This document shows positions 1 to 64,000 of a DNA stretch of 64,000 nucleotides, piece after piece. A program made the position numbers and the translations under genes. Position 1 is the first letter of the stretch; every line of letters begins with the position of its first letter. The notes beneath the pieces were generated by a model that did no database searches, was not told the DNA's origin, and saw only the letters and a program-made list of their open reading frames with translations. Origin of the DNA: Calliopum simillimum (Eukaryota > Arthropoda > Insecta > Diptera > Lauxaniidae); NCBI GenBank assembly GCA_951812925.1, contig OX638372.1:88123058-88187057 (forward strand), read 5' to 3'.

Positions 1-249
1 TATGCAACATGCGCACGTATTTTTATTATTCGTTATTTGTTTTATTACTTAACGGTGCAAATTTTTTAATTAAATAAATTAACTATTGACAATGTTGTTC
101 GAAATCAATCATGTTTGCATTTTAAAAATTACGGCATAGTCAGTATAGGACATTAATAAATATTTAATAAATGAGTTCACAATTGTTCACATTAGTTACA
201 TATCTGCTTATTTAATTAAAGTTACTCATACGACATGTGACATAAGATA

Positions 250-1353
250 AGCCCGGGAGATGTGGCACCCCTTGGTGATATGACACCCCTAACAATTTCA
301 ATGCTTGCAGCTTTCATAGCATTGAAATATGGACACAGTTTAGTTCAACTGCGCGAGAGACTTCGTGGTATATTGTTTGTTTAGCTGGATTTGCAATAAT
401 AGCTTGTGTGTGGGATTTTTAAAAAACTTTGAGAGGCAGCAGGCCGGTGAGTATTTGATACAGCTTTATGGTGCATATATCAAAACTAACAGAATTGAAT
501 GTGATTTTGTTTTCGGATGAATACGAGCGCGAGTGAACATGTTTATTCGTTTTGTGGCATTTTTACTCGGTATATACCGAAAGAGAGATATGGCACCCCA
601 TTACTATGGGTTCTTTGGCATTTCTTCCTTTGCAAGTTATAAGATGTTTGGAATTACAAATACGAAGCGCTTGAATTTACAGTTCATTTTAAACTGATTA
701 ATTTGAAAAACTTGTGAAAATTTTGAATACAAGTAACACACCGCAGAAATGGTGTTAAGTGATATCTCGTCTTTACCAATGACTTCGAAAAACTCTAAGC
801 TGAACAAAAGAAAATAAACGACAAGAATTCTAATTCTAATTTGGTCCAGCAGAAAAACTTGAAGCGGAAAACACAATTAATGCAACGTAACTATGGTGGT
901 TCCAAAGAAGAGGTGTTATAACCATAAGGTGGTAACTAGTAATGCTTCTTCCGAAGCGTAAGATGTGGAGAAGACTATGCATAAACCACTAAACCAGATG
1001 ATTGGATCCAATGCGTAATGTGCCGTATGTGGTCACATGAAACATGTACATCTTATACGAAAACATGCAACAATTCTGGCAACAAAAACTTAAAAGCCGT
1101 TTAGGGTGCCAAATCACACATGATAAGGTGCCATATCACCCATAGTGTCGGGGATTTGGCACTTTAAAGCATTTTTTTTTTTTTAAATGGAAAAAAAAAC
1201 ATATTTGCACTAATTTTTAATTTAGTTGAGGTAGTGTTTTTTGTTTTAAATTAATTCAAGAATAAATTCCTATTTAGTTTCTTTAAAAATTTGTTTTAAT
1301 TTTAGTTTAATATCAGTTCAGCAAAAAAGGTACCGTATCTCTCGGGTTTACCC
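250..1353. mobile_element. Inverted-repeat element with iterated GGTGCCATATC motif
   Basis: The ends form an imperfect inverted repeat: the left end reads GCCCGGGAGATGTGGCACC and the right end, reversed, reads GGTAAACCCGAGAGATACGG. TA stands at both borders (248-249 and 1354-1355), as expected for a 2-bp TA duplication. Variants of the same motif recur inside at about 259-270, 276-288, 586-600, 1105-1116 and 1125-1140, in both orientations. There is no transposase frame, so this is a non-autonomous element. The superfamily is not clear; Tc1/mariner-like is the simplest guess from the TA border. Confidence 0.5.
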
Positions 1354-1389
1354 TATCTAATAGATAAAAATTAAAGTTCGTTTGTAAGT

Positions 1390-1870
1390 TTGGCTGTGTG
1401 TTCGTTTTTTATAGACCCGAAAACCACTCGATCAATTTCGATGAATTTTCAGAATATGTTAGTTTAGAACAGGGGAAGGTATAGGCTAGAACAATAGTCG
1501 TGTCACGACCATTAAAATCCAAATTCGACTTATGTAATTCAAAAACTGTTTTACGCATAGGAATGAAATTTGGCACATACGTAAAGGGCACTAAACCAAA
1601 TAACACGCATCAGAAAAATAGGCAGTGTCACGTCCCTAAAAAACAAAATTAGGAATATCTTGGAAACTAAGTAGTTGAAGCATAAATTTGTTTTATATGT
1701 AAAGGGCACCGGGAAAAATACAATCAACTAAAAAATAGACGACACCACACCCTGATAAAAATTTATCATAGCTATGAAACTATTTGACGCAAATGAATAA
1801 GGTTTGTTACATATGTAAAAGACACCGGGCCAAAGATGAGGCAACGCTCCCGGATAAAAGCTAGTGAAAA
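1390..1870. repeat. Degenerate dispersed repeat with ~100-bp internal period
   Basis: Blocks of about 100 bp resemble one another. Each has a phrase like 'aatttGGCACATACGTAAAGGGCAC' in degenerate form (about 1567-1590, 1690-1710, 1810-1830), followed by a phrase like 'GTGTCACGTCCCT'. A related phrase occurs near 48290-48420. There is no coding potential. This looks like an old dispersed repeat with internal tandem structure; its class is not recognised. Confidence 0.4.
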
Positions 1871-1989
1871 AATAATTTAAATTGCTATAACTTTTGCAAA
1901 TGTTACGATAAATTGACTATTTTTTCCACCATTTTAAAGATAAAGTTTATGCTCATAGAAAACAACATTGTCAAAAGTGACAGAAACGT

Positions 1990-2490
1990 GGTTATTTTAA
2001 CAACGTTGCGACCTAAATTTTGAGCATGGCTTGTCCTTAGTAGTTTTAACAACGCGCGTTGCTAAATGAATTTTAACTACGTTCATGAGTGATTTAACAA
2101 CGCGCGTTGCTAAATAACATACAAAAAAAATGTGTTTTTATTTCAAATTTTTTCCTGTCAACAGCAATGAAGCTGATATGATTTTCTTTTTTTTTTATTT
2201 TCAATTTTTGCGTTAAAATAAATATTTTTTTGTTTGGTATTGGGGAGATTTGGATCTGGAACCTGTCGTGTGATAGATGCGGATGTTAACGAACTCAGCC
2301 ACTGCCATCATTATTGTGAGGTTGACTGAAATGTTATTTGCTTTGAAATAAGTTTCTACCACGTTCGTGAGTGATTTAGCAACGCACCATACAAATATGA
2401 TTTTGGAGCGTTGTTAAATCCAAATCAGCAACGAAACCTAGTTAAAACACTCACGAACGTGGTAGAAACTCATTTAGCAACGCAAGTCGT
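1990..2490. mobile_element. Repeat-rich element with iterated TTTAGCAACGC motif
   Basis: Variants of TTTAGCAACGC or TTTAACAACGCGCG recur on both strands at about 1994, 2043, 2093, 2377, 2407 and 2471. They are accompanied by ACGTTCGTGAGTG variants near 2080, 2361 and 2447 (reverse). Two of the copies are local palindromes, AACAACGCGCGTTGCTAAAT. The outer parts are roughly inverted relative to each other. Exact borders cannot be set. It is probably a MITE of the same design as the neighbouring elements. Confidence 0.42.
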
Positions 2491-2551
2491 GCTTTTTTTC
2501 TTCGCTCTGTGAACTTATATTTTTCTAGAAAAATGTGACATACTTTACATA

Positions 2552-3840
2552 CCGTAAGCAGGGGTGACTTTGATACAAAAAAACAGGTTTTTTAAGTTTA
2601 GGAGCTTATAATTTCAACAATTTTAATTAAATTAATGGTTTCATTGCTCTAAATTTTTCGTGGGGGCCTCAGCTTTGATCTCATGTTATAAAATTTTTAC
2701 GAAGTAATTACAGTTATTTTTAAATAATGTTATTGTAAGTGGGTTAAAGCCACCTCAAGGGTGGGGTGACTTTAACCGAAAAATTTCATTCATTGATTTT
2801 ACATGCTATACCTTCAAAGATGCAAAATGAGAGTATAAGGTTTTGTTAACTTGAGTTTTTTCAATATTTTGGTATATTTCTATAGGCAATCAGTCTAGGT
2901 TATGGAATGTTTTCAAGGTCGCGATTAAAAAAAAAACTAAAATTTTTGATAAATTCGGTTTCAGCCTTTGGTATGTTTTAATTATTTGTACATATGTTAC
3001 ATCAAATAACAATACTGATATTTAGGGCTTAGCAAAACTTAAAAAATCCACAAAAACAAGTTAAAAATCCATTGCAAATTAGAAAATAAAAAATACTTGA
3101 TTCAAAAAATTTAAAAAACAAAAGAAATTCTTAGTAGGTAACTTCAAAAATTCCTCTTTTGTTAAAGGGCTTCGGTGGCTTTTTTTTTGCAAAATTACCT
3201 AAATAAATAATAACAAATATCCTTTTTGGGTCCTCATTAAAATATTAAATTGTTTTACAAAGATCAAAAGGAAAAAATAATTTCACTTTGGCGAAAGACT
3301 AGACTTTATTTTCACTACAGTTCACCATACCCAGTATTTTGGGCGTCAATATGGCCCGAGTTTGGGTTTCTTTTGAGACAGCCTAACAATACAAAGTTTT
3401 TTTGGGGTGACTTTCAACCGGTCCGAAGTCACCCCAAAAACGTTGTTTTCTAACATACTCCTATATAAAAATGCATTAAAAATACTTAGAGGCAAATATA
3501 TCCATGAAAGTCGATTGATTAAGGAAGAAAATTAAACAAAAATTTTAGTGATATCATTCATCCACCGCCAGCAATTTTCCTTCTAGTCAATAAGTAGTAA
3601 TTTTCTGAGCGTTAAAAAATGCTACATAAGACAACTTTTCGAAAAGGCACCAATATATCTGAAAGTTCGCGCTCAAATCAAATATTGAAAACAGACGCTA
3701 AAAGCCAATACTTCAAGGTTACACATTGACCAAATACAAATCGATAACTAGTCTTCGAGGTGAAAATATTACGATTTTAATCTTTTTTTTTCTTGCCGGT
3801 TAAAGTCGCCCCCAGATGTCAAAGTCACCCCTGCTTACGG
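2552..3840. mobile_element. MITE-like element, TIR CCGTAAGCAGGGGTGACTTT
   Basis: A perfect terminal inverted repeat of 23 bp (CCGTAAGCAGGGGTGACTTT plus GA and one more base) is bordered by TA on both sides (2550-2551, 3841-3842). The sub-motif GGGGTGACTTT recurs inside at about 2764, 3405, 3426 (reverse) and 3797 (reverse, one change), plus a weaker copy near 2744. No transposase is visible; the longest frame, at 3250-3453, has no recognisable domain. It is a non-autonomous element, probably TA-targeting. Confidence 0.7.
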
Positions 3841-5161
3841 TATATTGAAAGTCCAAAACGAAAACGTAATGTCATAATATGAATTGGCTGCAATTGGGTT
3901 AGAAATGAATAAAATTGCTCTCTCTTTTCACGAGAAGCTTTTTTGATCGTGTGGAATCTTGACTCAGTATAGTTTCGTTCGCATTGTTCAGGTTTTAAGT
4001 CTGATGTCTGGAGTCCAGATAATCAGAAATAGGTCCAGACAAAATTCGGGCGAGAAAATTAAATTAAGAACCCAAAGTCAAAAGCACAAAATAATTAAAA
4101 AAATGTGGGCAACATTCTGTAAAGATAAAACTGACTACCTTCTGTCTACCTTTAAAACATGTAGAACTGTTGTAGAAAAATGTGCTATTTGCATATGGCA
4201 AACACTACTTAAACGCAACACTGTAAAATTTTGCCTTGGAAATGTGCCCCTAGCTGGATTTGCAAATGTCGGTATTTTTCGAGCGTCAGGCCATTTTGGG
4301 GTCATCCAAACAAATTTGAGCGAACCCAGCTATGGTTTTGGTATAGGAAAGGTATATGATTTTTAGTATCGCACAGTGTATTTTGGTATATCGCCATTTT
4401 AACGAATAAAAGTTTTTCTCGGATAGTGTTTTCTTTTGAATATAGTAAATTAAAAAACAATTGACCAAAAGTTTCAAAGGGTTTTTCTTTTACAAGTTTC
4501 AGTTGTCAACTTATATTGCATAATTGTTAAAATAACTTGTGCTTTAAAGCGCACAACAAAAGATTAAGGAGCTGTCAAAACAATTTTCTTTTATCAAATT
4601 TTTGAAGTGCATTTTTTAGAAACAAGAAAGGGAAAGACAACGCCCACGATCATGTCCACGCGTACGTACTTCCACTTTAGAGGGTAGATACTTAGTAGAC
4701 AAAAGAAACATTGTTTAACCTTCAATATAGGAAACAATGCATAACTAAGTTGAAACGGTTTTTTTTTTTTTTTTTTTTTTTTGTTATACATAATACATAA
4801 TAACTTGTAGAAAGTGTAGATGATAGGGATATGATAGGGATGCTAAATTCTGAACCTAATTTCACATTTTAGCGTAATGGTTATAAAAATATGTTTTTTT
4901 TTATCTACTAAACGCAATGTACTATATTAAAATCTTTTTTTCTTTAAAAATTCAAAACTAAACAACCAATTAAACCTTGTGCGGCTTTACGAAAAGAATT
5001 ACTGAAACTAAGTTTATTCAAAATATAGAGTTTTTTTCGGTAATTTGAAATTTTATAAGAATAATGCTTTATTTGGTATCATTAAAATTTAATCCAAATT
5101 AACAGAAATTATTTGATTTGTTTATAAAAAACTATTTTTTGCGTTTTAGTAAAAAAAAAAC

Positions 5162-6309
5162 ATATATGAAGCAATCCACGCCAAGTGTACCAGCTCAAAA
5201 CTTTTTTCTCTGATTTCGCTCAAATTTTGCAATATGGTAGATCCGGTGTGCAAGATCAACAATCCGGGAGAATTTGGTCCTAGTACCATTTGTTGTTAAA
5301 ATACAGGGTGCTGAAGTTGGCGTTTTTAGTCATTTTCATGATAAGGGTGTTTTTTCAAAAATTTATAGCTTACACTAAAGTTTGTAAATTGATAAATCTA
5401 AGTTAATGGTCCCATTCATTTTGAAGTGCTATTTTTATAAAAAATTATTTCTTGGTGAAAAAAATTTTTTCCACCAAATTTTTTTACACTTAAAAATCCT
5501 TTTGAATTTTTTTAAAAAGCCCCCCTTAGATTTCTTTAAAAGAACTTTAAATTAAAGCATAATTTATGAAATGAAAATGATGTATGACTCAAGATGGGAT
5601 TCGGACGCTAAATGGGAGTTTTTGGCTTTTGAACGCCCATGGAAGGCAAAAATCTTTTTTACTCAAGAGGAAAGCATCTTACGAAAAAAAGTGTACTAGG
5701 CATAAAATGCTTAAAATTATCAAGGAAATAAGTGTGAACTTTTTTGAGAATTTTTTGGAAGGTTTAAAAAAAAATTTTTTTTTTTTATTTTTGAAAAAAT
5801 TTAAAAAAAAATGTTTCCGAAATTTTTTCCCAATACACTTTTTTCGTAAGATGCTTTCCTCTGGAGTAAAAAAAGATTTTTGCCTTCCGCGGGCGTTCAA
5901 AAGCCAAAAACTCCTATTTAGCGTCCGAATCCCATCTTGAGTCATACATCATTTTAAAGCTTATAAATTATGCTTTAATTTAAAGTATTTTTAAAAAAAA
6001 ATCTAAGTGGGGTTTTTTTAAAAAAAATTCAGAAGTATTTTTAAGTGTAAAAAATTTTTGTGAAAAAAAATTTTTTTTCACCAAGAAATATTTTTTCATA
6101 TAAAGGACACTTCAAAATGAATGGGACCAGTAACTTAGATTTATCAATTAACAAACTTTAGTGTAAGCTATAAACTTTTGAAAAAACACCCTTATCATGA
6201 AAATGACTAAAAACGCCAACTTCAGCACCCTGTCTTTTAACAACAAATGGTACTAGGACCAAATCCTCCCGGATTGTTGATCTTGCACATCTTGGATTGC
6301 TTCATATAT
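5162..6309. mobile_element. Large palindromic fold-back element
   Basis: The left arm (about 5162-5757) and right arm (about 5800-6309) are reverse complements, with small differences and a ~75-bp deletion near the right end. The outer ends read ATATATGAAGCAATCCA on both sides. Because of the symmetry, mirror-image open frames run on both strands (5584-5940 plus, 5679-5945 minus) and begin with the same residues; they are by-products of the palindrome, not genes. A relative lies at 9363-9900, and fragments occur near 11690-11760 and 57520-57600. Confidence 0.8.
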
Positions 6310-7976
6310 TTTTTTATCTTATGCTTGAAGAATCATAAGTTTACGCTAGAAAAGCAACTTGAAAATTTTCTGAAACTTTCGAAAAAGATTTGAACATTAT
6401 CAATGTTTCCCTTGTCAATAACGTATAATTACGCCACTACAATCGCTTTGGAAGTGCTTTCTTAAAAAGCGCTCGATATTTTTCCCTTTGGGTTAATGTT
6501 TCAAATATGTTTGTACATATATTGCAAATATGTACAAGTGATGATGTATGACTTTGAAAAAAAAAAAATAAGCGAGAAGAAAAAAGAAATCTAAGAAAAC
6601 TCTTAAGTAGCTTAAGTTAAAAAAAAATAAATTGATTACATGCGTTCAAACTAGAGAGTAGCGGAGATATCAGAAAGGGTCGTTGTGTCTTTGAAAAGTG
6701 TTAACAAAATGTTGCAACTTCCGTTTTAACACTTGAGCGTAAAAGGAAAGCGTTAAAATGCATAAGAGTAGTGAAAAATTGAATTTTCTAAATTTTCACC
6801 AGTGACAGGTGAAAAGATGGATGAAGGGCAAAAAAGCATGACACTGCTTTTCTGTTAAGGTGATGAACAAAATGGGGCAAAGTGGGAAGAATTTAATATT
6901 TTTCGTAGCTGGAATTTAGTTAATTTACTGGGAACATATTTTGTTTTTACGTTAAAAATAATTTTTTAAAAGTTTGAACGCAAGTGAAAGTGGTTTGCGA
7001 CTTCTCTAAAGTTTTTCGCCACCAAATATGTTGGTGTTCACGCCCCTCTGACAGGCTTTAGCTTTTTATTGTAGGTTCAATTAAAACATACTACATTTTG
7101 TTAACGTTTTTTTGTAATACATGTATTACACACAAAACTAAATATATTACACGTGCTTACAATATGGCTTATGAAATAAGTCAAAACCATAACAATTCAT
7201 TGTCTTACGTAATATAATGTTTTTCTTATCGACAGTTTCAAGTTCTCATAGATTAAATTATATCTAGGAGGTACCTTAAGATAAAAATTACTCATAATTT
7301 TTATTTTATTTGAGTTATTTTTATACATCAACCTCAAAAACGATAAGAAATATTTTTCTTTTTTCTGTTTTTGTTTAAATTCGTTTTGGTAAACTGAATG
7401 CACGCAATGTAACGCAATGTAACGCAACGCAACTCGAACGTAAATCACGTTAAATAAAACGTTATCTTCTGAATAGATAATAAAAAAACATAACAATAAT
7501 GAGACTGCGCGCTAAATAAAAATTCAACAAAAGGTAAAATAACAAGAATTGTATAATTTCATTTTGCTTGGTTAAGCCTTAAATAAATTAATTACGTTTT
7601 ACAAACATAAGTATGTAGATATACATAAGTATATATTTTGCAATAACATAAATAAGTAGCCTTATTGCAGAGCCCAACATCTGCCAAAAAATCAAAAATC
7701 TACTTTTGTTCGACTGCAAGGTCAAAGGGAAAAAACTGCTTATAAACATTAAAAAAGATAAACTTAAAAATAAGTGCGGTTGTAGAACCTTAGATATTTC
7801 TTATCTAAGTCAGTTTCAACATCAGACATGAAGTAATGTGCTTTCCAAATTCTGGTATAGTTGGTTTCGAACGACCTGGACAATATGGCCGACTCAATAC
7901 TGTAGCCAAACCTTCTATTTATAATAAAAAATGGCTGCCAGTGCAGTTGCAAAACCAGACATAATCAACCAGTACT

Positions 7977-9348
7977 AGGGGAATAGTGCCGCCTGCGGGC
8001 ATGGTTCGGGTGTGGGCACCCCCCGTAACTTTTGATAGAAAACAAATACGGCTATTCTGACAAATGCTAAGCGCGTGTTATGACAACACGAAGTTTTTTT
8101 TGCATATACCGGAGCATACAGACGCATTTGCTTTGTGCTGAGAAGAAAACAATTTCTGAATAAGTGAAAGTCAACACAAAAGTTTTTTTCAATCATTTTC
8201 CAAGTGCGATAATTCGAAGTGAATCAATCGAAAAGCTGAATGCAATCTAAATTTATGCAGTAAATTTATTATGTTTTGTGATTCAAAACCAAATGCAACC
8301 AAAATGTTCATACAACACAATTTGCTCATTACTTTTCAAAGTGGCTGTCAAAGTCGAGTGTGGGCCCTGAATTGGTTCGGGTGTGGGCACCCCTCTTTTT
8401 TTATTTAAAGCGTGTGTTTTACTGAAATATCGCCGTAGATGCTAACATTACTAATTTAAATTGTGTTCTTATGCCTTTTTAGTCTTTTTTAGTGGAAAGG
8501 AAAGATCCAGTAGGCCCTTTAAAGTAGGCCCTCGCAGAAAAAAAGTGGTTTTCATTAAGTGTGGGTGGTAAGGTGGCATACCACTTTGCAAAAAATCTCG
8601 GTATTGAGTTTCCAGACAAGTGGACCGAAGAGTAAATGGCGGGCATAAATTGGTACAAAAAATTGATGCTTGGCAAAAGAGCAATATCAACAAGTGCTAG
8701 AAATTACGTCACCTAGCCGGCTTAGTCTGCAAAGCAATCAAATCTGGGGCCTTACTCTGTAATGCGATGCGATAGAAAATGCGTTGCGATAGCTAGATTC
8801 GATGCGAAAAATAATTGCCACTCTGTAAATCGTTCGCATTGGGAGTAGCATTGCCAACGATGTCTCATTGGAAACGCTACTCCCAATGCGAAAGATTTAC
8901 AGAGTGGCAATTATTTTTCGCATCGAATCTAGCTTTCGCAACGCATTTTCTATCGCATCGCATTACAGAGTAAGGCCCCTGGTTTCAGGGCAACAGGCAT
9001 GATGCCATTCGATCCATACGGTTTCAGTGACGCTAATTTTGTTACAGCCGTTGAGCAGAATTTTTTGAATTTGTGTCAGTTAATGTTTTCAAAATAAATT
9101 AATTTTGCTTTCTTTTCCATTTGATTGCGTTCTACTCCATATTTTCCCATTTTTAGCCTAAGGGTGCCCACAACTGAACCAAAAATTTTTTTTTCTCAAA
9201 AATGACCACCTCACTATTTTTTTGATATAATTTTTCCAACTGTCGAAACCAATTTGCATTGTTCACCAGTGGTTAGCTAAGGTCTCTAGCTTTCCATTGA
9301 GTTATGAGTTGAAAACAAAAAGGTACCAACACCCGGCACTCTTCCCCT
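7977..9348. mobile_element. MITE-like element with iterated GTGTGGGCACCCC motif
   Basis: The left end is GGGGAATAGTGCCG and the right end, reversed, is GGGGAAGAGTGCCG, each preceded by TA. The phrase GGTTCGGGTGTGGGCACCCC appears near 8005 and 8374, with reverse-strand relatives near 9163 and 9322. The element carries the nested palindrome at 8746-8979. The GGGGAA start behind TA matches the element at 60719-61572, so the two may belong to one superfamily. No transposase was seen. Confidence 0.6.
8746..8979. mobile_element. Near-perfect 234-bp palindromic MITE (GCGATGCGA family)
   Basis: Two arms of about 105 bp are reverse complements with only a few changes, around a short spacer near 8849-8871. 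The termini are GGGGCCTTACTCTGTAATGC and its reverse complement. The arms are rich in GCGATGCGA-type words. The element at 41343-42751 has related ends (GGGG..TTACT, then an AATGCGA-type word), so this is a family. The arm identity suggests a recent insertion or repair by gene conversion. Confidence 0.8.
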
Positions 9349-9362
9349 ATACATGGAGTAAA

Positions 9363-9900
9363 ACACGCCAAGTGTACCAGTTTTTTGTGACCGATTAAGC
9401 TCAAATTTGCCAATATTATAGTTCTGGGAGGATTTTGTGTTAGTATCATTAATTGTTGAAATACGGAGTGTTAAAGTTGGCGACTTTGGCGATATTCATA
9501 GAAAGGTTGTTTTTTCAAAAATTCATAGCTTACATCAAACATTGTAAATTGATAATTGTAAGTAACTTATCCAATTTATTTATAAATGTTCTTTTTATAA
9601 AAAAATATCACTTTGAAAACAGAAATTTTTTCACCAAAATATTTTAAATTTTAAAATACTTTTGCATTATTTTTTTGTTTTTAAAGTACTTGAGATTAAT
9701 GCTCAATTCATAATCCTTAAAATGGTTTATGACACAAGAAGGGATTCGGTAGTTGAATAAGAGTTTTTGCCTGCTCTCACTTAGCAACCGAAGCCCTTCT
9801 TGAGTCATATACGATTTTAGAGCTTATGAATTGACCTTAAATTAAAAGTACTTTAAAAAAAAGGGTGGTTTTTAAAAAAAAAAAAGTATTCATAAACATA
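9363..9900. repeat. Diverged copy of the 5162-6309 fold-back family
   Basis: The start, ACGCCAAGTGTACCAG, is shared with position 5178 onward. The phrases that follow in the 5162-6309 left arm (aaatacagggtgctgaagtt..., a homopolymer-rich middle, then a motif containing ATGACTCAAGA) recur here in order with many changes. The right half again turns back on the left half. It is an old, non-coding copy. Confidence 0.6.
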
Positions 9901-10154
9901 AAAACTTAGTGAAAAAATTTTAGTTCGAATCGAAATCGAATTATATGATAAGGGTGATTGATTGTGTAAGAGTTGCTTCGGATCCAATTTTTTCGACCTA
10001 ACTAACAGATTAACAGTGTAAAACAATTTTCTCTCAAAATAACACTTCAACGGTTAAAGAAAAAAATGTCCATAATGCTTAGCCAAAAGATCATTGGCCC
10101 TAATTAAATTGTTATCATCAATCGTTAGCTACTCAACAGTCAATTTGCTGTTGA

Positions 10155-10207
10155 CATAAAAGAAATAAAAACGAAGAAATAAAAACGAAGAAATAAAAAC
10201 AAATAAA
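10155..10207. repeat. Short tandem repeat, ~15-bp AAATAAAAACGAAG-type unit
   Basis: Units close to GAAATAAAAACGAA are repeated about three times in a row, decaying into AT-rich sequence. It is a simple minisatellite with no known role. Confidence 0.6.
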
Positions 10208-10879
10208 ATCAAATTTTACTTTCATTCCGTTTATTTACGGTTTAATATTGCCATAGGCTATTTATAGTACATAAAAAGTTTACAGAAAATTTTATCTTTT
10301 TTTTGATTATGAGTAAAAAGCACAAATGAAACGGAAATGATGTAATAAGATGCTTGTGTAGACTAAATTTATTTTTGCCTCTGTTTATAATAAACTTACG
10401 AAATTCAAGAAGGCAATATTTTATAAACATACCTGACTAAGTTGTGTAAACATATAGATCAAATAGTGAAATGCAATAACAAAAGATTAAGTGTGAAAAT
10501 TATGCACAATACATAAATCTTGAAAATAAGTTAAGGAACAATTCCGAAATATCTTCACCATCTTTATTAAGGGTAATACATTTAAAGGTACTTTTTTTAG
10601 TAGGGATTTTATTCACATAGGTACTGTTCTGCACAACATTGAAAACTTTATAAATTTGGAACGAAAATTTCGTATGTGCCACCTAAGAGTTTAAAAGTAA
10701 ACTAGTAAGAGTGGTAACTTTGGCCTGGCCAAAAATTAAATACCCTATACTGCATTTCAAGTATATTATTAAACTCTTAGTTGATAAATACTATGCAATA
10801 TTCTTGTACACACAAGTTTTTATTAAAATAAATTGTTGCATTCTTCCGTAACTCTTAGGAGAGTATAAGAACAAATTGC

Positions 10880-11380
10880 ATATATGGGAAGTGCCACGGC
10901 CTCTTCTCCGAGTTTACCTAGATTTTGCGTACAGCTTGCATTTACTGTTCTAAGTGTTTGAGTGAAAATCGGTTAGGTTTTCTGAAAAAATCTTTCAGTA
11001 TACCATTTTGAAACTTTCGCTTATATAGGAGGTGCCACGCCCTCTAATCCTACTTCAACTCCTTTTTGCTCAGAGTTTGCAATTAATGTCCTTAGTGTTT
11101 GAGTGAAATTTGGTTGGATTATCTTAAAAAACACTTTCAGTATATCATTTTGAAACTTTTGCTTATATGGGAGGTGCCACGCCCTCTTGTTCGAGTTCGC
11201 CTAGATTTTTCTCAGAGCTTGCATTTATTGGCTTGAGTATTTGAGTGCAATTTGGTTGGGTTATCTCAAAAAACGCTTTAATTTTGAAACTTTTGCTTAT
11301 ATGGGAGGTACCACGCCCTCTTGTTCGAGTTCGCCTAAAATTTTCTCAGAGCTTACATTTATTGATCTAAGTAATGCGTT
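10880..11380. repeat. Tandem repeat array, ~125-bp unit, four degenerate copies
   Basis: Each unit contains CTTATATGGGAGGTGCCACG (with variants), then CCCTCT..., a CTCAGAGCTTGCATTTA-type phrase, GAGTGAAATTTGGTTGG, and AAAAACACTTTCAGTAT. Copies start near 10883, 11020, 11160 and 11297. A related, more degenerate array is at 51130-51470. This kind of array is commonly the inner part of a transposon; which one is not visible here. Confidence 0.7.
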
Positions 11381-11764
11381 TAAAAATAATTATTTTTTGT
11401 AGCAAGTACTAAAAATTTTTTTTTAAATATTTAGCAAAGACCAGGGATGAAATGGTATTTTTTTGAACCAAAGTTTTCGTTTATTATTGAAAATCACTAG
11501 TTATTTCAAAGAAATAAATAGAAATTTAAGCAACTTCTCCACCTCTGAGAAAATTATAAAAAATATGTAAACATTCTCCACTTATTTAGAAACTATATTC
11601 CCAAAAAAATTGGAGTTACCGATATTGGTTGAAAAGTTATTAACAGTGTAGTGACGCAGTACAAGTCTTTTTTCAGTAGTAGAGAAAAGCAGGGCATCTT
11701 ACGAAAAAAGTGTATTAGGCATAAAATGATTAGAATCGTCCAAAGAAAACGTGTGAGTTGACAT

Positions 11765-13007
11765 TAGAGCTGGGCACGGTCCTAATTGTTAATGCTCAGG
11801 CACGAACACGAAACAAGCGCTTGAAAAAAAGCCTGGGGTCGCACAAATGTTTTAGTCGAGGCCCAAATTATTACATATTCACACTTTTCACATGATTTAC
11901 AAAATTTTTAACTTCACGGAGAGAATTTTGAGCTGAAAACAATCCCAAACCAATCAATTTTGGGTGTGATTTTCAGCTTGTCCATTATTTTCTTGATATC
12001 AAGTAATAATGTGATTGTTTATCAAAAAAGTGAATATGCCCATTTGAGCTCAATTCAATTCAATTTGGGATTGTTTATCAAAAATTTATTAAACTCATTT
12101 GTGCTTAACGCAGCCCTTTTGTACTTATTTAAAAAAAAAAATATATTTCTTATTTATCAAAATATGAATATGACCATTTTTGCCAAATGCAAGAAATGTC
12201 ATTTAATTTTCAAAAATCTATGTACCAAAATGTCCAAAGACACCTCAGTACATCGTAACATCCCATTATGGGATGTCAGGAGTATTTACTCTATTATAAC
12301 TGTCGAGCAGGAATTATTTAAGTAGTAGATTACATAGTCATATTGAGAATCATAAACACACAGAATAAACACAAATGGAAATTTATTTTTTGATAAACAA
12401 TCACAAATGAGCTTGAATTAAGCAAATAATGGGCTTATTTATTTTTTTTAATAAATAAGTAAAAAATGTCATGCATTGAGTACAATTGGTCTTAATTATC
12501 AAAATTTATATTATGCCCAAATTTGAGCTTGAATTGCGAACAAGTTGGGCGTATTTTAGGATGATTTTATGCAATATTGGGCTTGATTCTAAATATTTAA
12601 TTTAAGAACAATTTGAGCTAGATTTTAGAACATTTTTTTCTTTCCGTGTTATTGACGAAGATACATCAATGATTTTCAAATGAGGAAAAAACGAACATTA
12701 TACATGGTGTACTTGTTTGTTTTTTTTTTAGTTGAATCTAATAAGACGATTTGTTTGACTTGACTTGCTCAATTTTCACCCTTAGCCCCACATTTTTACA
12801 TTATTTTATGTAAGAACAGATTTTTTCCAAGTTAATGCTTCTCAACTTTCCCGTGAATTACGGTTCTTTACAGACCTCTCGTTTTCGCGCTTTTGTTGTT
12901 AGGCCCGGGCCCGCACGAAGCCCGCACAAAACTCGATTTCATGGACCGAGCCCGAAAAATAAGGGCCTGCGGGCCACGAAAAAAAACACGGCCCATGCCC
13001 AGCTCTA
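11765..13007. mobile_element. hAT-type non-autonomous element with 8-bp target duplication
   Basis: The termini are TAGAGCTGGGCACGG and CCCATGCCCAGCTCTA, an inverted repeat with one mismatch. The flanks are GTTGACAT (11757-11764) and GTTGGCAT (13008-13015), an 8-bp duplication with one change, as is usual for hAT elements. The right subterminal region is GC-rich (12901-13000, GGGCCCG-type words). No transposase frame is present. It sits inside a fragment of the 5162-6309 fold-back family and contains a second element at 11915-12648. Confidence 0.75.
11915..12648. mobile_element. Nested element with iterated GATTGTTTATCA motif
   Basis: The outer ends are CACGGAGAGAA and, reversed, CACGGAAAGAA. 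Inside, GATTGTTTATCA appears near 12012 and 12070 and in reverse near 12395. TTTGAGCTTGAATT-like words recur near 12045, 12410 and 12520. The open frame at 11960-12325 spans these repeats and has no recognisable domain. It is probably a MITE inserted into the surrounding hAT-type element. Confidence 0.45.
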
Positions 13008-14340
13008 GTTGGCATGCGCCGTATGAGTGTTCATAAAAAAATGTTAATTTTCAAATCGCAATATTTCATGAACGGTTAATCGGACGAAAAAAGTGTTCGT
13101 AACTAGGGACATTCATAAAAAATTGCATGCTTTACAAAATGCATGAAAAAAAATTTTACAATGACACATCGTTTCAAAGATCATTTTTAAAAACGGTTTT
13201 TTTCAAAATTTTAGGATTATCAAAAGATATCTCCTAAACTAGAGTAAGTTAAGGTTATGTGGAGTATGCGGGTAATGCGGTGCATCCTTTTATTTTCCAT
13301 ATTAAAGACTGTTATTTGTGCACATTAAAACGCGAAAAACATATTTTTTACGCTTTTCGGCTTTTCTATAATGCTGCTTACACGTGTGGAATTTTTAAAC
13401 ATATGCTGTAAGGACAAATTGACTTTTTTTAGTACGCTCTGAATAACTAAGTAACTTACTTATTAACTTGTTAGTATGAATTTAGTTTATCTTACTAAAA
13501 AATATTCTTTAATAAGCCAATACCGCTATTTTATAGCAAATATAATCTAACATAATACTTCTCGATTTTTAGTCAACAAAAATTGCGAATAACGGTATTA
13601 CTTTAGGAAATGGACAGGGTGAGCCACATTACCCGACACTTTTCTTTACCAGCTATTTTTAGGAACTTTCAATTAAACTGGCCTCGCCCTTGAAAATGAT
13701 ATTTTAGTTTATGAATTATCAAATAGTAAAAACAATAGAATAGCTAATACAAATAAATTTATTAAGCTAACCTACTACCATTACTTTGGTAGAAATTGGC
13801 AAAAAAAAGAAAAATGTAATCACATTATCCTAAGTTACTATATAAGTTGTACAAAAGAAAAATAGCATTTAGTTTGTAAAGCAATCAATTCCCTATAAAC
13901 GCTTATTTTTACTTTTAAGCTGCGACAAAAATTGGTCCAACCTTTTTTACTATGCTAGAAATGGAGCACGACTTTGAATAATACACTAGTTATTAGAAAG
14001 GCATTTGTGTGTAAATGTGCACAAAGTTAAAAATTATTTTAATATTTTGCCATTACGCCAGGTGAAATTCAATGTAAAAAGAGGATACAGCACAAAGAGA
14101 AAGACCAAAAGCTGACGGACACTGACTTCATGTTTTTTGTTTTATTTTCGTTTCGCATTTGTCATTGTGCCAGGGATAATAAATGAGTTTTTCTATTTTG
14201 TAGCAAATATTGGGCGATTCTAGTAATAATTTAAAAATAGCACACCAAATGCAGAATTGACTAATTTTTGCCACATTTTAATTTGGATATCTTCTAAAAT
14301 ATAAGTCGTACGAAAATAGTTCGAAAACCATTTTTATAGG

Positions 14341-14895
14341 AAACTAGCAGTCCCGGCAAACGTTGTACTGCCCTTTTTCAATAAGTGTCGCGATGATTTC
14401 GATTTATATTTACGAAAGCTGCTATAGGTGCAGGGATTTATCATTTAAACTAATTTTTTCCAATAGCCTGCGCAACAACCTCATGAGCGATCCCTGTAAT
14501 TTTTTTCAAGGTTGACACTATTTATATTTATGTTTTAAAGCAAAAGCTGCTATTCCTACAGAGATATAGAGTTTAAAGTCATTTTTTTGTATGACAGATG
14601 CAACACCCCCTTGCTCAATCCACTCTACTTTTTGCACGTTGATTGGCAGTAAAAACATGTATCCACGTACCAATTTTTATAACAAAATCCTGCAATACCT
14701 GCAGAGATATAGCATTTTAAATGTTTTTTTTTGCATGGGGGCTACAGCTCCCCCTCACCCGATCCCCCTTTAGCATAGCTATAAATCACCTGCAGTACAA
14801 AAAATACATAGTGCGAAAATGGTAACGATCGGCTAAGCGGTTTCAAATTTATAAAGCGACAAACACACGCACACTACATTTTTTTATACATATAT
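14341..14895. repeat. Dispersed repeat starting CTAGCAGTCCCGGCAAACGT
   Basis: It starts with a CTAGC(A/T)G(A/T)CCCGGCAAACGT-type phrase that I associate with widespread insect repeats, and ends in a TATATATAGATT tail near 14888. Inside are two ~150-bp blocks with a similar 'constant-sentence' structure (CCTGCAGAGATATAG words near 14555 and 14697). There is no coding capacity. The class is uncertain; a retroelement tail is possible. Confidence 0.4.
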
Positions 14896-15909
14896 AGATT
14901 TTATAAGTTACAAAAAGTGATTTTAGGGGCCATTTTTCCAATATGGCAGAGCGAGCAGCAAAGAAACGTGGTGCCAAATTTAAAATTCGGAAAGAGCACG
15001 TCGAAATCTATAAAATAACTCATTTTCAAAAATCTCGGAAAACTTTTCAGGTAAAACTACCAAATGACCACAACAATTACAAAATTAGACTTTAATTGCA
15101 ATTTAAAGTTTTTTAGAAAAATTAAAAGAAAACCCTAAATGTAGGAAATTTCAAACATATGTAACTTAAATTGCTGGAAATTACGTAAATGTTAACGGAG
15201 AACATACATGTTTCAAAAACAAAACAAACAAAATAATGAAAACAAAACAAAATTACAATGTTGTAGCCAACATAGCCACCCACATACATATACAAAGTAG
15301 CAAAGCTGACTTCTTATATTTTATGCAATATTTCAAAGGCTTTCCTCTTCTTATGTTTATTCTGCAATGCTTTGTTTTGCTTTTCACAAATTTATATTTT
15401 TATTTTTATTGTTTTTAACTTTTACACCCACGCTGATTGATGGTATTGGCAAATGGATTCTTTTTTTTATACATATTTTCTTTAGAGAGAATTTTACTGT
15501 TGTCTAAATTACAAATTTTTCTAGAAGACTTTTAGTTTAGATATCGATCTTATTGATTTTAAAGTTGTAAAATTGCAAGATTATTTTCATGATATAAAAA
15601 CTTTGGGATTAATGACGCAACGTATAAAACGTAAAACAATCGTTTTGATTTTCAAAATGAATAAATTAAGTATACTTAAGAAAAGCAACATTTGCTTGAA
15701 ATATTAATTACACTTTATATTTAGATTTAAAATTGTATTCGAAAATAATTCCGTCATCTCTACGTAGTTGTTTATTTCAAAGATAAACATAATGATTCTT
15801 AAACTCACAAAGTTGTGCATGGTAATTATACAAGTAACTAACTAATGGCGAAGCATTTTGAGCTTGCGTGCAAAATTTATTTTTATTTATTTTAATATTA
15901 AGTAGCGTA

Positions 15910-16833
15910 CAGTCTGTTAAATAAGAGCGTGGTCACGATTACTCGCGATCGGTAAAGTATTATGCTGTAATTTTTTTTTCTCACACAGAGGGCAGTATTG
16001 TCCTTCATGCTTCGTGAAAGTGAATCAGCTGACCACTGTTTTCAATGCGTTCTCAGCATTTTTCCAAAATGAGTACCGCGTACGCGTCGCGCTTTGAAGC
16101 CGTTTTTTTGTGTTTGCACCCCAAAGGTCCCAAAATGACCCAAGCGGCGGCTGCGAAGTATATGCAAAAGTCGAAACAGTTTGTGAGTAAGTGGGTGAAT
16201 CGCTTCAAAGAAGTAAAAAATGTCGATGACTTTCCAAATCGCGGGTCTGTCGGTGTAGTGACGGAAAAACAGGAAAAACTGATCTGTGCTCTATTTTCGA
16301 AAAATCCAACATTAACTTTGCGTGAAGGTGCTTCGAAATTGTCCCAAAAAGGTTTGAATATCTCCCACGGAACTATTCGTAATCATTTGATTGCAAATAG
16401 TGTGAAATACCGAAGTACTTTGCAAAAACCGATGCTCAGTGAAAAACATGTCCAAAAACGTCTTGAATGGGCCAAAGACAATTTGGTGTCGTGACTTTGG
16501 ATTGGCCGTCTCAGTCGCCCGATGCCAATCCAATTAAAAACGTTTGGGCGCAAATGAAGATGAAGCTTCAGAAAAACCGACCCTGCAACTTGAAACAGCT
16601 GGTTCGACGCTTTCACAAAATTTGGAGGTCGTTTTCAGAAGAGTATGCGCAAAATCTTGTTCAAAGTATGTCGCGAAGATGTCAAGCTATAATTGATGCT
16701 GGGGGTGATTGGACCTGCTATTAATGTATTTGCATTGAAGTTTTCGATCAAATAAATCAATATTAAAAAGAATTTTCGCAATGGGTATTTTCATTTTCTC
16801 ACAACAATGACCACGCTCTTATTTAACAGACTG
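15910..16833 (+). mobile_element. Tc1-like transposon, internally deleted
   Basis: It has a 26-bp perfect terminal inverted repeat beginning CAGTCTGTTAAATAAGAGCG and a TA duplication (15908-15909, 16834-16835). At 924 bp it is well short of an active Tc1-like element. It carries two pieces of one transposase gene, listed separately. It is non-autonomous now, though intact ends could in principle be mobilised by a related transposase. Confidence 0.92.
16069..16724 (+). pseudogene. Tc1-like transposase remnant
   Basis: The N-terminal part (16069-16494) has a paired-type helix-turn-helix region: a TQAAAAKYM-like helix, WVNRF and a second HTH ending in ISHGTIRNHL. The C-terminal part (16467-16724, a different frame) begins with the DDE-domain block WPSQSPDANPIKNVW and ends at CY. 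The middle, which should carry the first two catalytic aspartates, is deleted. The last catalytic residue, normally glutamate in NPIEN, reads lysine here (NPIKN). Two frames and three missing catalytic residues make it a clear relic. Confidence 0.9.
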
Positions 16834-17577
16834 TATATTACAAAATGCACTAAAGGCTTGTTTAAAACCATGATTCTAATTTAAGCACTGTATTTCAGTT
16901 CAATTTAAACAGTTTAAGTTATTTGAGTTCAATTACATAGTTTGTTTTGCGTAAAAGTGAAATAATATGTTAATAAAAAAAAATCATTGTTATGACCTGT
17001 GCTAAAAAAAAAACCTAAAAGCATGCAGAGTTTTTAGTACCAGCACAATTAAACGATCTGTGCCATTTAACAAAAATAATGACACAATCTACCACAACAG
17101 AAATTTTATAGTGAAATATGTTGAAAATAAATAATGAGAACGGCTGAGAATGTGATGTTAGCTATTGCTAAAACCACCATTAAGAAGGTTACGATTATGG
17201 CCGACTGATGATATTAAAGGAGGCTGCATCTTGCATTGCTGTTCAGTTTGATAAGAGTGCATAAAAGTTAGTTCTTATTTGAGTTTTCATACATTAAACA
17301 GATGGGTGCAGATTTTTCGTAAATATCTCCTACTATTAAAAAATCCCCATATGAGACAAGAACTTTTTCTTAAGACATTTATAAGACTTATAACTTTTGA
17401 GTTAGCTTTTATACACGTTTTTCGCAGTGTTCTTCTTATATTCAATCGGAAGCATCTCGAACACACAATCAGCTATTAAAAAGTGAAAAAATATTTTGCG
17501 CAAAATTGTAAATTAATACATAAATAATTTGGTGTCAAATTGGCAAAATCATCTCGCCCTAAGCATAGGTTTTTGAA

Positions 17578-17605
17578 GGAAAATAATGCGCTAATATGCG
17601 CTAAT
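17578..17605. repeat. Short tandem repeat, unit GCGCTAATAT
   Basis: Three consecutive units of GCGCTAATAT-type sequence lie immediately left of an extra copy of the neighbouring mariner end at 17618. Confidence 0.7.
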
Positions 17606-17815
17606 ATGCGCTACGAAGGGTACTATTTATGTTTCGGGAACTGGCAACACTAATGTCAATAGCTAAAATTTCTCCATTTTAATTCCCAGAATTAGGTTTT
17701 GGGAGATCTTTGAGTAGTTCTATTTCCACCTTTAAAATAATATCTTTAACAAAATTAGCTACTTCTTTTTTTTTTTTTTTTTTTTTTTTGATTTTAAGCT
17801 CCTCTTTATTGCGTA

Positions 17816-18540
17816 GGGTACTATTTATGTTTCGGGAACTGGCAACACTAATGTCAATAGCTAAAATCTCGCAACACCATAATAAAGTTTGACATTTTTT
17901 AGCATAAACGTACTCACAACGTTTTGATGTACAAGTGTTATTTGTTTTGTTTCCAGTGAGTGAAGAAAATCAATTTGGCCAAAAAATGACAATTTCAAGA
18001 GAAGGTTTTCGTTGGATTATTTTTCACAACTTTCGACGTAGATTATCTCAACAACAATAAGTCGATGAACTCAGTTCTTTGTATGGCAATAAAGCACCAT
18101 CAAAAACCACAGAATATCGCTGGTATAGTGAATTCAATCGTGGTCGTACTTTGGTTCCCGACGAATTCCGTGAAGGTCGTCCAAAATCGGTTGTTGTGCC
18201 ACAAAACATCAATGCAGTGCATGAACTAATAATGCAAGATCGTCATGTGACATATTGTGAGATAGTGGCATCCTTGCACTTCAGTTCCACTTCAATACAT
18301 CCGTTTTTGCATGAACACTTAGTTGTAAAAAAAAATGTGTTCTCGTATCCATAATTGATAAATCAATAAATCAATGGCCAATTTGATTTTCATAATTCAC
18401 TATAAACAAAACAAATAGCACTTGTACATCAAAACGTTGTGAGTACATTTATGCTAAAAAATGTCAAACTTTATTATGGCATTGCCAGATTTTACCTATT
18501 GACATTAGTGTTGCCAGTTCCCGGAATATAAATAGTACCC
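17816..18540 (+). mobile_element. Mariner-like element, internally deleted
   Basis: TA borders (17814-15, 18541-42) and long inverted repeats start GGGTACTATTTAT and extend about 150 bp inward, through CTGGCAACACTAATGTCAAT and AACGTTTTGATGTACAAGTG. The 725-bp body codes only for the N-terminal part of a mariner transposase. Confidence 0.88.
17986..18354 (+). pseudogene. Mariner transposase N-terminal fragment
   Basis: It starts at an ATG at 17986 and contains an in-frame TAA near 18058. After that come the mariner N-terminal landmarks: STTEYRWYSEFNRGR-like text, a DEFREGRPKS block (about 18157-18190), IMQDRHVTYCEI and HEHLVVKK. These form the two helix-turn-helix DNA-binding regions of the family. 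The whole catalytic domain is missing; the frame ends at a stop at 18352-18354. It is not functional. Confidence 0.88.
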
Positions 18541-20362
18541 TACGTAATAAAGAGGAGCTTAAAATCAAAAAAAAAGAAGTAACTTATTTTGTTAAAGATA
18601 TTATTTTAAGGTGGAAGTAACTAGAACTGCTTATAGATCTTCTAAAACCTAATTCTGGAAATTAAAATGGCGAAAACATAGCCGTACATTTTGTTCAAAC
18701 GTGAGTCTATTAATGATGATTTGCCAGAATATACTGAAACATACATATAAAAAACAAATTTCATCAAAATTAAATTTTTTGTGTTACTTTTTACAATTTC
18801 AATATCAGGCTTAAAAAAAACACCCGTTACAACTTCAATTACACTTACACCATTCCGAAAATGTTTTTATTATGGAAGAAGGCGAATGCACTTAATTTTT
18901 TGTACACTTATAGTGTTTTGGCATTGAAAGCTCTATTCCAAATTTCAAGTAAGTAGCTATTTAGGATCAAAAGATATTACTTTTGGAAAGTTCGATTGAC
19001 AGTATCTCACACTGTGCAACGTACAGAGAGATTTAAAACCTTGTGAATTTGGTTTGTATACAGGTTAAATTGATTTGGAAAAGGTTTAATTTGATTTAGA
19101 AAAGGTTTATTTTGATTTGTAAAAGGGTGATTTAGAATGAAGATAAGATCAATTTCATTTTGAAAATGTTTAACTTGGAGAGAAAAGCCTGTACATTATT
19201 TCATATAATGCGTTTTTGCAAAATAAAAGAGAACTGTTTTCAAATAAAAAGGTGAAAAATTCCCATATGTGAATAATTTTGTATGTTTAAATAAAATTAT
19301 TTTATGTCCATATTAATATTTTCTTCGAAACTGCTGTAAAAAACAAGCCATTCAGCGAATCTAAACCGATCACCGAAATAAAAAAAAAAAGCGCAAATGC
19401 CCATAGTTTCAGTTTGTTGTGACGTTTTCATTTTTTTTTAAATTTTATTTTTTTTTTTTTTTCAGTAATAAACGAACAAAACCAGACGCTCTAACCTACG
19501 CCCACGAAGAAAAAAACACACGCTCTATATTATTTAAAGCATATTTTCTTCTTCATTTATTTTTCTCATGGCAGCTGAATTGGCATCGACGAATGTTTTC
19601 AGTTGCGCTGTCATGTTTCCAGGGAAAAATTCAATTAAAAGCCAAAAGAAATTGGAAAAAACAAACAATCGCGTTTTCAATTAAAACAAGACATTACTGC
19701 CAATTATTGATTAAGAAATTAATTAATTACGGCAGGGAAGTTATTTGGAGTTTAGTTTTTTTGTATGTAATTAAAACGGTTATATAATAGTTTGTTGTTC
19801 TGAGGTAAATACGAAATGGGGATTCTTGAACATACAAAAAAAAATCGCCCAAAATCTTAACGATATTTTCACCAGGGTGTACTCAGAAAAAATGTATTAT
19901 TAAAATGTTAATAGTACGACCATTGGTTTAATAGGATATAGATTTTCTTATTAAAACAATAGTTTTCTTATAAATTTAATTGGCATAGGCATAAGTATAA
20001 CCATCAAAGGTCTGCGATGGTTTACCTTTATATTCTTTCCACTACCAAGCAATGTATTTATACAGGTTTTTAATCTTCTAACAATAAGCATTTGAAAATA
20101 TTACTTATAAAATCTCTTGCCAAACACAATTTCATTTAAAAAAAACTGTGATGTTATCATTACCATTCTTAAGAAAACAACGAAACTTCTTTATGGTTGT
20201 GTATTGCAAATAATTTTCTGCACATGTGGAAAAAAATACAATAATTGGTTTTTTGAACAATCAAATAATACAAAATAAATACAGCAATTGTGTATAGAAC
20301 AACACAAGAAAAAAGGTTGATATTTCATGTTATCTTTATTTGTTCTTGTTAAAAAGAAAAAA

Positions 20363-20388
20363 TATAATATAATATAATATAAATATAT
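20363..20388. repeat. ATAATATAATAT microsatellite
   Basis: A short run of TATAA units with no other content. Confidence 0.6.
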
Positions 20389-20737
20389 TTTCCAGTGTTT
20401 TGACAACAATATGAATAACAATATAACAAGAAAAACACATTAGCAATGAAAATCAATTAAATGAGACCGAAACTAAATTGACAGATTTATTAGATTGTGA
20501 AAAAAGTAGAGAATGCCGAGGAAGTGAAAAGACGATAAATGCAAAATAACGAGAAATATGCATAATTGACTAGTTTATGTGAAATCAGAATTTTTGTGTT
20601 TTGTTTATTTTGAAGCACCTGAAATTATGATTTATGTCCATTGGTTTATTTTTTTAAAATTTTTTTTATTATTCAACAATTTATTTCTAAGTATTTGTAA
20701 CGAAAACTTTTTGTCAACTATTACGCGTAAACTAGTG

Positions 20738-21119
20738 CAAGGGTGTCAGCGTTTTCAAATCAGTGAGCCAAGCGCAGTCAGCTAAAAATTTTCGCATTTA
20801 CAACAACTTCAATCACAAAACCTATTTTTTGTTGTTTTTTTGGTGGCTCGTTTGCAACAACAACAATATTTCAATAATTTTTTCAATTTCTGAGAACTAC
20901 AACACACACGAAAAATGTTTGTTGTTTGTTTTTTATGCGAAGCAACAAAAGCAATTTTTCATAAATATTTTAATTCCGCGAATTTTGACGAGCTCAAAAA
21001 AAAAACAAACATTTTTCGCGTGTGTTGTAGTTCTCAGAAATTGAAAAAATTATTGAAATATTCTTGGTTTTGTAGGCGAGCCAAAATTGGCTCACTTTTG
21101 TTCTACGCTGACACCCTTG
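20738..21119. mobile_element. hAT-type MITE with 8-bp duplication and internal hairpin
   Basis: The termini are CAAGGGTGTCAGCG and its exact reverse complement. Both sides carry the direct repeat AACTAGTG (20730-20737 and 21120-21127), an 8-bp target duplication typical of hAT elements. Inside, 20874-20940 and 21000-21065 form a second inverted repeat (TTTCTGAGAACTACAACACA and its complement), giving a hairpin within the element. The open frames at 20763-21044 and 20915-21175 are products of these repeats. Confidence 0.88.
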
Positions 21120-21800
21120 AACTAGTGGACACAAAATACAGGGAACATTTGAACTTGCCGTCGTTTGTGCATTAAATTGTTACCAACCAAAAAAGAAAAC
21201 TGTTTCGCAGCTGTTTCATTCTCGAACTTCGTACAAAACATGGTCCGAATATTGATGAAATAAAAACGGTCGTTCGTGCTCCATTTTTACTGAATCCTTA
21301 ACTGTCAGCTGTTTTGTTTTTGGTAGTCAACGCTTTACCGTACAAATGGCGCCAACTTCAAATCTTGCGTGAATTATGTGACACCCTTTAGTACATTTAA
21401 GCAAAATGTTCCTGGAAAAATTCGACAAGAGTGCATACGTGTCAGCTAGTTCTTTCGCGTAGTGCTCCATTTTTACTTACCTTAAACTATCAGTTGTCAA
21501 ACAGTTTTCTTTATATGTTTGGCAACACTTCACCGAATAAATGGCGTCAAATTTAAATCTGAGATACCATTTAGTATAGTATGTATATGAAAAGCCAACC
21601 AACTACAGATTGTCAAAGCTATTGTAGTAATACTTGTGACCGTCTCCGCAGGAAAAAACACACCTGATCTTCACAAAATTAAAAACCGGTTTTTTGCATT
21701 TTCTAAAAATACATACGACAGTGCGCTTGCGACACTATGAACTAATTACAACCACGACTTTTAATTTTTGCAAGATTGTTCATATTTACGAAAGGCAGCG

Positions 21801-21929
21801 AGGGTATTCCTTAATACGTATTAATGCCCCGAAAACCCTGTAAATTTGTAATAGTTGTCAAAATCAATACGAATTTGACATTTGAATTACGACGTTTAGG
21901 AGCCATTTACACGTTGTAAGGAATACCCT
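21801..21929. mobile_element. Short MITE, ends AGGGTATTCCTTA
   Basis: A 129-bp element whose ends are AGGGTATTCCTTA and, reversed, AGGGTATTCCTTACA. It contains TCAAAATCAATACGAATTTG, which is nearly the same in the MITE at 57617-57743, so the two are probably related. Confidence 0.65.
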
Positions 21930-23328
21930 AAGTGTACTCGCGATAATTTGAACTATTTGTTCATATTTACGAACGGCGCAAAAACTAAAAAAAAAAAAAC
22001 ATTTTTTATTTCAAAACTCAAAATAAACTTTTTTTATTCATTTGGTTCGTTAAACAAATCCCGTACAAACAAAAAGATTTAGAAATAAATTCGTATTCTG
22101 TTTCAAGTTTATGAAAAAGTATGTTCATATTTTATCGCTTTTGCATAGAGTTTATATATTGAAGTAGTCAATTGTAGGGAAAAAGTGTTCATATTTTGGG
22201 ATGTTCGCAACCAATCCCAGTACTTTCGGTCTTAAAAAAATGCTGGGATCTCGAAATGACATTCCTAATTTTGATCAAAGATCGACTAAGCATTTTTTTA
22301 CTTGTTTTTTTTTTTTTTTTTTTTTTGTGAATTTGGAAAATGAAAAATTGGCACCACTGCTTTGACAGCCAAGGTTTAAAAAAAGGTAAACATCTAAATT
22401 TCATTAAAAACAACCGAAACAAAGTAAAATTACAAAATTGGTTCTCCAAACCTTGACTTTGTCAGAAGCTGACGGAGTAACGTTAGTCACAGAAAATAAA
22501 AGTGACGATGTGATATCAAGTATGCTTTACTTATTTTTTCTTATTTCTGTGCAAAGATGGCCAAACTAGTTATCGAGCAGATATTGTGAAAATGAGTTAA
22601 GTAGTTTACCGTATTGTTCTCGGTGAGATCTACAAGCTGGCAAAATCAAATTTGTTCTAGGACTTGCAGTTCCTTAGAAAAACAACTTGAAAAACCGGAT
22701 TTTGTAATTCATATCAATTAAAAATTTTAATTTACTCTCCTGAAAAATTATGAAAACATGCGATAGCAGCTTTTGCCATCTTTGTACAGATTTTATGCAT
22801 AGTTTATTTAATGAAACTGTTAATTCTAAGAAAGATTATGCAATCAAAAAGTGCCGCACGGATCTATTTTCGGGGTTATAACCCTCAGAAGATACGAAAT
22901 ACAGTTTTTAGAAAAACCGGTATAAGTTAGAAACCCTTGGATAGTTATCAAAAATATTGGAATCATATGAAAGGTATTTTAATAAGCTAGAAAATTATTG
23001 TGTAAAAGTTTTTAATTTGTCATACATTGTATATTCGCGCTTTGAATTTCAAGTTAAAAAGGTGGAGAAAAAATTGCATCATTAATAAATTTCTAAAGAA
23101 AAAAACAAAAATAGACCAAATCAACTTCCTTGAAATTAGGATTTTTTAACAACAACAATGCCAGAACAGACGACTACAACAACTTTACTACTACTGCAAC
23201 AAAAACAAAGAGAACCAGCTACTTGTGCAAGCGCACCAGCTACTTATTATTCAAAAAAATTTAAAATTTTTATTAAAAATTGCGCGCGCAATTTGGCTAG
23301 CAAACTTATGTTGGTTATATTATAGACT

Positions 23329-23435
23329 GATCCGCGGCCAAAGGCCGCCGCGAAGCCGTTGCTGGATTTTTGGGAGTTTTAAATCCTGAGCTGCGGCCTT
23401 CGGCCGAAGGCCGCCCACTTATTACCCCTACTCTT
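23329..23435. mobile_element. GC-rich short inverted-repeat element, copy 1
   Basis: A GC-rich island in AT-rich surroundings: CTGATCCGCGGCC, then GGCCGCCGCGAAGCCG, a TTTTGGGAGTTTTAAATCCT centre and GCTGCGGCC...GGCCGCCCACTTA. A second copy in the opposite orientation is at 59517-59614, with the same centre and ends. It is an imperfect hairpin and codes for nothing. Confidence 0.7.
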
Positions 23436-23457
23436 ATGTAAAATTACTATTGTTGTA

Positions 23458-23520
23458 GTAGTAGTAAAGTTGTTGTTGTTGTCTGTTCTGGCATTGTTGT
23501 TGTTAAAAGTTCCTAATTTC
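23458..23520. repeat. Inverted partner of 23140-23200 (CAA/TTG-rich arms)
   Basis: The segment TTGTTGTAGTAGTAGTAAAG ... GTCTGTTCTGGCATTGTTGT is the reverse complement of 23150-23205. The GC-rich element at 23329-23435 lies in the loop between the two arms. Confidence 0.75.
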
Positions 23521-23554
23521 GAAAATTAATTTTTAATTGAACTTTTAGTCATAT

Positions 23555-23828
23555 ATTTGCAAAGATCGATTTACATATAAATCTATCAATGCATTTTCTA
23601 ACACATAAAACACAAAAGTTTTTCAAACTTGCAGTTTTTCAATTATAATTAATTTAGTGGAATAAATATAATTATAATTATAACAATAATAGCCTGATGA
23701 GTCTTTGTGGCGAAAGACGAAACATATGTCACTATAGCCGTGTCTTTCATCCGTTCCTTAATTTTTCATAATTATGTGTTAGAAAATGCATTAATAGATT
23801 TATATGTAAATCGATCTTGGCAAATATG
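23555..23828. repeat. Inverted-repeat unit carrying a hammerhead-like core
   Basis: The arms at 23562-23610 and 23775-23822 are reverse complements (they include GATCGATTTACATATAAATCT and AATGCATTTTCTAACACATA). The loop between them, about 165 bp, contains the ribozyme candidate described next. There is no open frame. It may be a small retrozyme-like or Penelope-related unit, but that is inference. Confidence 0.6.
23694..23730 (+). ncRNA. Candidate hammerhead ribozyme core
   Basis: The order of elements fits a type I hammerhead. CTGATGA lies at 23694-23700. Stem II is GTCTTT (23701-23706) with AAAGAC (23713-23718), six perfect pairs around a GTGGCG loop. GAAA follows at 23719-23722. A minimal stem III is ACA/TGT (23722-23724, 23727-23729), and C23730 would be the cleavage-site base. 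Stem I is weak: after one C-A mismatch, four pairs join 23689-23692 to 23732-23735. A competing helix is possible between GAAAGAC (23712-23718) and GTCTTTC further downstream (about 23742-23748). The core is exact; activity is untested and the short stems lower confidence. Confidence 0.55.
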
Positions 23829-23830
23829 TG

Positions 23831-24526
23831 GGCTGCTATATATTATTCTGGCCTAGGCAACACTAATGTCAATAGCTAAAATAATAAAGTTTGACATTTT
23901 TCAGCATAAACATACTCAGAACGTTTTGACGTATGACCATCATTTGTGTTGTTTACAGTGACTTGAAAAAATCAATTTGGCAAAAAAATGGAATTAACCC
24001 GTGAACATTTTCGTGCGATCATTTTTCACAACTTTCGACGTGGACTATCACAAGATGCATCGATAAACTTAAATCTTTGTATGGCGATGAAGCACCATTC
24101 TATATATAGCACTGTGAAAAACTGGTTTAATGAATTCAATCGTGGCCGACGCTCGCTCAAAGTCGAATTCCGTGCAGGTCGTCCAAAAACGGCCGTTGTG
24201 CCAGACAGAGAACATTGATGCCGTGCGTGAACTGATAATGCAAGATCGTCATGTGACATACCGTGAGATAGAGGCATCCTTGGGCATTTATCCCACTAGC
24301 ATACATTCGATATTGCATGAACACCTGACCCCATAATTTATCAATCGCTTAAATTATCAATGGAAAAATTGATTTTCTTAACTCACTGTAAACAAAACGA
24401 ATAGCACTTGTACATCAAAACGTTGTGAGTACGTTTATGCTAAAAAATGTCAAACTTTATTTTGATGTTGCCAGATTTTAGATATTGACATTAGTGTTGC
24501 CTAGGCCAGAAATTTATATAGCAGCC
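23831..24526 (+). mobile_element. Second mariner-like element, internally deleted
   Basis: The inverted ends start GGCTGCTATATA and continue through CTGGCCTAGGCAACACTAAT. TA follows on the right (24527-24528); the left border reads TG. From CAACACTAATGTCAAT inward the repeats closely match those of the mariner at 17816-18540, while the outermost ~25 bp differ. A hAT-type MITE has inserted just after the right end. Confidence 0.85.
23988..24333 (+). pseudogene. Mariner transposase N-terminal fragment, frameshifted
   Basis: It starts with ATG at 23988 (MELTREHFRAIIFHNFRRG) and runs through FNRGRRSLKVEFRAGRPKT. Near 24200-24215 the frame is lost, and it continues in another frame with an AVRELIMQDRHVTYREIEA-type block and ILHEHL before stopping. 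Only the DNA-binding half of a mariner transposase is represented; no catalytic aspartates remain. Confidence 0.87.
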
Positions 24527-24530
24527 TACG

Positions 24531-24679
24531 CAGTGGCGGATCCAGCATTGTCAAGAGGGGGGGCCGATTGACTACATTTCTAGGTAATAACAGAATGTTT
24601 TCAAAATCCTTACATATAATTTAGGTTTGAGAGAGGGGGCGATCGCCCCATCGCCCCCCCCCCTCTGGATCCGCCACTG
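24531..24679. mobile_element. hAT-type MITE, 149 bp, with exact 8-bp duplication
   Basis: Termini are CAGTGGCGGATCCAG and its exact reverse complement. AGCCTACG is repeated directly at 24523-24530 and 24680-24687. The interior is G-rich on one side and C-rich on the other. The duplicated target includes the last four bases of the mariner at 23831-24526, so this insertion is younger than the mariner. Confidence 0.92.
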
Positions 24680-25466
24680 AGCCTACGTATGTATATGACT
24701 AAAAGTTCAATTAAAAATTAATTTTCAATATATACATGTCATTAAGTAACACACTTAAAAATTCTTAAAAGTTCCTAATTTCAAGAAAATTGATTTGGTC
24801 CATTTTTGTTTTTTTCTATAGAAATTTATTAATGATGCAATGCAGATACATGTTGCATATCAAATGAAAGGAAATAAATTGGGCTTCCTAATTTAGTTAT
24901 TAAAATTATAGGTTAATAATACATTTTTTGGGAAAAATAACGGTTTTTTGGGGAAAAAATGTGGTAAATTTTTGAAAAATTGTCATATCTCGAAAACTAT
25001 GACTCAAATTGAAAAATTTTGTAGAGCAATTATATAGCCCGGTAAAATACCTTTCATATGGCAACAATATTTTTAAAATCCATCAAGGGGTTGTTGTTTT
25101 TGTTGTAATTAATTCTGAGCCCTATTTGGGCAAAAAAAAAAAAATAATAAAAAAACAACAACAGTCGCTTAAGTAAAATTGTTCCCAAAATTTTTTCAAA
25201 AATCCACTTTCAAAAATAACGTTTCATTTTATAAAATTATTTTCTTAAAACTTTTTTAGTTCTGTGGAAACTATTGTGAATGATAAATAAAAAAATAAAA
25301 AAAAAAACAACAAAACAGATGTTAAAGCAAAATAGAGCAATTTTTAACACATTCGTCATCATGCAAACAAAAAAAAGATACATTCCAATAATAAAAAAAA
25401 AAATAAAGTTCAACTACTCATAAAAAGCAAATTTAAGCAAAATATTTATAAAAAACAATTACTCAC

Positions 25467-25518
25467 TCTCCAACAAACGCTGAATTAAGCTGTCCACGTT
25501 CAAATCGAAATCTGCCAT
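25467..25518 (-). CDS. flw: Protein phosphatase 1 beta catalytic subunit, first coding exon
   Basis: Read on the minus strand from ATG at 25518, it encodes MADFDLNVDSLIQRLLE plus one base of the next codon, then a good donor (gtgagt, starting at 25466). The text is the N-terminus of the PP1-beta (flapwing) catalytic subunit, which in Drosophila begins almost identically and has an exon junction after LLE. PP1 beta is a Ser/Thr phosphatase; with a myosin-targeting subunit it dephosphorylates non-muscle myosin light chain. No metal-binding or catalytic motif falls in this exon; those must lie in exons beyond position 1. The ATG is taken because it gives the conserved start. The call rests on 17 residues, but they are distinctive. 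Confidence 0.78.
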
Positions 25519-26409
25519 TGTGATTGCTCTTTTGATTGCGCTGCTGACGTTTGGTCTTCTATTAAGTTTTTTTTTAATTCTTGGCAATTGAACGAAATTC
25601 CAATTAGAACTTTTTAATAGAATAAACGCAGCAAAAAAACTATTATTACAAGAACGGAAATTCAGAAATCAAAAGAAAAATAATAATCCAAAGTTAGCAA
25701 ATTTATTGTAGTTTTCAAAAATTTTGCCCATAAATTTCTTTAATTTTCACTTGAATTTTTACACATTCACTAGATTTAGCAGCATTCGTTCGCAAACCAG
25801 AAGAGGGGCCAGAAATTAAAGTAAATGACAGAACTTTTTGATTTTTTCTTTACAAAACAGTAAATTTTTGGGCGTTGAATTTATTGAATTAAGTAAAATT
25901 GCTTTTTACACTTTTTAGTTTCGACAAAGTAAAATAAATGGTTTTTATCTTTTTCCTTCAAATGCAGCACTTTCGCACTTCACTTTCACAATAACCAAAA
26001 ACTAAAAAAAAAAATCTCGAGTACAAATTTATAGCGTAATTAGTTTATTTCATTTATTGTTGTTTTGAAAAATTCACTATGTATATTGTTAAAGCGGCGC
26101 TAGTTAATGTGATGCAATTATAATAGAATTATATTTCTTGTTGCAATAAAAATCACACTTTCTTCACACACTCCGCTATTTTCTCGCGCAAATGAACATG
26201 GCGGCCGCAAAAAGTAAACTGAACGAACAGGGCTTAATGAAAATTCCAATTCGATTAAATTTCTTTTGAGGAACGTCGTGAATTGCATTAATTTTTGTTT
26301 CTTGCTGAATGCATCCTTTAAAGAGTTGCCACCTAATTTTTTGTGTGTATAAGGTATTCACAATGGTCGTCACTGTTGTAAATTGCTATTGCAAAGCGGA
26401 AGATGCTAT
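25519..26409 (-). other. flw: Region upstream of the flw start codon (5' UTR/promoter side)
   Basis: No open frame of note. It probably contains 5' UTR or an upstream exon of flw on the minus strand. The stretch near 26170-26215 is less AT-rich than its surroundings (CGCTATTTTCTCGCGC, GGCGGCCGC) and could be near a transcription start. I see no clear TATA box or initiator that decides this. Confidence 0.3.
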
Positions 26410-26759
26410 CAGGCCTGTTCCGTAATCCGTGTGGTTTTAATTACTTTTCATTTGGGAGGCTTTTTGATGAAAACGGTGAGTCACACGATAAAAAGTACCA
26501 GAATCTTTTTTGTGGAGAATTACAAGTTCTGCAAATAGTATTTATTTGCACTAAGGAAAAAGCAACCGTTTAAGAAATATCAGATAAAATCAAATTTTTC
26601 GACTATTTGCAGTTTTTTTCAGATTATTTCGTTAATGCAAATCACTTGTATTTGTAGAACCTGTAATTCTCCACAAAAATGATTCAAATAATTTGCATCG
26701 TACGACTCACCTCCTAAGTGAAAAGTAATTGAAATCACACTGATTTCGGAACAAGCCTG
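26410..26759. mobile_element. MITE, ends CAGGC(C/T)TGTTCCG
   Basis: A 350-bp inverted-repeat element. Its arms contain GGAGGCTTTTTGATGAAAAC or its complement, GTGAGTCACACG, and TTGTGGAGAATTACAAGTTC. A full relative is at 52641-53024 and a one-arm fragment at 42818-42925. The mirror-like open frame at 26619-26855 belongs to this element. Confidence 0.75.
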
Positions 26760-27504
26760 TATATTTTGTTTTTCTGGAGAACCACAAGCGATCCCACTCC
26801 AAAAATTGGAGGACATGTAAGTTACACTTGTAGCTTTTTTACACACAAAACTCAATTCAAAAAATTTTTTTTAAGTATAAGCCCTCTGTATAAAAAAATA
26901 ATTTATTTTGCATATTTTTATTTTAAAGGCTGTTTTAAGACAAGTCATTTGACACAATTTAAAATTGGATAAAAGCAACTAAAGTCATAGCTCCTTAAAA
27001 AAAACTTACCTTAAAATTTCAAAGTCTCATATCTCAGTCATTTTATAAATTTTTGAAAAATATATGGTAGTAATTTTTTCCACTATGCCACCATTGCTTA
27101 TGCCAATTTATAGCTAAATCGTATTCCATCAACAAAATCTTTATCGGTTTGACAAGGAATCAAACGATCATGTTCGTCAGACAAATATGGCCGCTGACTG
27201 TCACTCAACCACAAACCATTTTGTGGTTGACTGATGACTGACGAAAAATAGTGGGCACACACTCGAACTAGGAAAATTTGAGCATAATTGACGAACTTGA
27301 TCGATAGTCTGTACCGGATTTTAGATGGCAGCGTTTTAACATAGTTCTTCTAAAACGATTTAGTGTGCTATCTACTTCTTCTTCTTTGTCTTAACTTTTT
27401 TCTGCTTTTCGTTTCCGCACCGCTACCCTCCGCTGGCCAAGAAACTCCAAGTGTCACTTCGAGAATCGATAAAAATGTGTGGCCACTATGTTGAAATCTA
27501 ATTA
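26760..27504. other. Intergenic stretch without recognised gene
   Basis: It contains a small open frame (26766-26972) without domain features. Near 27205-27230 there is a short hairpin CCACAAA..TTTTGTGG. The sequence CTGATGACTGACGAAA near 27228 resembles hammerhead words but lacks stem II. Nothing else can be supported. Confidence 0.4.
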
Positions 27505-28710
27505 TTGGGTGTACAACTTAAAAATCGGAATTTGACGGTGGATGTCCGTACTAACAAATATCGTGAAAGCTCGAACTTTATATATATGTCATTTTGAAGG
27601 TACATTTGGCAGCTGTCAAAATCAGTCAACAAAACAATTTTATCTTGTGTGCATCATTATTATTTTTCACGATGAATAACTTCGAAAATTCGAGAAAAAG
27701 ACAGCATTTGCGGGAGGTTCTGTTGGGTCTGTTGCGGAAAATAATAGTTTGCTTGTAGAAGTTTATGGCAACGATGCTTTAGGAAAAACACAGTGTTTTG
27801 AATGGTTTGAACTCTTAAAAAGTGCCGATTTTGACATCAAAGACGAAGAACACCCAGGACAGCCAAAAGAAGAAGACGAAGAATTAGAGAAGCTACTCGA
27901 TGAGGATTCGTGTCAAACACAAGACGAGCTTGCCAAATCGTTGGGAGTGACTCAGCAAGCCATTTCGAAACGTTTGAAAGCCGCCGGATACATTCAGAAG
28001 CAAGGTAATTGGGTCCCCTATGAGTTGAAGCCGGGAGACGTTGAACGGCGCTTCTGTATGTCTGAAATGCTGCTTGAGCGCCATAAAAACAAATCATTTT
28101 TGCATCGGATTGTGACGGGATGAAAAATGGATCCATTATAACAATCCAAATATCCATGGCGCCAAGGTTATGCTGTGTATTTGGTGGGATCAGAAGGGGC
28201 CGTTATATTATGAGTTGTTGAAATCGGGCCAGACAATCACAGGTGACCTGTACCGAACACAATTAATACGTTTGAAGCGTGCCCCAATCGAAAAATGCCC
28301 GGAAAATGCGACCAGACACGAAGCAATAATTTTTCATCATGACAACGCTCAGCCGCATGTTGCAAGACCTGTGAAAAACTATTTGGAAAATAGTGGATGG
28401 GAAGTTTTGGCTCACCTGCCTTATAGTCCGGACCTTGCTCCGTCTGACTTTCATTTATTTCGCTCGATGCAAAACGCCGTCACCGGAATACGCTTCACAT
28501 CAGAGCAAGGCATCCGAAATTGGATAGATTCATTTTTGGCCACCAAGCCGGCGCAATTTTTTTGGGATGGAATTCATAAATTGCCTGAAAGATGGGGAAA
28601 TGTTATAGCTTCCAATGGACAATACTTTGAATAAAATATATTGTAACATTTTTCCACAATAAAGCATCAAATTTCGCTAAAAAATTCCGATTTTTAAGTT
28701 GTACACCCAA
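27505..28710 (+). mobile_element. Mariner element with intact ends
   Basis: A 29-bp perfect terminal inverted repeat beginning TTGGGTGTACAACTTAAAAA is flanked by TA on both sides (27503-27504, 28711-28712). The total length, 1206 bp, is close to a complete mariner (about 1.3 kb). The transposase gene inside is nearly full length but broken. This is the best preserved DNA transposon in the window. Confidence 0.95.
27672..28634 (+). pseudogene. Mariner transposase (DD34D), frameshifted
   Basis: The start region at 27672 is in a different frame from the main body, which runs from about 27749 with VEVYGNDALGKTQCFEWF and a second HTH (LAKSLGVTQQAISKRLKAAG). The motif around the first catalytic aspartate, IVTGDEKWI, is split by a 1-base deletion near 28120, creating a TGA. 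About 20 residues are missing just after it, between NP and NIHGAKVMLC. The second aspartate is in HHDNAQPH (28339-28362) and the third in YSPDLAPSDFHLF (28423-28461). It ends normally with GQYFE and TAA. All three aspartate motifs remain recognisable, but the gene cannot make one protein. Confidence 0.93.
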
Positions 28711-29481
28711 TAATATTCAGTGTAAGAAACATTTATAGGTCTACTTCGTGCTTAAAAATTAAACACGCAAATTTATCTGTGTCAAATTAAGCACTTTTGT
28801 TGTTGCTTTCACATACGTTTCTCAAAAAGTGCTTCACGAGCACTGAAAACTGTCTTCTATAACACTGGCAACATTTATTTTCCATTTGCTTTATGTTTGT
28901 TTAATGACATTTAAGACAAGAAGTGCCACTTGGTCGAAAATAGCCAAAATCGGTAGCCCTGCTGTTTTATGCGCATATTTAAATTAAATCTCGTCAGAAT
29001 TTAGATTTAGATTTAGATTTATTTTCTTATGGTAAATCATGTGATTTACGCCCATATTTAGTGCTAAATCTCGAAACAGCCTTAAATCATAGATCTCCTC
29101 TGGAAACGTAATATTTAATTTAATTTATTAATTTATGCCAACATTAAAGCTCAAATGCCCGAAAATGCAAATCTTCCGTGAATGATAGAACATACAATAC
29201 TTTATATGATTTTGACTCTTATGGCCAGAGAAAAAAAGCCATGGCGAATGTACAACTTTTATTTTTTTCGCAAAATAAATTATCATAGGATTTATAATAA
29301 AATTGTTTTAGTTGAATTCAAATCTCTATCAAGTTAAAGAAAATGCGATTATGTTGCTAAACATTTGAAAGGATTCCATCCTGTAGTTTGGCCTGTTTGT
29401 CCACAAAAATGACCACTGCAGTTAAACTAAGAAAGAGAGTAATTTCCTGAGTTAAAAAATATATAATACTTACTTACAATC
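28711..29481. other. Spacer between the mariner and the 3' end of the ZAD gene
   Basis: Mostly AT-rich. Near 29004-29025 TTTAGATTTAGATTTAGATT is a short tandem repeat. The 3' UTR of the minus-strand zinc-finger gene must start at 29481 and run to lower coordinates; a possible AATAAA on the minus strand is TTTATT at about 29018-29023, but the true end cannot be fixed. Confidence 0.4.
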
Positions 29482-29626
29482 TTAGCAATCAGGTTCAATT
29501 TCCATTGGTGTTTTCTCGCTTATGTGATTGATTCCATGCACCTTAATTTTATGGTTTTTCAGGATGTTTATAGCAAATGATTTGCCGCATATATCGCAAG
29601 TATACGGACTTTCAATAGCGTGGGTT
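29482..29626 (-). CDS. ZAD gene exon 10: finger 9 and C-terminus
   Basis: Joined to exon 9 it completes H-Y-R-T-H, then CDICGKSF...LKNHKIKVH and a tail ending EIEPDC with TAA at 29482-29484. The finger has 11 instead of 12 residues between the second Cys and first His. Intron 9 is 3.5 kb and holds a fold-back element. Confidence 0.82.
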
Positions 29627-32600
29627 CTAAGACAAAAAAAAAAATTCCTTACAATTTTTTTCTTTTGTAAGCATAAGAAGTAAGAAGAATATGTTATTAG
29701 GCATTTGTGTCATGTGTCACGATTCCGAAATATCCTTGCTAGAATAGATAGAATTTTAACTTTTTAACCCCTTTTAATCATTGGTTCATTTGCAGATTTA
29801 TCGCCAATCAAAAACAAGTTTTTGAATAAATAAAACGAACAACTTAATATACATCAAAAACATCTTGTCTTGTTTCCACTGGTCTACCGATCAAAATATG
29901 CCAAATCAAATTTTCGCGTTCTCACAGCAAGATGCTTTTTTGACAGTTGGTTTATTGTTAACCAAATAACTATTCAGTTTCATTATTTAATTATTTTTAA
30001 AAGTCACTTAAATTCTTTTTATTTCAGTTTTAAATTGTTTGTTTTGTTTTATTTTGACCTGCATTATACATTATACATGTGTCAAAAAAAAGAAGCTCTT
30101 CAGAATTTCCTTCTCTGAATAACTTAAATCCAGTATTGCAATGGCTGAAATAGCGTTCATACAAATCGAAAAGCCCTTTATATGGCAAACTAATTTGGTT
30201 TGTGCGTAACTAAGCACAAAACTAACAAAATCGTCTTAACCGAGCTACTGACTTCCGTTATTTCAAACAGTAATTTTTAAAAGGACATTATGAAAAAAAT
30301 AAAAGAATGAATAAAAGAATTTTATCAATGCCATAAGCATAAAACGATTTAAAAACTTCTTGCTAGTATAGGAATAGTTAGATAATAGTACTTTAAACCG
30401 AGAACATTTCAGAATCATAACGTACATATCTAAAAAAAAACGGCAGGTGGCACTCGGGGAGTGGCCGATGATATTGGAAGCTAATGCTTATTATAAGCTA
30501 ATATGTATATATCTATATATATGAGCGCCCCTCTTACGTTCGAAAAATAAGTGAGAGAGAGAGAGAGAGAGAGAGAGCATGAGCTGGTGCGCGCAATGTT
30601 TATAAACATATATATATGTATACATACATATATACTGTATACTGTACTTTGTATACAGTACGTCTCTATTTTTATATGTGTGACGCATTTTCGTTGCAAA
30701 CATCCGTTACACTTTTTCGTTGCATGTTTTCGCTGTTCAGACTCTGCCTCTCAAAACGTCCGATAAGGAAGCATTAGCTTCCAAAAAAGGAAAAACCAAT
30801 TATAGCCCAGGAAAATTTGAATATTTCTGCGAAAAAATTCCAAGTGAATTTTTTTCACCGGAATTATATTTATTTATGCATGGTTAATAATTTGTAAAAG
30901 TCCATTGAAGTCCATTGTGCGCATAAAAAGGTCGCTAAAATCAGTTTTTTGCAAATATCTCGCTAACGCAAACTTTTACAGAAAAATTTTTCTCCACAAT
31001 TTTGTAACACAGGAAATTTCCTATTTAAAGATGTTAAAAATGTTTTCGTGCAGCTTATAGTTTAGGAGATAACCCAATTATAAAGTTGTGCACAGTTTTT
31101 ACATGTAATTGCTACGTATAAGTTCACATTAAAATATCCTTCTTTTAAAATTGCGAATACTCTTTAACGAGGAGTCATTCAAAAATAATTAAAAAACCGT
31201 TCAAAAGATAATTGGATTCTGTATACACCACGTTAAATTTTTTTTTGGAGCCACTCGTGGCTCGGTTTTTTTGCCATTTAAAGGTTTTTTTGCATATCTT
31301 CTAAGCGGTTACTTTAATGTGTACACATATCGTCGGTTGAGTATTATTTTGCCGTAAACACCAAAACACGCATTTTCAACTGAGAATGCAGTTTAATGTT
31401 TCCGAGTACGCTCTTTCTGAATCTTTTGTCCATTTTGTCCTATCTCTTTCCAATCGAGAGTTATATAGTATGACTTTTGCCGTATATCCACAAAAAGTAC
31501 AAGTTGAATTTTTAGTTTGCCGTTAACGACAAAAATATGGATATACGGCAAGTTTTCCGTATATTTTCAAATTTTTTTTTAGTTATTTTTGTTTTGCCGT
31601 ATATGTATATGAATGATATAATGATTCACTATTGTTTTAATATAAAGCATTGCTAGGCGTATAAACTTAAGCCAATCAGTGTATTGAGTGCATTAGTATA
31701 TAAACCAGTGGTATCTATATGAAACATTGTGAAGTTTAAAACAAAAATAGTGTTTTATTTAATGGTTCTTTCGTAAGTATTTTTTTTTTTGTAGCTGTTG
31801 CTTTCAAGTGTTAATATTGTTGAATCCTGAGTAGTAAAAACAACGCAAATTTTATTATAATAGTGATCGTAGTCATTTTCACATTTTAACTCCGTTTTTC
31901 AAGATATTCTTGTTGACAAATTAGTTACATGCAAATTTGACCCATTTTAATATATTTCCCATTAATGAACGGTGGTGAGTTTTAAAAGTGCATGGTTTTA
32001 TCCTTAATATGGTGAAACAATGGACCATTTATCATTATATTTGCAAAGGTTATAGCCATTCAAAAACTATTTCCTATGCAAACATGCACTACATGTCGTA
32101 TGAGAAATATTTATAAATATGGAAAAATAAAGTCTCATATCAATATTTTCTGACCATTCTGCCGCCACAAACTCTCTGTAAGTTAAAAAAAGTGAGAAAT
32201 TTTTCATGAAATGTAGAAATTTTGCCAAACTACCTGAAGAAATATTTATATAACTTAAAAAGTAGAAGGCGTAGAATTCTGTAGTTAGTAAAAAACCAAA
32301 TAAAATTATTTACTAAAAGTATTTAAGAAAAAAAAATTAAATTTTATCGGTTAGTTTGTTTGTAATTCCACCTCAAACTTAAAAAAGTGATTTCCCAATA
32401 AAGTGAAATTGGCGTTTACGGCAAAGTAATACTCAGGCGACGATATGGCTTATTTTTTGTAGATCTTGTGATTTTCTACAAAATTGATGCTATTGCTTTT
32501 TAACGTATGACTTACCGTTTCAGAGATATCCTTCAAAAACCAGTATTTTCGAAACCTTAACGGTTTTTGAAGAATATCGAGTGGCTCCAAGAAAAAATTT

Positions 32601-35600
32601 AACGTGGTGTATACAGAATCCAATTATCTTTTGAACGGTTTTTTAATTTTTTTTGAATGACTCCTCGTTAAAGAGTATTCGCAGTTTTAAAATTAAGACA
32701 TTTTAATATGAACTTATACGTAGCATTTACATTTAAAAACTGTGCACAACTTTTTAAATTGGGTTATCTCCTAAACTATAAGCTTCAGAAAATTTCCTGT
32801 GTTACAAAATTGTGGAGAAAAATTTTTCTGTAAAAGTTTGCGTTAGCGAGATATTTGCAAAAAACTGATTTTAGCGACCATTGAGCCTGAATAACTTTTT
32901 ATGCGCACAATGGACTTTTTACACATTATTAACCATGCATAAATAAATATAATTCCGGTGAAAAAAATTCACTTGGAATTTTTTCGCACAGCAGCTCTTT
33001 TTTCGTCTTATTTTCCTGGGCTAGTAGACATTATGTGTGTTCGTTTACTAGTACGCATAAAACGTACGTAAACGGGAGCTGTTCCGGCCTTAAGCTTTGA
33101 TTCTGTACTAGTAAACGAACACTTATAATAATTATAAATTTTTGTTACTTCTAACCGATAATGATTACGACGTGCTCCAGGATTCGCAAAAGCTTTTGGG
33201 CAATAGGAGCATTTATATGGAAACTCGCCAGCATGATTTCTCATATGCCACGTAAGAAAAGGCTTTTGAACAAAAGTACGATCACAAATTCTAAGTAGAT
33301 AAATAGAATTAGGAATAAAAATATCATATGTAAGGATTTTGCATAAAAAGTTCAACTTCGGCTATAAAAACTTACTCGCATGAATATAGGCGTTCACCAG
33401 TATGTGTTTTCATATGGATCGCGAGATGAGTCTCATGATCAAAAGTACGTTCACAAATTCTAAGTAGATAAATATGAAAAAAACGTAAATAAATATGTAC
33501 GCATGTAAGAAAATGGGGAGGTCTAACTTAAATAAATTAAACTTACTCGCATTTGTAGCTTTCTGGAATAATATCAGATTCAACCATATTATGTACTTTT
33601 ATTTTATGTCTTTTCAAGTTCGATGTTATGCTAAATGATTTGCCGCAGATATCGCAAGTACTCGGACGTTCATTAGTGTGGGTTCTACGAAAAAAAAAAA
33701 ACTTTCTTTAACTATTTATATTGCAAATGTATACAGGCCTGCTTATTTTGACATAGAAGTTCTCCTTTGGAAAAAATTGGTGACTTAGAAATTAGCAAGA
33801 ATCTTAGGTTTTGGTATGTTAGTCACGTAAAGATTCTGAAATATGCTTGAAAAAATATATAACATGACATACAGCGTTAAATAAGACCCACATAAAAACG
33901 AAATAAAGCCCAAAATTTAAAAAATAAACGAAATAACGCCCAAATTATTTTCATATAATAAAATTGTAGAGATTTTATGGCCAGTTCTTTTTAATTATAA
34001 TCAAATCAATTGATTACTTTTTTTATCGCAAGCCTATACAATACAATATTAATATAACATCCATATTGGCCCATAAGATATACATATACATAAGATATAC
34101 ATATGTACAATTCATTTATATTAAAGATATGAGCGTTATTTCGTTTTTATTTTTTATTAATTTTTTTTTTTTTTTTGTTTCTGTGGGCGTTATCTAAAAA
34201 GCAGCATTTTTGTTGCTATATAAACTAATAATATTTTAGAATCGTAGCGTGTTACAGCAAAACCTATAGCAAAAATGCAGTAGGTACCTAAAAACTTAGC
34301 TAAATCAAAAGTCATATTTTAAAGGAGAACGTATCAGAGGCCTGCATTAGTTATAAAATGCAGTTTCCTCTAACCGATTATGTCTAACCAGAGGCGCAGA
34401 AAATTTAAAAGTTTTTGGGCAATAAGAGCATTTATAAGCGCGTTCGCTGGAATGTGTTCTTATATGGCGAGTAAGCGTTTCTTTTCGTGCAAAAGTACGG
34501 CCACAAGTGTCGCAACTATGCGGCCGTTTATTCGTGTGTGTCCTAAAAAATAGTATATATCAATTAATATTTTTTCCATGGTATAAATTTTGTCACAATT
34601 TTCTCTTACCTATGATGTTTTTCCAAAGCTTGATAAGTTACAAAAGTACGTTCACATATTCTACCGGATATATAAAAAAAAATAAATTATTATTTTAGGG
34701 AATAAAAGTTAATTTAATACAATCTTACTCGCACTCGTTCGTATGTATCTTCATATGTTCCATTAAATCTTGATTTTGTGCAAAAGTGAGTCCATAAACT
34801 CTAGAGTAAAGATAAAGCGAAAGACAATTAACACTGTGAATAGAATCTGAAAAAGTCTTACAAACTTACTTGCAATCAATGCTTGTGTTTAGTAAAAATT
34901 CTTCATCACTTGTACTAGCAGAAATGTTCGAACACTTAAAAGATTTCTTCTTTTTGATTCTCATTCGCTTTGAATAACTTTCTAGTTTTTTCATCTTACC
35001 CTTTATTTTACGCGACGATGATTTTTTTGGATGAGACACATATTCATCATCACTTAAATTATAAAATGGGTCATTTTCCAATTCGTGAAGATATTCAGCT
35101 TTCTCTGTTTTCTTAAAAAAAAAATAGTAAAAAATTACTAAATACTATTATACCAAGTGAGAGTATGGGCCTTTTCGTGAGCAAATATTCTAAAGAATTT
35201 TTCTCGGACTCCCTAGCATGCAATCGAAAAAAAAAAATTATGAAAGTGGAAATTCACTGGAAAGTAAGGCTACACAGGTTTACAAAAAAAAAGGTCCTAA
35301 CGTTTTGACCAGACCATGTGTTGCCTAGGTATTTTGACGACCTAAATCCGAAACCGCGGTCCGTTTTTTCCCAGAACATCACAAAGAAGATATTTCAAGG
35401 TCATATAGAGGTCGAAATTGTTATAATACTGAATTTCTCGCCCGAGTGGTCCTAGAGCCTTGTTTGAACATTGGAAAAGAGCTCTGGACCCCGCCCAGGT
35501 CCAGCCCAGAGGGTTTTGACCTGTAAAATGTCGATTTTTCCGATAAGACGTAGAACTTCGACTAGAAAATTCCTGTGGCGAGTACGAAGTCGACCCGGCT

Positions 35601-38600
35601 CTTCTCGATTGATCACCTTAACATAATGGGAAAGTTCCGGCTCCAGACCAGGGCCGACCTGAAAAATACGAACTGGGTCCATTGGGTTGAACCCGAAAAA
35701 TTCGAATTTTCACAGGAAAGATCTTGGCAATGTTTAAAACCACTTTGAAATTAAATGTCTTATAGCGATTAGAAAGACTTTTATAGCGCGTATAAAATTG
35801 AGAAAAAGCATCAAAAAATGCATTGAGAACTAACTCACTTTATTCGCGATTTAGTTTTCAAAAAGCACTAAAACAAGGTTGGCATCACAGTGTTAAAGTC
35901 AAATGGAAAATAATAGGGCTGTATAGTAGTTTTTTTGGCGAAAGTTGTGATAAAAGTATTCCGGCTGAAATTGGCATTTCCACGATTGCAAATTCTCGAG
36001 AAAGGAATATATTCTAGAAAGGGAATTTCCAGACAAATTCATGATAAGGCTTTAAATGTAAATTGACATAGAAAAACGACACAATCAGCAAAAATGTTTG
36101 AGTTTTGGTTGCAGCCAAAGACCGTCTATACTTCAACTTAAATGTGGAAATAAGTTACAGTGTTAAACTTACTATAAAATGTAAGCCCTGAACACCTTTC
36201 GAACGATCTTTCAATATATTAGCATTATGAAGCAATTTTAACTTCATATCCTTAGATGTATATATTCTAAATATATAACCGACAAATTCCAAAATGTGTA
36301 TTTTCTGCAACGAGTTGCTTTGCACAAACCATATATTAAGTGAATGTCCTGTGTCGAAAATTAATCTTCCAATAGCAAATATCCTTGACTGTCGTAATGA
36401 TGGAACCAATGCATTCACCTTTTCGGCGAAAGTATGGTTATCGCTCTGGATATTTCAAAGGCTTTTGATCGAGTGTGGCATCGCGCCCTATTATCAAAAC
36501 TAATTGCATATGGTGTCGGTGATTCTTTTGCTCTTTGGATCACTAGCTTCTGTAGTAACCGTTTGATCCGTGTTGTAGTTGATGGTTTCACTTCCATTGA
36601 ACACTCCATTAACGCTGGAGTTCCCCAGGGTTCTGTGCTTTCTCCAACACTTTTCCTTATTTTTATCGATGACCTTCTGTCTTCGACTACAGGCCCAATC
36701 CATTCCTTTGCGGATGATAGTAACATTTGTTATTCATATGGCTTTAAAAAGCGTCCCAGTTCTACGGAGGTTGAGATTAAAAGACGCCATATGTATGATA
36801 CACTCTCAAATGATCTCAATAAAATTTCCGAGTGGGGTCTTGCTAATCGGGTCGATTTCAATGCTAGCAAGACCCAATGTTGTCTGTTATCTCACAGACG
36901 AATGAATTGCTCTTCTGCTCACCTTAATATGGCTGGCGTAGACATTGCAAGATCACCATCTCTTGACGTTCTGGGCATATCGATTCAATCGGATTTGAGG
37001 TGGACTGACCATGTGTTTCATGTGTCGAAAGAAGCGGCCAAGTGTATAGGTTTTTTGAAACGGCGCACATAGGGGTATCTGAGTTAAAAACCTGGTCAAA
37101 ATTAATAACTCCGAAACTACTGGTCCGATTTCGGAAATTGAGGTGCCATTTTGTTCAGATTATTCAGACGATCAAAATAATTACAGACTCGTTTAAAAAA
37201 ATTGTCGGCAGAGGTCGCTGCAGACAAGTCAAATATTTGAGGACTTGTAGCTCCTGTATAACCGAGCGGATTTTGGTTCTTATAAAGTTTTCCTTTTTCA
37301 TATTACTAAAATGACCATTTGATAGTATTAAACTTTTGAAATTCATTTAATAGATGGCGCTGTACAGATGATAATTGTTGTAACTTTTAGGGCCTTCTAT
37401 GTCCTATACTGCTTTATTGATTTTAGCTATCAAGGTGTCAATCAATTCATATAACTTAGAAGAGTAGTTCGAAAGCACTACAGAATAGAAAATTTTATCA
37501 CAGAGGGCGCTAGAGACAAAACCACCATAAACAAATTTTAAACATTCTATATCACTGTACCTTATTTAATAGATATGGTTTATTCTTTCGGTATTGTTAA
37601 CTGGGCTAATACATTAATGCTGAATTCTCAACAAATTGATAATAGAGGCCAACATAACTTACCAAAGCTTCAACTTTTCAATCTCCGAACTAATAATTTA
37701 ACTGGAAGTAATAAAATCTCAAGTTTTTCAAAAACATAGTAATTTTTGTCGTTGGAAAAGGAAATCCAAGAATCGGGAAAATCGTGGCAAGAGATCAAAG
37801 TCATCGCAAGGGATCGTGACAAATGGAGAGATTTCATATTGGCCCTATGCTCCTCCTAGGAGTTAAAGGAGAATACATACATACATACATAGGCGTTAGC
37901 AAAAAGTGCAGCTATTTTGCGAATTGGAAATAGTAGGAGCCAAATTTTGCAGTTTTAGTTACAAAAAGATTTAATTTATGAGAATATTTGGTAGAGAAAA
38001 TTGGGACTCGTGAGGATCCATTACTTTTCTTCTATTAAAAATTAAATATTTTTCAATGAAAAATACTCATTTACTTGTAAAGTTTGATCACACTATTTTG
38101 ACTCTCATAATCATTTTTTTTTTTTATAAAATTATATTCACTGTTGAGAACACACCTGTCGTAGAAGAATCCATTCTGCAATTTTTCGTTTTTCCCTGCA
38201 CTTAAAGAAATATACGCACTTAAATCAACACTTCTTTCGCAGCTTTAAAATTGTATTTTAAAATGTTTCACAAAACTTCAACTTTGACAGCGTAGTATGC
38301 AGCCGCAGATTGATTTAGATAAAATCGGGTGTCAGATTTCTTTTGTTTGGAGTGTTAGCTGTGTAATAGAAAAAAATTGGATCATTTTGGACCAATTTCA
38401 AAAATTCGTTTTTGACCAGCTTTTCGGGTTAAATCTCCCTATGTGCGGCGTAAGAAATACTTCACTCCTGTTGATCTTCGTAATGTCTACTTTACCTATA
38501 TTCGTCCGAAACTGGAATACAATTCACACATTTGGGCCGGGGCTTCAAAAACATCTTTAGAGCTGCTAGACCGAGTTCAGCGACGTGTGTTTAAACTTAT

Positions 38601-40167
38601 TGGTGACATAAATATTATATCCTCAATTGACACCCTTGAGCACCGACGTAACGTAGGGTGTATAACTCTTTTTTATAGATATTATAATAGGATGTGCTCT
38701 AGAGAGATATGCGACCTGGTTCCCTCAATTCGTATCTTCTCTCGAGGCACTCGGGCGTCCAATTCGGCCCATCCTTTTTGCGTCACACCGGCGCCAAGCA
38801 GAACATCCCACTATCGTGATAATTCGTTCTTCGGTCGTACGATTAAGTTGTGGAACAACCTCCCAGTCACTGTTTTCCCTGTAGGATACGACATTCAAAA
38901 ATTCAAGAAAAACGTTCACCAACACTACTCCATCTTTCCCCCCTCCCTCTAACCTATTTCCTTTCTTCAAACCAACACAGTGCTATGCATTTATAGGGGT
39001 CATCCCCTGAGCGTTGGTTTCAATTAAAAAAAAAAAAAAAAAAAAATTATGACAATAGAAAACTAATTACTGAAGCACTTAAAAAACACGATTTATTATA
39101 TGAAACCTAAGCAAAAACATATACTAAGTAGAACTATTATAAAATTATGTTAATCTATTGGGGTGTAATGGCCTAGCTACCCAACTCCTCTTAATATATT
39201 TAGTAAATTAACTTTGCTAAATATTTGAAATAAATCAATAAATATATAAATAACCGACATATAATTGAGAAAATCGCTAACAAATTTTAAAGCTTTATCA
39301 ATAATATTCCGTAGGGAATCCTATATCCACATTATCGATTGGTTTAATATCAACACTCTCTTTTCGAAGAAACAATAAAAATTCAGACTCTAAACTAGGG
39401 GTGTACAAAATTAAACTTGAGAGTATGTGTATGAGAGAAGATAGATAGAAAGGACTTTCTTAATGATAATTTGATATGCTTCACTTACATCTATTTCCAT
39501 AAGTTTGTCTTGCTCGTCTTCAAACGACTGACCTAAAATCATTTCGTTCTCATAAAGTTTTTGATTTTTTTCTAGCTCTACTTTCACATCAGGTTTGTTA
39601 TAATATATGTCTGATTCCTTTTCATTTGCATTATCTTTAATGAATTCTTCTTCTCCTTTTTCAAATGCATCAAACACTTTGTAAATTATTTCATTTTCAA
39701 CTATTTCTTTCTTCAGTTTCAAGCTTAGTTCAAGATTTTTACAATCTAAGACCATTTCAGTTTCAATTTCTGCTTGAACATCTTCAATGCTGTATTCCTC
39801 TACAAATGATATTTTCTTTTGTTCCGCACTGTCCACATCCAAGGGTGCAATAAGTGCACTCAAACGGTTGTGTGAATGCTGACAGGTCTTGCGAAACATG
39901 TAAGCCTCCTTTAGGCACTGGAGGCATTTGGTACATATTTTGTCCGGATAATGATCGAATTGTTTAATCTAAATAAATATAATAAATTAAACAGTTTGTT
40001 AATAAACTTAACACTTTACAACATACAGGCACCCCACCGCACTCATGTATCAACAGCGTAAGATCTTTTTCATCGTTCGGATGAAAAATTGATTCCAAGG
40101 CTTCAACCGGCTGATGCAGGCAAATACGACATACAATCCACTTTTCCATACCATCTTTAAGCTCCAT
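29482..40167 (-). CDS. ZAD-domain C2H2 zinc-finger protein, ten exons, 551 residues
   Basis: Joined exons: 40167-40027, 39968-39489, 35111-34870, 34800-34729, 34660-34610, 34542-34375, 33684-33547, 33459-33376, 33290-33156, 29626-29482. All introns are GT-AG and all phases agree, giving 1656 nt with a stop. The ZAD (residues ~10-90) has the four zinc ligands C13, C16, C59 and C62. An acidic linker (~90-207) and a basic, Lys/Ser-rich stretch (~225-285) follow. Then come nine C2H2 fingers, the first lacking its second cysteine and the last one residue short. ZAD proteins are insect DNA-binding regulators that dimerise through the ZAD and act in the nucleus; the target is unknown. Fingers 4-5 and 8-9 look like duplicates. 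I do not recognise a specific ortholog. Confidence 0.88.
30550..30577. repeat. (GA)n microsatellite
   Basis: About twelve GA units in a row, followed by a TATATA-rich region near 30608-30650. It gives rise to spurious Ser/Leu- and Arg/Glu-repeat frames. Confidence 0.9.
30805..33021. mobile_element. 2.2-kb fold-back element in ZAD intron 9
   Basis: The arms at 30805-31256 and 32577-33021 are reverse complements over about 450 bp, with outer ends GCCCAGGAAAAT next to TA. Phrases such as GGTGTATACAGAATCCAATT and TTGTGGAGAAAAATTTTTCT occur in both arms, in opposite directions. The right arm has a few small insertions. The spacer is partly taken up by another element at 31330-32443. No transposase was found. 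Confidence 0.85.
31330..32443. mobile_element. Nested MITE with iterated TTTGCCGT motif
   Basis: The ends are TCGTCGGTTGAGTATTA and, reversed, TCGTCGCCTGAGTATTA, next to TA on both sides; both then continue with TTTGCCGTAAAC. The word TTGCCGT recurs inside near 31478, 31517, 31545 (reverse) and 31603. It lies within the loop of the fold-back element at 30805-33021 and so inserted later. Confidence 0.65.
33156..33290 (-). CDS. ZAD gene exon 9: fingers 7 and 8
   Basis: Encodes CEICDRTF...TWHMRNH and CSYCPKAF...RRNHYR. It resembles exon 6 in its second half and has the same unusual CG|gttaga donor, supporting descent from a duplication. Confidence 0.83.
33376..33459 (-). CDS. ZAD gene exon 8: finger 6
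   Basis: Completes [21 protein letters not shown] followed by a TGER-type linker, the canonical spacer between adjacent DNA-binding fingers. Confidence 0.83.
33547..33684 (-). CDS. ZAD gene exon 7: finger 5
   Basis: Encodes [14 protein letters not shown]...LKRHKIKVH and a 12-residue spacer, ending in YKCE with a gtaagt donor. It is clearly related to exon 10. Confidence 0.83.
33880..34195. mobile_element. Short MITE with CGAAATAACGCCC motif
   Basis: GACCCACATAAAAACGAAAT at the left and a reversed copy ending TGTGGGCGTTATCT at the right enclose repeats of AACGAAATAACGCCCA. A closely similar unit is at 55035-55186. It is in ZAD intron 6. Confidence 0.6.
34375..34542 (-). CDS. ZAD gene exon 6: fingers 3 and 4
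   Basis: Contains CDTCGRTF...RHIRTH and CSYCPKTF...LVRHNR. The donor CG|gttaga is weak, but splicing there yields H-N-R-T-H with exon 7, exactly the H-x3-H spacing wanted. If it is not used, the frame runs on for ten codons (LEETAFYN...) to TAA at 34347-34349. Confidence 0.8.
34610..34660 (-). CDS. ZAD gene exon 5: finger 2 (51-bp micro-exon)
   Basis: Completes CEICERTF...ALEKHHRTH across the two junctions. Its small size and consistent phase 2 on both sides show how finely the finger array is split. Confidence 0.82.
34729..34800 (-). CDS. ZAD gene exon 4: degenerate finger 1
   Basis: With the preceding cysteine it reads CKVYGLTF...[13 protein letters not shown]. The second zinc cysteine is replaced by tyrosine (TAT for TGT), so this finger should not bind zinc. 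The phases fit both neighbours. Confidence 0.82.
34870..35111 (-). CDS. ZAD gene exon 3: basic linker
   Basis: About 80 residues with a [19 protein letters not shown] basic cluster and [10 protein letters not shown], plausible as a nuclear localisation signal. It ends in CK with a gtaagt donor in phase 2. Confidence 0.82.
35150..36035. repeat. Dispersed repeat, copy 1 (ZAD intron)
   Basis: It shares ordered blocks with 45470-46020 and with 52090-52625 plus 53430-53600: a CTCACTGG(A)AAGTAAGG-type block, GGTTGGCATCACAGTG (35878), and CACGATTGCAAATTCTCGAGA (35981, one word of which is shared). Its length is about 0.9 kb. No protein is coded; its class is unknown. Confidence 0.6.
36290..36420 (+). 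mobile_element. LINE C-terminal tail fragment (Cys-rich motif)
   Basis: The frame reads [18 protein letters not shown], which has the C-x2-C...H-x4-C spacing found at the C-terminal end of ORF2 in several non-LTR retrotransposons. The fragment is short, and the upstream part is out of frame. It abuts the next LINE copy. Confidence 0.5.
36434..37060 (+). pseudogene. LINE reverse transcriptase, first block
   Basis: Contains [12 protein letters not shown] (metal-binding aspartate in the first RT motif), [14 protein letters not shown], and the catalytic HSFADDSN (the DD pair) near 36700-36720. It is open up to the DNA-transposon insertion. It is the palm region of the polymerase without its N-terminal endonuclease. 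Confidence 0.92.
37061..37065. repeat. Target duplication CGGCG, left copy
   Basis: Direct repeat of 5 bp flanking the Transib-like element; the other copy is at 38446-38450. A GC-rich 5-bp CGNCG duplication is characteristic of Transib transposons. Confidence 0.8.
37066..38445. mobile_element. Transib-like non-autonomous element inside the LINE
   Basis: 1380 bp between two CGGCG copies. The ends are CACATAGGGG and, reversed, CACATAGGGAGA. Further in, CTGGTCAAAA and ACTGGTCC/TTGGTCC occur at similar positions from each end. A CAC start with a CGNCG 5-bp duplication fits Transib (the superfamily related to RAG1). No transposase core is visible, so it is a deletion derivative. Removing the element with one CGGCG would make the LINE frame continuous, which shows exactly where it inserted. 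Confidence 0.78.
38446..38952 (+). pseudogene. LINE reverse transcriptase, second block
   Basis: Continues the LINE frame after the insertion with [25 protein letters not shown] and [15 protein letters not shown], the thumb region of many CR1/Jockey-type ORF2 proteins. It ends at a TAA (38950-38952) after FPPSL, followed by about 75 bp of 3' UTR and the A-run. Confidence 0.9.
39489..39968 (-). CDS. ZAD gene exon 2: second ZAD half and acidic linker
   Basis: 160 residues. It starts with [18 protein letters not shown], the second zinc-ligand pair of the ZAD, followed by a Glu-rich linker of about 110 residues. The acceptor is preceded by TTTATTTAG; the donor is gtaagt; phase 0. Intron 2 behind it holds the LINE/Transib insertions. 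Confidence 0.88.
40027..40167 (-). CDS. ZAD gene exon 1: start codon and first ZAD half
   Basis: ATG at 40167 is preceded by ATCAA, a good insect start context. It encodes 47 residues with the first zinc-ligand pair WIVCRICL and ends in the conserved acidic/hydrophobic helix region. The donor is gtatgt; phase 0. Confidence 0.88.
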
Positions 40168-41342
40168 TTGATTTATAAGATTACTTTTTTTTATTTTTAT
40201 TTTGTAAACAATCTAGTGACGTTCATTCCTTTTGTCTTTTTTTCTACACTGAAATGTTATCTGACCAGTGCTGCTGCACAGCCTAAAAAAAATTTAGCAT
40301 TTAAAATTTAAAATATGTATCAAAATGCCAAAAAAGTATTAAAATAAATTAAAACAAGTTTTACGCAAAAATAACAGGTATTTTTGTTCTATATTAAATA
40401 AAACAAGATAGTATTTGAGATCAATTCATTCAAAATTAGGAGAAATGTACTTTATTTATGTAATTTTCATCGGTGGAAAAGAAATTAACTAGTTATTCGC
40501 TTAGAAGGTCTTGTCATAGTTTTTTAAGTAAAAAAACGTATCAAACCGGAAAAAAAAAATAGTTGGAAAATGTATCATTTCAGCCACACTGAATGTGATG
40601 GAAATGGTTTCTCACACGACGGGCACGGGCACGTCAAATTTCTAGGCAAGCGAAGGGAAGTGGTGCTTTCATTTCCCTCCGTTTGCATACAAATTTCACA
40701 TGGCCTACGTGCCCGTGCGGCCGTTGTGTGAGTTCGCACTATGTCGTTTCTAAAGTTGCCATTGGATAAAAAAAAGTTTAAATTTTCTTTAGCGCCCAAA
40801 GCCCAAATGAACGTTGACGACACAAAGAGTTCAAAAAGTATCATATCGTTTCAATGAAAAGCAGACGATGACTCAAAAGCGATCCCGATAGTTGTCTGAA
40901 GGCTACCTGACTTAGTTCGGCTGTTCCGTAATGCACGATTAAAAATACGTTAAAACAGATATCAAACAGCTACCGGGGTATGAATTTTATACCAATATGA
41001 AGTAAATTAATATTAGGTGAGTTTTTTTTGGCATCTATCTTTGCTTTTATTAGCACTTTACGATAAATGTATGGGAAAGCAACATAAAAAGGGCTAAGCT
41101 ATTGCACGTTAAATTAAAGTGGCAAGTTCCGCGGCTAAATATTGTTGCTGTTTGACACCCTTTTTTATTGATTATTAATCGGTTTTTCTTTTGTTATCGA
41201 TTATAAGTTGACATTTGTGAGTTGTTTTAATTTTTTTTTTTTTTTTTTTTGCTCATTAATGGAACAAATATAGACAAGAATTGAGGAGCAGGACCTTATT
41301 GCTAGTGTGTCGTTATTAGGTGTAAAATCAATGCCAGCACCA
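40168..41342. other. Upstream region of the ZAD gene
   Basis: It should contain the promoter of the minus-strand zinc-finger gene. I see no convincing TATA or initiator. It includes the short palindromic element at 40605-40740. Otherwise AT-rich; nothing else can be supported. Confidence 0.4.
40605..40740. mobile_element. GC-rich hairpin MITE
   Basis: CTCACACGACGGGCACGGGC at the left is matched at the right by a reversed copy (GTGCCCGTGCGGCCGTTGTG, followed by TGAG); next inward both arms carry a CAAATTT word. Total about 130 bp. It stands out by GC content in an AT-rich region. Confidence 0.65.
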
Positions 41343-42751
41343 GGGGGGTTACTATCTAATGCGATACGAAAAGCAATACGATGCGAAAACCAGATGCGAT
41401 GCGAAAATAAAATCATACTCTGTATCTCGTTCGCATGAGTAAAAATGTTCACTTAGCAAAAATGTCATAAATAAAAATATTTTCAGTCAATTAAAATTTT
41501 TTAGAAATTCAATTTAAACATAAAATTTCAATTTAGTTCTATAGAAGCATCAACTTATATTGTTTGAAACTCTGGATTGCCCCCAGTGCGCATCTCGAGT
41601 CCTGTCACTGCCATACCTAAATTGGGGCGTCAGGCGTTGCGTTATTTAACGCTACACAAAAGCGTCAAGCGCCATACCGAAATAAAGATCGTTGCGTTGA
41701 AGTCATTTGTTTGTCAAAATCATATTGTTGTTTCTTTTTTACTTTTCTGCAGCTAACTTCACTCCATAACGCTTTGTCAAAATTGGAAATTCGAATAGCT
41801 CAGCGTTGAGCGTTGGCAATTTCGGTATGCGCCATACAAATTATATGTACATGAGAAATTTTTGACAGTAAAATAACGCTGACGCTCCAAGTGTTCTTAA
41901 AAGGAGAAACTTTTGTACTTTTTGGTGGCTGCCTACATCCGTTTACTTATACCAATTTGAAGGATTTTCTAAAAAAAAAAACAACAGTGTCCAAAACTTT
42001 TTCTGAAATTGCGATTATAGTCGGATACAACCACACAAATTTGGAGAACGTGTCTGCTACGCCAAGAAATGATCGTATCTCTTATGTGTGGCCTCCAAGC
42101 ATAGGTCCTACATGGTCAATATGGTATCTACCAAAAGGTTCGTCTTCTTTTATGATTGGTGGTAGAAAACCGTTCTTTCTTTCCAGATTTTATTTCCATA
42201 ACAACACTCCACGCAGTTTTTAAAAACACCCGCAACTTTGTAAGATTTTGAATAAAGAACCTCTTTCCAATAGGATCGAGTCTTCTCTGTCAAAAATATG
42301 TAAAAAATAAATTGCATTTCTACATACTTACATATAAGTAAACATTGCTTTCATTTCAAAATTCCGGGACGTTATAAAAAGAAATGGTAGAATTTTTGTG
42401 GAGGGGACTGTTAGCGAAATGATCCCAGAAACTTATCTTGGGACCTTAAGTTGATTAGATTTAGTGGAAAAGCATTGAAAAAAATCATATCAACTAAATA
42501 AATAAATAAGTCAAAGACGAAATCTTACATTTCCGCCTTTTCGCATTGATTGCGTTTGCTTGTTAGATGTCGCATGAAATATCCGAAATTCGAATGGTTT
42601 TGACATTCGCTTTCGCATTAGAGAGTTTAAAAAATCCAAAAAGGGAAAAAAGTGAATGCGATAATAGAAATACGAAATTCGAATTACAAAGTAGCACTTG
42701 CTCGAATGCGAAGATGTTTGCATTCGCATTCGAATTACAGAGTAACCCCCC
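41343..42751. mobile_element. Fold-back element, ends CAGGGGGGTTACT
   Basis: Left end CAGGGGGGTTACT, right end (reversed) CAGGGGGGTTACTCTGTAAT; both continue with words like AATGCGATGCGAA or AATGCGAATGC. It is related in sequence to the 234-bp palindrome at 8746-8979. A further small inverted-repeat element occupies 41605-41840. The open frames inside have no domain. Confidence 0.7.
41605..41840. mobile_element. Nested inverted-repeat element (GGCGTCAGGCGTTGCG type)
   Basis: Left TGCCATACCTAAATTGG is matched in reverse at the right by TGGCGCATACCGAAATTG. Iterated GCGTCA(A/G)GCG and AACGCT words lie between, in both orientations, including another CATACCGAAAT near 41672. Confidence 0.55.
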
Positions 42752-42817
42752 TGTACTTCGTAAACGTTTCAAACGTTGTTGCAGCGTTTCTTTTTAATAA
42801 TTACAAATGAATATTAT

Positions 42818-42925
42818 TTGTAGATCCTGTAATTTTCCACAAAAAAGATTCCAATACTTTTTATCGTGACTCACCATTTCCATCAAAAAGCCTCCTAAGT
42901 GAAAAGTAATAGAAACGTTGTCCGC
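42818..42925. repeat. Half copy of the 26410-26759 MITE
   Basis: Only the right arm is present: TTTGTAGATCCTGTAATTTTCCACAAA, then an ACTCACCATTT block and AGCCTCCTAAGTGAAAAGTA. The partner arm is missing. Confidence 0.7.
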
Positions 42926-44076
42926 TTATCTGGATCCACTCCAGCCATTGTCTCATGAAAATACAATTTAATGCACTTAAGTGTTCTCCCCAATTTGGTG
43001 CTCGTCGTTGTAGTTCCTCATCAGGCCAAAATTTTTTTCTGCACTTCAGTAGTTTCTCACATTGTTGTGCCAACTTGTCCATTAAAATCAGCTACAATTT
43101 CTTCAAAACGTTGCTGTTTTTCGAAATGGGCTGATGGTAAACTATTACCAAAACCAAAGCAGAGAGAGACCTTCTTCATATTGATCAAGACTCGGTGGTA
43201 CATTGCTGCAAAGTGGAGCAACCGACCGCCTTTTCTTGAAAATCGTGCAAAACCCCAAAACATAAACAAATGTCAGCTGTCAATAAAGAACATAGTTTTC
43301 GAAAATGCTATTCACAATGGAGCGTTTTGTTCGACCACAGTTAGTACACTTTAAGCTCACTTGCCGCAAAAATGCACCAATTGACAAATGCCCTGAAAAA
43401 CGTTTTTTGCGATTTATTCTGTAATTTTCTGGCCTGATTCAGCAATCTCTAACTGAAAAGTCTTCTATATTTATTTAACATGAATGCTTTTGCCGAATAA
43501 ACTGTTAATAAAATAACTTGCTACAATATACATTTTTTTTGGAATTCCAATAATTATTCCAGAAAATCTATGTTTTTTAATCTCCTCTCTAATAATTTTG
43601 TTATTTGATGCTTGTTTTTTGTAGTAATTGTCCAAATCTGATTCGTTCGCCAAGTTAGCACATACATTTTTCATTCGCCAGATTTTGACATTAGCGACGA
43701 ATGAAATTCAGCCGACTCGCGAACGGTAATAAGACCCATTAACTTGTGCAAAAATAACAAAATGGGATTTAAGCTAAAAAATTATTTCAAATCATTATTA
43801 GAGTAAATTATATATATTTGTATAATTTAATACATAAATACATTTTTGTAATTAATTGTGTCCCACCTGATGATAGCAGCTTAACATATTTAATATTTTA
43901 TGTTTCACATTTCAATAGCAACATTAAAAGTGCAACTAGTTGCGATAGTGATAAATTTAGTTTAGATTTGAGCTTTTCCCAATAAAAAAAAAAAATCAGC
44001 ATTTTGGTGTAGTCAAGCGGTTAATTGTAATTTAATTTAATATAAAGCATAGCACACGCACACCATTCTTCCTTTC
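42926..44076. other. Intergenic region left of the SR-rich gene
   Basis: On the minus strand, 42861-43269 has two adjacent open frames with reasonable amino-acid composition (for example RKGGRLLHFAAMYHRVL and QCEKLLKCRKKFW), interrupted by a frame change. I do not recognise a family; it may be a relic of a mobile element. The 3' UTR of the SR-rich gene begins at 44076 and runs to lower coordinates. The remainder is AT-rich without features. Confidence 0.35.
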
Positions 44077-45430
44077 TTACATACACTGTGCTGCCATGTC
44101 ACTTGCATCGATGCCCAACATCGCTAAATCATCTAATTCTTCTTGACGTCGGTTCTTTTCACTTTCTGTTGGAGAGGGTGGCGGTTGTGGTATATCATCA
44201 AGATCATAAATAACCGCAGAAGTTACGTCATCTTCAACAACTGGTATATGTATCTCAACCTTTTCCAATGGAGAGTTACTTTCCGTGTTTTGTTTCGTAT
44301 TTTCTTTTTCTTCTGTTTTTAGTTCGTCTAGATTTTGAGCCTCCTCAACGATTGGAGCTGACAATGGTTTTGGCTCGGGCACTGGCACCGGCACTGGCAA
44401 TGTCAATGGTACTGTCACTGTTTCTGGTTCTGATTCCTTTTCTGGTGGTGGTGGTGGAGGATGAATATCTCCAAAATTAATATCTAATGCATTTTGCGAC
44501 GAATTATCCTCTGCTTCTGGAGGCGGATGTCCAGTCTTGCTACGATTATTAAAGACTAATGGTTCATTCATGCTAAGTTGTGACGCGTCGTCCATGCCAA
44601 TAATTGATGTTTCCTCTATGGTCACCATATGAATGCCTTCTCTTACTAAATCCTCTGCTTGCATTACTGGCTCATCATTTATTATCTGTGTTTCACCTGT
44701 TTGTTTTTTGGCTTTAAGCACAGATTCATCATCTTCGCCCGCTTTCTTTTCACCAGGGAAAATTATATTCAAGGCTTCTTCAAAATCTTTAGGCAATGGA
44801 CCCTTACGTGGAATCGGTGCATCAGATATGGGTTTCGGTACAAATTCTTCACTTTCAGTTTCATCAATACCAGGTGGTAGCATTTCTTTTTCATCATCGG
44901 CTTCGGGCGGAGGTGGAGGTGGCGCTTGACCCATTATATTAACAAACTGCACCGGATCCGGCATTAAATCATCATAATCAACCATCATACCAGCATCAGG
45001 GTGAAATGGTGGTGCATTGCCATAAACATCTTCCATCATAGCCATTTGTATTTGTGCTGCAGTTGGTGCGACAGGACGCACGCCAGTAGCATGTTGCATC
45101 GTCATATGTATGTTGCTGGCATCTTCATAATTTTCATTTCCTTCTTTTTGTTCGCCAGCCGTCTGTTTCTTAAACACTGGCATTTTTCCAATAAATGGTA
45201 ACTTTTTGCCCGATTCAAGAACAGTTTTTGTCTTTGTTGTTGCTGTTTTCTTAGCATTGTCTTTTTTATCCTTTGGATCGTTTTGCTTCTTAGTTTCCTT
45301 TTCCTTTTCGGGGACACGTGGCCTAAATTCGGAATGTCGAACCACGGCTTTTTCGATACGATTTGTGCTTGGAGAGCGTGATCGAGACGATCGCGAACTG
45401 CCACGACGACGACGATCGTATGAACGGCTT
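44077..45430 (-). CDS. SR-rich gene, last exon
   Basis: Starts by completing RS-rich text ([20 protein letters not shown]) and continues with [14 protein letters not shown], a block [19 protein letters not shown] that looks like a conserved motif, and several Pro-runs ([18 protein letters not shown]). It ends AAQCM with TAA at 44077-44079. It is 451 codons long including the stop. Confidence 0.88.
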
Positions 45431-48400
45431 CTATAAAATTAAAAAAAAAAAAATTATTCAAATTAAGTTTAGGATTCAGAAATATTGGACCTTATTATGA
45501 ATAAACATTCTCGAGCTGCAATCGGAAAAAAATTTTGCAGGAAGGGTTAAGCTCACTGGCAAGTAAGGTTAACGGGAATAATAAACAGGCTTAAAATAAT
45601 AAATATGAGGTGTCACTTAAGTAAACTTGGCTAAAATTTATCAATGACAATAGTAGTGTTACTTTTCACTTGGTCACTTTTTCTTTTTTAATCGTTGAAG
45701 GTATAGAGATTTATTTGCAGCCATAAGAACGACTTTCACAGCGTGTTTGAAATTTAGAAAACGCACTAAAAAATTCACTAAGCACTAACCCAATTTTTCC
45801 GCGATTTAATTTTTAAAAATCATTAAATCTGATTGGAAAACCACTAAGTTGGCATCACGGTGCCAAAGTCAAATGAAAAATACCATTGTAGTTTTTGCCG
45901 AAAATTAGAAATAAATTGGAAGAAAAAAGTATCTATGCTGGAAATGGAACAACCGTTCTCAAAATATTCACGATTGCAAATGCTCCTTGAAAAAGGAATA
46001 TATTCCAGGCCCATTAAAAAAACTACAAGAAAACTTACCTTCTTCTCAAAGAACGTGAACGACTTCTACGTCTGCGTCCAACGTCTCGCCAACCAGTAGG
46101 GGAATAACGACCACGACTGCGACTGCGTCGGCCACCACGTCCGCGAAAACCACCGCCAAATCCACGTCCCCGACTACGGCTTCGACCATGCCGTGGACTA
46201 CGAGAACGACTGCGACGGCGTTTACGCTCCGCACTTTCAGCACCTCGATCCCTGTCATCTTTACGAGATAAGTTCCGTTCCTTTTCCTTCTCTGAATGTT
46301 CTGCAGTACTATTACGGCCACTGGTAGCTTGTGGTGGTTGTGGCTCATCACGTGGCTTATTTTTTAACTTTCCCTTAAGTTGTTCCAATAATTTTTTCTC
46401 ACTTTCACTAATGACCGGTTGTACTGTATTCCATTGTGAAATGATGGCATCATCGCGTTTATTTTCATCCTCAATGGAAGTTAGTTTGTTACCCTCTTGA
46501 GTTAATGTCCACTTGCCAATGGGACCACTTACTGGGGGCGTTTCTGTTATTTTCATAGGTGGCGGCGGTGGTGCAGTTTCTAAATCCGTTTTCGAAATCT
46601 GCTTACGCATAGCCACACGTATTGATGAAGCTGGGTCTGGATTATTTAAATTCTGTATAATGGGAGCAATTTTTGTGTCCTCACTTTCTGATGTTGAATC
46701 ACTAGAAGATGACGAACTTGACGATACAGCCGCCTTTTTGCGTTTCTTACTGCGCTTCTTTTTCTTCTTGTCTTTTTTGTCAGAGCTTTTAAAAAGAACA
46801 ATACATAAATTTCATTTAATGTGTGTTTTATACACTTTTTGATAATAAATGCATAATAAAGTTGTATGCTTACCTCTTCTTTTTACGTTTCTTAGATTTT
46901 TCTTCCTCTTTCTTCAATTTCTTACTTATATGATCCGAAGCCGTAGTGGAAACTGATGTTATTTGTTGTGGTGGCGGTACAGCACGCTTTGCATTTAGTG
47001 TGCGTTGCCGATCTGCAAGCCAATCAACTTCAAAGTGTGGATTTTGTTCCAAGTGCGACTAAGTATAATAAAAGGTTTTTATAAGTGCCATATGATCAAT
47101 ATATTGATAAATAAGGATAATAGTAGATATATTTACATACATTATAACTCTTGGAGTGATCTTGAGATTTTAAGTGAGATGATGCACAATGTAAGTCACC
47201 CATCCAAGCATTGCACAATTTACAATACCATGCAGTAGCGGGCACAAAAAACGTCAAACCACGAATTGGTGTACGTTTAGTTGGCGCATTTTCATACGTT
47301 GGATATTGCTGAAAACATCAGAAAATAGTTAAAATGAATTTACTCTTTAATTAAGAATATTTGTCAATTTACATTTTGGATCATTATTGCATGCCATGGA
47401 GTTTCAACGCGATCGCGTTCCAAATGTTCCTTGGTATGTAAATGATTTAAGTAATCCTTAGCTGTCTTCGGAAACACATCACATATGCGGCACCAATGCA
47501 TTTCAGGATCATAAAAAACATAATTGAATTTCTTTTCCTCAATTCTATAAAAGGTAAAAAGAAAAGCTTGAAAATATGTTTACATATTTTACATATATTT
47601 TAAAAACACGTGTAAGTGTTTCTATGGGATTTAAAAAAAGGTTAGCAAGATCTAACAATTTCAAAACATTTTACAATTGATATTTTATAGATTTGTTACA
47701 TTTGCCTTGATCATCTTTTCATGGTTTTATTCGTCATTTCTATATAATTGAAACTAACATCGGGGACGTTTTGCGTCAGCTGGACCAGGTCGTCGGCTAA
47801 AAATTGTGTGGACGAAAAATAAAGTTTTGGATGTCAAAATTTTCGTTTTTTTTAAAGATTTTGAAAGCCGAGCCGAGGCATGATTCCGAAATATTTCTGA
47901 ACTATACGGTTATTTTTTCGACTTAGAGCCAGAGTAAGGCAAGATTAAAATTTTCTCAAACCGTTAGACTTGATTTTGCATCCGCTATCTTGGATTTATG
48001 AATATTCGAATTCAGACTTCAAATTCATGATCCAACTACCCAGAAAGCCCCATGTGTTGAAATTTACGCCAAAATATTGAAAAAGTTAATTTTACGCCCT
48101 CTTTCGAGCCATGTTACAACGTCGTCATATTGAAATTTTTTTTAAACACCACTCGGCATTCGAAAGCTTTTAAAAAAACGAAAGTTTTGATATCCAAAAC
48201 TTTATTTTTCGTGCACATAATTTTGGGCCGAAGATCTGGTCCAGTTGAAGTAAAACGTCCCATATGTACCAAAATCTCATTTATGTCCGTAAAAAATTTT
48301 CTGACATAAGGAATTTTGTTTTTATGGGCGTGGTACCATCCATTGGACATTATTTGCGCTGGTGCTCTTTACATTTATACGAAATCTCATCCATGTACGT

Positions 48401-51400
48401 GAAATAGTTTCAAAGATATAAATTAATTTTCTGGGGTTGTGTCACCTCCCTCTTTTCTAGCCTACAACATAGCAATTTCAGGTAGTATGTAATGCAATGT
48501 GAATGTGTCATTAAAATCGATTGGTTAGTTTCCCAGTCCATAAGGAATAAATTTACAAACAAATCCCCTAAATGAAAGTTTTAAAGCATAAGTTATGCCT
48601 CTTAATATAAGGCCACATAATATCATTTTTCAATGGGCGATTTTCGAAAAAATTCAATTTTAAAAAGATTGTTGATTTTGACGCTTTTTTCAATAAAAAG
48701 AGAAGGAAGCTGCCATTTTTTGAAATCGCCCCCCATACCATAACGGATGATACATTTTGATAACATTCAACTGCATTTTCATAAGTGGGAATATCAGAAT
48801 TATTAACTGCATAAACGCGATCATTTTAGGCGTTGTGACTGTCTTGCAGCAGCATTCGTTTCATGGTACAATCATTTGGGAGAATAAAATGATGTTACCT
48901 GGAAAGTTTTGCGGGATTTTTGCAAATGAGTTATTTTATAGATTTCGATGTGCTCTTTCAAAATTTCAACTTTGCTACCTCGAGTCGTGTTCCCTCGCGC
49001 CGCCATATTGGAAAAATGGCGTCCAAAATCAGTTTTTTACAAATATCTCTAACTCATAACTCATTTGCAAAAATCCCGCAAAACTTTCCAGGTAAAACTA
49101 CCAAATGACTGTACTATCACATCAGAAAAAATTATTTCGTAGCTTGCGTGCCGCCGAAGGAGCTCCTCACTTCTCTTCCTTCTCATTATTGTTTGGAGCT
49201 CTGTAAGGCCGTGAATCTATTTTTTTTTTTTTTTTTTGGAAGGCATTCATCTTCAGATTTTTTTTTTAATAGCGTTTTGTATGGTTTTGTGCCACACACC
49301 CATCTCTCTGGCGATTTTTTGTTGCTGATATAACAATTCGACGAATTCGTTCGCACACTTTTTTAACCAATTCTGCAATTATTATGGAACTTTTTCGACC
49401 GGTTTTTTTTCGCAAATTTAAAGCTTAAGGTCTTCTTAAATCGCGCTATAGTAAGCAACACAAACACTTCGCTGGCTTTAAGATTTTTTAACTCTTTTAC
49501 GATCTCACTGGACCTTTCAAATATTATTTCACTATAAAGCTCTCGCCTAAAGTAAATGCTTCTCAAAATCTTTACATTCAAGATTTCTTTGTCAAACAAG
49601 TCTATTATTAACACCGTCGACTTAAAGAACCAAAAAAAAAAAAAACTGTGAACTTTGAAAGAAAGTAAGTTATTCGTCGCCACGCTGTATATTAAAAAGC
49701 TTCTAATATTCGTAATTTTCTTGGGTATCAGATAGCTTATGCTTAGCATTTATAATTCGACCATATTTTGGTCAGAGGGGCTCATATAAAGAAAATTTAA
49801 GTATAGCAATAAAAAAAATGTATACGAACTTTTCCTCCTTCACTTTAGATTTGTTATCCTTCTGTTTGGAACGCATGGATTCAATTGCTTTATGTTTTAA
49901 ACGCTCTGGTGAACTGTCGTCATCTTCGTTTTCAGAGGAGGACGATGATGATGATGTTGATGAAGAGCTGGAGCTATCTGATGAACTGTCCGATGTTGAT
50001 GTAGATTTGGAATATTTCTTTTTGCGTCCACTACTTCCACCAGCCACGTCAACTTTAGTTTTTGGTGAATCCAACATATTTTCAGTGTCCTTATCTGGCA
50101 CATCCTCTCCAATTATACCTGTTAGCATGTCAATAACATTTTCAATGGTACTGAGTTTCTTTTGTATTTGGCCCTAAAATATAATTAAAGAGAATATTTT
50201 TTAAAACATGTTTCCAATTTGATAATCAAATATAAAATGCAATTTGTGTAGTTATGTTTTTTTTTTTTTTTTGCTTAATGAAGGTATTGTCACGCCTATA
50301 ATCTTCAGCATATGATTGTTGCACTTCCTTCAAGTTGGATGAAACTTCTTTAAATAAACAACAGCGTGGTTTAGGCAGCAGCAACAATAATAATGAACAT
50401 TGGTGTATAACAACAATTTAATATAATACAATTCTTAATACGTAATTTATAACAATATTTTTAATAAAATAAATTAATTCAGAACATAATATTGCAGGGA
50501 CTAACATCAGCTTCGTCTTCATGAGTCACTGTTGTACCACCATCAAAGTTGTACATTCTCACCATGCCTTAGCTGTACAGTTTTTTTTTTATTAGAACAA
50601 GTACACATATATACTTATACAAGTATATATGCACACACAATAGTCAAGTACAGGTTCATACGCTGTGAAAAGGTATTTTTATTTACTTTTTTATATAATG
50701 TTTTTAAAATTTAACTTATTGATTAAAGTGAATTCATAAGTGCAATTAAAATTAATGTTTCAAATTATTTTTGAAAAAAAATATTTTTTTGTGCAAATTA
50801 AATTTGTTAAAAGAAGTTACGTATTGCAAATTTAATTTATTACTAACCCATTATTTTATTTTACAAAAGTTTAAGTTCACGATGCCAAATGTAATAATGA
50901 AAAGCTTTTTATGGAAACAAATATACTATTGAAGCGGCCCTTAAATAGGACATTCGAAAATTTTAATCTAGAATGATTTAATATACATACGTAAACTACG
51001 AAATATTTCATGATTATTCTCAAAATATTTCGACTCTAGCGGTGATTATGAGCTGGACCTTTTTTTTAAAGAAAATAAAAATCGAACGGCATATTTTTTT
51101 GTTATATATAGCAAAACATTAGTAGTATTTTGAAAATTTTGCTTGTGGGCGATGTCACGACCACTTCTCCGAATTCTCATAGCTCTTGCTCAGATCTTGC
51201 ACTTACTGTCCTTAGTGTCTAAGGAAATTTGGTTGCACTATCTTAAAAAATGGTTTCAGTATAGCATTTTGGATCTTTTACTTATGTGGGAGGTGCATTA
51301 ACTGTTCTTAGTGACTGAGTGAAATTTGGTTCGATTATCAAAAAAAAAAAACGCTTTCAGCATAACGTTTTGAAACTTTTTCTTATATGAGAGGTGCTGC

Positions 51401-54400
51401 GCTCTCTTGCCTGAGTTCGCCTAGTTTATGATCGGAGCTTGCAGTTACACAGCCAGCCAGCAAGACGGACATGGCTATGTCGACTGATTAGGTGACGCTG
51501 ATCAAGAATATATATACTTTCCCATACCTGCCACGCCTCCTTCTCTGCGTTACAAACTGAAGGTTAAAGTGAATAAACCCCGGGTGTAGGGTATAAAAAG
51601 GCCCCTATTGTGGTTATCTATTAGCGATAAAATCGATGGCTATCAATTGTCTCTATTAGCCCCATCTTCGAAACTACTGCATCGATTTGAATAAAGTTTT
51701 CGTCATTTGATTGGAAATAAATAGAAATGGCATGGAAGACAAAATATTCTGAAATCGGTGTAGTAGTTTTGAAGATAGGGCTAATAGAAACAATCGATGG
51801 CCATCGATTTTATCGCTAATAGATAACCGCAATAGGAGCCAAAGTTTCTGTATCAAATTACATAAAAAATTAGTTATTTAAATAAATATCTTTTGCATAA
51901 TTTGCTGCATAACCTTGTAATTTTTAGACGAAAAGTTTTATAACAAAAAGTTTACCAGATAAAATATGTTTTTAATGTGATTTTTTTTTTTTAATTGTCT
52001 TAAGAACGGTTATCGCCCGAGTCGAAATAATTTGGTAATCATGAATTAAATCGAAGTTAACTCAACTGTGTAAAATAAAAAAATGCTAAATATGAAATTC
52101 TGAAGAATTTTTTCTCAGACACCTTTTTTCAAAGGGCAAAAATTCACATGAATGTAAGGATTTTGGGAATTATTTTGGGACGGAATATTTTGAAATTTTT
52201 CGTAAGAACTTTTTTTCAATTTTTAAACAAGGAATTCGAAGCGCGAATGAAAAATAGATGACAAATTAAAAACTTTTGTACGACAATTTTATAGCTTATT
52301 AAAATACCTTTCATGTGACACGTATCTTTCTGATATCCATTTAAGCGTTTTCAACTTAAACCGGTTTGACTAAATGCTATATTCGGATCTTTCGGTCATT
52401 ATAGCCCCGAAACAAGTCCGGGCAACACATTTAGATTATATATTTTTCCTTGGAAGTAAAAGCTTCAGAAAATAAACAAGGTTTAAAAAAGGAAGTACGA
52501 GGTTTCACTAAAGTAAACTTGACTCAAATTTTTCAATAAGAATAGCATTGTAACTTTTCACTTCGTCACTTTTTTCATTAACGTTACTCCGTTATTTTCT
52601 CATAAAGTGTGAAGCAGGCATTGAATTAAGGTGTATTAATCAGACCCTTTCCGTAATCCGTGTGTTTTCAATTACTTTTCATTTAGGAGGCTTTTTGATG
52701 AAAACGGTGAGTCACACGGTTAAAAGTACTAGAATCTTTTTTGTGGAGAATTACAAGTTCTACAAATAACATTAATTGGCATTAACGAAAAAGTAACCGT
52801 TTAGAAAATATTCTTAAAAAACTGCTAAAAGTCGAGAAATTCGACTTTATTGAATATTTCCGAAACAGTTACTTTTTCGTTAATATAAATCAATGTTATT
52901 TGTAGAACGTATAATTCTCCACAAAAAAGATTCTAATACTTTTTATCGTGTGACTCACCATTTTCATCAAAAAGGCTCCTAAGTGAAAAGTAATTGAAAC
53001 CACATGGATTACGGAACAAGCCTGAATGCTTTATTTCTGCAGTAATGGCTTTAAATTTGCGGCACTGATTTCAGAATATTACAAAAAATCGTAGTAATGA
53101 TTTTCAGTCAAATTCATACTTTATTTTGCGTTAATCTTTAAAGCGAAATACACATCTGATATCTGTTATTTAATAATTAATATCAATATTTAATATTAAT
53201 CAATTGCATAAGCCCTTAAAAAAATTTTGATAAAAATTTACCACAAAAAAAAATGTCTGCAGTAATGATTTTTTTCTTATTTCAACCCCTACTTTGAAGG
53301 TTTGGAGATTTATTTCGCCGAACTCGTAGACCAAAATCAATTTTGGCATTTTACTTTGTTATAATTGTTTTTAATGAAATTTAGATGTTTATATTTTATC
53401 TGTTTTTATCCTTAGCTGTCCAAATCATTGAAAAATGCCAGGAATAGTAGTTTTTTTGAAGAAAATTGGAAGAAAAATTTATCCCGCTGGAAATGGAATT
53501 TGCATTATCAAAATATTCACGATTGCAAATGCTCCCTCCTGTGAAAGAAATATATTTTTGAAGCAATATTCAGACCAATTTATGATAACGGCCAGTATAC
53601 AAACAAAAAAGACGACAGCCAGGTTTTCTATACTAGATACAATTGGCACCAAACAAGTCTTAATTAAGATTTATACCATTAAATCGTGATATGGAGAATA
53701 GTTTCCAAAGTTATTGTAATTTCATTCTGATTTGTATTGATAACTCTCTGATATAACACTTTTCTCGCAAATGGATTTTTACATCTGCATAACTCATATT
53801 GTAGATTTTGTTTGCCGACAAGTGATATGGGTTCATATAGCCAAAATCCATTTTTTTAAAATTTTTTGTTATTTCACACACAATAATGAGCGGTAAATCC
53901 ACATTGAATAAAGTAGTTCATTTCTATGAGTCAATTTCAAAAACTTTTCATATTAATTTAAATGCATTAAAGTTATTATAGCGCTATCGTTTCAAAATCT
54001 TCATTAAATGGGTGTAAAAATTAGATTTAAATTTGAAAAACACGTTGTTACAATGTATAACAGCTTCTTTTAACTAAATGAATTTGTACTCCAAAAAGGA
54101 TATAATGCACGCAAATAAAAATCGAAAACACATTTTTTTCCTTTATTTAGGCTTTTTACCTGTAACTTTTCATTTTCATCCATGAATCCTTTGGTAGTTG
54201 GCGAAGGAGGTGCATCGCCTGAATTTAAGTCCTTTCGTTGCTCCTTCAACATTTTCAACTCTTTCTTGAGAACTGCAGTTTTTTTCAAATAACTGGCACG
54301 TTGTTTCTTTAATTCGTCACGTTGATTTTCGGCCTCCTGTGCTACAGCTGCTAAAAAAAATGCAAACAGAGAAGGAAGCATAATTGATTATTATCAACGG

Positions 54401-57400
54401 GCAAGTTTAAGGAAAAATCTGCACTATTCTTTACGAATTTTTATTTACGCTTTGTTCAAATTACAATTGGCTATATGTATCTTAAGCCCTTCAATCAATT
54501 GGAGAAGAATGAAGTAGACCGACTGACCAACCAAACCCAGTAGTAAGTAGTTGAGCTGACTTTTGTTTCTTTGTTTTGAAAAATGTCGCTAAATTGTTTA
54601 AAACTATTTTTTTAAAAACTTGTTTTTTACACTTGTGCAGGTCATTTTGTGGATATGCTAGCGGGTGAATAATTGTTTGACGAAGTAGAGGAGAATTGAA
54701 TATATGATAGAGTATAAGTAATGACATTGATAAATTCAAGTGAGGCATACCATCGTGTACCGAATTAGGTTCCACCGTACCAGGAGCTGCGTCTGGTATG
54801 ACACTTAGTTTTGGTGCGCTGACAGATGCAGCAACATTGCTTGGTATTATTTGTTGCTGCTGTGGTGGTGGTACTACAGTTTGCTGTGGCGGTAACTGTG
54901 TCGGTGGTGGCTGCTGCATTTGTAATGAAGGATCAGGTAAGCTCTGTTGCATCCAATTAGCTTGTGAATAATTATCTATAAACACAAAAATATAAAATTG
55001 CAAATGAATAAATATATTAAAACATTTAATAACGCCTAATGAAAAATAAAGAAACGAAAAACCGCCCATTTATTAAACTGAAATATCGCCCACATAAAAA
55101 CGAAATAGAGCCCATAATTTGAGCGTGATTTCATTTTCTTTTTTGGGCGTGATTTCATTTGGCGTTATTTCCTACCGCCCATTTACCTGTAATGCCCCAT
55201 CCTGGTGGTGCTTGTTGATAGCTCGCTGTAAAAGATGGAGCTGGTGGTGGCTGCATCGTAAAGTCGGTCTGCACAAAGCCTTGTGGCGGTGGAGCGCCTC
55301 TATATTGATTGTAAGCAGCAGCAGAATATGCATCACCATACATATTTTGTGGTTGTGCCAGTACACCGTACTGTGCTGTTGGTGGCGGTTGATTTAGTTG
55401 TGGTGGTGGTGGCGGCGAGTTTGGCTTTTTTTTTGGTGACCAACGGCCGCGTCTTGGAGAAATCGGGCTGCGAGTGCGACTTCGTCCACCACGATAACGA
55501 TCACCACCTCGTCCTTGTCGACGAGGATCACGCAGCATTGGAGAGCGCCTCCGATCGGGAGAACGTCGTAAACGTGGATCATAACGCCGTCTATCAGGTG
55601 GTGAATATTCGCGATAGCGACCTCGACCACCACGTGGCGATGGCGAACGACGACGACGTCCAACTGGTGAAGGTGTGCGACGACCACGTGATACCGGTGA
55701 CTTACGTTTTGATGAAGGCGGTGGACTGCCTGATGGAGAACGCCGTCGACTTGGTTTAGAGCTGCTTTCGTGAGTTACTTCTTTCGATGGTTTTTGGGAA
55801 TCTGTAATAAGATTGAAATGTGTCATACAGGCGATTTTTTGGTTTTACTATAACATAAATTGTAAACATAATTATAATTATAAAATGTATAACCAAGTAA
55901 GAATAATTTCCAAGGTCCTTTATTTTTTCATACATAATAATAATGTTTTAAAAGTTTTTTAACTTGGTGTGAGTGCCACAGGTGTAGGTAAGATTATGGA
56001 AAAATAATAACTTTTTTTTTTCTCAGAATGGACCCCCGAATTTGCTTGAAAAATAAAGATTATGTTTATGTAAAAATTAAGGCGATTAAAAATTATACAT
56101 TTCTTTTTGTATTATAGATAATATTCGGTTCGAAAAATAAATCTTAATGCAAAAGTTTATAAAGAAAGAATGCATACAATCGTCCAAAGAATAGGTGTGC
56201 ATTTTTTCAGAATTTTAGGGAATTTTGTTATTACTTTTATGTAGAGTCCGACCGATTAATCGGCTTCGGCCACCTTCGGCCTCACATTCGGCCTTCGGCC
56301 AAAAATAAGCCGAATGTTTGGCCGAAGCCGAATGTTTGTAACGTCAAGCAATAAGCAACTTGTTGATTAAAAAAAAAAAACTTTTAAACAAAATGCTGGC
56401 CGTTTAAAGTGGATTGGGACTTTCTAATTACGAATCTGAACTTTGTTTTTTTCAATTATGTCAGAATCCTGAGTTACCCTTGCACAAAAGTGCAAAAATC
56501 ATTGTCTTGAGATATACTTTGGGCTATGTAACAAAAACATAGGTAAGATCACTCTTAACGCTCTACATTTTTAATTCTATTCCTACTTTCCGAGTTATAA
56601 GCCATTAAAATAAGGGTATCTCTCAATAACATACAAAGAATTTTTCCGGGCCGAAAAATTAAAGAGTTCATTATTAATTATTTTTTGTGAGTTAAATATT
56701 TCATTACAAACATTTCGAGGCCTTGCAGATGAAAGTCGGATGATAAATGGCCGCTTTATTTAAGAGATATCGGATACAAAAGGTCGAGTAAATCAGATTT
56801 TTGGTCTTCCGATAGTAGGTTTGATCTTTTGTTCTAGTCATACCTTGAGAAGTTGTGCCTTCCCGAGAAATCGAGTGCTAAAGGTCAAGAAAATACCTTT
56901 AAATAGAATATAATTTGTACGAAAACAACTTTTGCAAATTTTCTGAGCTAAAAAATCGTGGATCAAATAAGGAAAAACATTTTGCAGAAAGCTTTTGCAC
57001 CTAATATCTCACAAAGGGACCACTTCTCAAGATCCATTCCCGTTAAGGCTTATCTGAACAATGCAAAATCGGTGCTAAGTGTGTTATATTTGGCCTGATA
57101 ATGCCTAGAATGCTTCAAATTGAATATACCCTGAGAGTAGGGTATAAAAATATAAAATAAATGAACCTTCGGCTTCGGCTACGGCCGAAGGTTATAAAAA
57201 AACCGATTAATCGACTACGGCTTCGGCTTCAGCCAAAAAGTGACCTTCGGTCGGACACTACTTTTATATTATATGACCAATTTTTGAAGAATTATAAAAT
57301 ATCTCGAAAAATTCTGTAAAAATTTACACGTATACTTTTATTGATTCTATGATGACAATGAAGTGCTTTTGATTCTTCGGAAGTTCCTTTTTGGCGACAA

Positions 57401-60355
57401 GAAAAAAAAAAAGTTATTGCTCATAACTTTTATTCTTCACAGAGTGGATGCCTAAATTTGCATGAAAATTAAAGATTGTTTTCTTGCAAAAACTTATGAA
57501 AAATCATTTTTACTCCAAAACAAGGCATCTTACGAAAAAAGTGTACGAGACAAAAAATGTTTAGAATCGTCCAAGGAATACGTGTGAACCTTTTCATAAT
57601 TTTTTAAAACATATTAAGGGGATTCCTGAAAACGTGTAAAAGCCTCGAAAACCTCGTAAATGCTGTCAAAATCAATACGAAATTTGACAGTTTTACGAGT
57701 TTACGAGGTTTTCGAGGCTTTTACAAGTTTTTAGGAATCTCCTCATTATATTTATTCAAAAATTGGTTCCAAAAATTCTGATATTCTAGATTGTAAGCAT
57801 TTTTTGCTTTTCAGTAAAATATCGTTTTTCCGACCACGTAAATATCGCTACGTCAAATCTACAACTAAGTAACTCCTAAATTCTCAGTGGCCTATGACAT
57901 TCTTCATGGTTTTGTGCACAATCCTGTCCAACCAGAGTTCTCTAAAGTTATAAGACAAAAGAAGAAAAGTCGAAATTGCAAATTCAAAGTTTTAAAAATA
58001 TTAAAATTGAATTATCACAAAACTAGAAAATTGGAGTTACCTAGTTGTAGCATTGACATGACGATATTATCTATACTACAAAAAAAAAAAGTTTATAATT
58101 TTTTAACGCCAAAATTTTTGGGTATCAATTTTGTAAAGAAAAAAATTTTATGAACAAAAAACGTGTTTTTTAGCCAAAATGAGCATTCTGGAGAATCAAA
58201 ATTGCACCTCAGGTTTTTCTCGGAACGAAAAAAAAAAAAAAACTATGCAGATATTGTTTTTAAGAGTCCTTCTAACTTTTGGGTCAGTGTGGGGATGAAT
58301 ATAAATTTCAGCCCTATCTAATATACAGTCCCAGCAACCTAAATGTTTCGGATTCGTTACAAAAAGTCGACAGTCTATAGGAATCTGAATTAATCATGAA
58401 GTATCGAAATCAATCGAAAAAGTCAGGTAAGTCAGAAATAATCAAAAACACTGAAAAAATCGGCTCGATCCTGAAATATGTATATCAAAATTCGGCAAGA
58501 ATCAGAAAAAAAGTCACAAAATATTGAAGAACTCGGTGAGGGCCTGATATTACCGAAAAATACTACAGTAGTCGGAATAAACTAAGCAACATAGCTATAG
58601 AAGTTTTAATTTCTCTCTGTTTTTATTTACAGATTATTTTATTAGTCAAAATGGAATGAATAACTCTCACTAAAGTACATCTAATTTTCAAATTGTTATG
58701 AATAAAAATGGAAAAAGTCCATTCGGAAAAAAAAACAACTATTTTCTAAAATGATGTAAATCATTATTTACCCTTATTTATTTAACTGCCTAAGTGCTCG
58801 CTTAATCAGTCGATGTTAGGTAAAACACCAATTTTAATGATGTCAATATAAACTGCGGAATTAATATAACCCTTCAGGAGAGGCTTGTTATTGCCCCCCC
58901 AGACCACCACATATGAATGCTTTGTACACTGTGAAAGCTATATTTTTCATTTTTTCTGCGGCGTACCGTGCATCCCAAATCGGAACAGATGAGATTTGAT
59001 TTGCTCCAATCATAGAATATGACTTCAGCCCAATCGTTATACACCCCAATTCTTTTTTTCTTTTGTGTGTGAGAATCTGTTTTTTCGCAGGTCTGCGGGC
59101 AAAAAAAATATTTTCTCTCAAGCGGCGCTGTACATTTACCTCCGCAACAATTTCGCGCCCAGTTTTAAACCGATTGCGCTGGGCTATTTTTACTACGCCT
59201 ATGTCTTCCCTCTCAGTTGTTTGACGTTATATTCTCAGTTTTTAAAAAACCTTTCCAAAATTATCATGCGCAGACTCACCATATCAAATTTTACGCGATA
59301 TATCCACAATCCCTAAATTTTGCTGCTTATATGAAATCATATCAATTTTTTTGGTTTTCGGTCAAAACCCTTTTTTTTAAGAGTCTGTCTATACGGGGCG
59401 TTCCGCGTACGCGAAAGCTCCTCTCTCTCTCTCAATTTACTCAATTAGCGTACGCGAAATCCAGTGAAGTTTTTTCCCCCGGGACGCATTTTCGTTACAA
59501 CAGTAATTTTACATAAAAGTAGGGGTAAGTGGGCGGCCTGCGGCCGCAGCTCAGGATTTAAAACTCCCAAAAATCCGACACCGGCTTCGCGGCGGCCTTC
59601 GGCCGCGGATCAGTACATAAATTAATCAAGTTCCCCGGGGGAAAAAACTTCACTGGATTTCGCGTACGCTAATTGAGTTTCGCGTACGCTAATTGAGTAA
59701 ATTGAGAGAGAGAGAGGAGCTTTCGCGTACGCGGAACGCCCCGTATAGACATTTCCTTTTTTTAAATATCGTTGTTTTTACGCCAACAGATATGAATTAA
59801 ATGCACTATTTGACAATTTTTATTTATTAGGCGTACTACATACATATTAACAATCTTAAAAAAAAGGCGGAGAACCAACTTTTTAGCCAAAAATCCTTGT
59901 CGGCTTTTTTTGACCGTGAGTAAGATTTTAAAAAAACTTTTTATTTGACACAATTTATTTTCAAATCCATCCAGGCGTTCCCAACATCCCAACATAACCG
60001 GTTTTTCTAAAAAGTTATGACTCGGCTACATCTCTGAAACTAGGTAGGACGACACTTTTTGTTGTCGTAATTAATTCCTAAGCCCCTATTAATCCTAAAA
60101 AAATCGCCCACATGTCGCCAAAGTATACTTGTTCCAAAAGATACCTTATGGGTCAATAAATTACTTTACAATACAAATCACACTTACCAAAATCTGCCGC
60201 ATCGAATTCGACACCCGGAGGCCCGGGTGGCAAAGCATTTACACTTTCTAATCGCCTATCCACCGGTTGTTTTAAAATTAACTCATCCTCCATCTTCAAC
60301 AAAAGTTTTTGTGATTCTTTATCAGTGAATTTTTCACAATGGCGGCGAGCGGGTG
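44077..60355 (-). CDS. SR-rich protein with two U1/matrin-type zinc fingers (ZNF318-like), 5' end missing
   Basis: Ten exons with GT-AG borders and agreeing phases: 60355-60188, 55801-55187, 54975-54751, 54350-54160, 50173-49830, 47544-47373, 47308-47141, 47058-46874, 46785-46039, 45430-44077. Together they encode at least 1388 residues. Counted from the first full codon: RS/RP-rich region (~60-190), Pro/Gln-rich region (~190-335), coiled-coil-like segment (~338-385), Ser run (~430-470), two C-x2-C-x12-H-x5-H fingers (~523-550, ~598-625), KKRKK clusters, a second RS domain (~870-960), and an acidic/Pro-rich C-terminus. Paired matrin-type fingers in an RS-rich protein resemble ZNF318, a nuclear protein affecting splicing and transcription. 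The family call is from memory; function is inferred. Confidence 0.8.
45470..46020. repeat. Dispersed repeat, copy 2 (SR-gene intron)
   Basis: Ordered matches to 35150-36035: AATCGGAAAAAAATTTTGCA, then CTCACTGGCAAGTAAGG, AGTTGGCATCACGGTG (45847) and TTCACGATTGCAAATGCTCC (45967). Non-coding. It fills most of the last intron. Confidence 0.65.
46039..46785 (-). CDS. SR-rich gene exon with Lys/Ser clusters and second RS domain
   Basis: Begins with [16 protein letters not shown], then a Ser/Asp run, a block [15 protein letters not shown], and [14 protein letters not shown]. It ends in an RS/RG-rich stretch with alternating Arg-Ser and [13 protein letters not shown], typical of RNA-binding or spliceosomal proteins. 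The repeat copy at 45470-46020 lies in the next intron. Confidence 0.88.
46874..47058 (-). CDS. SR-rich gene exon following the second finger
   Basis: Reads [20 protein letters not shown], then a Pro-Gln stretch and a Lys-rich end ([17 protein letters not shown]). A similar 'EKNP.Y...R..' continuation after the second finger is a feature I associate with ZNF318. Donor gtaagc. Confidence 0.86.
47141..47308 (-). CDS. SR-rich gene exon: zinc finger 2
   Basis: 56 codons: [20 protein letters not shown], then [21 protein letters not shown], a C-x2-C-x12-H-x5-H finger of the U1/matrin class. Both borders are in phase 0. Confidence 0.88.
47373..47544 (-). CDS. SR-rich gene exon: zinc finger 1
   Basis: Contains [20 protein letters not shown] and LHTKEH, the first U1/matrin-type finger, followed by [12 protein letters not shown]. 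The acceptor is TTTTATAG and the donor gtaaat. Confidence 0.88.
47545..49829 (-). other. SR-gene intron between Ser-rich and finger 1 exons
   Basis: Contains degenerate repeat text similar to 1390-1870 (48280-48430), an inverted pair GCGGGATTTTTGCAAATGAG near 48911 and its reverse near 49061-49080, and T-runs. No gene can be supported. Confidence 0.5.
49830..50173 (-). CDS. SR-rich gene exon with Ser-rich acidic stretch
   Basis: Starts [19 protein letters not shown] and contains a run of about 35 residues that are mostly Ser/Asp/Glu. The donor AAAA|gttcgt is a poor match to consensus, but it alone keeps the frame (GAA AA|A) with the first finger exon. Confidence 0.82.
51130..51470. repeat. 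Degenerate relative of the 10880-11380 tandem repeat
   Basis: Blocks with TTATGTGGGAGGTGC or TTATATGAGAGGTGC, GAGTGAAATTTGGTTCG and AAAACGCTTTCAGCAT repeat about every 120-140 bp. Same unit as the array in the flw intron. Confidence 0.6.
51600..51840. mobile_element. 241-bp palindromic MITE (ATCGAT-rich)
   Basis: Arms of about 85 bp are reverse complements with few changes: GGTTATCTATTAGCGATAAA and ATCGATGG(C/T)(C/T)ATC(A/G)ATTG, then CTATTAGCCC. End words are GGCCCCTATTG and, reversed, GGCTCCTATTG. No duplication could be assigned with confidence. Confidence 0.78.
52090..52625. repeat. Dispersed repeat, copy 3 with fold-back-related centre
   Basis: Shares CTAAAGTAAACTTGACT..., TAACTTTTCACTTCGTCACT with 45600-45690. 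The central part (52230-52430) resembles 22820-23040, including AAATACCTTTCATGTGACA. The later part of the unit (TTCACGATTGCAAATGCTCC) is found at 53517 after the intervening MITE. Confidence 0.6.
52641..53024. mobile_element. Second full copy of the 26410-26759 MITE
   Basis: The two arms, GGAGGCTTTTTGATGAAAAC near 52686 and its reverse near 52955-52980, surround TTGTGGAGAATTACAAGTTC and its reverse. It splits the dispersed repeat of 52090-53600, so it inserted into that repeat. Confidence 0.78.
53430..53600. repeat. Dispersed repeat, copy 3, continuation
   Basis: Matches 45890-46010 and 35930-36030 in order: TAGTTTTTTTGAAGAAAATT..., GAAATGGAATT..., TTCACGATTGCAAATGCTCC. The 84-codon open frame here (53435-53689) is a by-product. 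Confidence 0.6.
54160..54350 (-). CDS. SR-rich gene exon with coiled-coil-like helix
   Basis: Encodes [20 protein letters not shown] and further Lys/Leu/Glu heptad-like text ([18 protein letters not shown]), then a Pro/Ser turn and FMDENEKLQ. It is probably an alpha-helical dimerisation segment. Confidence 0.84.
54751..54975 (-). CDS. SR-rich gene exon, Pro/Gln-rich
   Basis: Encodes [20 protein letters not shown] followed by poly-Pro/Gln text ([20 protein letters not shown]) and a more mixed tail ending SVHD. Low complexity, probably disordered. Confidence 0.84.
55035..55186. mobile_element. MITE with CGAAATA-GCCC motif touching a splice donor
   Basis: Iterated phrases AAAAACGAAATAGAGCCCAT, GGGCGTGATTTCATTT and GGCGTTATTTCCTACCGCCC run up to the donor at 55186. 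The family is the same as 33880-34195. The last unit ends within a few bases of the exon border. Confidence 0.62.
55187..55801 (-). CDS. SR-rich gene exon with first RS domain
   Basis: 205 residues with [20 protein letters not shown], many RSP/RRRSP repeats, RGG-like text, and a Pro/Tyr/Gln-rich second half ending PPGWGIT. The donor at 55186 sits directly against the MITE at 55035-55186. Confidence 0.88.
56242..57260. mobile_element. hAT-type element with iterated CTTCGGCC words
   Basis: Ends TAGAGTCCGACCGA and, reversed, TAGTGTCCGACCGA. Flanks CTTTTATG (56234-56241) and CTTTTATA (57261-57268) form an 8-bp duplication with one change. Words of CTTCGGCC and CCGATTAATCG repeat near both ends in both orientations. 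No transposase frame. Confidence 0.78.
57617..57743. mobile_element. Hairpin MITE, ends AGGGGATTCCT
   Basis: Almost perfect inverted arms of ~50 bp: AAGCCTCGAAAACCTCGTAAA on the left and its reverse on the right, with TCAAAATCAATACGAAATTT in the loop. That loop sequence is shared with the MITE at 21801-21929. Confidence 0.8.
59387..59750. mobile_element. Fold-back element with ~100-bp arms (GCGTACGC-rich)
   Basis: The arms GTCTATACGGGGCGTTCCGC ... CCAGTGAAGTTTTTTCCCCC at 59387-59478 are repeated in reverse at 59634-59750. Each has a CT/GA run and one or two GCGTACGCGAAA words; the right arm has one extra TTTCGCGTACGCTAATTGAG unit. The loop contains the second copy of the GC-rich element. Confidence 0.85.
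59517..59614. mobile_element. GC-rich short inverted-repeat element, copy 2
   Basis: Reverse-orientation copy of 23329-23435, sharing TAAGTGGGCGGCC, GCAGCTCAGGATTTAAAACT and GGCGGCCTTCGGCCGCGG. It lies in the loop of the fold-back at 59387-59750. Confidence 0.75.
60188..60355 (-). CDS. SR-rich gene, most upstream exon found
   Basis: About 56 residues: [20 protein letters not shown], then [15 protein letters not shown] and [15 protein letters not shown] pyrimidine-rich acceptor (ending cggag at 60356-60360) precedes it. It starts in phase with two bases of a codon, so at least one further 5' exon is expected; I cannot identify it at 60356-64000. An internal Met could start translation if this were the first exon. 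Confidence 0.68.
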
Positions 60356-60718
60356 CTCCGATCAAAAAAAAAAAATCAGTGGTGTTGTTCACTTTTTTTG
60401 CCAGTAAAACATGCAATTTAATTTCAAACACGTTCTGAACCAAATCTAAAAAGTTTCGGTCTATTTTTTTACACAATTATTGTTTTTTCTTTTTCACGAT
60501 CTGAATTAAAATTTAATATTTTTTAACGCCAGCAAATACGGAACTTTACTCGCTGTCAAATGAAAAATTTGCGTTTTTTAGATTTCTTAAGTTGGCAGGA
60601 TTTACTAGTAGTTTCTGTAGTGGCCAACTTTCAGTAACATAAATTCTCACATTCAGAAGATACGAATGTTTCGTAACAGTGTATTTGCTCTGATAAACAT
60701 CAAAGAAAAAATAAGGTA
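60356..60718. other. Upstream of the first SR-gene exon found
   Basis: Mostly AT-rich. A 5' exon could be hidden here or beyond, but no convincing donor plus RS-like coding text was seen. Confidence 0.35.
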
Positions 60719-61572
60719 GGGGAACTGATGCTATTGTGGTATAGTTTTTCAATGTGGTATGGTCGCATATCTCCGATTTGAGAAGGAACCTGGGAACGTC
60801 AATGCTTTTATCCTGTCAGAAAACATGAAAAACCAGGGATGTGTTGCTGTCATCGACCAAACAAAATTTTTCCGATGTCAGTTGAACGAAACGTAAATCG
60901 CGAGTGGTCGATGTATTTTTGCGCATTTTTTGCAAAAAAATTTTGTAAAGAAAAAGTTGCTTTTTGGTGAAGTTCAATTTATATTCAATTAAAGTAAGTG
61001 AAAAATATTGCGAAGTAAGTGTTTAACTATCTAAATTCACAAAGTTTCCAATTTAATTTTTACAATTTTGTAATTTCTAAAAATTGACCAGTGTGGTATA
61101 GTCGGGCTTCGCTAATGTAGTATATGAACATTTCTTGATATTCTTTACATTATTTGATGGCTGTTTATTTTTTAATAAGAACTATGAGTTTGAGAAACAA
61201 TGTAAATGTTATTATGAACTTATTTCATGCCTTTCAAACTTTATATTTGGTTGTATGGTTAAGTATACCACATTTACCTACTTATATGTACCATATTACC
61301 TGCCCACTTTACAAGTACTGATCAGTATATATACCACATTGCGCCACCATATATACCACATTACCTGCCAACTTTTTGAAAACAGCTTTTTTGACTTTTT
61401 TCAAATTTTACTCAATAACTTTTTTTAATGAAATTGCACACATTTTATTGAAATATATTCTGTATCCAATACCTCAATGATCAGCATAACAAAATTTGGC
61501 TGAAATTGATCTAACGGTTCTCTTTCAAATTCCACCTAAACATTAGCTATACCACAATAGCATCAGTTCCCC
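60719..61572. mobile_element. MITE with iterated TGTGGTATAG motif
   Basis: Perfect 26-bp inverted ends beginning GGGGAACTGATGCTATTGTG, with TA on both sides (60717-18, 61573-74). The terminal word TGTGGTATAG is repeated in variant form near 60752, 61091 and 61114 and in reverse near 61266, 61289, 61330, 61352 and 61544. There is no transposase. The GGGGAA start after TA recalls the element at 7977-9348. Confidence 0.82.
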
Positions 61573-62044
61573 TACGATAATAAGAGGCCGTAAATCAATT
61601 CTTAGCCCAATCCCCGCCAGTAATGCTAAACGGCACAGTTAAAACGCATTACCCGAATGTTCACCAAAATCATTTTGTAACTTTTTCGCGCAGGCTTTTT
61701 GTTTTTTATGTGCGTAGAAATGTTTGATTTATCATTTGATGCATTCCACGCGTAAATATTTCATCAACTTTTCAAGCGTGATCATTGAAAAATTATTCGA
61801 AAAAAATCGATTATGGCATCGAGACGTAGGCGAGTTGCAAAAAATTATTTATTTGTATACCGATTTTGAAAAAAGTAATTATGCCAAATTGAAGAGTAAT
61901 ACAGTAGTTTCTAAAGTGCATTTATATTTTTCCATAAATTGTTCCTTACTAAGTGATAGGCCTGAATATATTTTAAGTGTGCCGTATGGCATCACTGGCG
62001 GGAACCACTTATGTAAAGTTTAGAGGTAGATTAATTTCCATTTA

Positions 62045-63244
62045 CAGTAGACCCCGCTTAATTGACTTCATGGAAAATGCAAACTTTTCGGTTCAATTAA
62101 CCGGGGAATCAATTAAGCGGGGCTCGGTTAATTAATCCGACTGATCAATTAAAAGAATCCCGGATAATTGATCGAGTGAGTCAATTAAGCATAGAAAAAA
62201 TTAGCATTCGGCGATTTTAGTTTTAATTTAATGGTTTTTATATGTGATTAAAACCTTAAGGAGATATCAAATATGTTTGTATATTGTACATTAAAAAGTG
62301 CATTAGGTACATAAAGGGAACTTCAATTCACCTTAAAATAAAATAATGAAAATTAATACAAAATTCGGGTATGTGCGTAGTTAAGTAGTAGACTTAGAGC
62401 TGAGCATATACATTTGGAAAAACTAGGTGTAATGGATATGCATATGGGAATCGATAGCTTAGGAGCTTGGCTGGGAAGATCCTGGTTGTCCGGGCTTCAC
62501 ATATGAATGTTTGCGTTTCGGGTTGTCGTAATGGATCCATTTTTCATCCCCAGTCACGATCCGATGCAAAAATGACTATCGGCAACAGTTTTCTTCATAT
62601 TAAAGTAATGAAGAAGAACTCCCCGCAAAAACACATATTTGAGTGAAAAAAAATATTGTTGTTTACGCTTCAAATGAATGACATATTCTAAAAAATACAC
62701 ACAATGACAGTAGCTTTCGGAATATTGGAACGATGGAATAATAATCAAGTAACGCCATCTCTTAGCAAACCGCACGAATTAAGTTACAGACCAAAGCACA
62801 ATCCACTTTCGTCGGCGTTTAAAATATCAGTTTGATCAAAACCCTTTAATAATCCGGGAAGAACTAAGTTATTGAAATCATTTGCACCTTTTGCGTTTTC
62901 TGAAGATTTTTCTCCATGGACTTTACGAAAGACGACACCTTAACGGTTTTGCCTTTGCCATTAATAGTTTGTAGGATTAAAATTTTTATTGAGCTGTATT
63001 GAAAGCTGTTTAGATTTTTCCGTCGTTATATTTTTTGTTCTTTTTATATAGTTGATCTTTAAAAAGGGGTATTTTACATGTATTTTTCATTTGGAAACCA
63101 TTTTCTTCCCATCAATTAACCGGGGAAACCAATTAAGCAGGAATCAATTAACAGGGGACTTGGGTGCCTTTTTCAATGAGGACAGTTTCCATAGGCTTTT
63201 TTTAGATCAATTATCCGGGGAAGTCAATTAAGCGGGATCTACTG
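62045..63244. mobile_element. Pogo-like non-autonomous element
   Basis: Ends CAGTAGACCCCGCTTAATTG and, reversed, CAGTAGATCCCGCTTAATTG, with TA on both sides (62043-44, 63245-46). CAGTAG followed by a CCCGCTTA-type stretch is typical of pogo-like Tc1/mariner elements. CAATTAA(C/G)CGGGG occurs about ten times in the first and last ~180 bp, in both directions. No pogo transposase; instead a mariner fragment lies in the middle. Confidence 0.82.
62440..62690 (-). pseudogene. Mariner transposase fragment inside the pogo-like element
   Basis: On the minus strand the N-terminal text FNMKKTVADSH joins directly to FLHRIVTGDEKWIHYDNPKR and KHSYVKPGQPGS (two frames). The first catalytic aspartate motif is present, the rest of the catalytic core is not. 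The fusion of an N-terminal piece to the TGDEKW region shows an internal deletion. The wording is close to the mariner at 27505-28710, so probably the same lineage. Confidence 0.8.
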
Positions 63245-63439
63245 TATTTCAATAATTCAATTCATAAATAATTTATATGGGGAAAATATCTACCTGGGGG
63301 GGTTTGAACACCAAAAAACCCACCCCGAGTGAATGGGCCTGGGTGTCATATGAATTTTTCCAGCCTTTTTTTTTTTGAAGATGTGCTGTAAATGATTGTG
63401 GATGCTTACTATTGGGATTATGCTTATCTTTGGTTACAA
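63245..63439. other. Short spacer with GC-rich words
   Basis: Contains CCTGGGGGGGTTTGAACACC and AAACCCACCCCGAG near 63293-63330, a small inverted pair. No gene seen. Confidence 0.4.
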
Positions 63440-64000
63440 TGTTTGTAGTTAATCGTGAAGATTATTGGATCTTAAAGGCATGATTTCTGCTGGCATGTCT
63501 CGAAATAGTTTCAATCAAATAAGCCGTTTTATTCACTTTACACTGAAAAAACACATTGATCCCTTTCACCCTGAGCATCATTTGATGAGTCCATGGCATG
63601 AATCCCAGTTTTAAATTTTTTCCAAGCCTAGGCTACAATGTAACAGGAACCATAAGAGAAAATTGCATTCCACACAACTGCCCACTTCCTGGAAAGACAT
63701 AATGAAAAAAAAAAAAAACCAAGAGGGCATATCAAATTTGCAGAAAACAAGGAATTTGACGTCGCCATTATAAATTGGAATGATAATAATTGCGTTTTAG
63801 TTGCTTCTACTTCACATGGAAGAGATCTAAAATCGATAGCTACGCTCTTTTGTAGAACAGAATGGAAGCTATAATGATCGAAAGTCTAATCGAATAGATC
63901 AAAATTCACGTTTTGATGGAATCGCTCATTACGTTGGTGAATGTGATCGACGTAAGTAGATGTAAATATAGACCGTGCAAAAACCAATTCTGAAACAGGT
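63440..64000 (+). pseudogene. piggyBac-like transposase relic, runs off the window
   Basis: Readable in changing frames: MISAGMSRNSFNQISRFIHF (63480-63540), which fits the early DDE region of piggyBac transposases; GYNVTGTIRENCIPHNCPLP (63630-63690), a hallmark block; INWNDNNCVLVASTSHG (63770-63820); then RFDGIAHYVGECDRR and a CKYRPCKN-like cysteine-rich end (63910-63990). Several stops and frame changes, and the part between the later blocks and the Cys-rich end is shortened. It is an old, inactive copy. Confidence 0.75.

Follow-up and report, generated by a model that had tools for sequence, protein, structure and literature searches.

The window, i.e. the whole 64,000-nt stretch of the Calliopum simillimum genome that was analysed (on contig C5), contains at positions 23521–24769 an insertion derived from a repeat that carries a hammerhead ribozyme motif. 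Positions within the repeat unit are given below as u numbers, with u1 being the first base after the predicted cut. The insertion is flanked by an exact 18-bp direct repeat, TTAAAAGTTCCTAATTTC at 23503–23520 and its counterpart at 24765–24782, which is taken as a target-site duplication of 12–18 bp because the TTAAAA may belong to the end of the element. The left arm (23521–23608, minus strand, 98% match to the unit) is an antisense cDNA which starts at a position termed site A and runs from u129 to u42. It meets the first part of the right arm (23607–23830, plus strand, 92% match), which extends from u421 through the hammerhead to u100. There the alignment to the unit halts and resumes at u95, the element being split by a later insertion of ~861 bp (23831–24691) that contains a disrupted mariner-type transposase start with in-frame stops and an HTH_48 (Mos1) match below its cut-off (E=0.017). 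The end part of the right arm (24692–24769, plus strand, 90% match) then continues from u95 to u176 and stops at a position termed site B. The 270-bp inverted-repeat unit that the original prediction had placed at 23555–23828 is real as an inverted repeat (59-nt arms, 95%), but it is not the unit itself and is made up of a pair of short antisense cDNA arms, both derived from a unit of ~544 nt, within an insertion that is larger than previously assumed. The window copy does not include u177–u420 and has therefore lost the A and B boxes described below; this truncated and decayed copy of the element is probably no longer active. Elsewhere in the window, transposase frames at 28116–28631 and 16033–16491 have Pfam matches to Transposase_1 (mariner type) and HTH_Tnp_Tc3_2, and a reverse transcriptase frame (RVT_1, 36401–37069), which by reading is not that of a Penelope-like element (PLE), is followed by a frame without a Pfam match (38416–38949).

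The hammerhead motif lies on the plus strand at 23694–23730 and reads CTGATGA GTCTTT GTGGCG AAAGAC GAAA CATATGTC. The features on which its prediction was based are all found upon re-reading. The core CUGAUGA (23694–23700) is followed by a perfect 6-bp stem II (23701–23718), in which GUCUUU at 23701–23706 pairs with AAAGAC at 23713–23718 around the loop GUGGCG, and by the GAAA at 23719–23722. Next comes a minimal palindromic stem III (ACAUAUGU) of two pairs, A23722–U23729 and C23723–G23728, with an AUAU loop, and the segment from 23719 to 23730 ends in the triplet GUC, which both direct reading and the alignment of copies identify as the predicted cleavage site, with the cut 3′ of C23730. Finally, the strands AUAGC (23689–23693, consensus AUAGU) and ACUAU (23731–23735), both on the plus strand, form stem I, in which C23693 mispairs with A23731 and four pairs follow. 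The core CUGAUGA...GAAA and an NUH cleavage triplet are those of a type I hammerhead, and in the aligned copies the consensus core is surrounded by stems I, II and III of 5, 6 and 2 bp, respectively. The observation of a hammerhead motif in the window is thereby confirmed.

The Rfam hammerhead models, which had been suggested as a check, do not recover the motif. Within the window all Rfam matches stay below gathering; the best hammerhead match there, to the type III model RF00008, scores 20.7 compared to the required 48.5 bits, with one weaker match of the same clan besides, and the consensus-like copy L021 reaches 24.2 of the 48.5 bits with RF00008. The short stem III is a likely cause of the low scores, which weaken the database call and not the motif itself. 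The predicted folds of short hammerhead pieces are also no better than those of shuffled sequences, and for a 78-nt consensus piece the best fold (−8.9) is other than the hammerhead (−5.0). Folding alone therefore favours no hammerhead, and the evidence for it comes from the motif together with its genomic copies. When the folds are predicted, stem II appears in consensus-like copies and is absent from the window copy, in which the changes at u14 and u18 would permit a rival helix occupying one of the stem II strands. When folded as a circle, the unit has a predicted energy of −119.5 kcal/mol, while 30 mononucleotide shuffles average −87.5 kcal/mol (z −4.8).

In the 690-Mb genome, the whole 37-nt motif is found exactly at 1,478 places (744 + 734), whereas the reversed-pattern control yields none. 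The core and stem II, which might have been expected to be lost from other copies if the motif were spurious, are thus preserved together with the rest of it, and the dispersed and tandem copies found in the genome lend support to the earlier suggestion of a small hammerhead of the PLE or retrozyme type residing in a repeat. No match to the exact motif was found in viral contigs. The weak stem I reported previously, with a mismatch and four pairs, is true of the window but not of the family, as five perfect pairs between AUAGU and ACUAU are found in 22 of the 25 aligned copies, the exceptions being the window, L014 and one unit of L010. Among the 21 loci chosen by similarity, position 2.1 is U except for a C in the window and in L014 and an A in L010, and the consensus U restores the 5-bp stem. 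Judging from these copies, the weak stem I of the window is a nearly private change. Cells deviating from the majority in the same 21 loci are less frequent in the hammerhead (14/1,426) than in the rest of u421–u100 (107/5,671; Fisher p=0.016), which is only modest support because the copies are not independent.

The repeat unit is non-coding and ~544 nt long, with lengths of 539–568 nt across arrays and a G+C content of 0.325. It occurs both singly and in head-to-tail arrays, and the hammerhead corresponds to u503–u544 and u1–u5. Its longest stretch free of stops, on the antisense strand, measures 101 aa, and no open frame with reverse transcriptase (RT) and GIY-YIG domains is found in the unit, which could therefore act only as a non-autonomous client.

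The architecture of the insertions was compared at 61 loci, comprising the window, 20 loci from among the best similarity matches and 40 from among the first-listed places with the exact motif, the latter on chromosome C1 only. Each of the 60 further stretches was mapped onto the unit; L099 and L100, being duplicates of other stretches, were left out. At 42 of the 61 loci two antisense cDNAs are joined head to head, and neighbouring segments separated by under 60 nt form 45 pairs, of which 42 have an inverted orientation that is head to head in every case. The outer ends fall mostly into two clusters, site A at ~130 nt and site B at ~178 nt past the cut. When the end classes are set at u113–150 for A and u160–190 for B, which was done after the end positions had been seen, and the distant second segment of L017, L022 and L028 is set aside, both ends can be classed at 38 loci. 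An A end is combined with a B end at 37 of these, compared to 19.6 expected by shuffling, and the combination is found at 13/14 of the similarity-chosen and 24/24 of the motif-chosen loci. The remaining 23 loci consist of 19 with a single arm and four at which an end belongs to neither class. At 36/61 loci the ends are flanked by direct repeats of 9 bp or more, as opposed to 1/61 for shifted control flanks, and the lengths of these repeats vary among the loci, while the arm lengths and inner joins vary freely among the copies. Head-to-head arms, a tail on one arm and a short target duplication, by which PLE-type insertions are recognized, are all present.

The PLEs of the host genome appear to follow a similar principle. 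Four PLE insertions were picked by hand as paired GIY-YIG matches facing away from each other, and their outer flanks were compared. Three of the four are A/B-like, with the second arm ending 31–32 nt further and with shared flanks of 12–15 bp; two of these three represent one PLE family at different places. At the fourth place, C5:64069, the arms diverge after 142 nt. As far as the ends reveal, the window element is inserted like most of these PLEs. A PLE outside the hand-picked set, L077, departs from the A/B pattern, its left arm starting inside the reading frame. The inverted left arm, at 758–852 of the L077 stretch, duplicates the 3′ portion of the PLE's own frame (3228–3322).

Taken together, the element is likely to be a non-autonomous, non-coding and high-copy retrozyme-like retroelement. 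Its hammerhead would cleave it, it would probably then form a circle, and the PLE machinery would copy it using both target strands as starting points. The head-to-tail units, the head-to-head pairs of apparent antisense cDNAs, the target duplications, the A/B ends and the type I hammerhead motif can be read from the sequence itself, and the intervening steps would be the following. First, the unit would be transcribed, for which A and B boxes are present, although a T5 run separates them from the hammerhead, and the hammerhead, acting as a monomer or as a stem-III dimer, would cut the multimeric RNA to unit length. Next, the unit RNA would be closed into a circle, and a PLE reverse transcriptase/GIY-YIG endonuclease would cut both target strands ~9–18 bp apart, whereupon both target ends could prime on the same template, with one cDNA starting from A and the other from B. 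Finally, a cDNA running past its own start would give rise to tandem units, and the two cDNA ends would be joined, partly by microhomology. The middle joins overlap by 1–11 nt in 28 of 42 cases, and microhomology is only partly shown by this figure since overlaps of 1–2 nt are expected by chance.

A broader reading is proposed tentatively, with a chance of being correct that is judged to be slightly less than even. The ~1,500 dispersed copies might be the fossil traces of one PLE reaction, in which two reverse transcriptions take place on one template, probably circular and made by the ribozyme, each target strand priming one of them and the starts A and B being different. The PLE "tail" would then be what a two-strand reaction normally leaves behind and, if this is true, PLEs would be the movers of animal retrozymes, here with internal A and B promoter boxes. 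This broader reading was at first considered evenly balanced, and its chance is put a little lower because L077 departs from the rule. The near-absolute A/B rule provides a concrete and testable statement on PLE chemistry, and the anatomy of the insertions itself points to PLEs, with one genome holding both partners, which bears on how ribozyme elements move.

The arrays allow the nature of the template to be addressed. Segments longer than one unit account for 16 of 110, the longest being 2,879 nt, and tandem units around the hammerhead, as required of a retrozyme, are found. Two or more complete units are present in three of the arrays that were read, L076, L010 and L096, with unit lengths of 544, of 546 and 553, and of 564 and 568 nt, respectively. 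In L076 five complete units stand in a row with zero substitutions between them, four of 544 nt being identical and the fifth, of 542 nt, differing by a 2-nt gap only, and the terminal partial unit has one difference in 133. The two units of L096 (564 and 568 nt) differ by one substitution in 564 and by four gap columns, and in this array the unit length evidently follows the template. In L010 there are 26 differences, of which 25 are private to one unit, as expected if the mutations post-date the insertion. Units from different loci differ by 3.4–3.7%, and in 41 of 46 comparisons, which are not independent of one another, an arm is nearer to the opposite arm of its own locus than to other loci; the five failures comprise four of the seven comparisons in L010 and one of the two in L050. 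The homogeneity of the arrays would fit repeated laps around one RNA circle, and a homogeneous linear tandem source could also yield identical units.

The latter possibility, in which a linear multimer transcribed across a genomic array serves as template, no circle is involved and the hammerhead is a passenger, is the strongest of the alternatives, and is nonetheless considered rather unlikely. Most segments run across the cleavage site without a break, tandem arrays do exist, and insertion of a PLE in vitro does not depend on hammerhead cleavage, hammerhead mutants of the anole PLE PAc being reported to insert still (PMC11167929). A linear source is also consistent with a second non-coding repeat family, which is 78–81% related to the unit over u380–u539 and has a B box, CTGATGT in place of the core and a damaged GAAA, while a cleavage site is absent. 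It is present at L087 (from 186 on) and L079, where it adjoins PLE GIY-YIG ends, and it is high-copy, with 1,730 first-look candidates for a query that includes the part common to the first family; among the best 40 of these candidates, the best-scoring copies are 94–99% identical to L087. The second family either moves without cutting, was amplified before the damage, or relies on another processing step, and its abundance despite the damaged core suggests that such repeats may not require an intact hammerhead. On the other hand, a linear multimer would have to come from a homogeneous source array, given that each array has one sequence despite the divergence between loci. The inner ends also crowd at the cut site, with 8 of 110 at u1–u12 and two of these exactly at u1, which is only a weak hint of cut templates because the u37–u48 interval likewise has 8/110; the latter is read here as a recurrent join at an AACACA match.

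The circular, PLE-copied element must further be compared with a SINE of the schistosome Sm-alpha type, transcribed by RNA polymerase III and moved by a LINE. The consensus unit has an A box, TGGTGCAGTGG, at u356 and a B box, GGTTCGACTCC, at u399, and such a pair with its spacing of 43 nt arises in one of 200,000 first-order random sequences, although the L076 unit fails the strict B box at the final bases of the box. Sm-alpha is likewise described as a tRNA-related SINE with a hammerhead (PMC2770079). However, the boxes are separated from the hammerhead by a T4 run at u434 and a T5 run at u449, at which polymerase III would probably terminate, so that a transcript of this polymerase covering the ribozyme is less likely. 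In addition, no tRNA was detected by ARAGORN in 20 loci or by Rfam in the consensus-like copy L021, and the insertions end at A and B rather than at one 3′ end, so that a SINE of this kind appears improbable.

The head-to-head form could also result from self-priming of a single cDNA without two target primers, as has been proposed in PMC3846280 for rotifer PLEs with palindromic junctions, and the arms of one locus are indeed similar. A simple foldback nevertheless predicts equal ends, while the ends differ in 37/38 loci, and it predicts neighbouring inner ends, while those of opposite arms are at most 20 nt apart in 1/42 junctions and at most 60 nt apart in 7/42, with ~9 expected at random. 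Since the inner ends are not neighbours, neither arm is a simple foldback copy of the other, and self-priming is regarded as highly improbable. Least credible by far is a foldback or MITE-type DNA transposon with terminal inverted repeats and a hammerhead-like loop arising by coincidence, which would suit the resemblance of the window copy to a 270-bp inverted repeat and the inverted ends of other copies, but not the non-equivalent ends with unequal unit positions in 37 of the 38 resolved pairs, the varying arm lengths and inner joins, the tandem units in some copies or the flanking repeats of varying length. A simple satellite and a single-arm LINE-type insertion were considered as well and rejected.

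Several known systems resemble the retrozyme-like element in part. Small hammerhead repeats of animals have been described as retrozymes (PMC7229834), and the animal non-LTR retrozymes as characterized there (Cervera and de la Pena 2020) have in common with the present element a type I hammerhead, a weak stem III, low G+C content and no LTR, as well as occurrence as dimers to multimers, target duplications of more than 4 bp and the presence of PLEs in the genome. In contrast, their size is given as 150–450 bp versus 539–568 nt here; the unit exceeds the published size class, and the element is therefore called retrozyme-like and not a member. According to a 2020 review (PMC7761336), retrozymes seem to be promoterless and the animal ones have no motif that would reveal the autonomous partner, for which PLEs are likely candidates, whereas the present unit contains A and B boxes. 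The main text of PMC7229834 does not use the word "inverted", and no two-arm insertions of the head-to-head kind were noted there for animal retrozymes.

Hammerheads have already been known from PLEs and from schistosome SINE-like repeats (PMC2770079, PMC8490949). The rotifer PLEs are described as having an inverted pLTR, an optional 31-bp tail and duplications of 8–10 bp (PMC3846280), and a purified anole PLE is reported to extend both target strands, reverse transcription starting at two adjacent internal sites in agreement with the genomic tail (PMC11167929). As presented in these two sources, hammerhead-pLTR PLEs are like the present element in their head-to-head arms, the tail on one arm, the short target duplication and a minimal hammerhead upstream of the ends; the present element differs in having no protein and in an A–B distance of ~45–50 nt rather than 31–32. 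The schistosome Sm-alpha and Sj-alpha are similarly short mobile repeats combining a hammerhead with a part that is tRNA-related or resembles a polymerase III promoter, but they belong to another phylum, no two-arm insertion was seen for them in PMC2770079, and the present unit has no tRNA detectable by ARAGORN. No A/B-box hammerhead repeat with PLE-type insertion ends was found in the literature searched by title and abstract opening, which included few subscription papers.

Both the partner of the element and the A/B rule can be examined by counting, since this fly genome is assembled to chromosome scale and has hundreds of insertions. The genome contains at least 51 GIY-YIG matches (150 of the 209 candidates having been scored), some of which are not PLEs. 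L077 has an open frame of 841 aa with RT and GIY-YIG domains, the named relatives of which are uncharacterised fly proteins; the named matches of a host gene are from flies as well. Among 13 PLE stretches none was found to share the A/B region of the unit, and the sole strong match to the unit, through which alone the sampled PLE stretches have sequence in common with the element, is the second repeat family located behind two of them. The pattern CTGANGA...GAAA occurs on the coding strand of 10 of the 13 stretches, with two matches on the other strand representing the background of this loose pattern, and seven PLE stretches have GAAATGCAT, a palindrome, at the place of stem III. In L078, L080, L081, L083, L088 and L089 an extra T follows CTGATGA and a palindromic ATGCAT replaces stem III; one may speculate that such motifs are suited to act as dimers. 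Two small contigs, C104 and C183, contain frames of 612–622 aa with GIY-YIG, which recall bacterial UvrC, perhaps from an endosymbiont or a contaminant, so that a bacterial source may be guessed for them.
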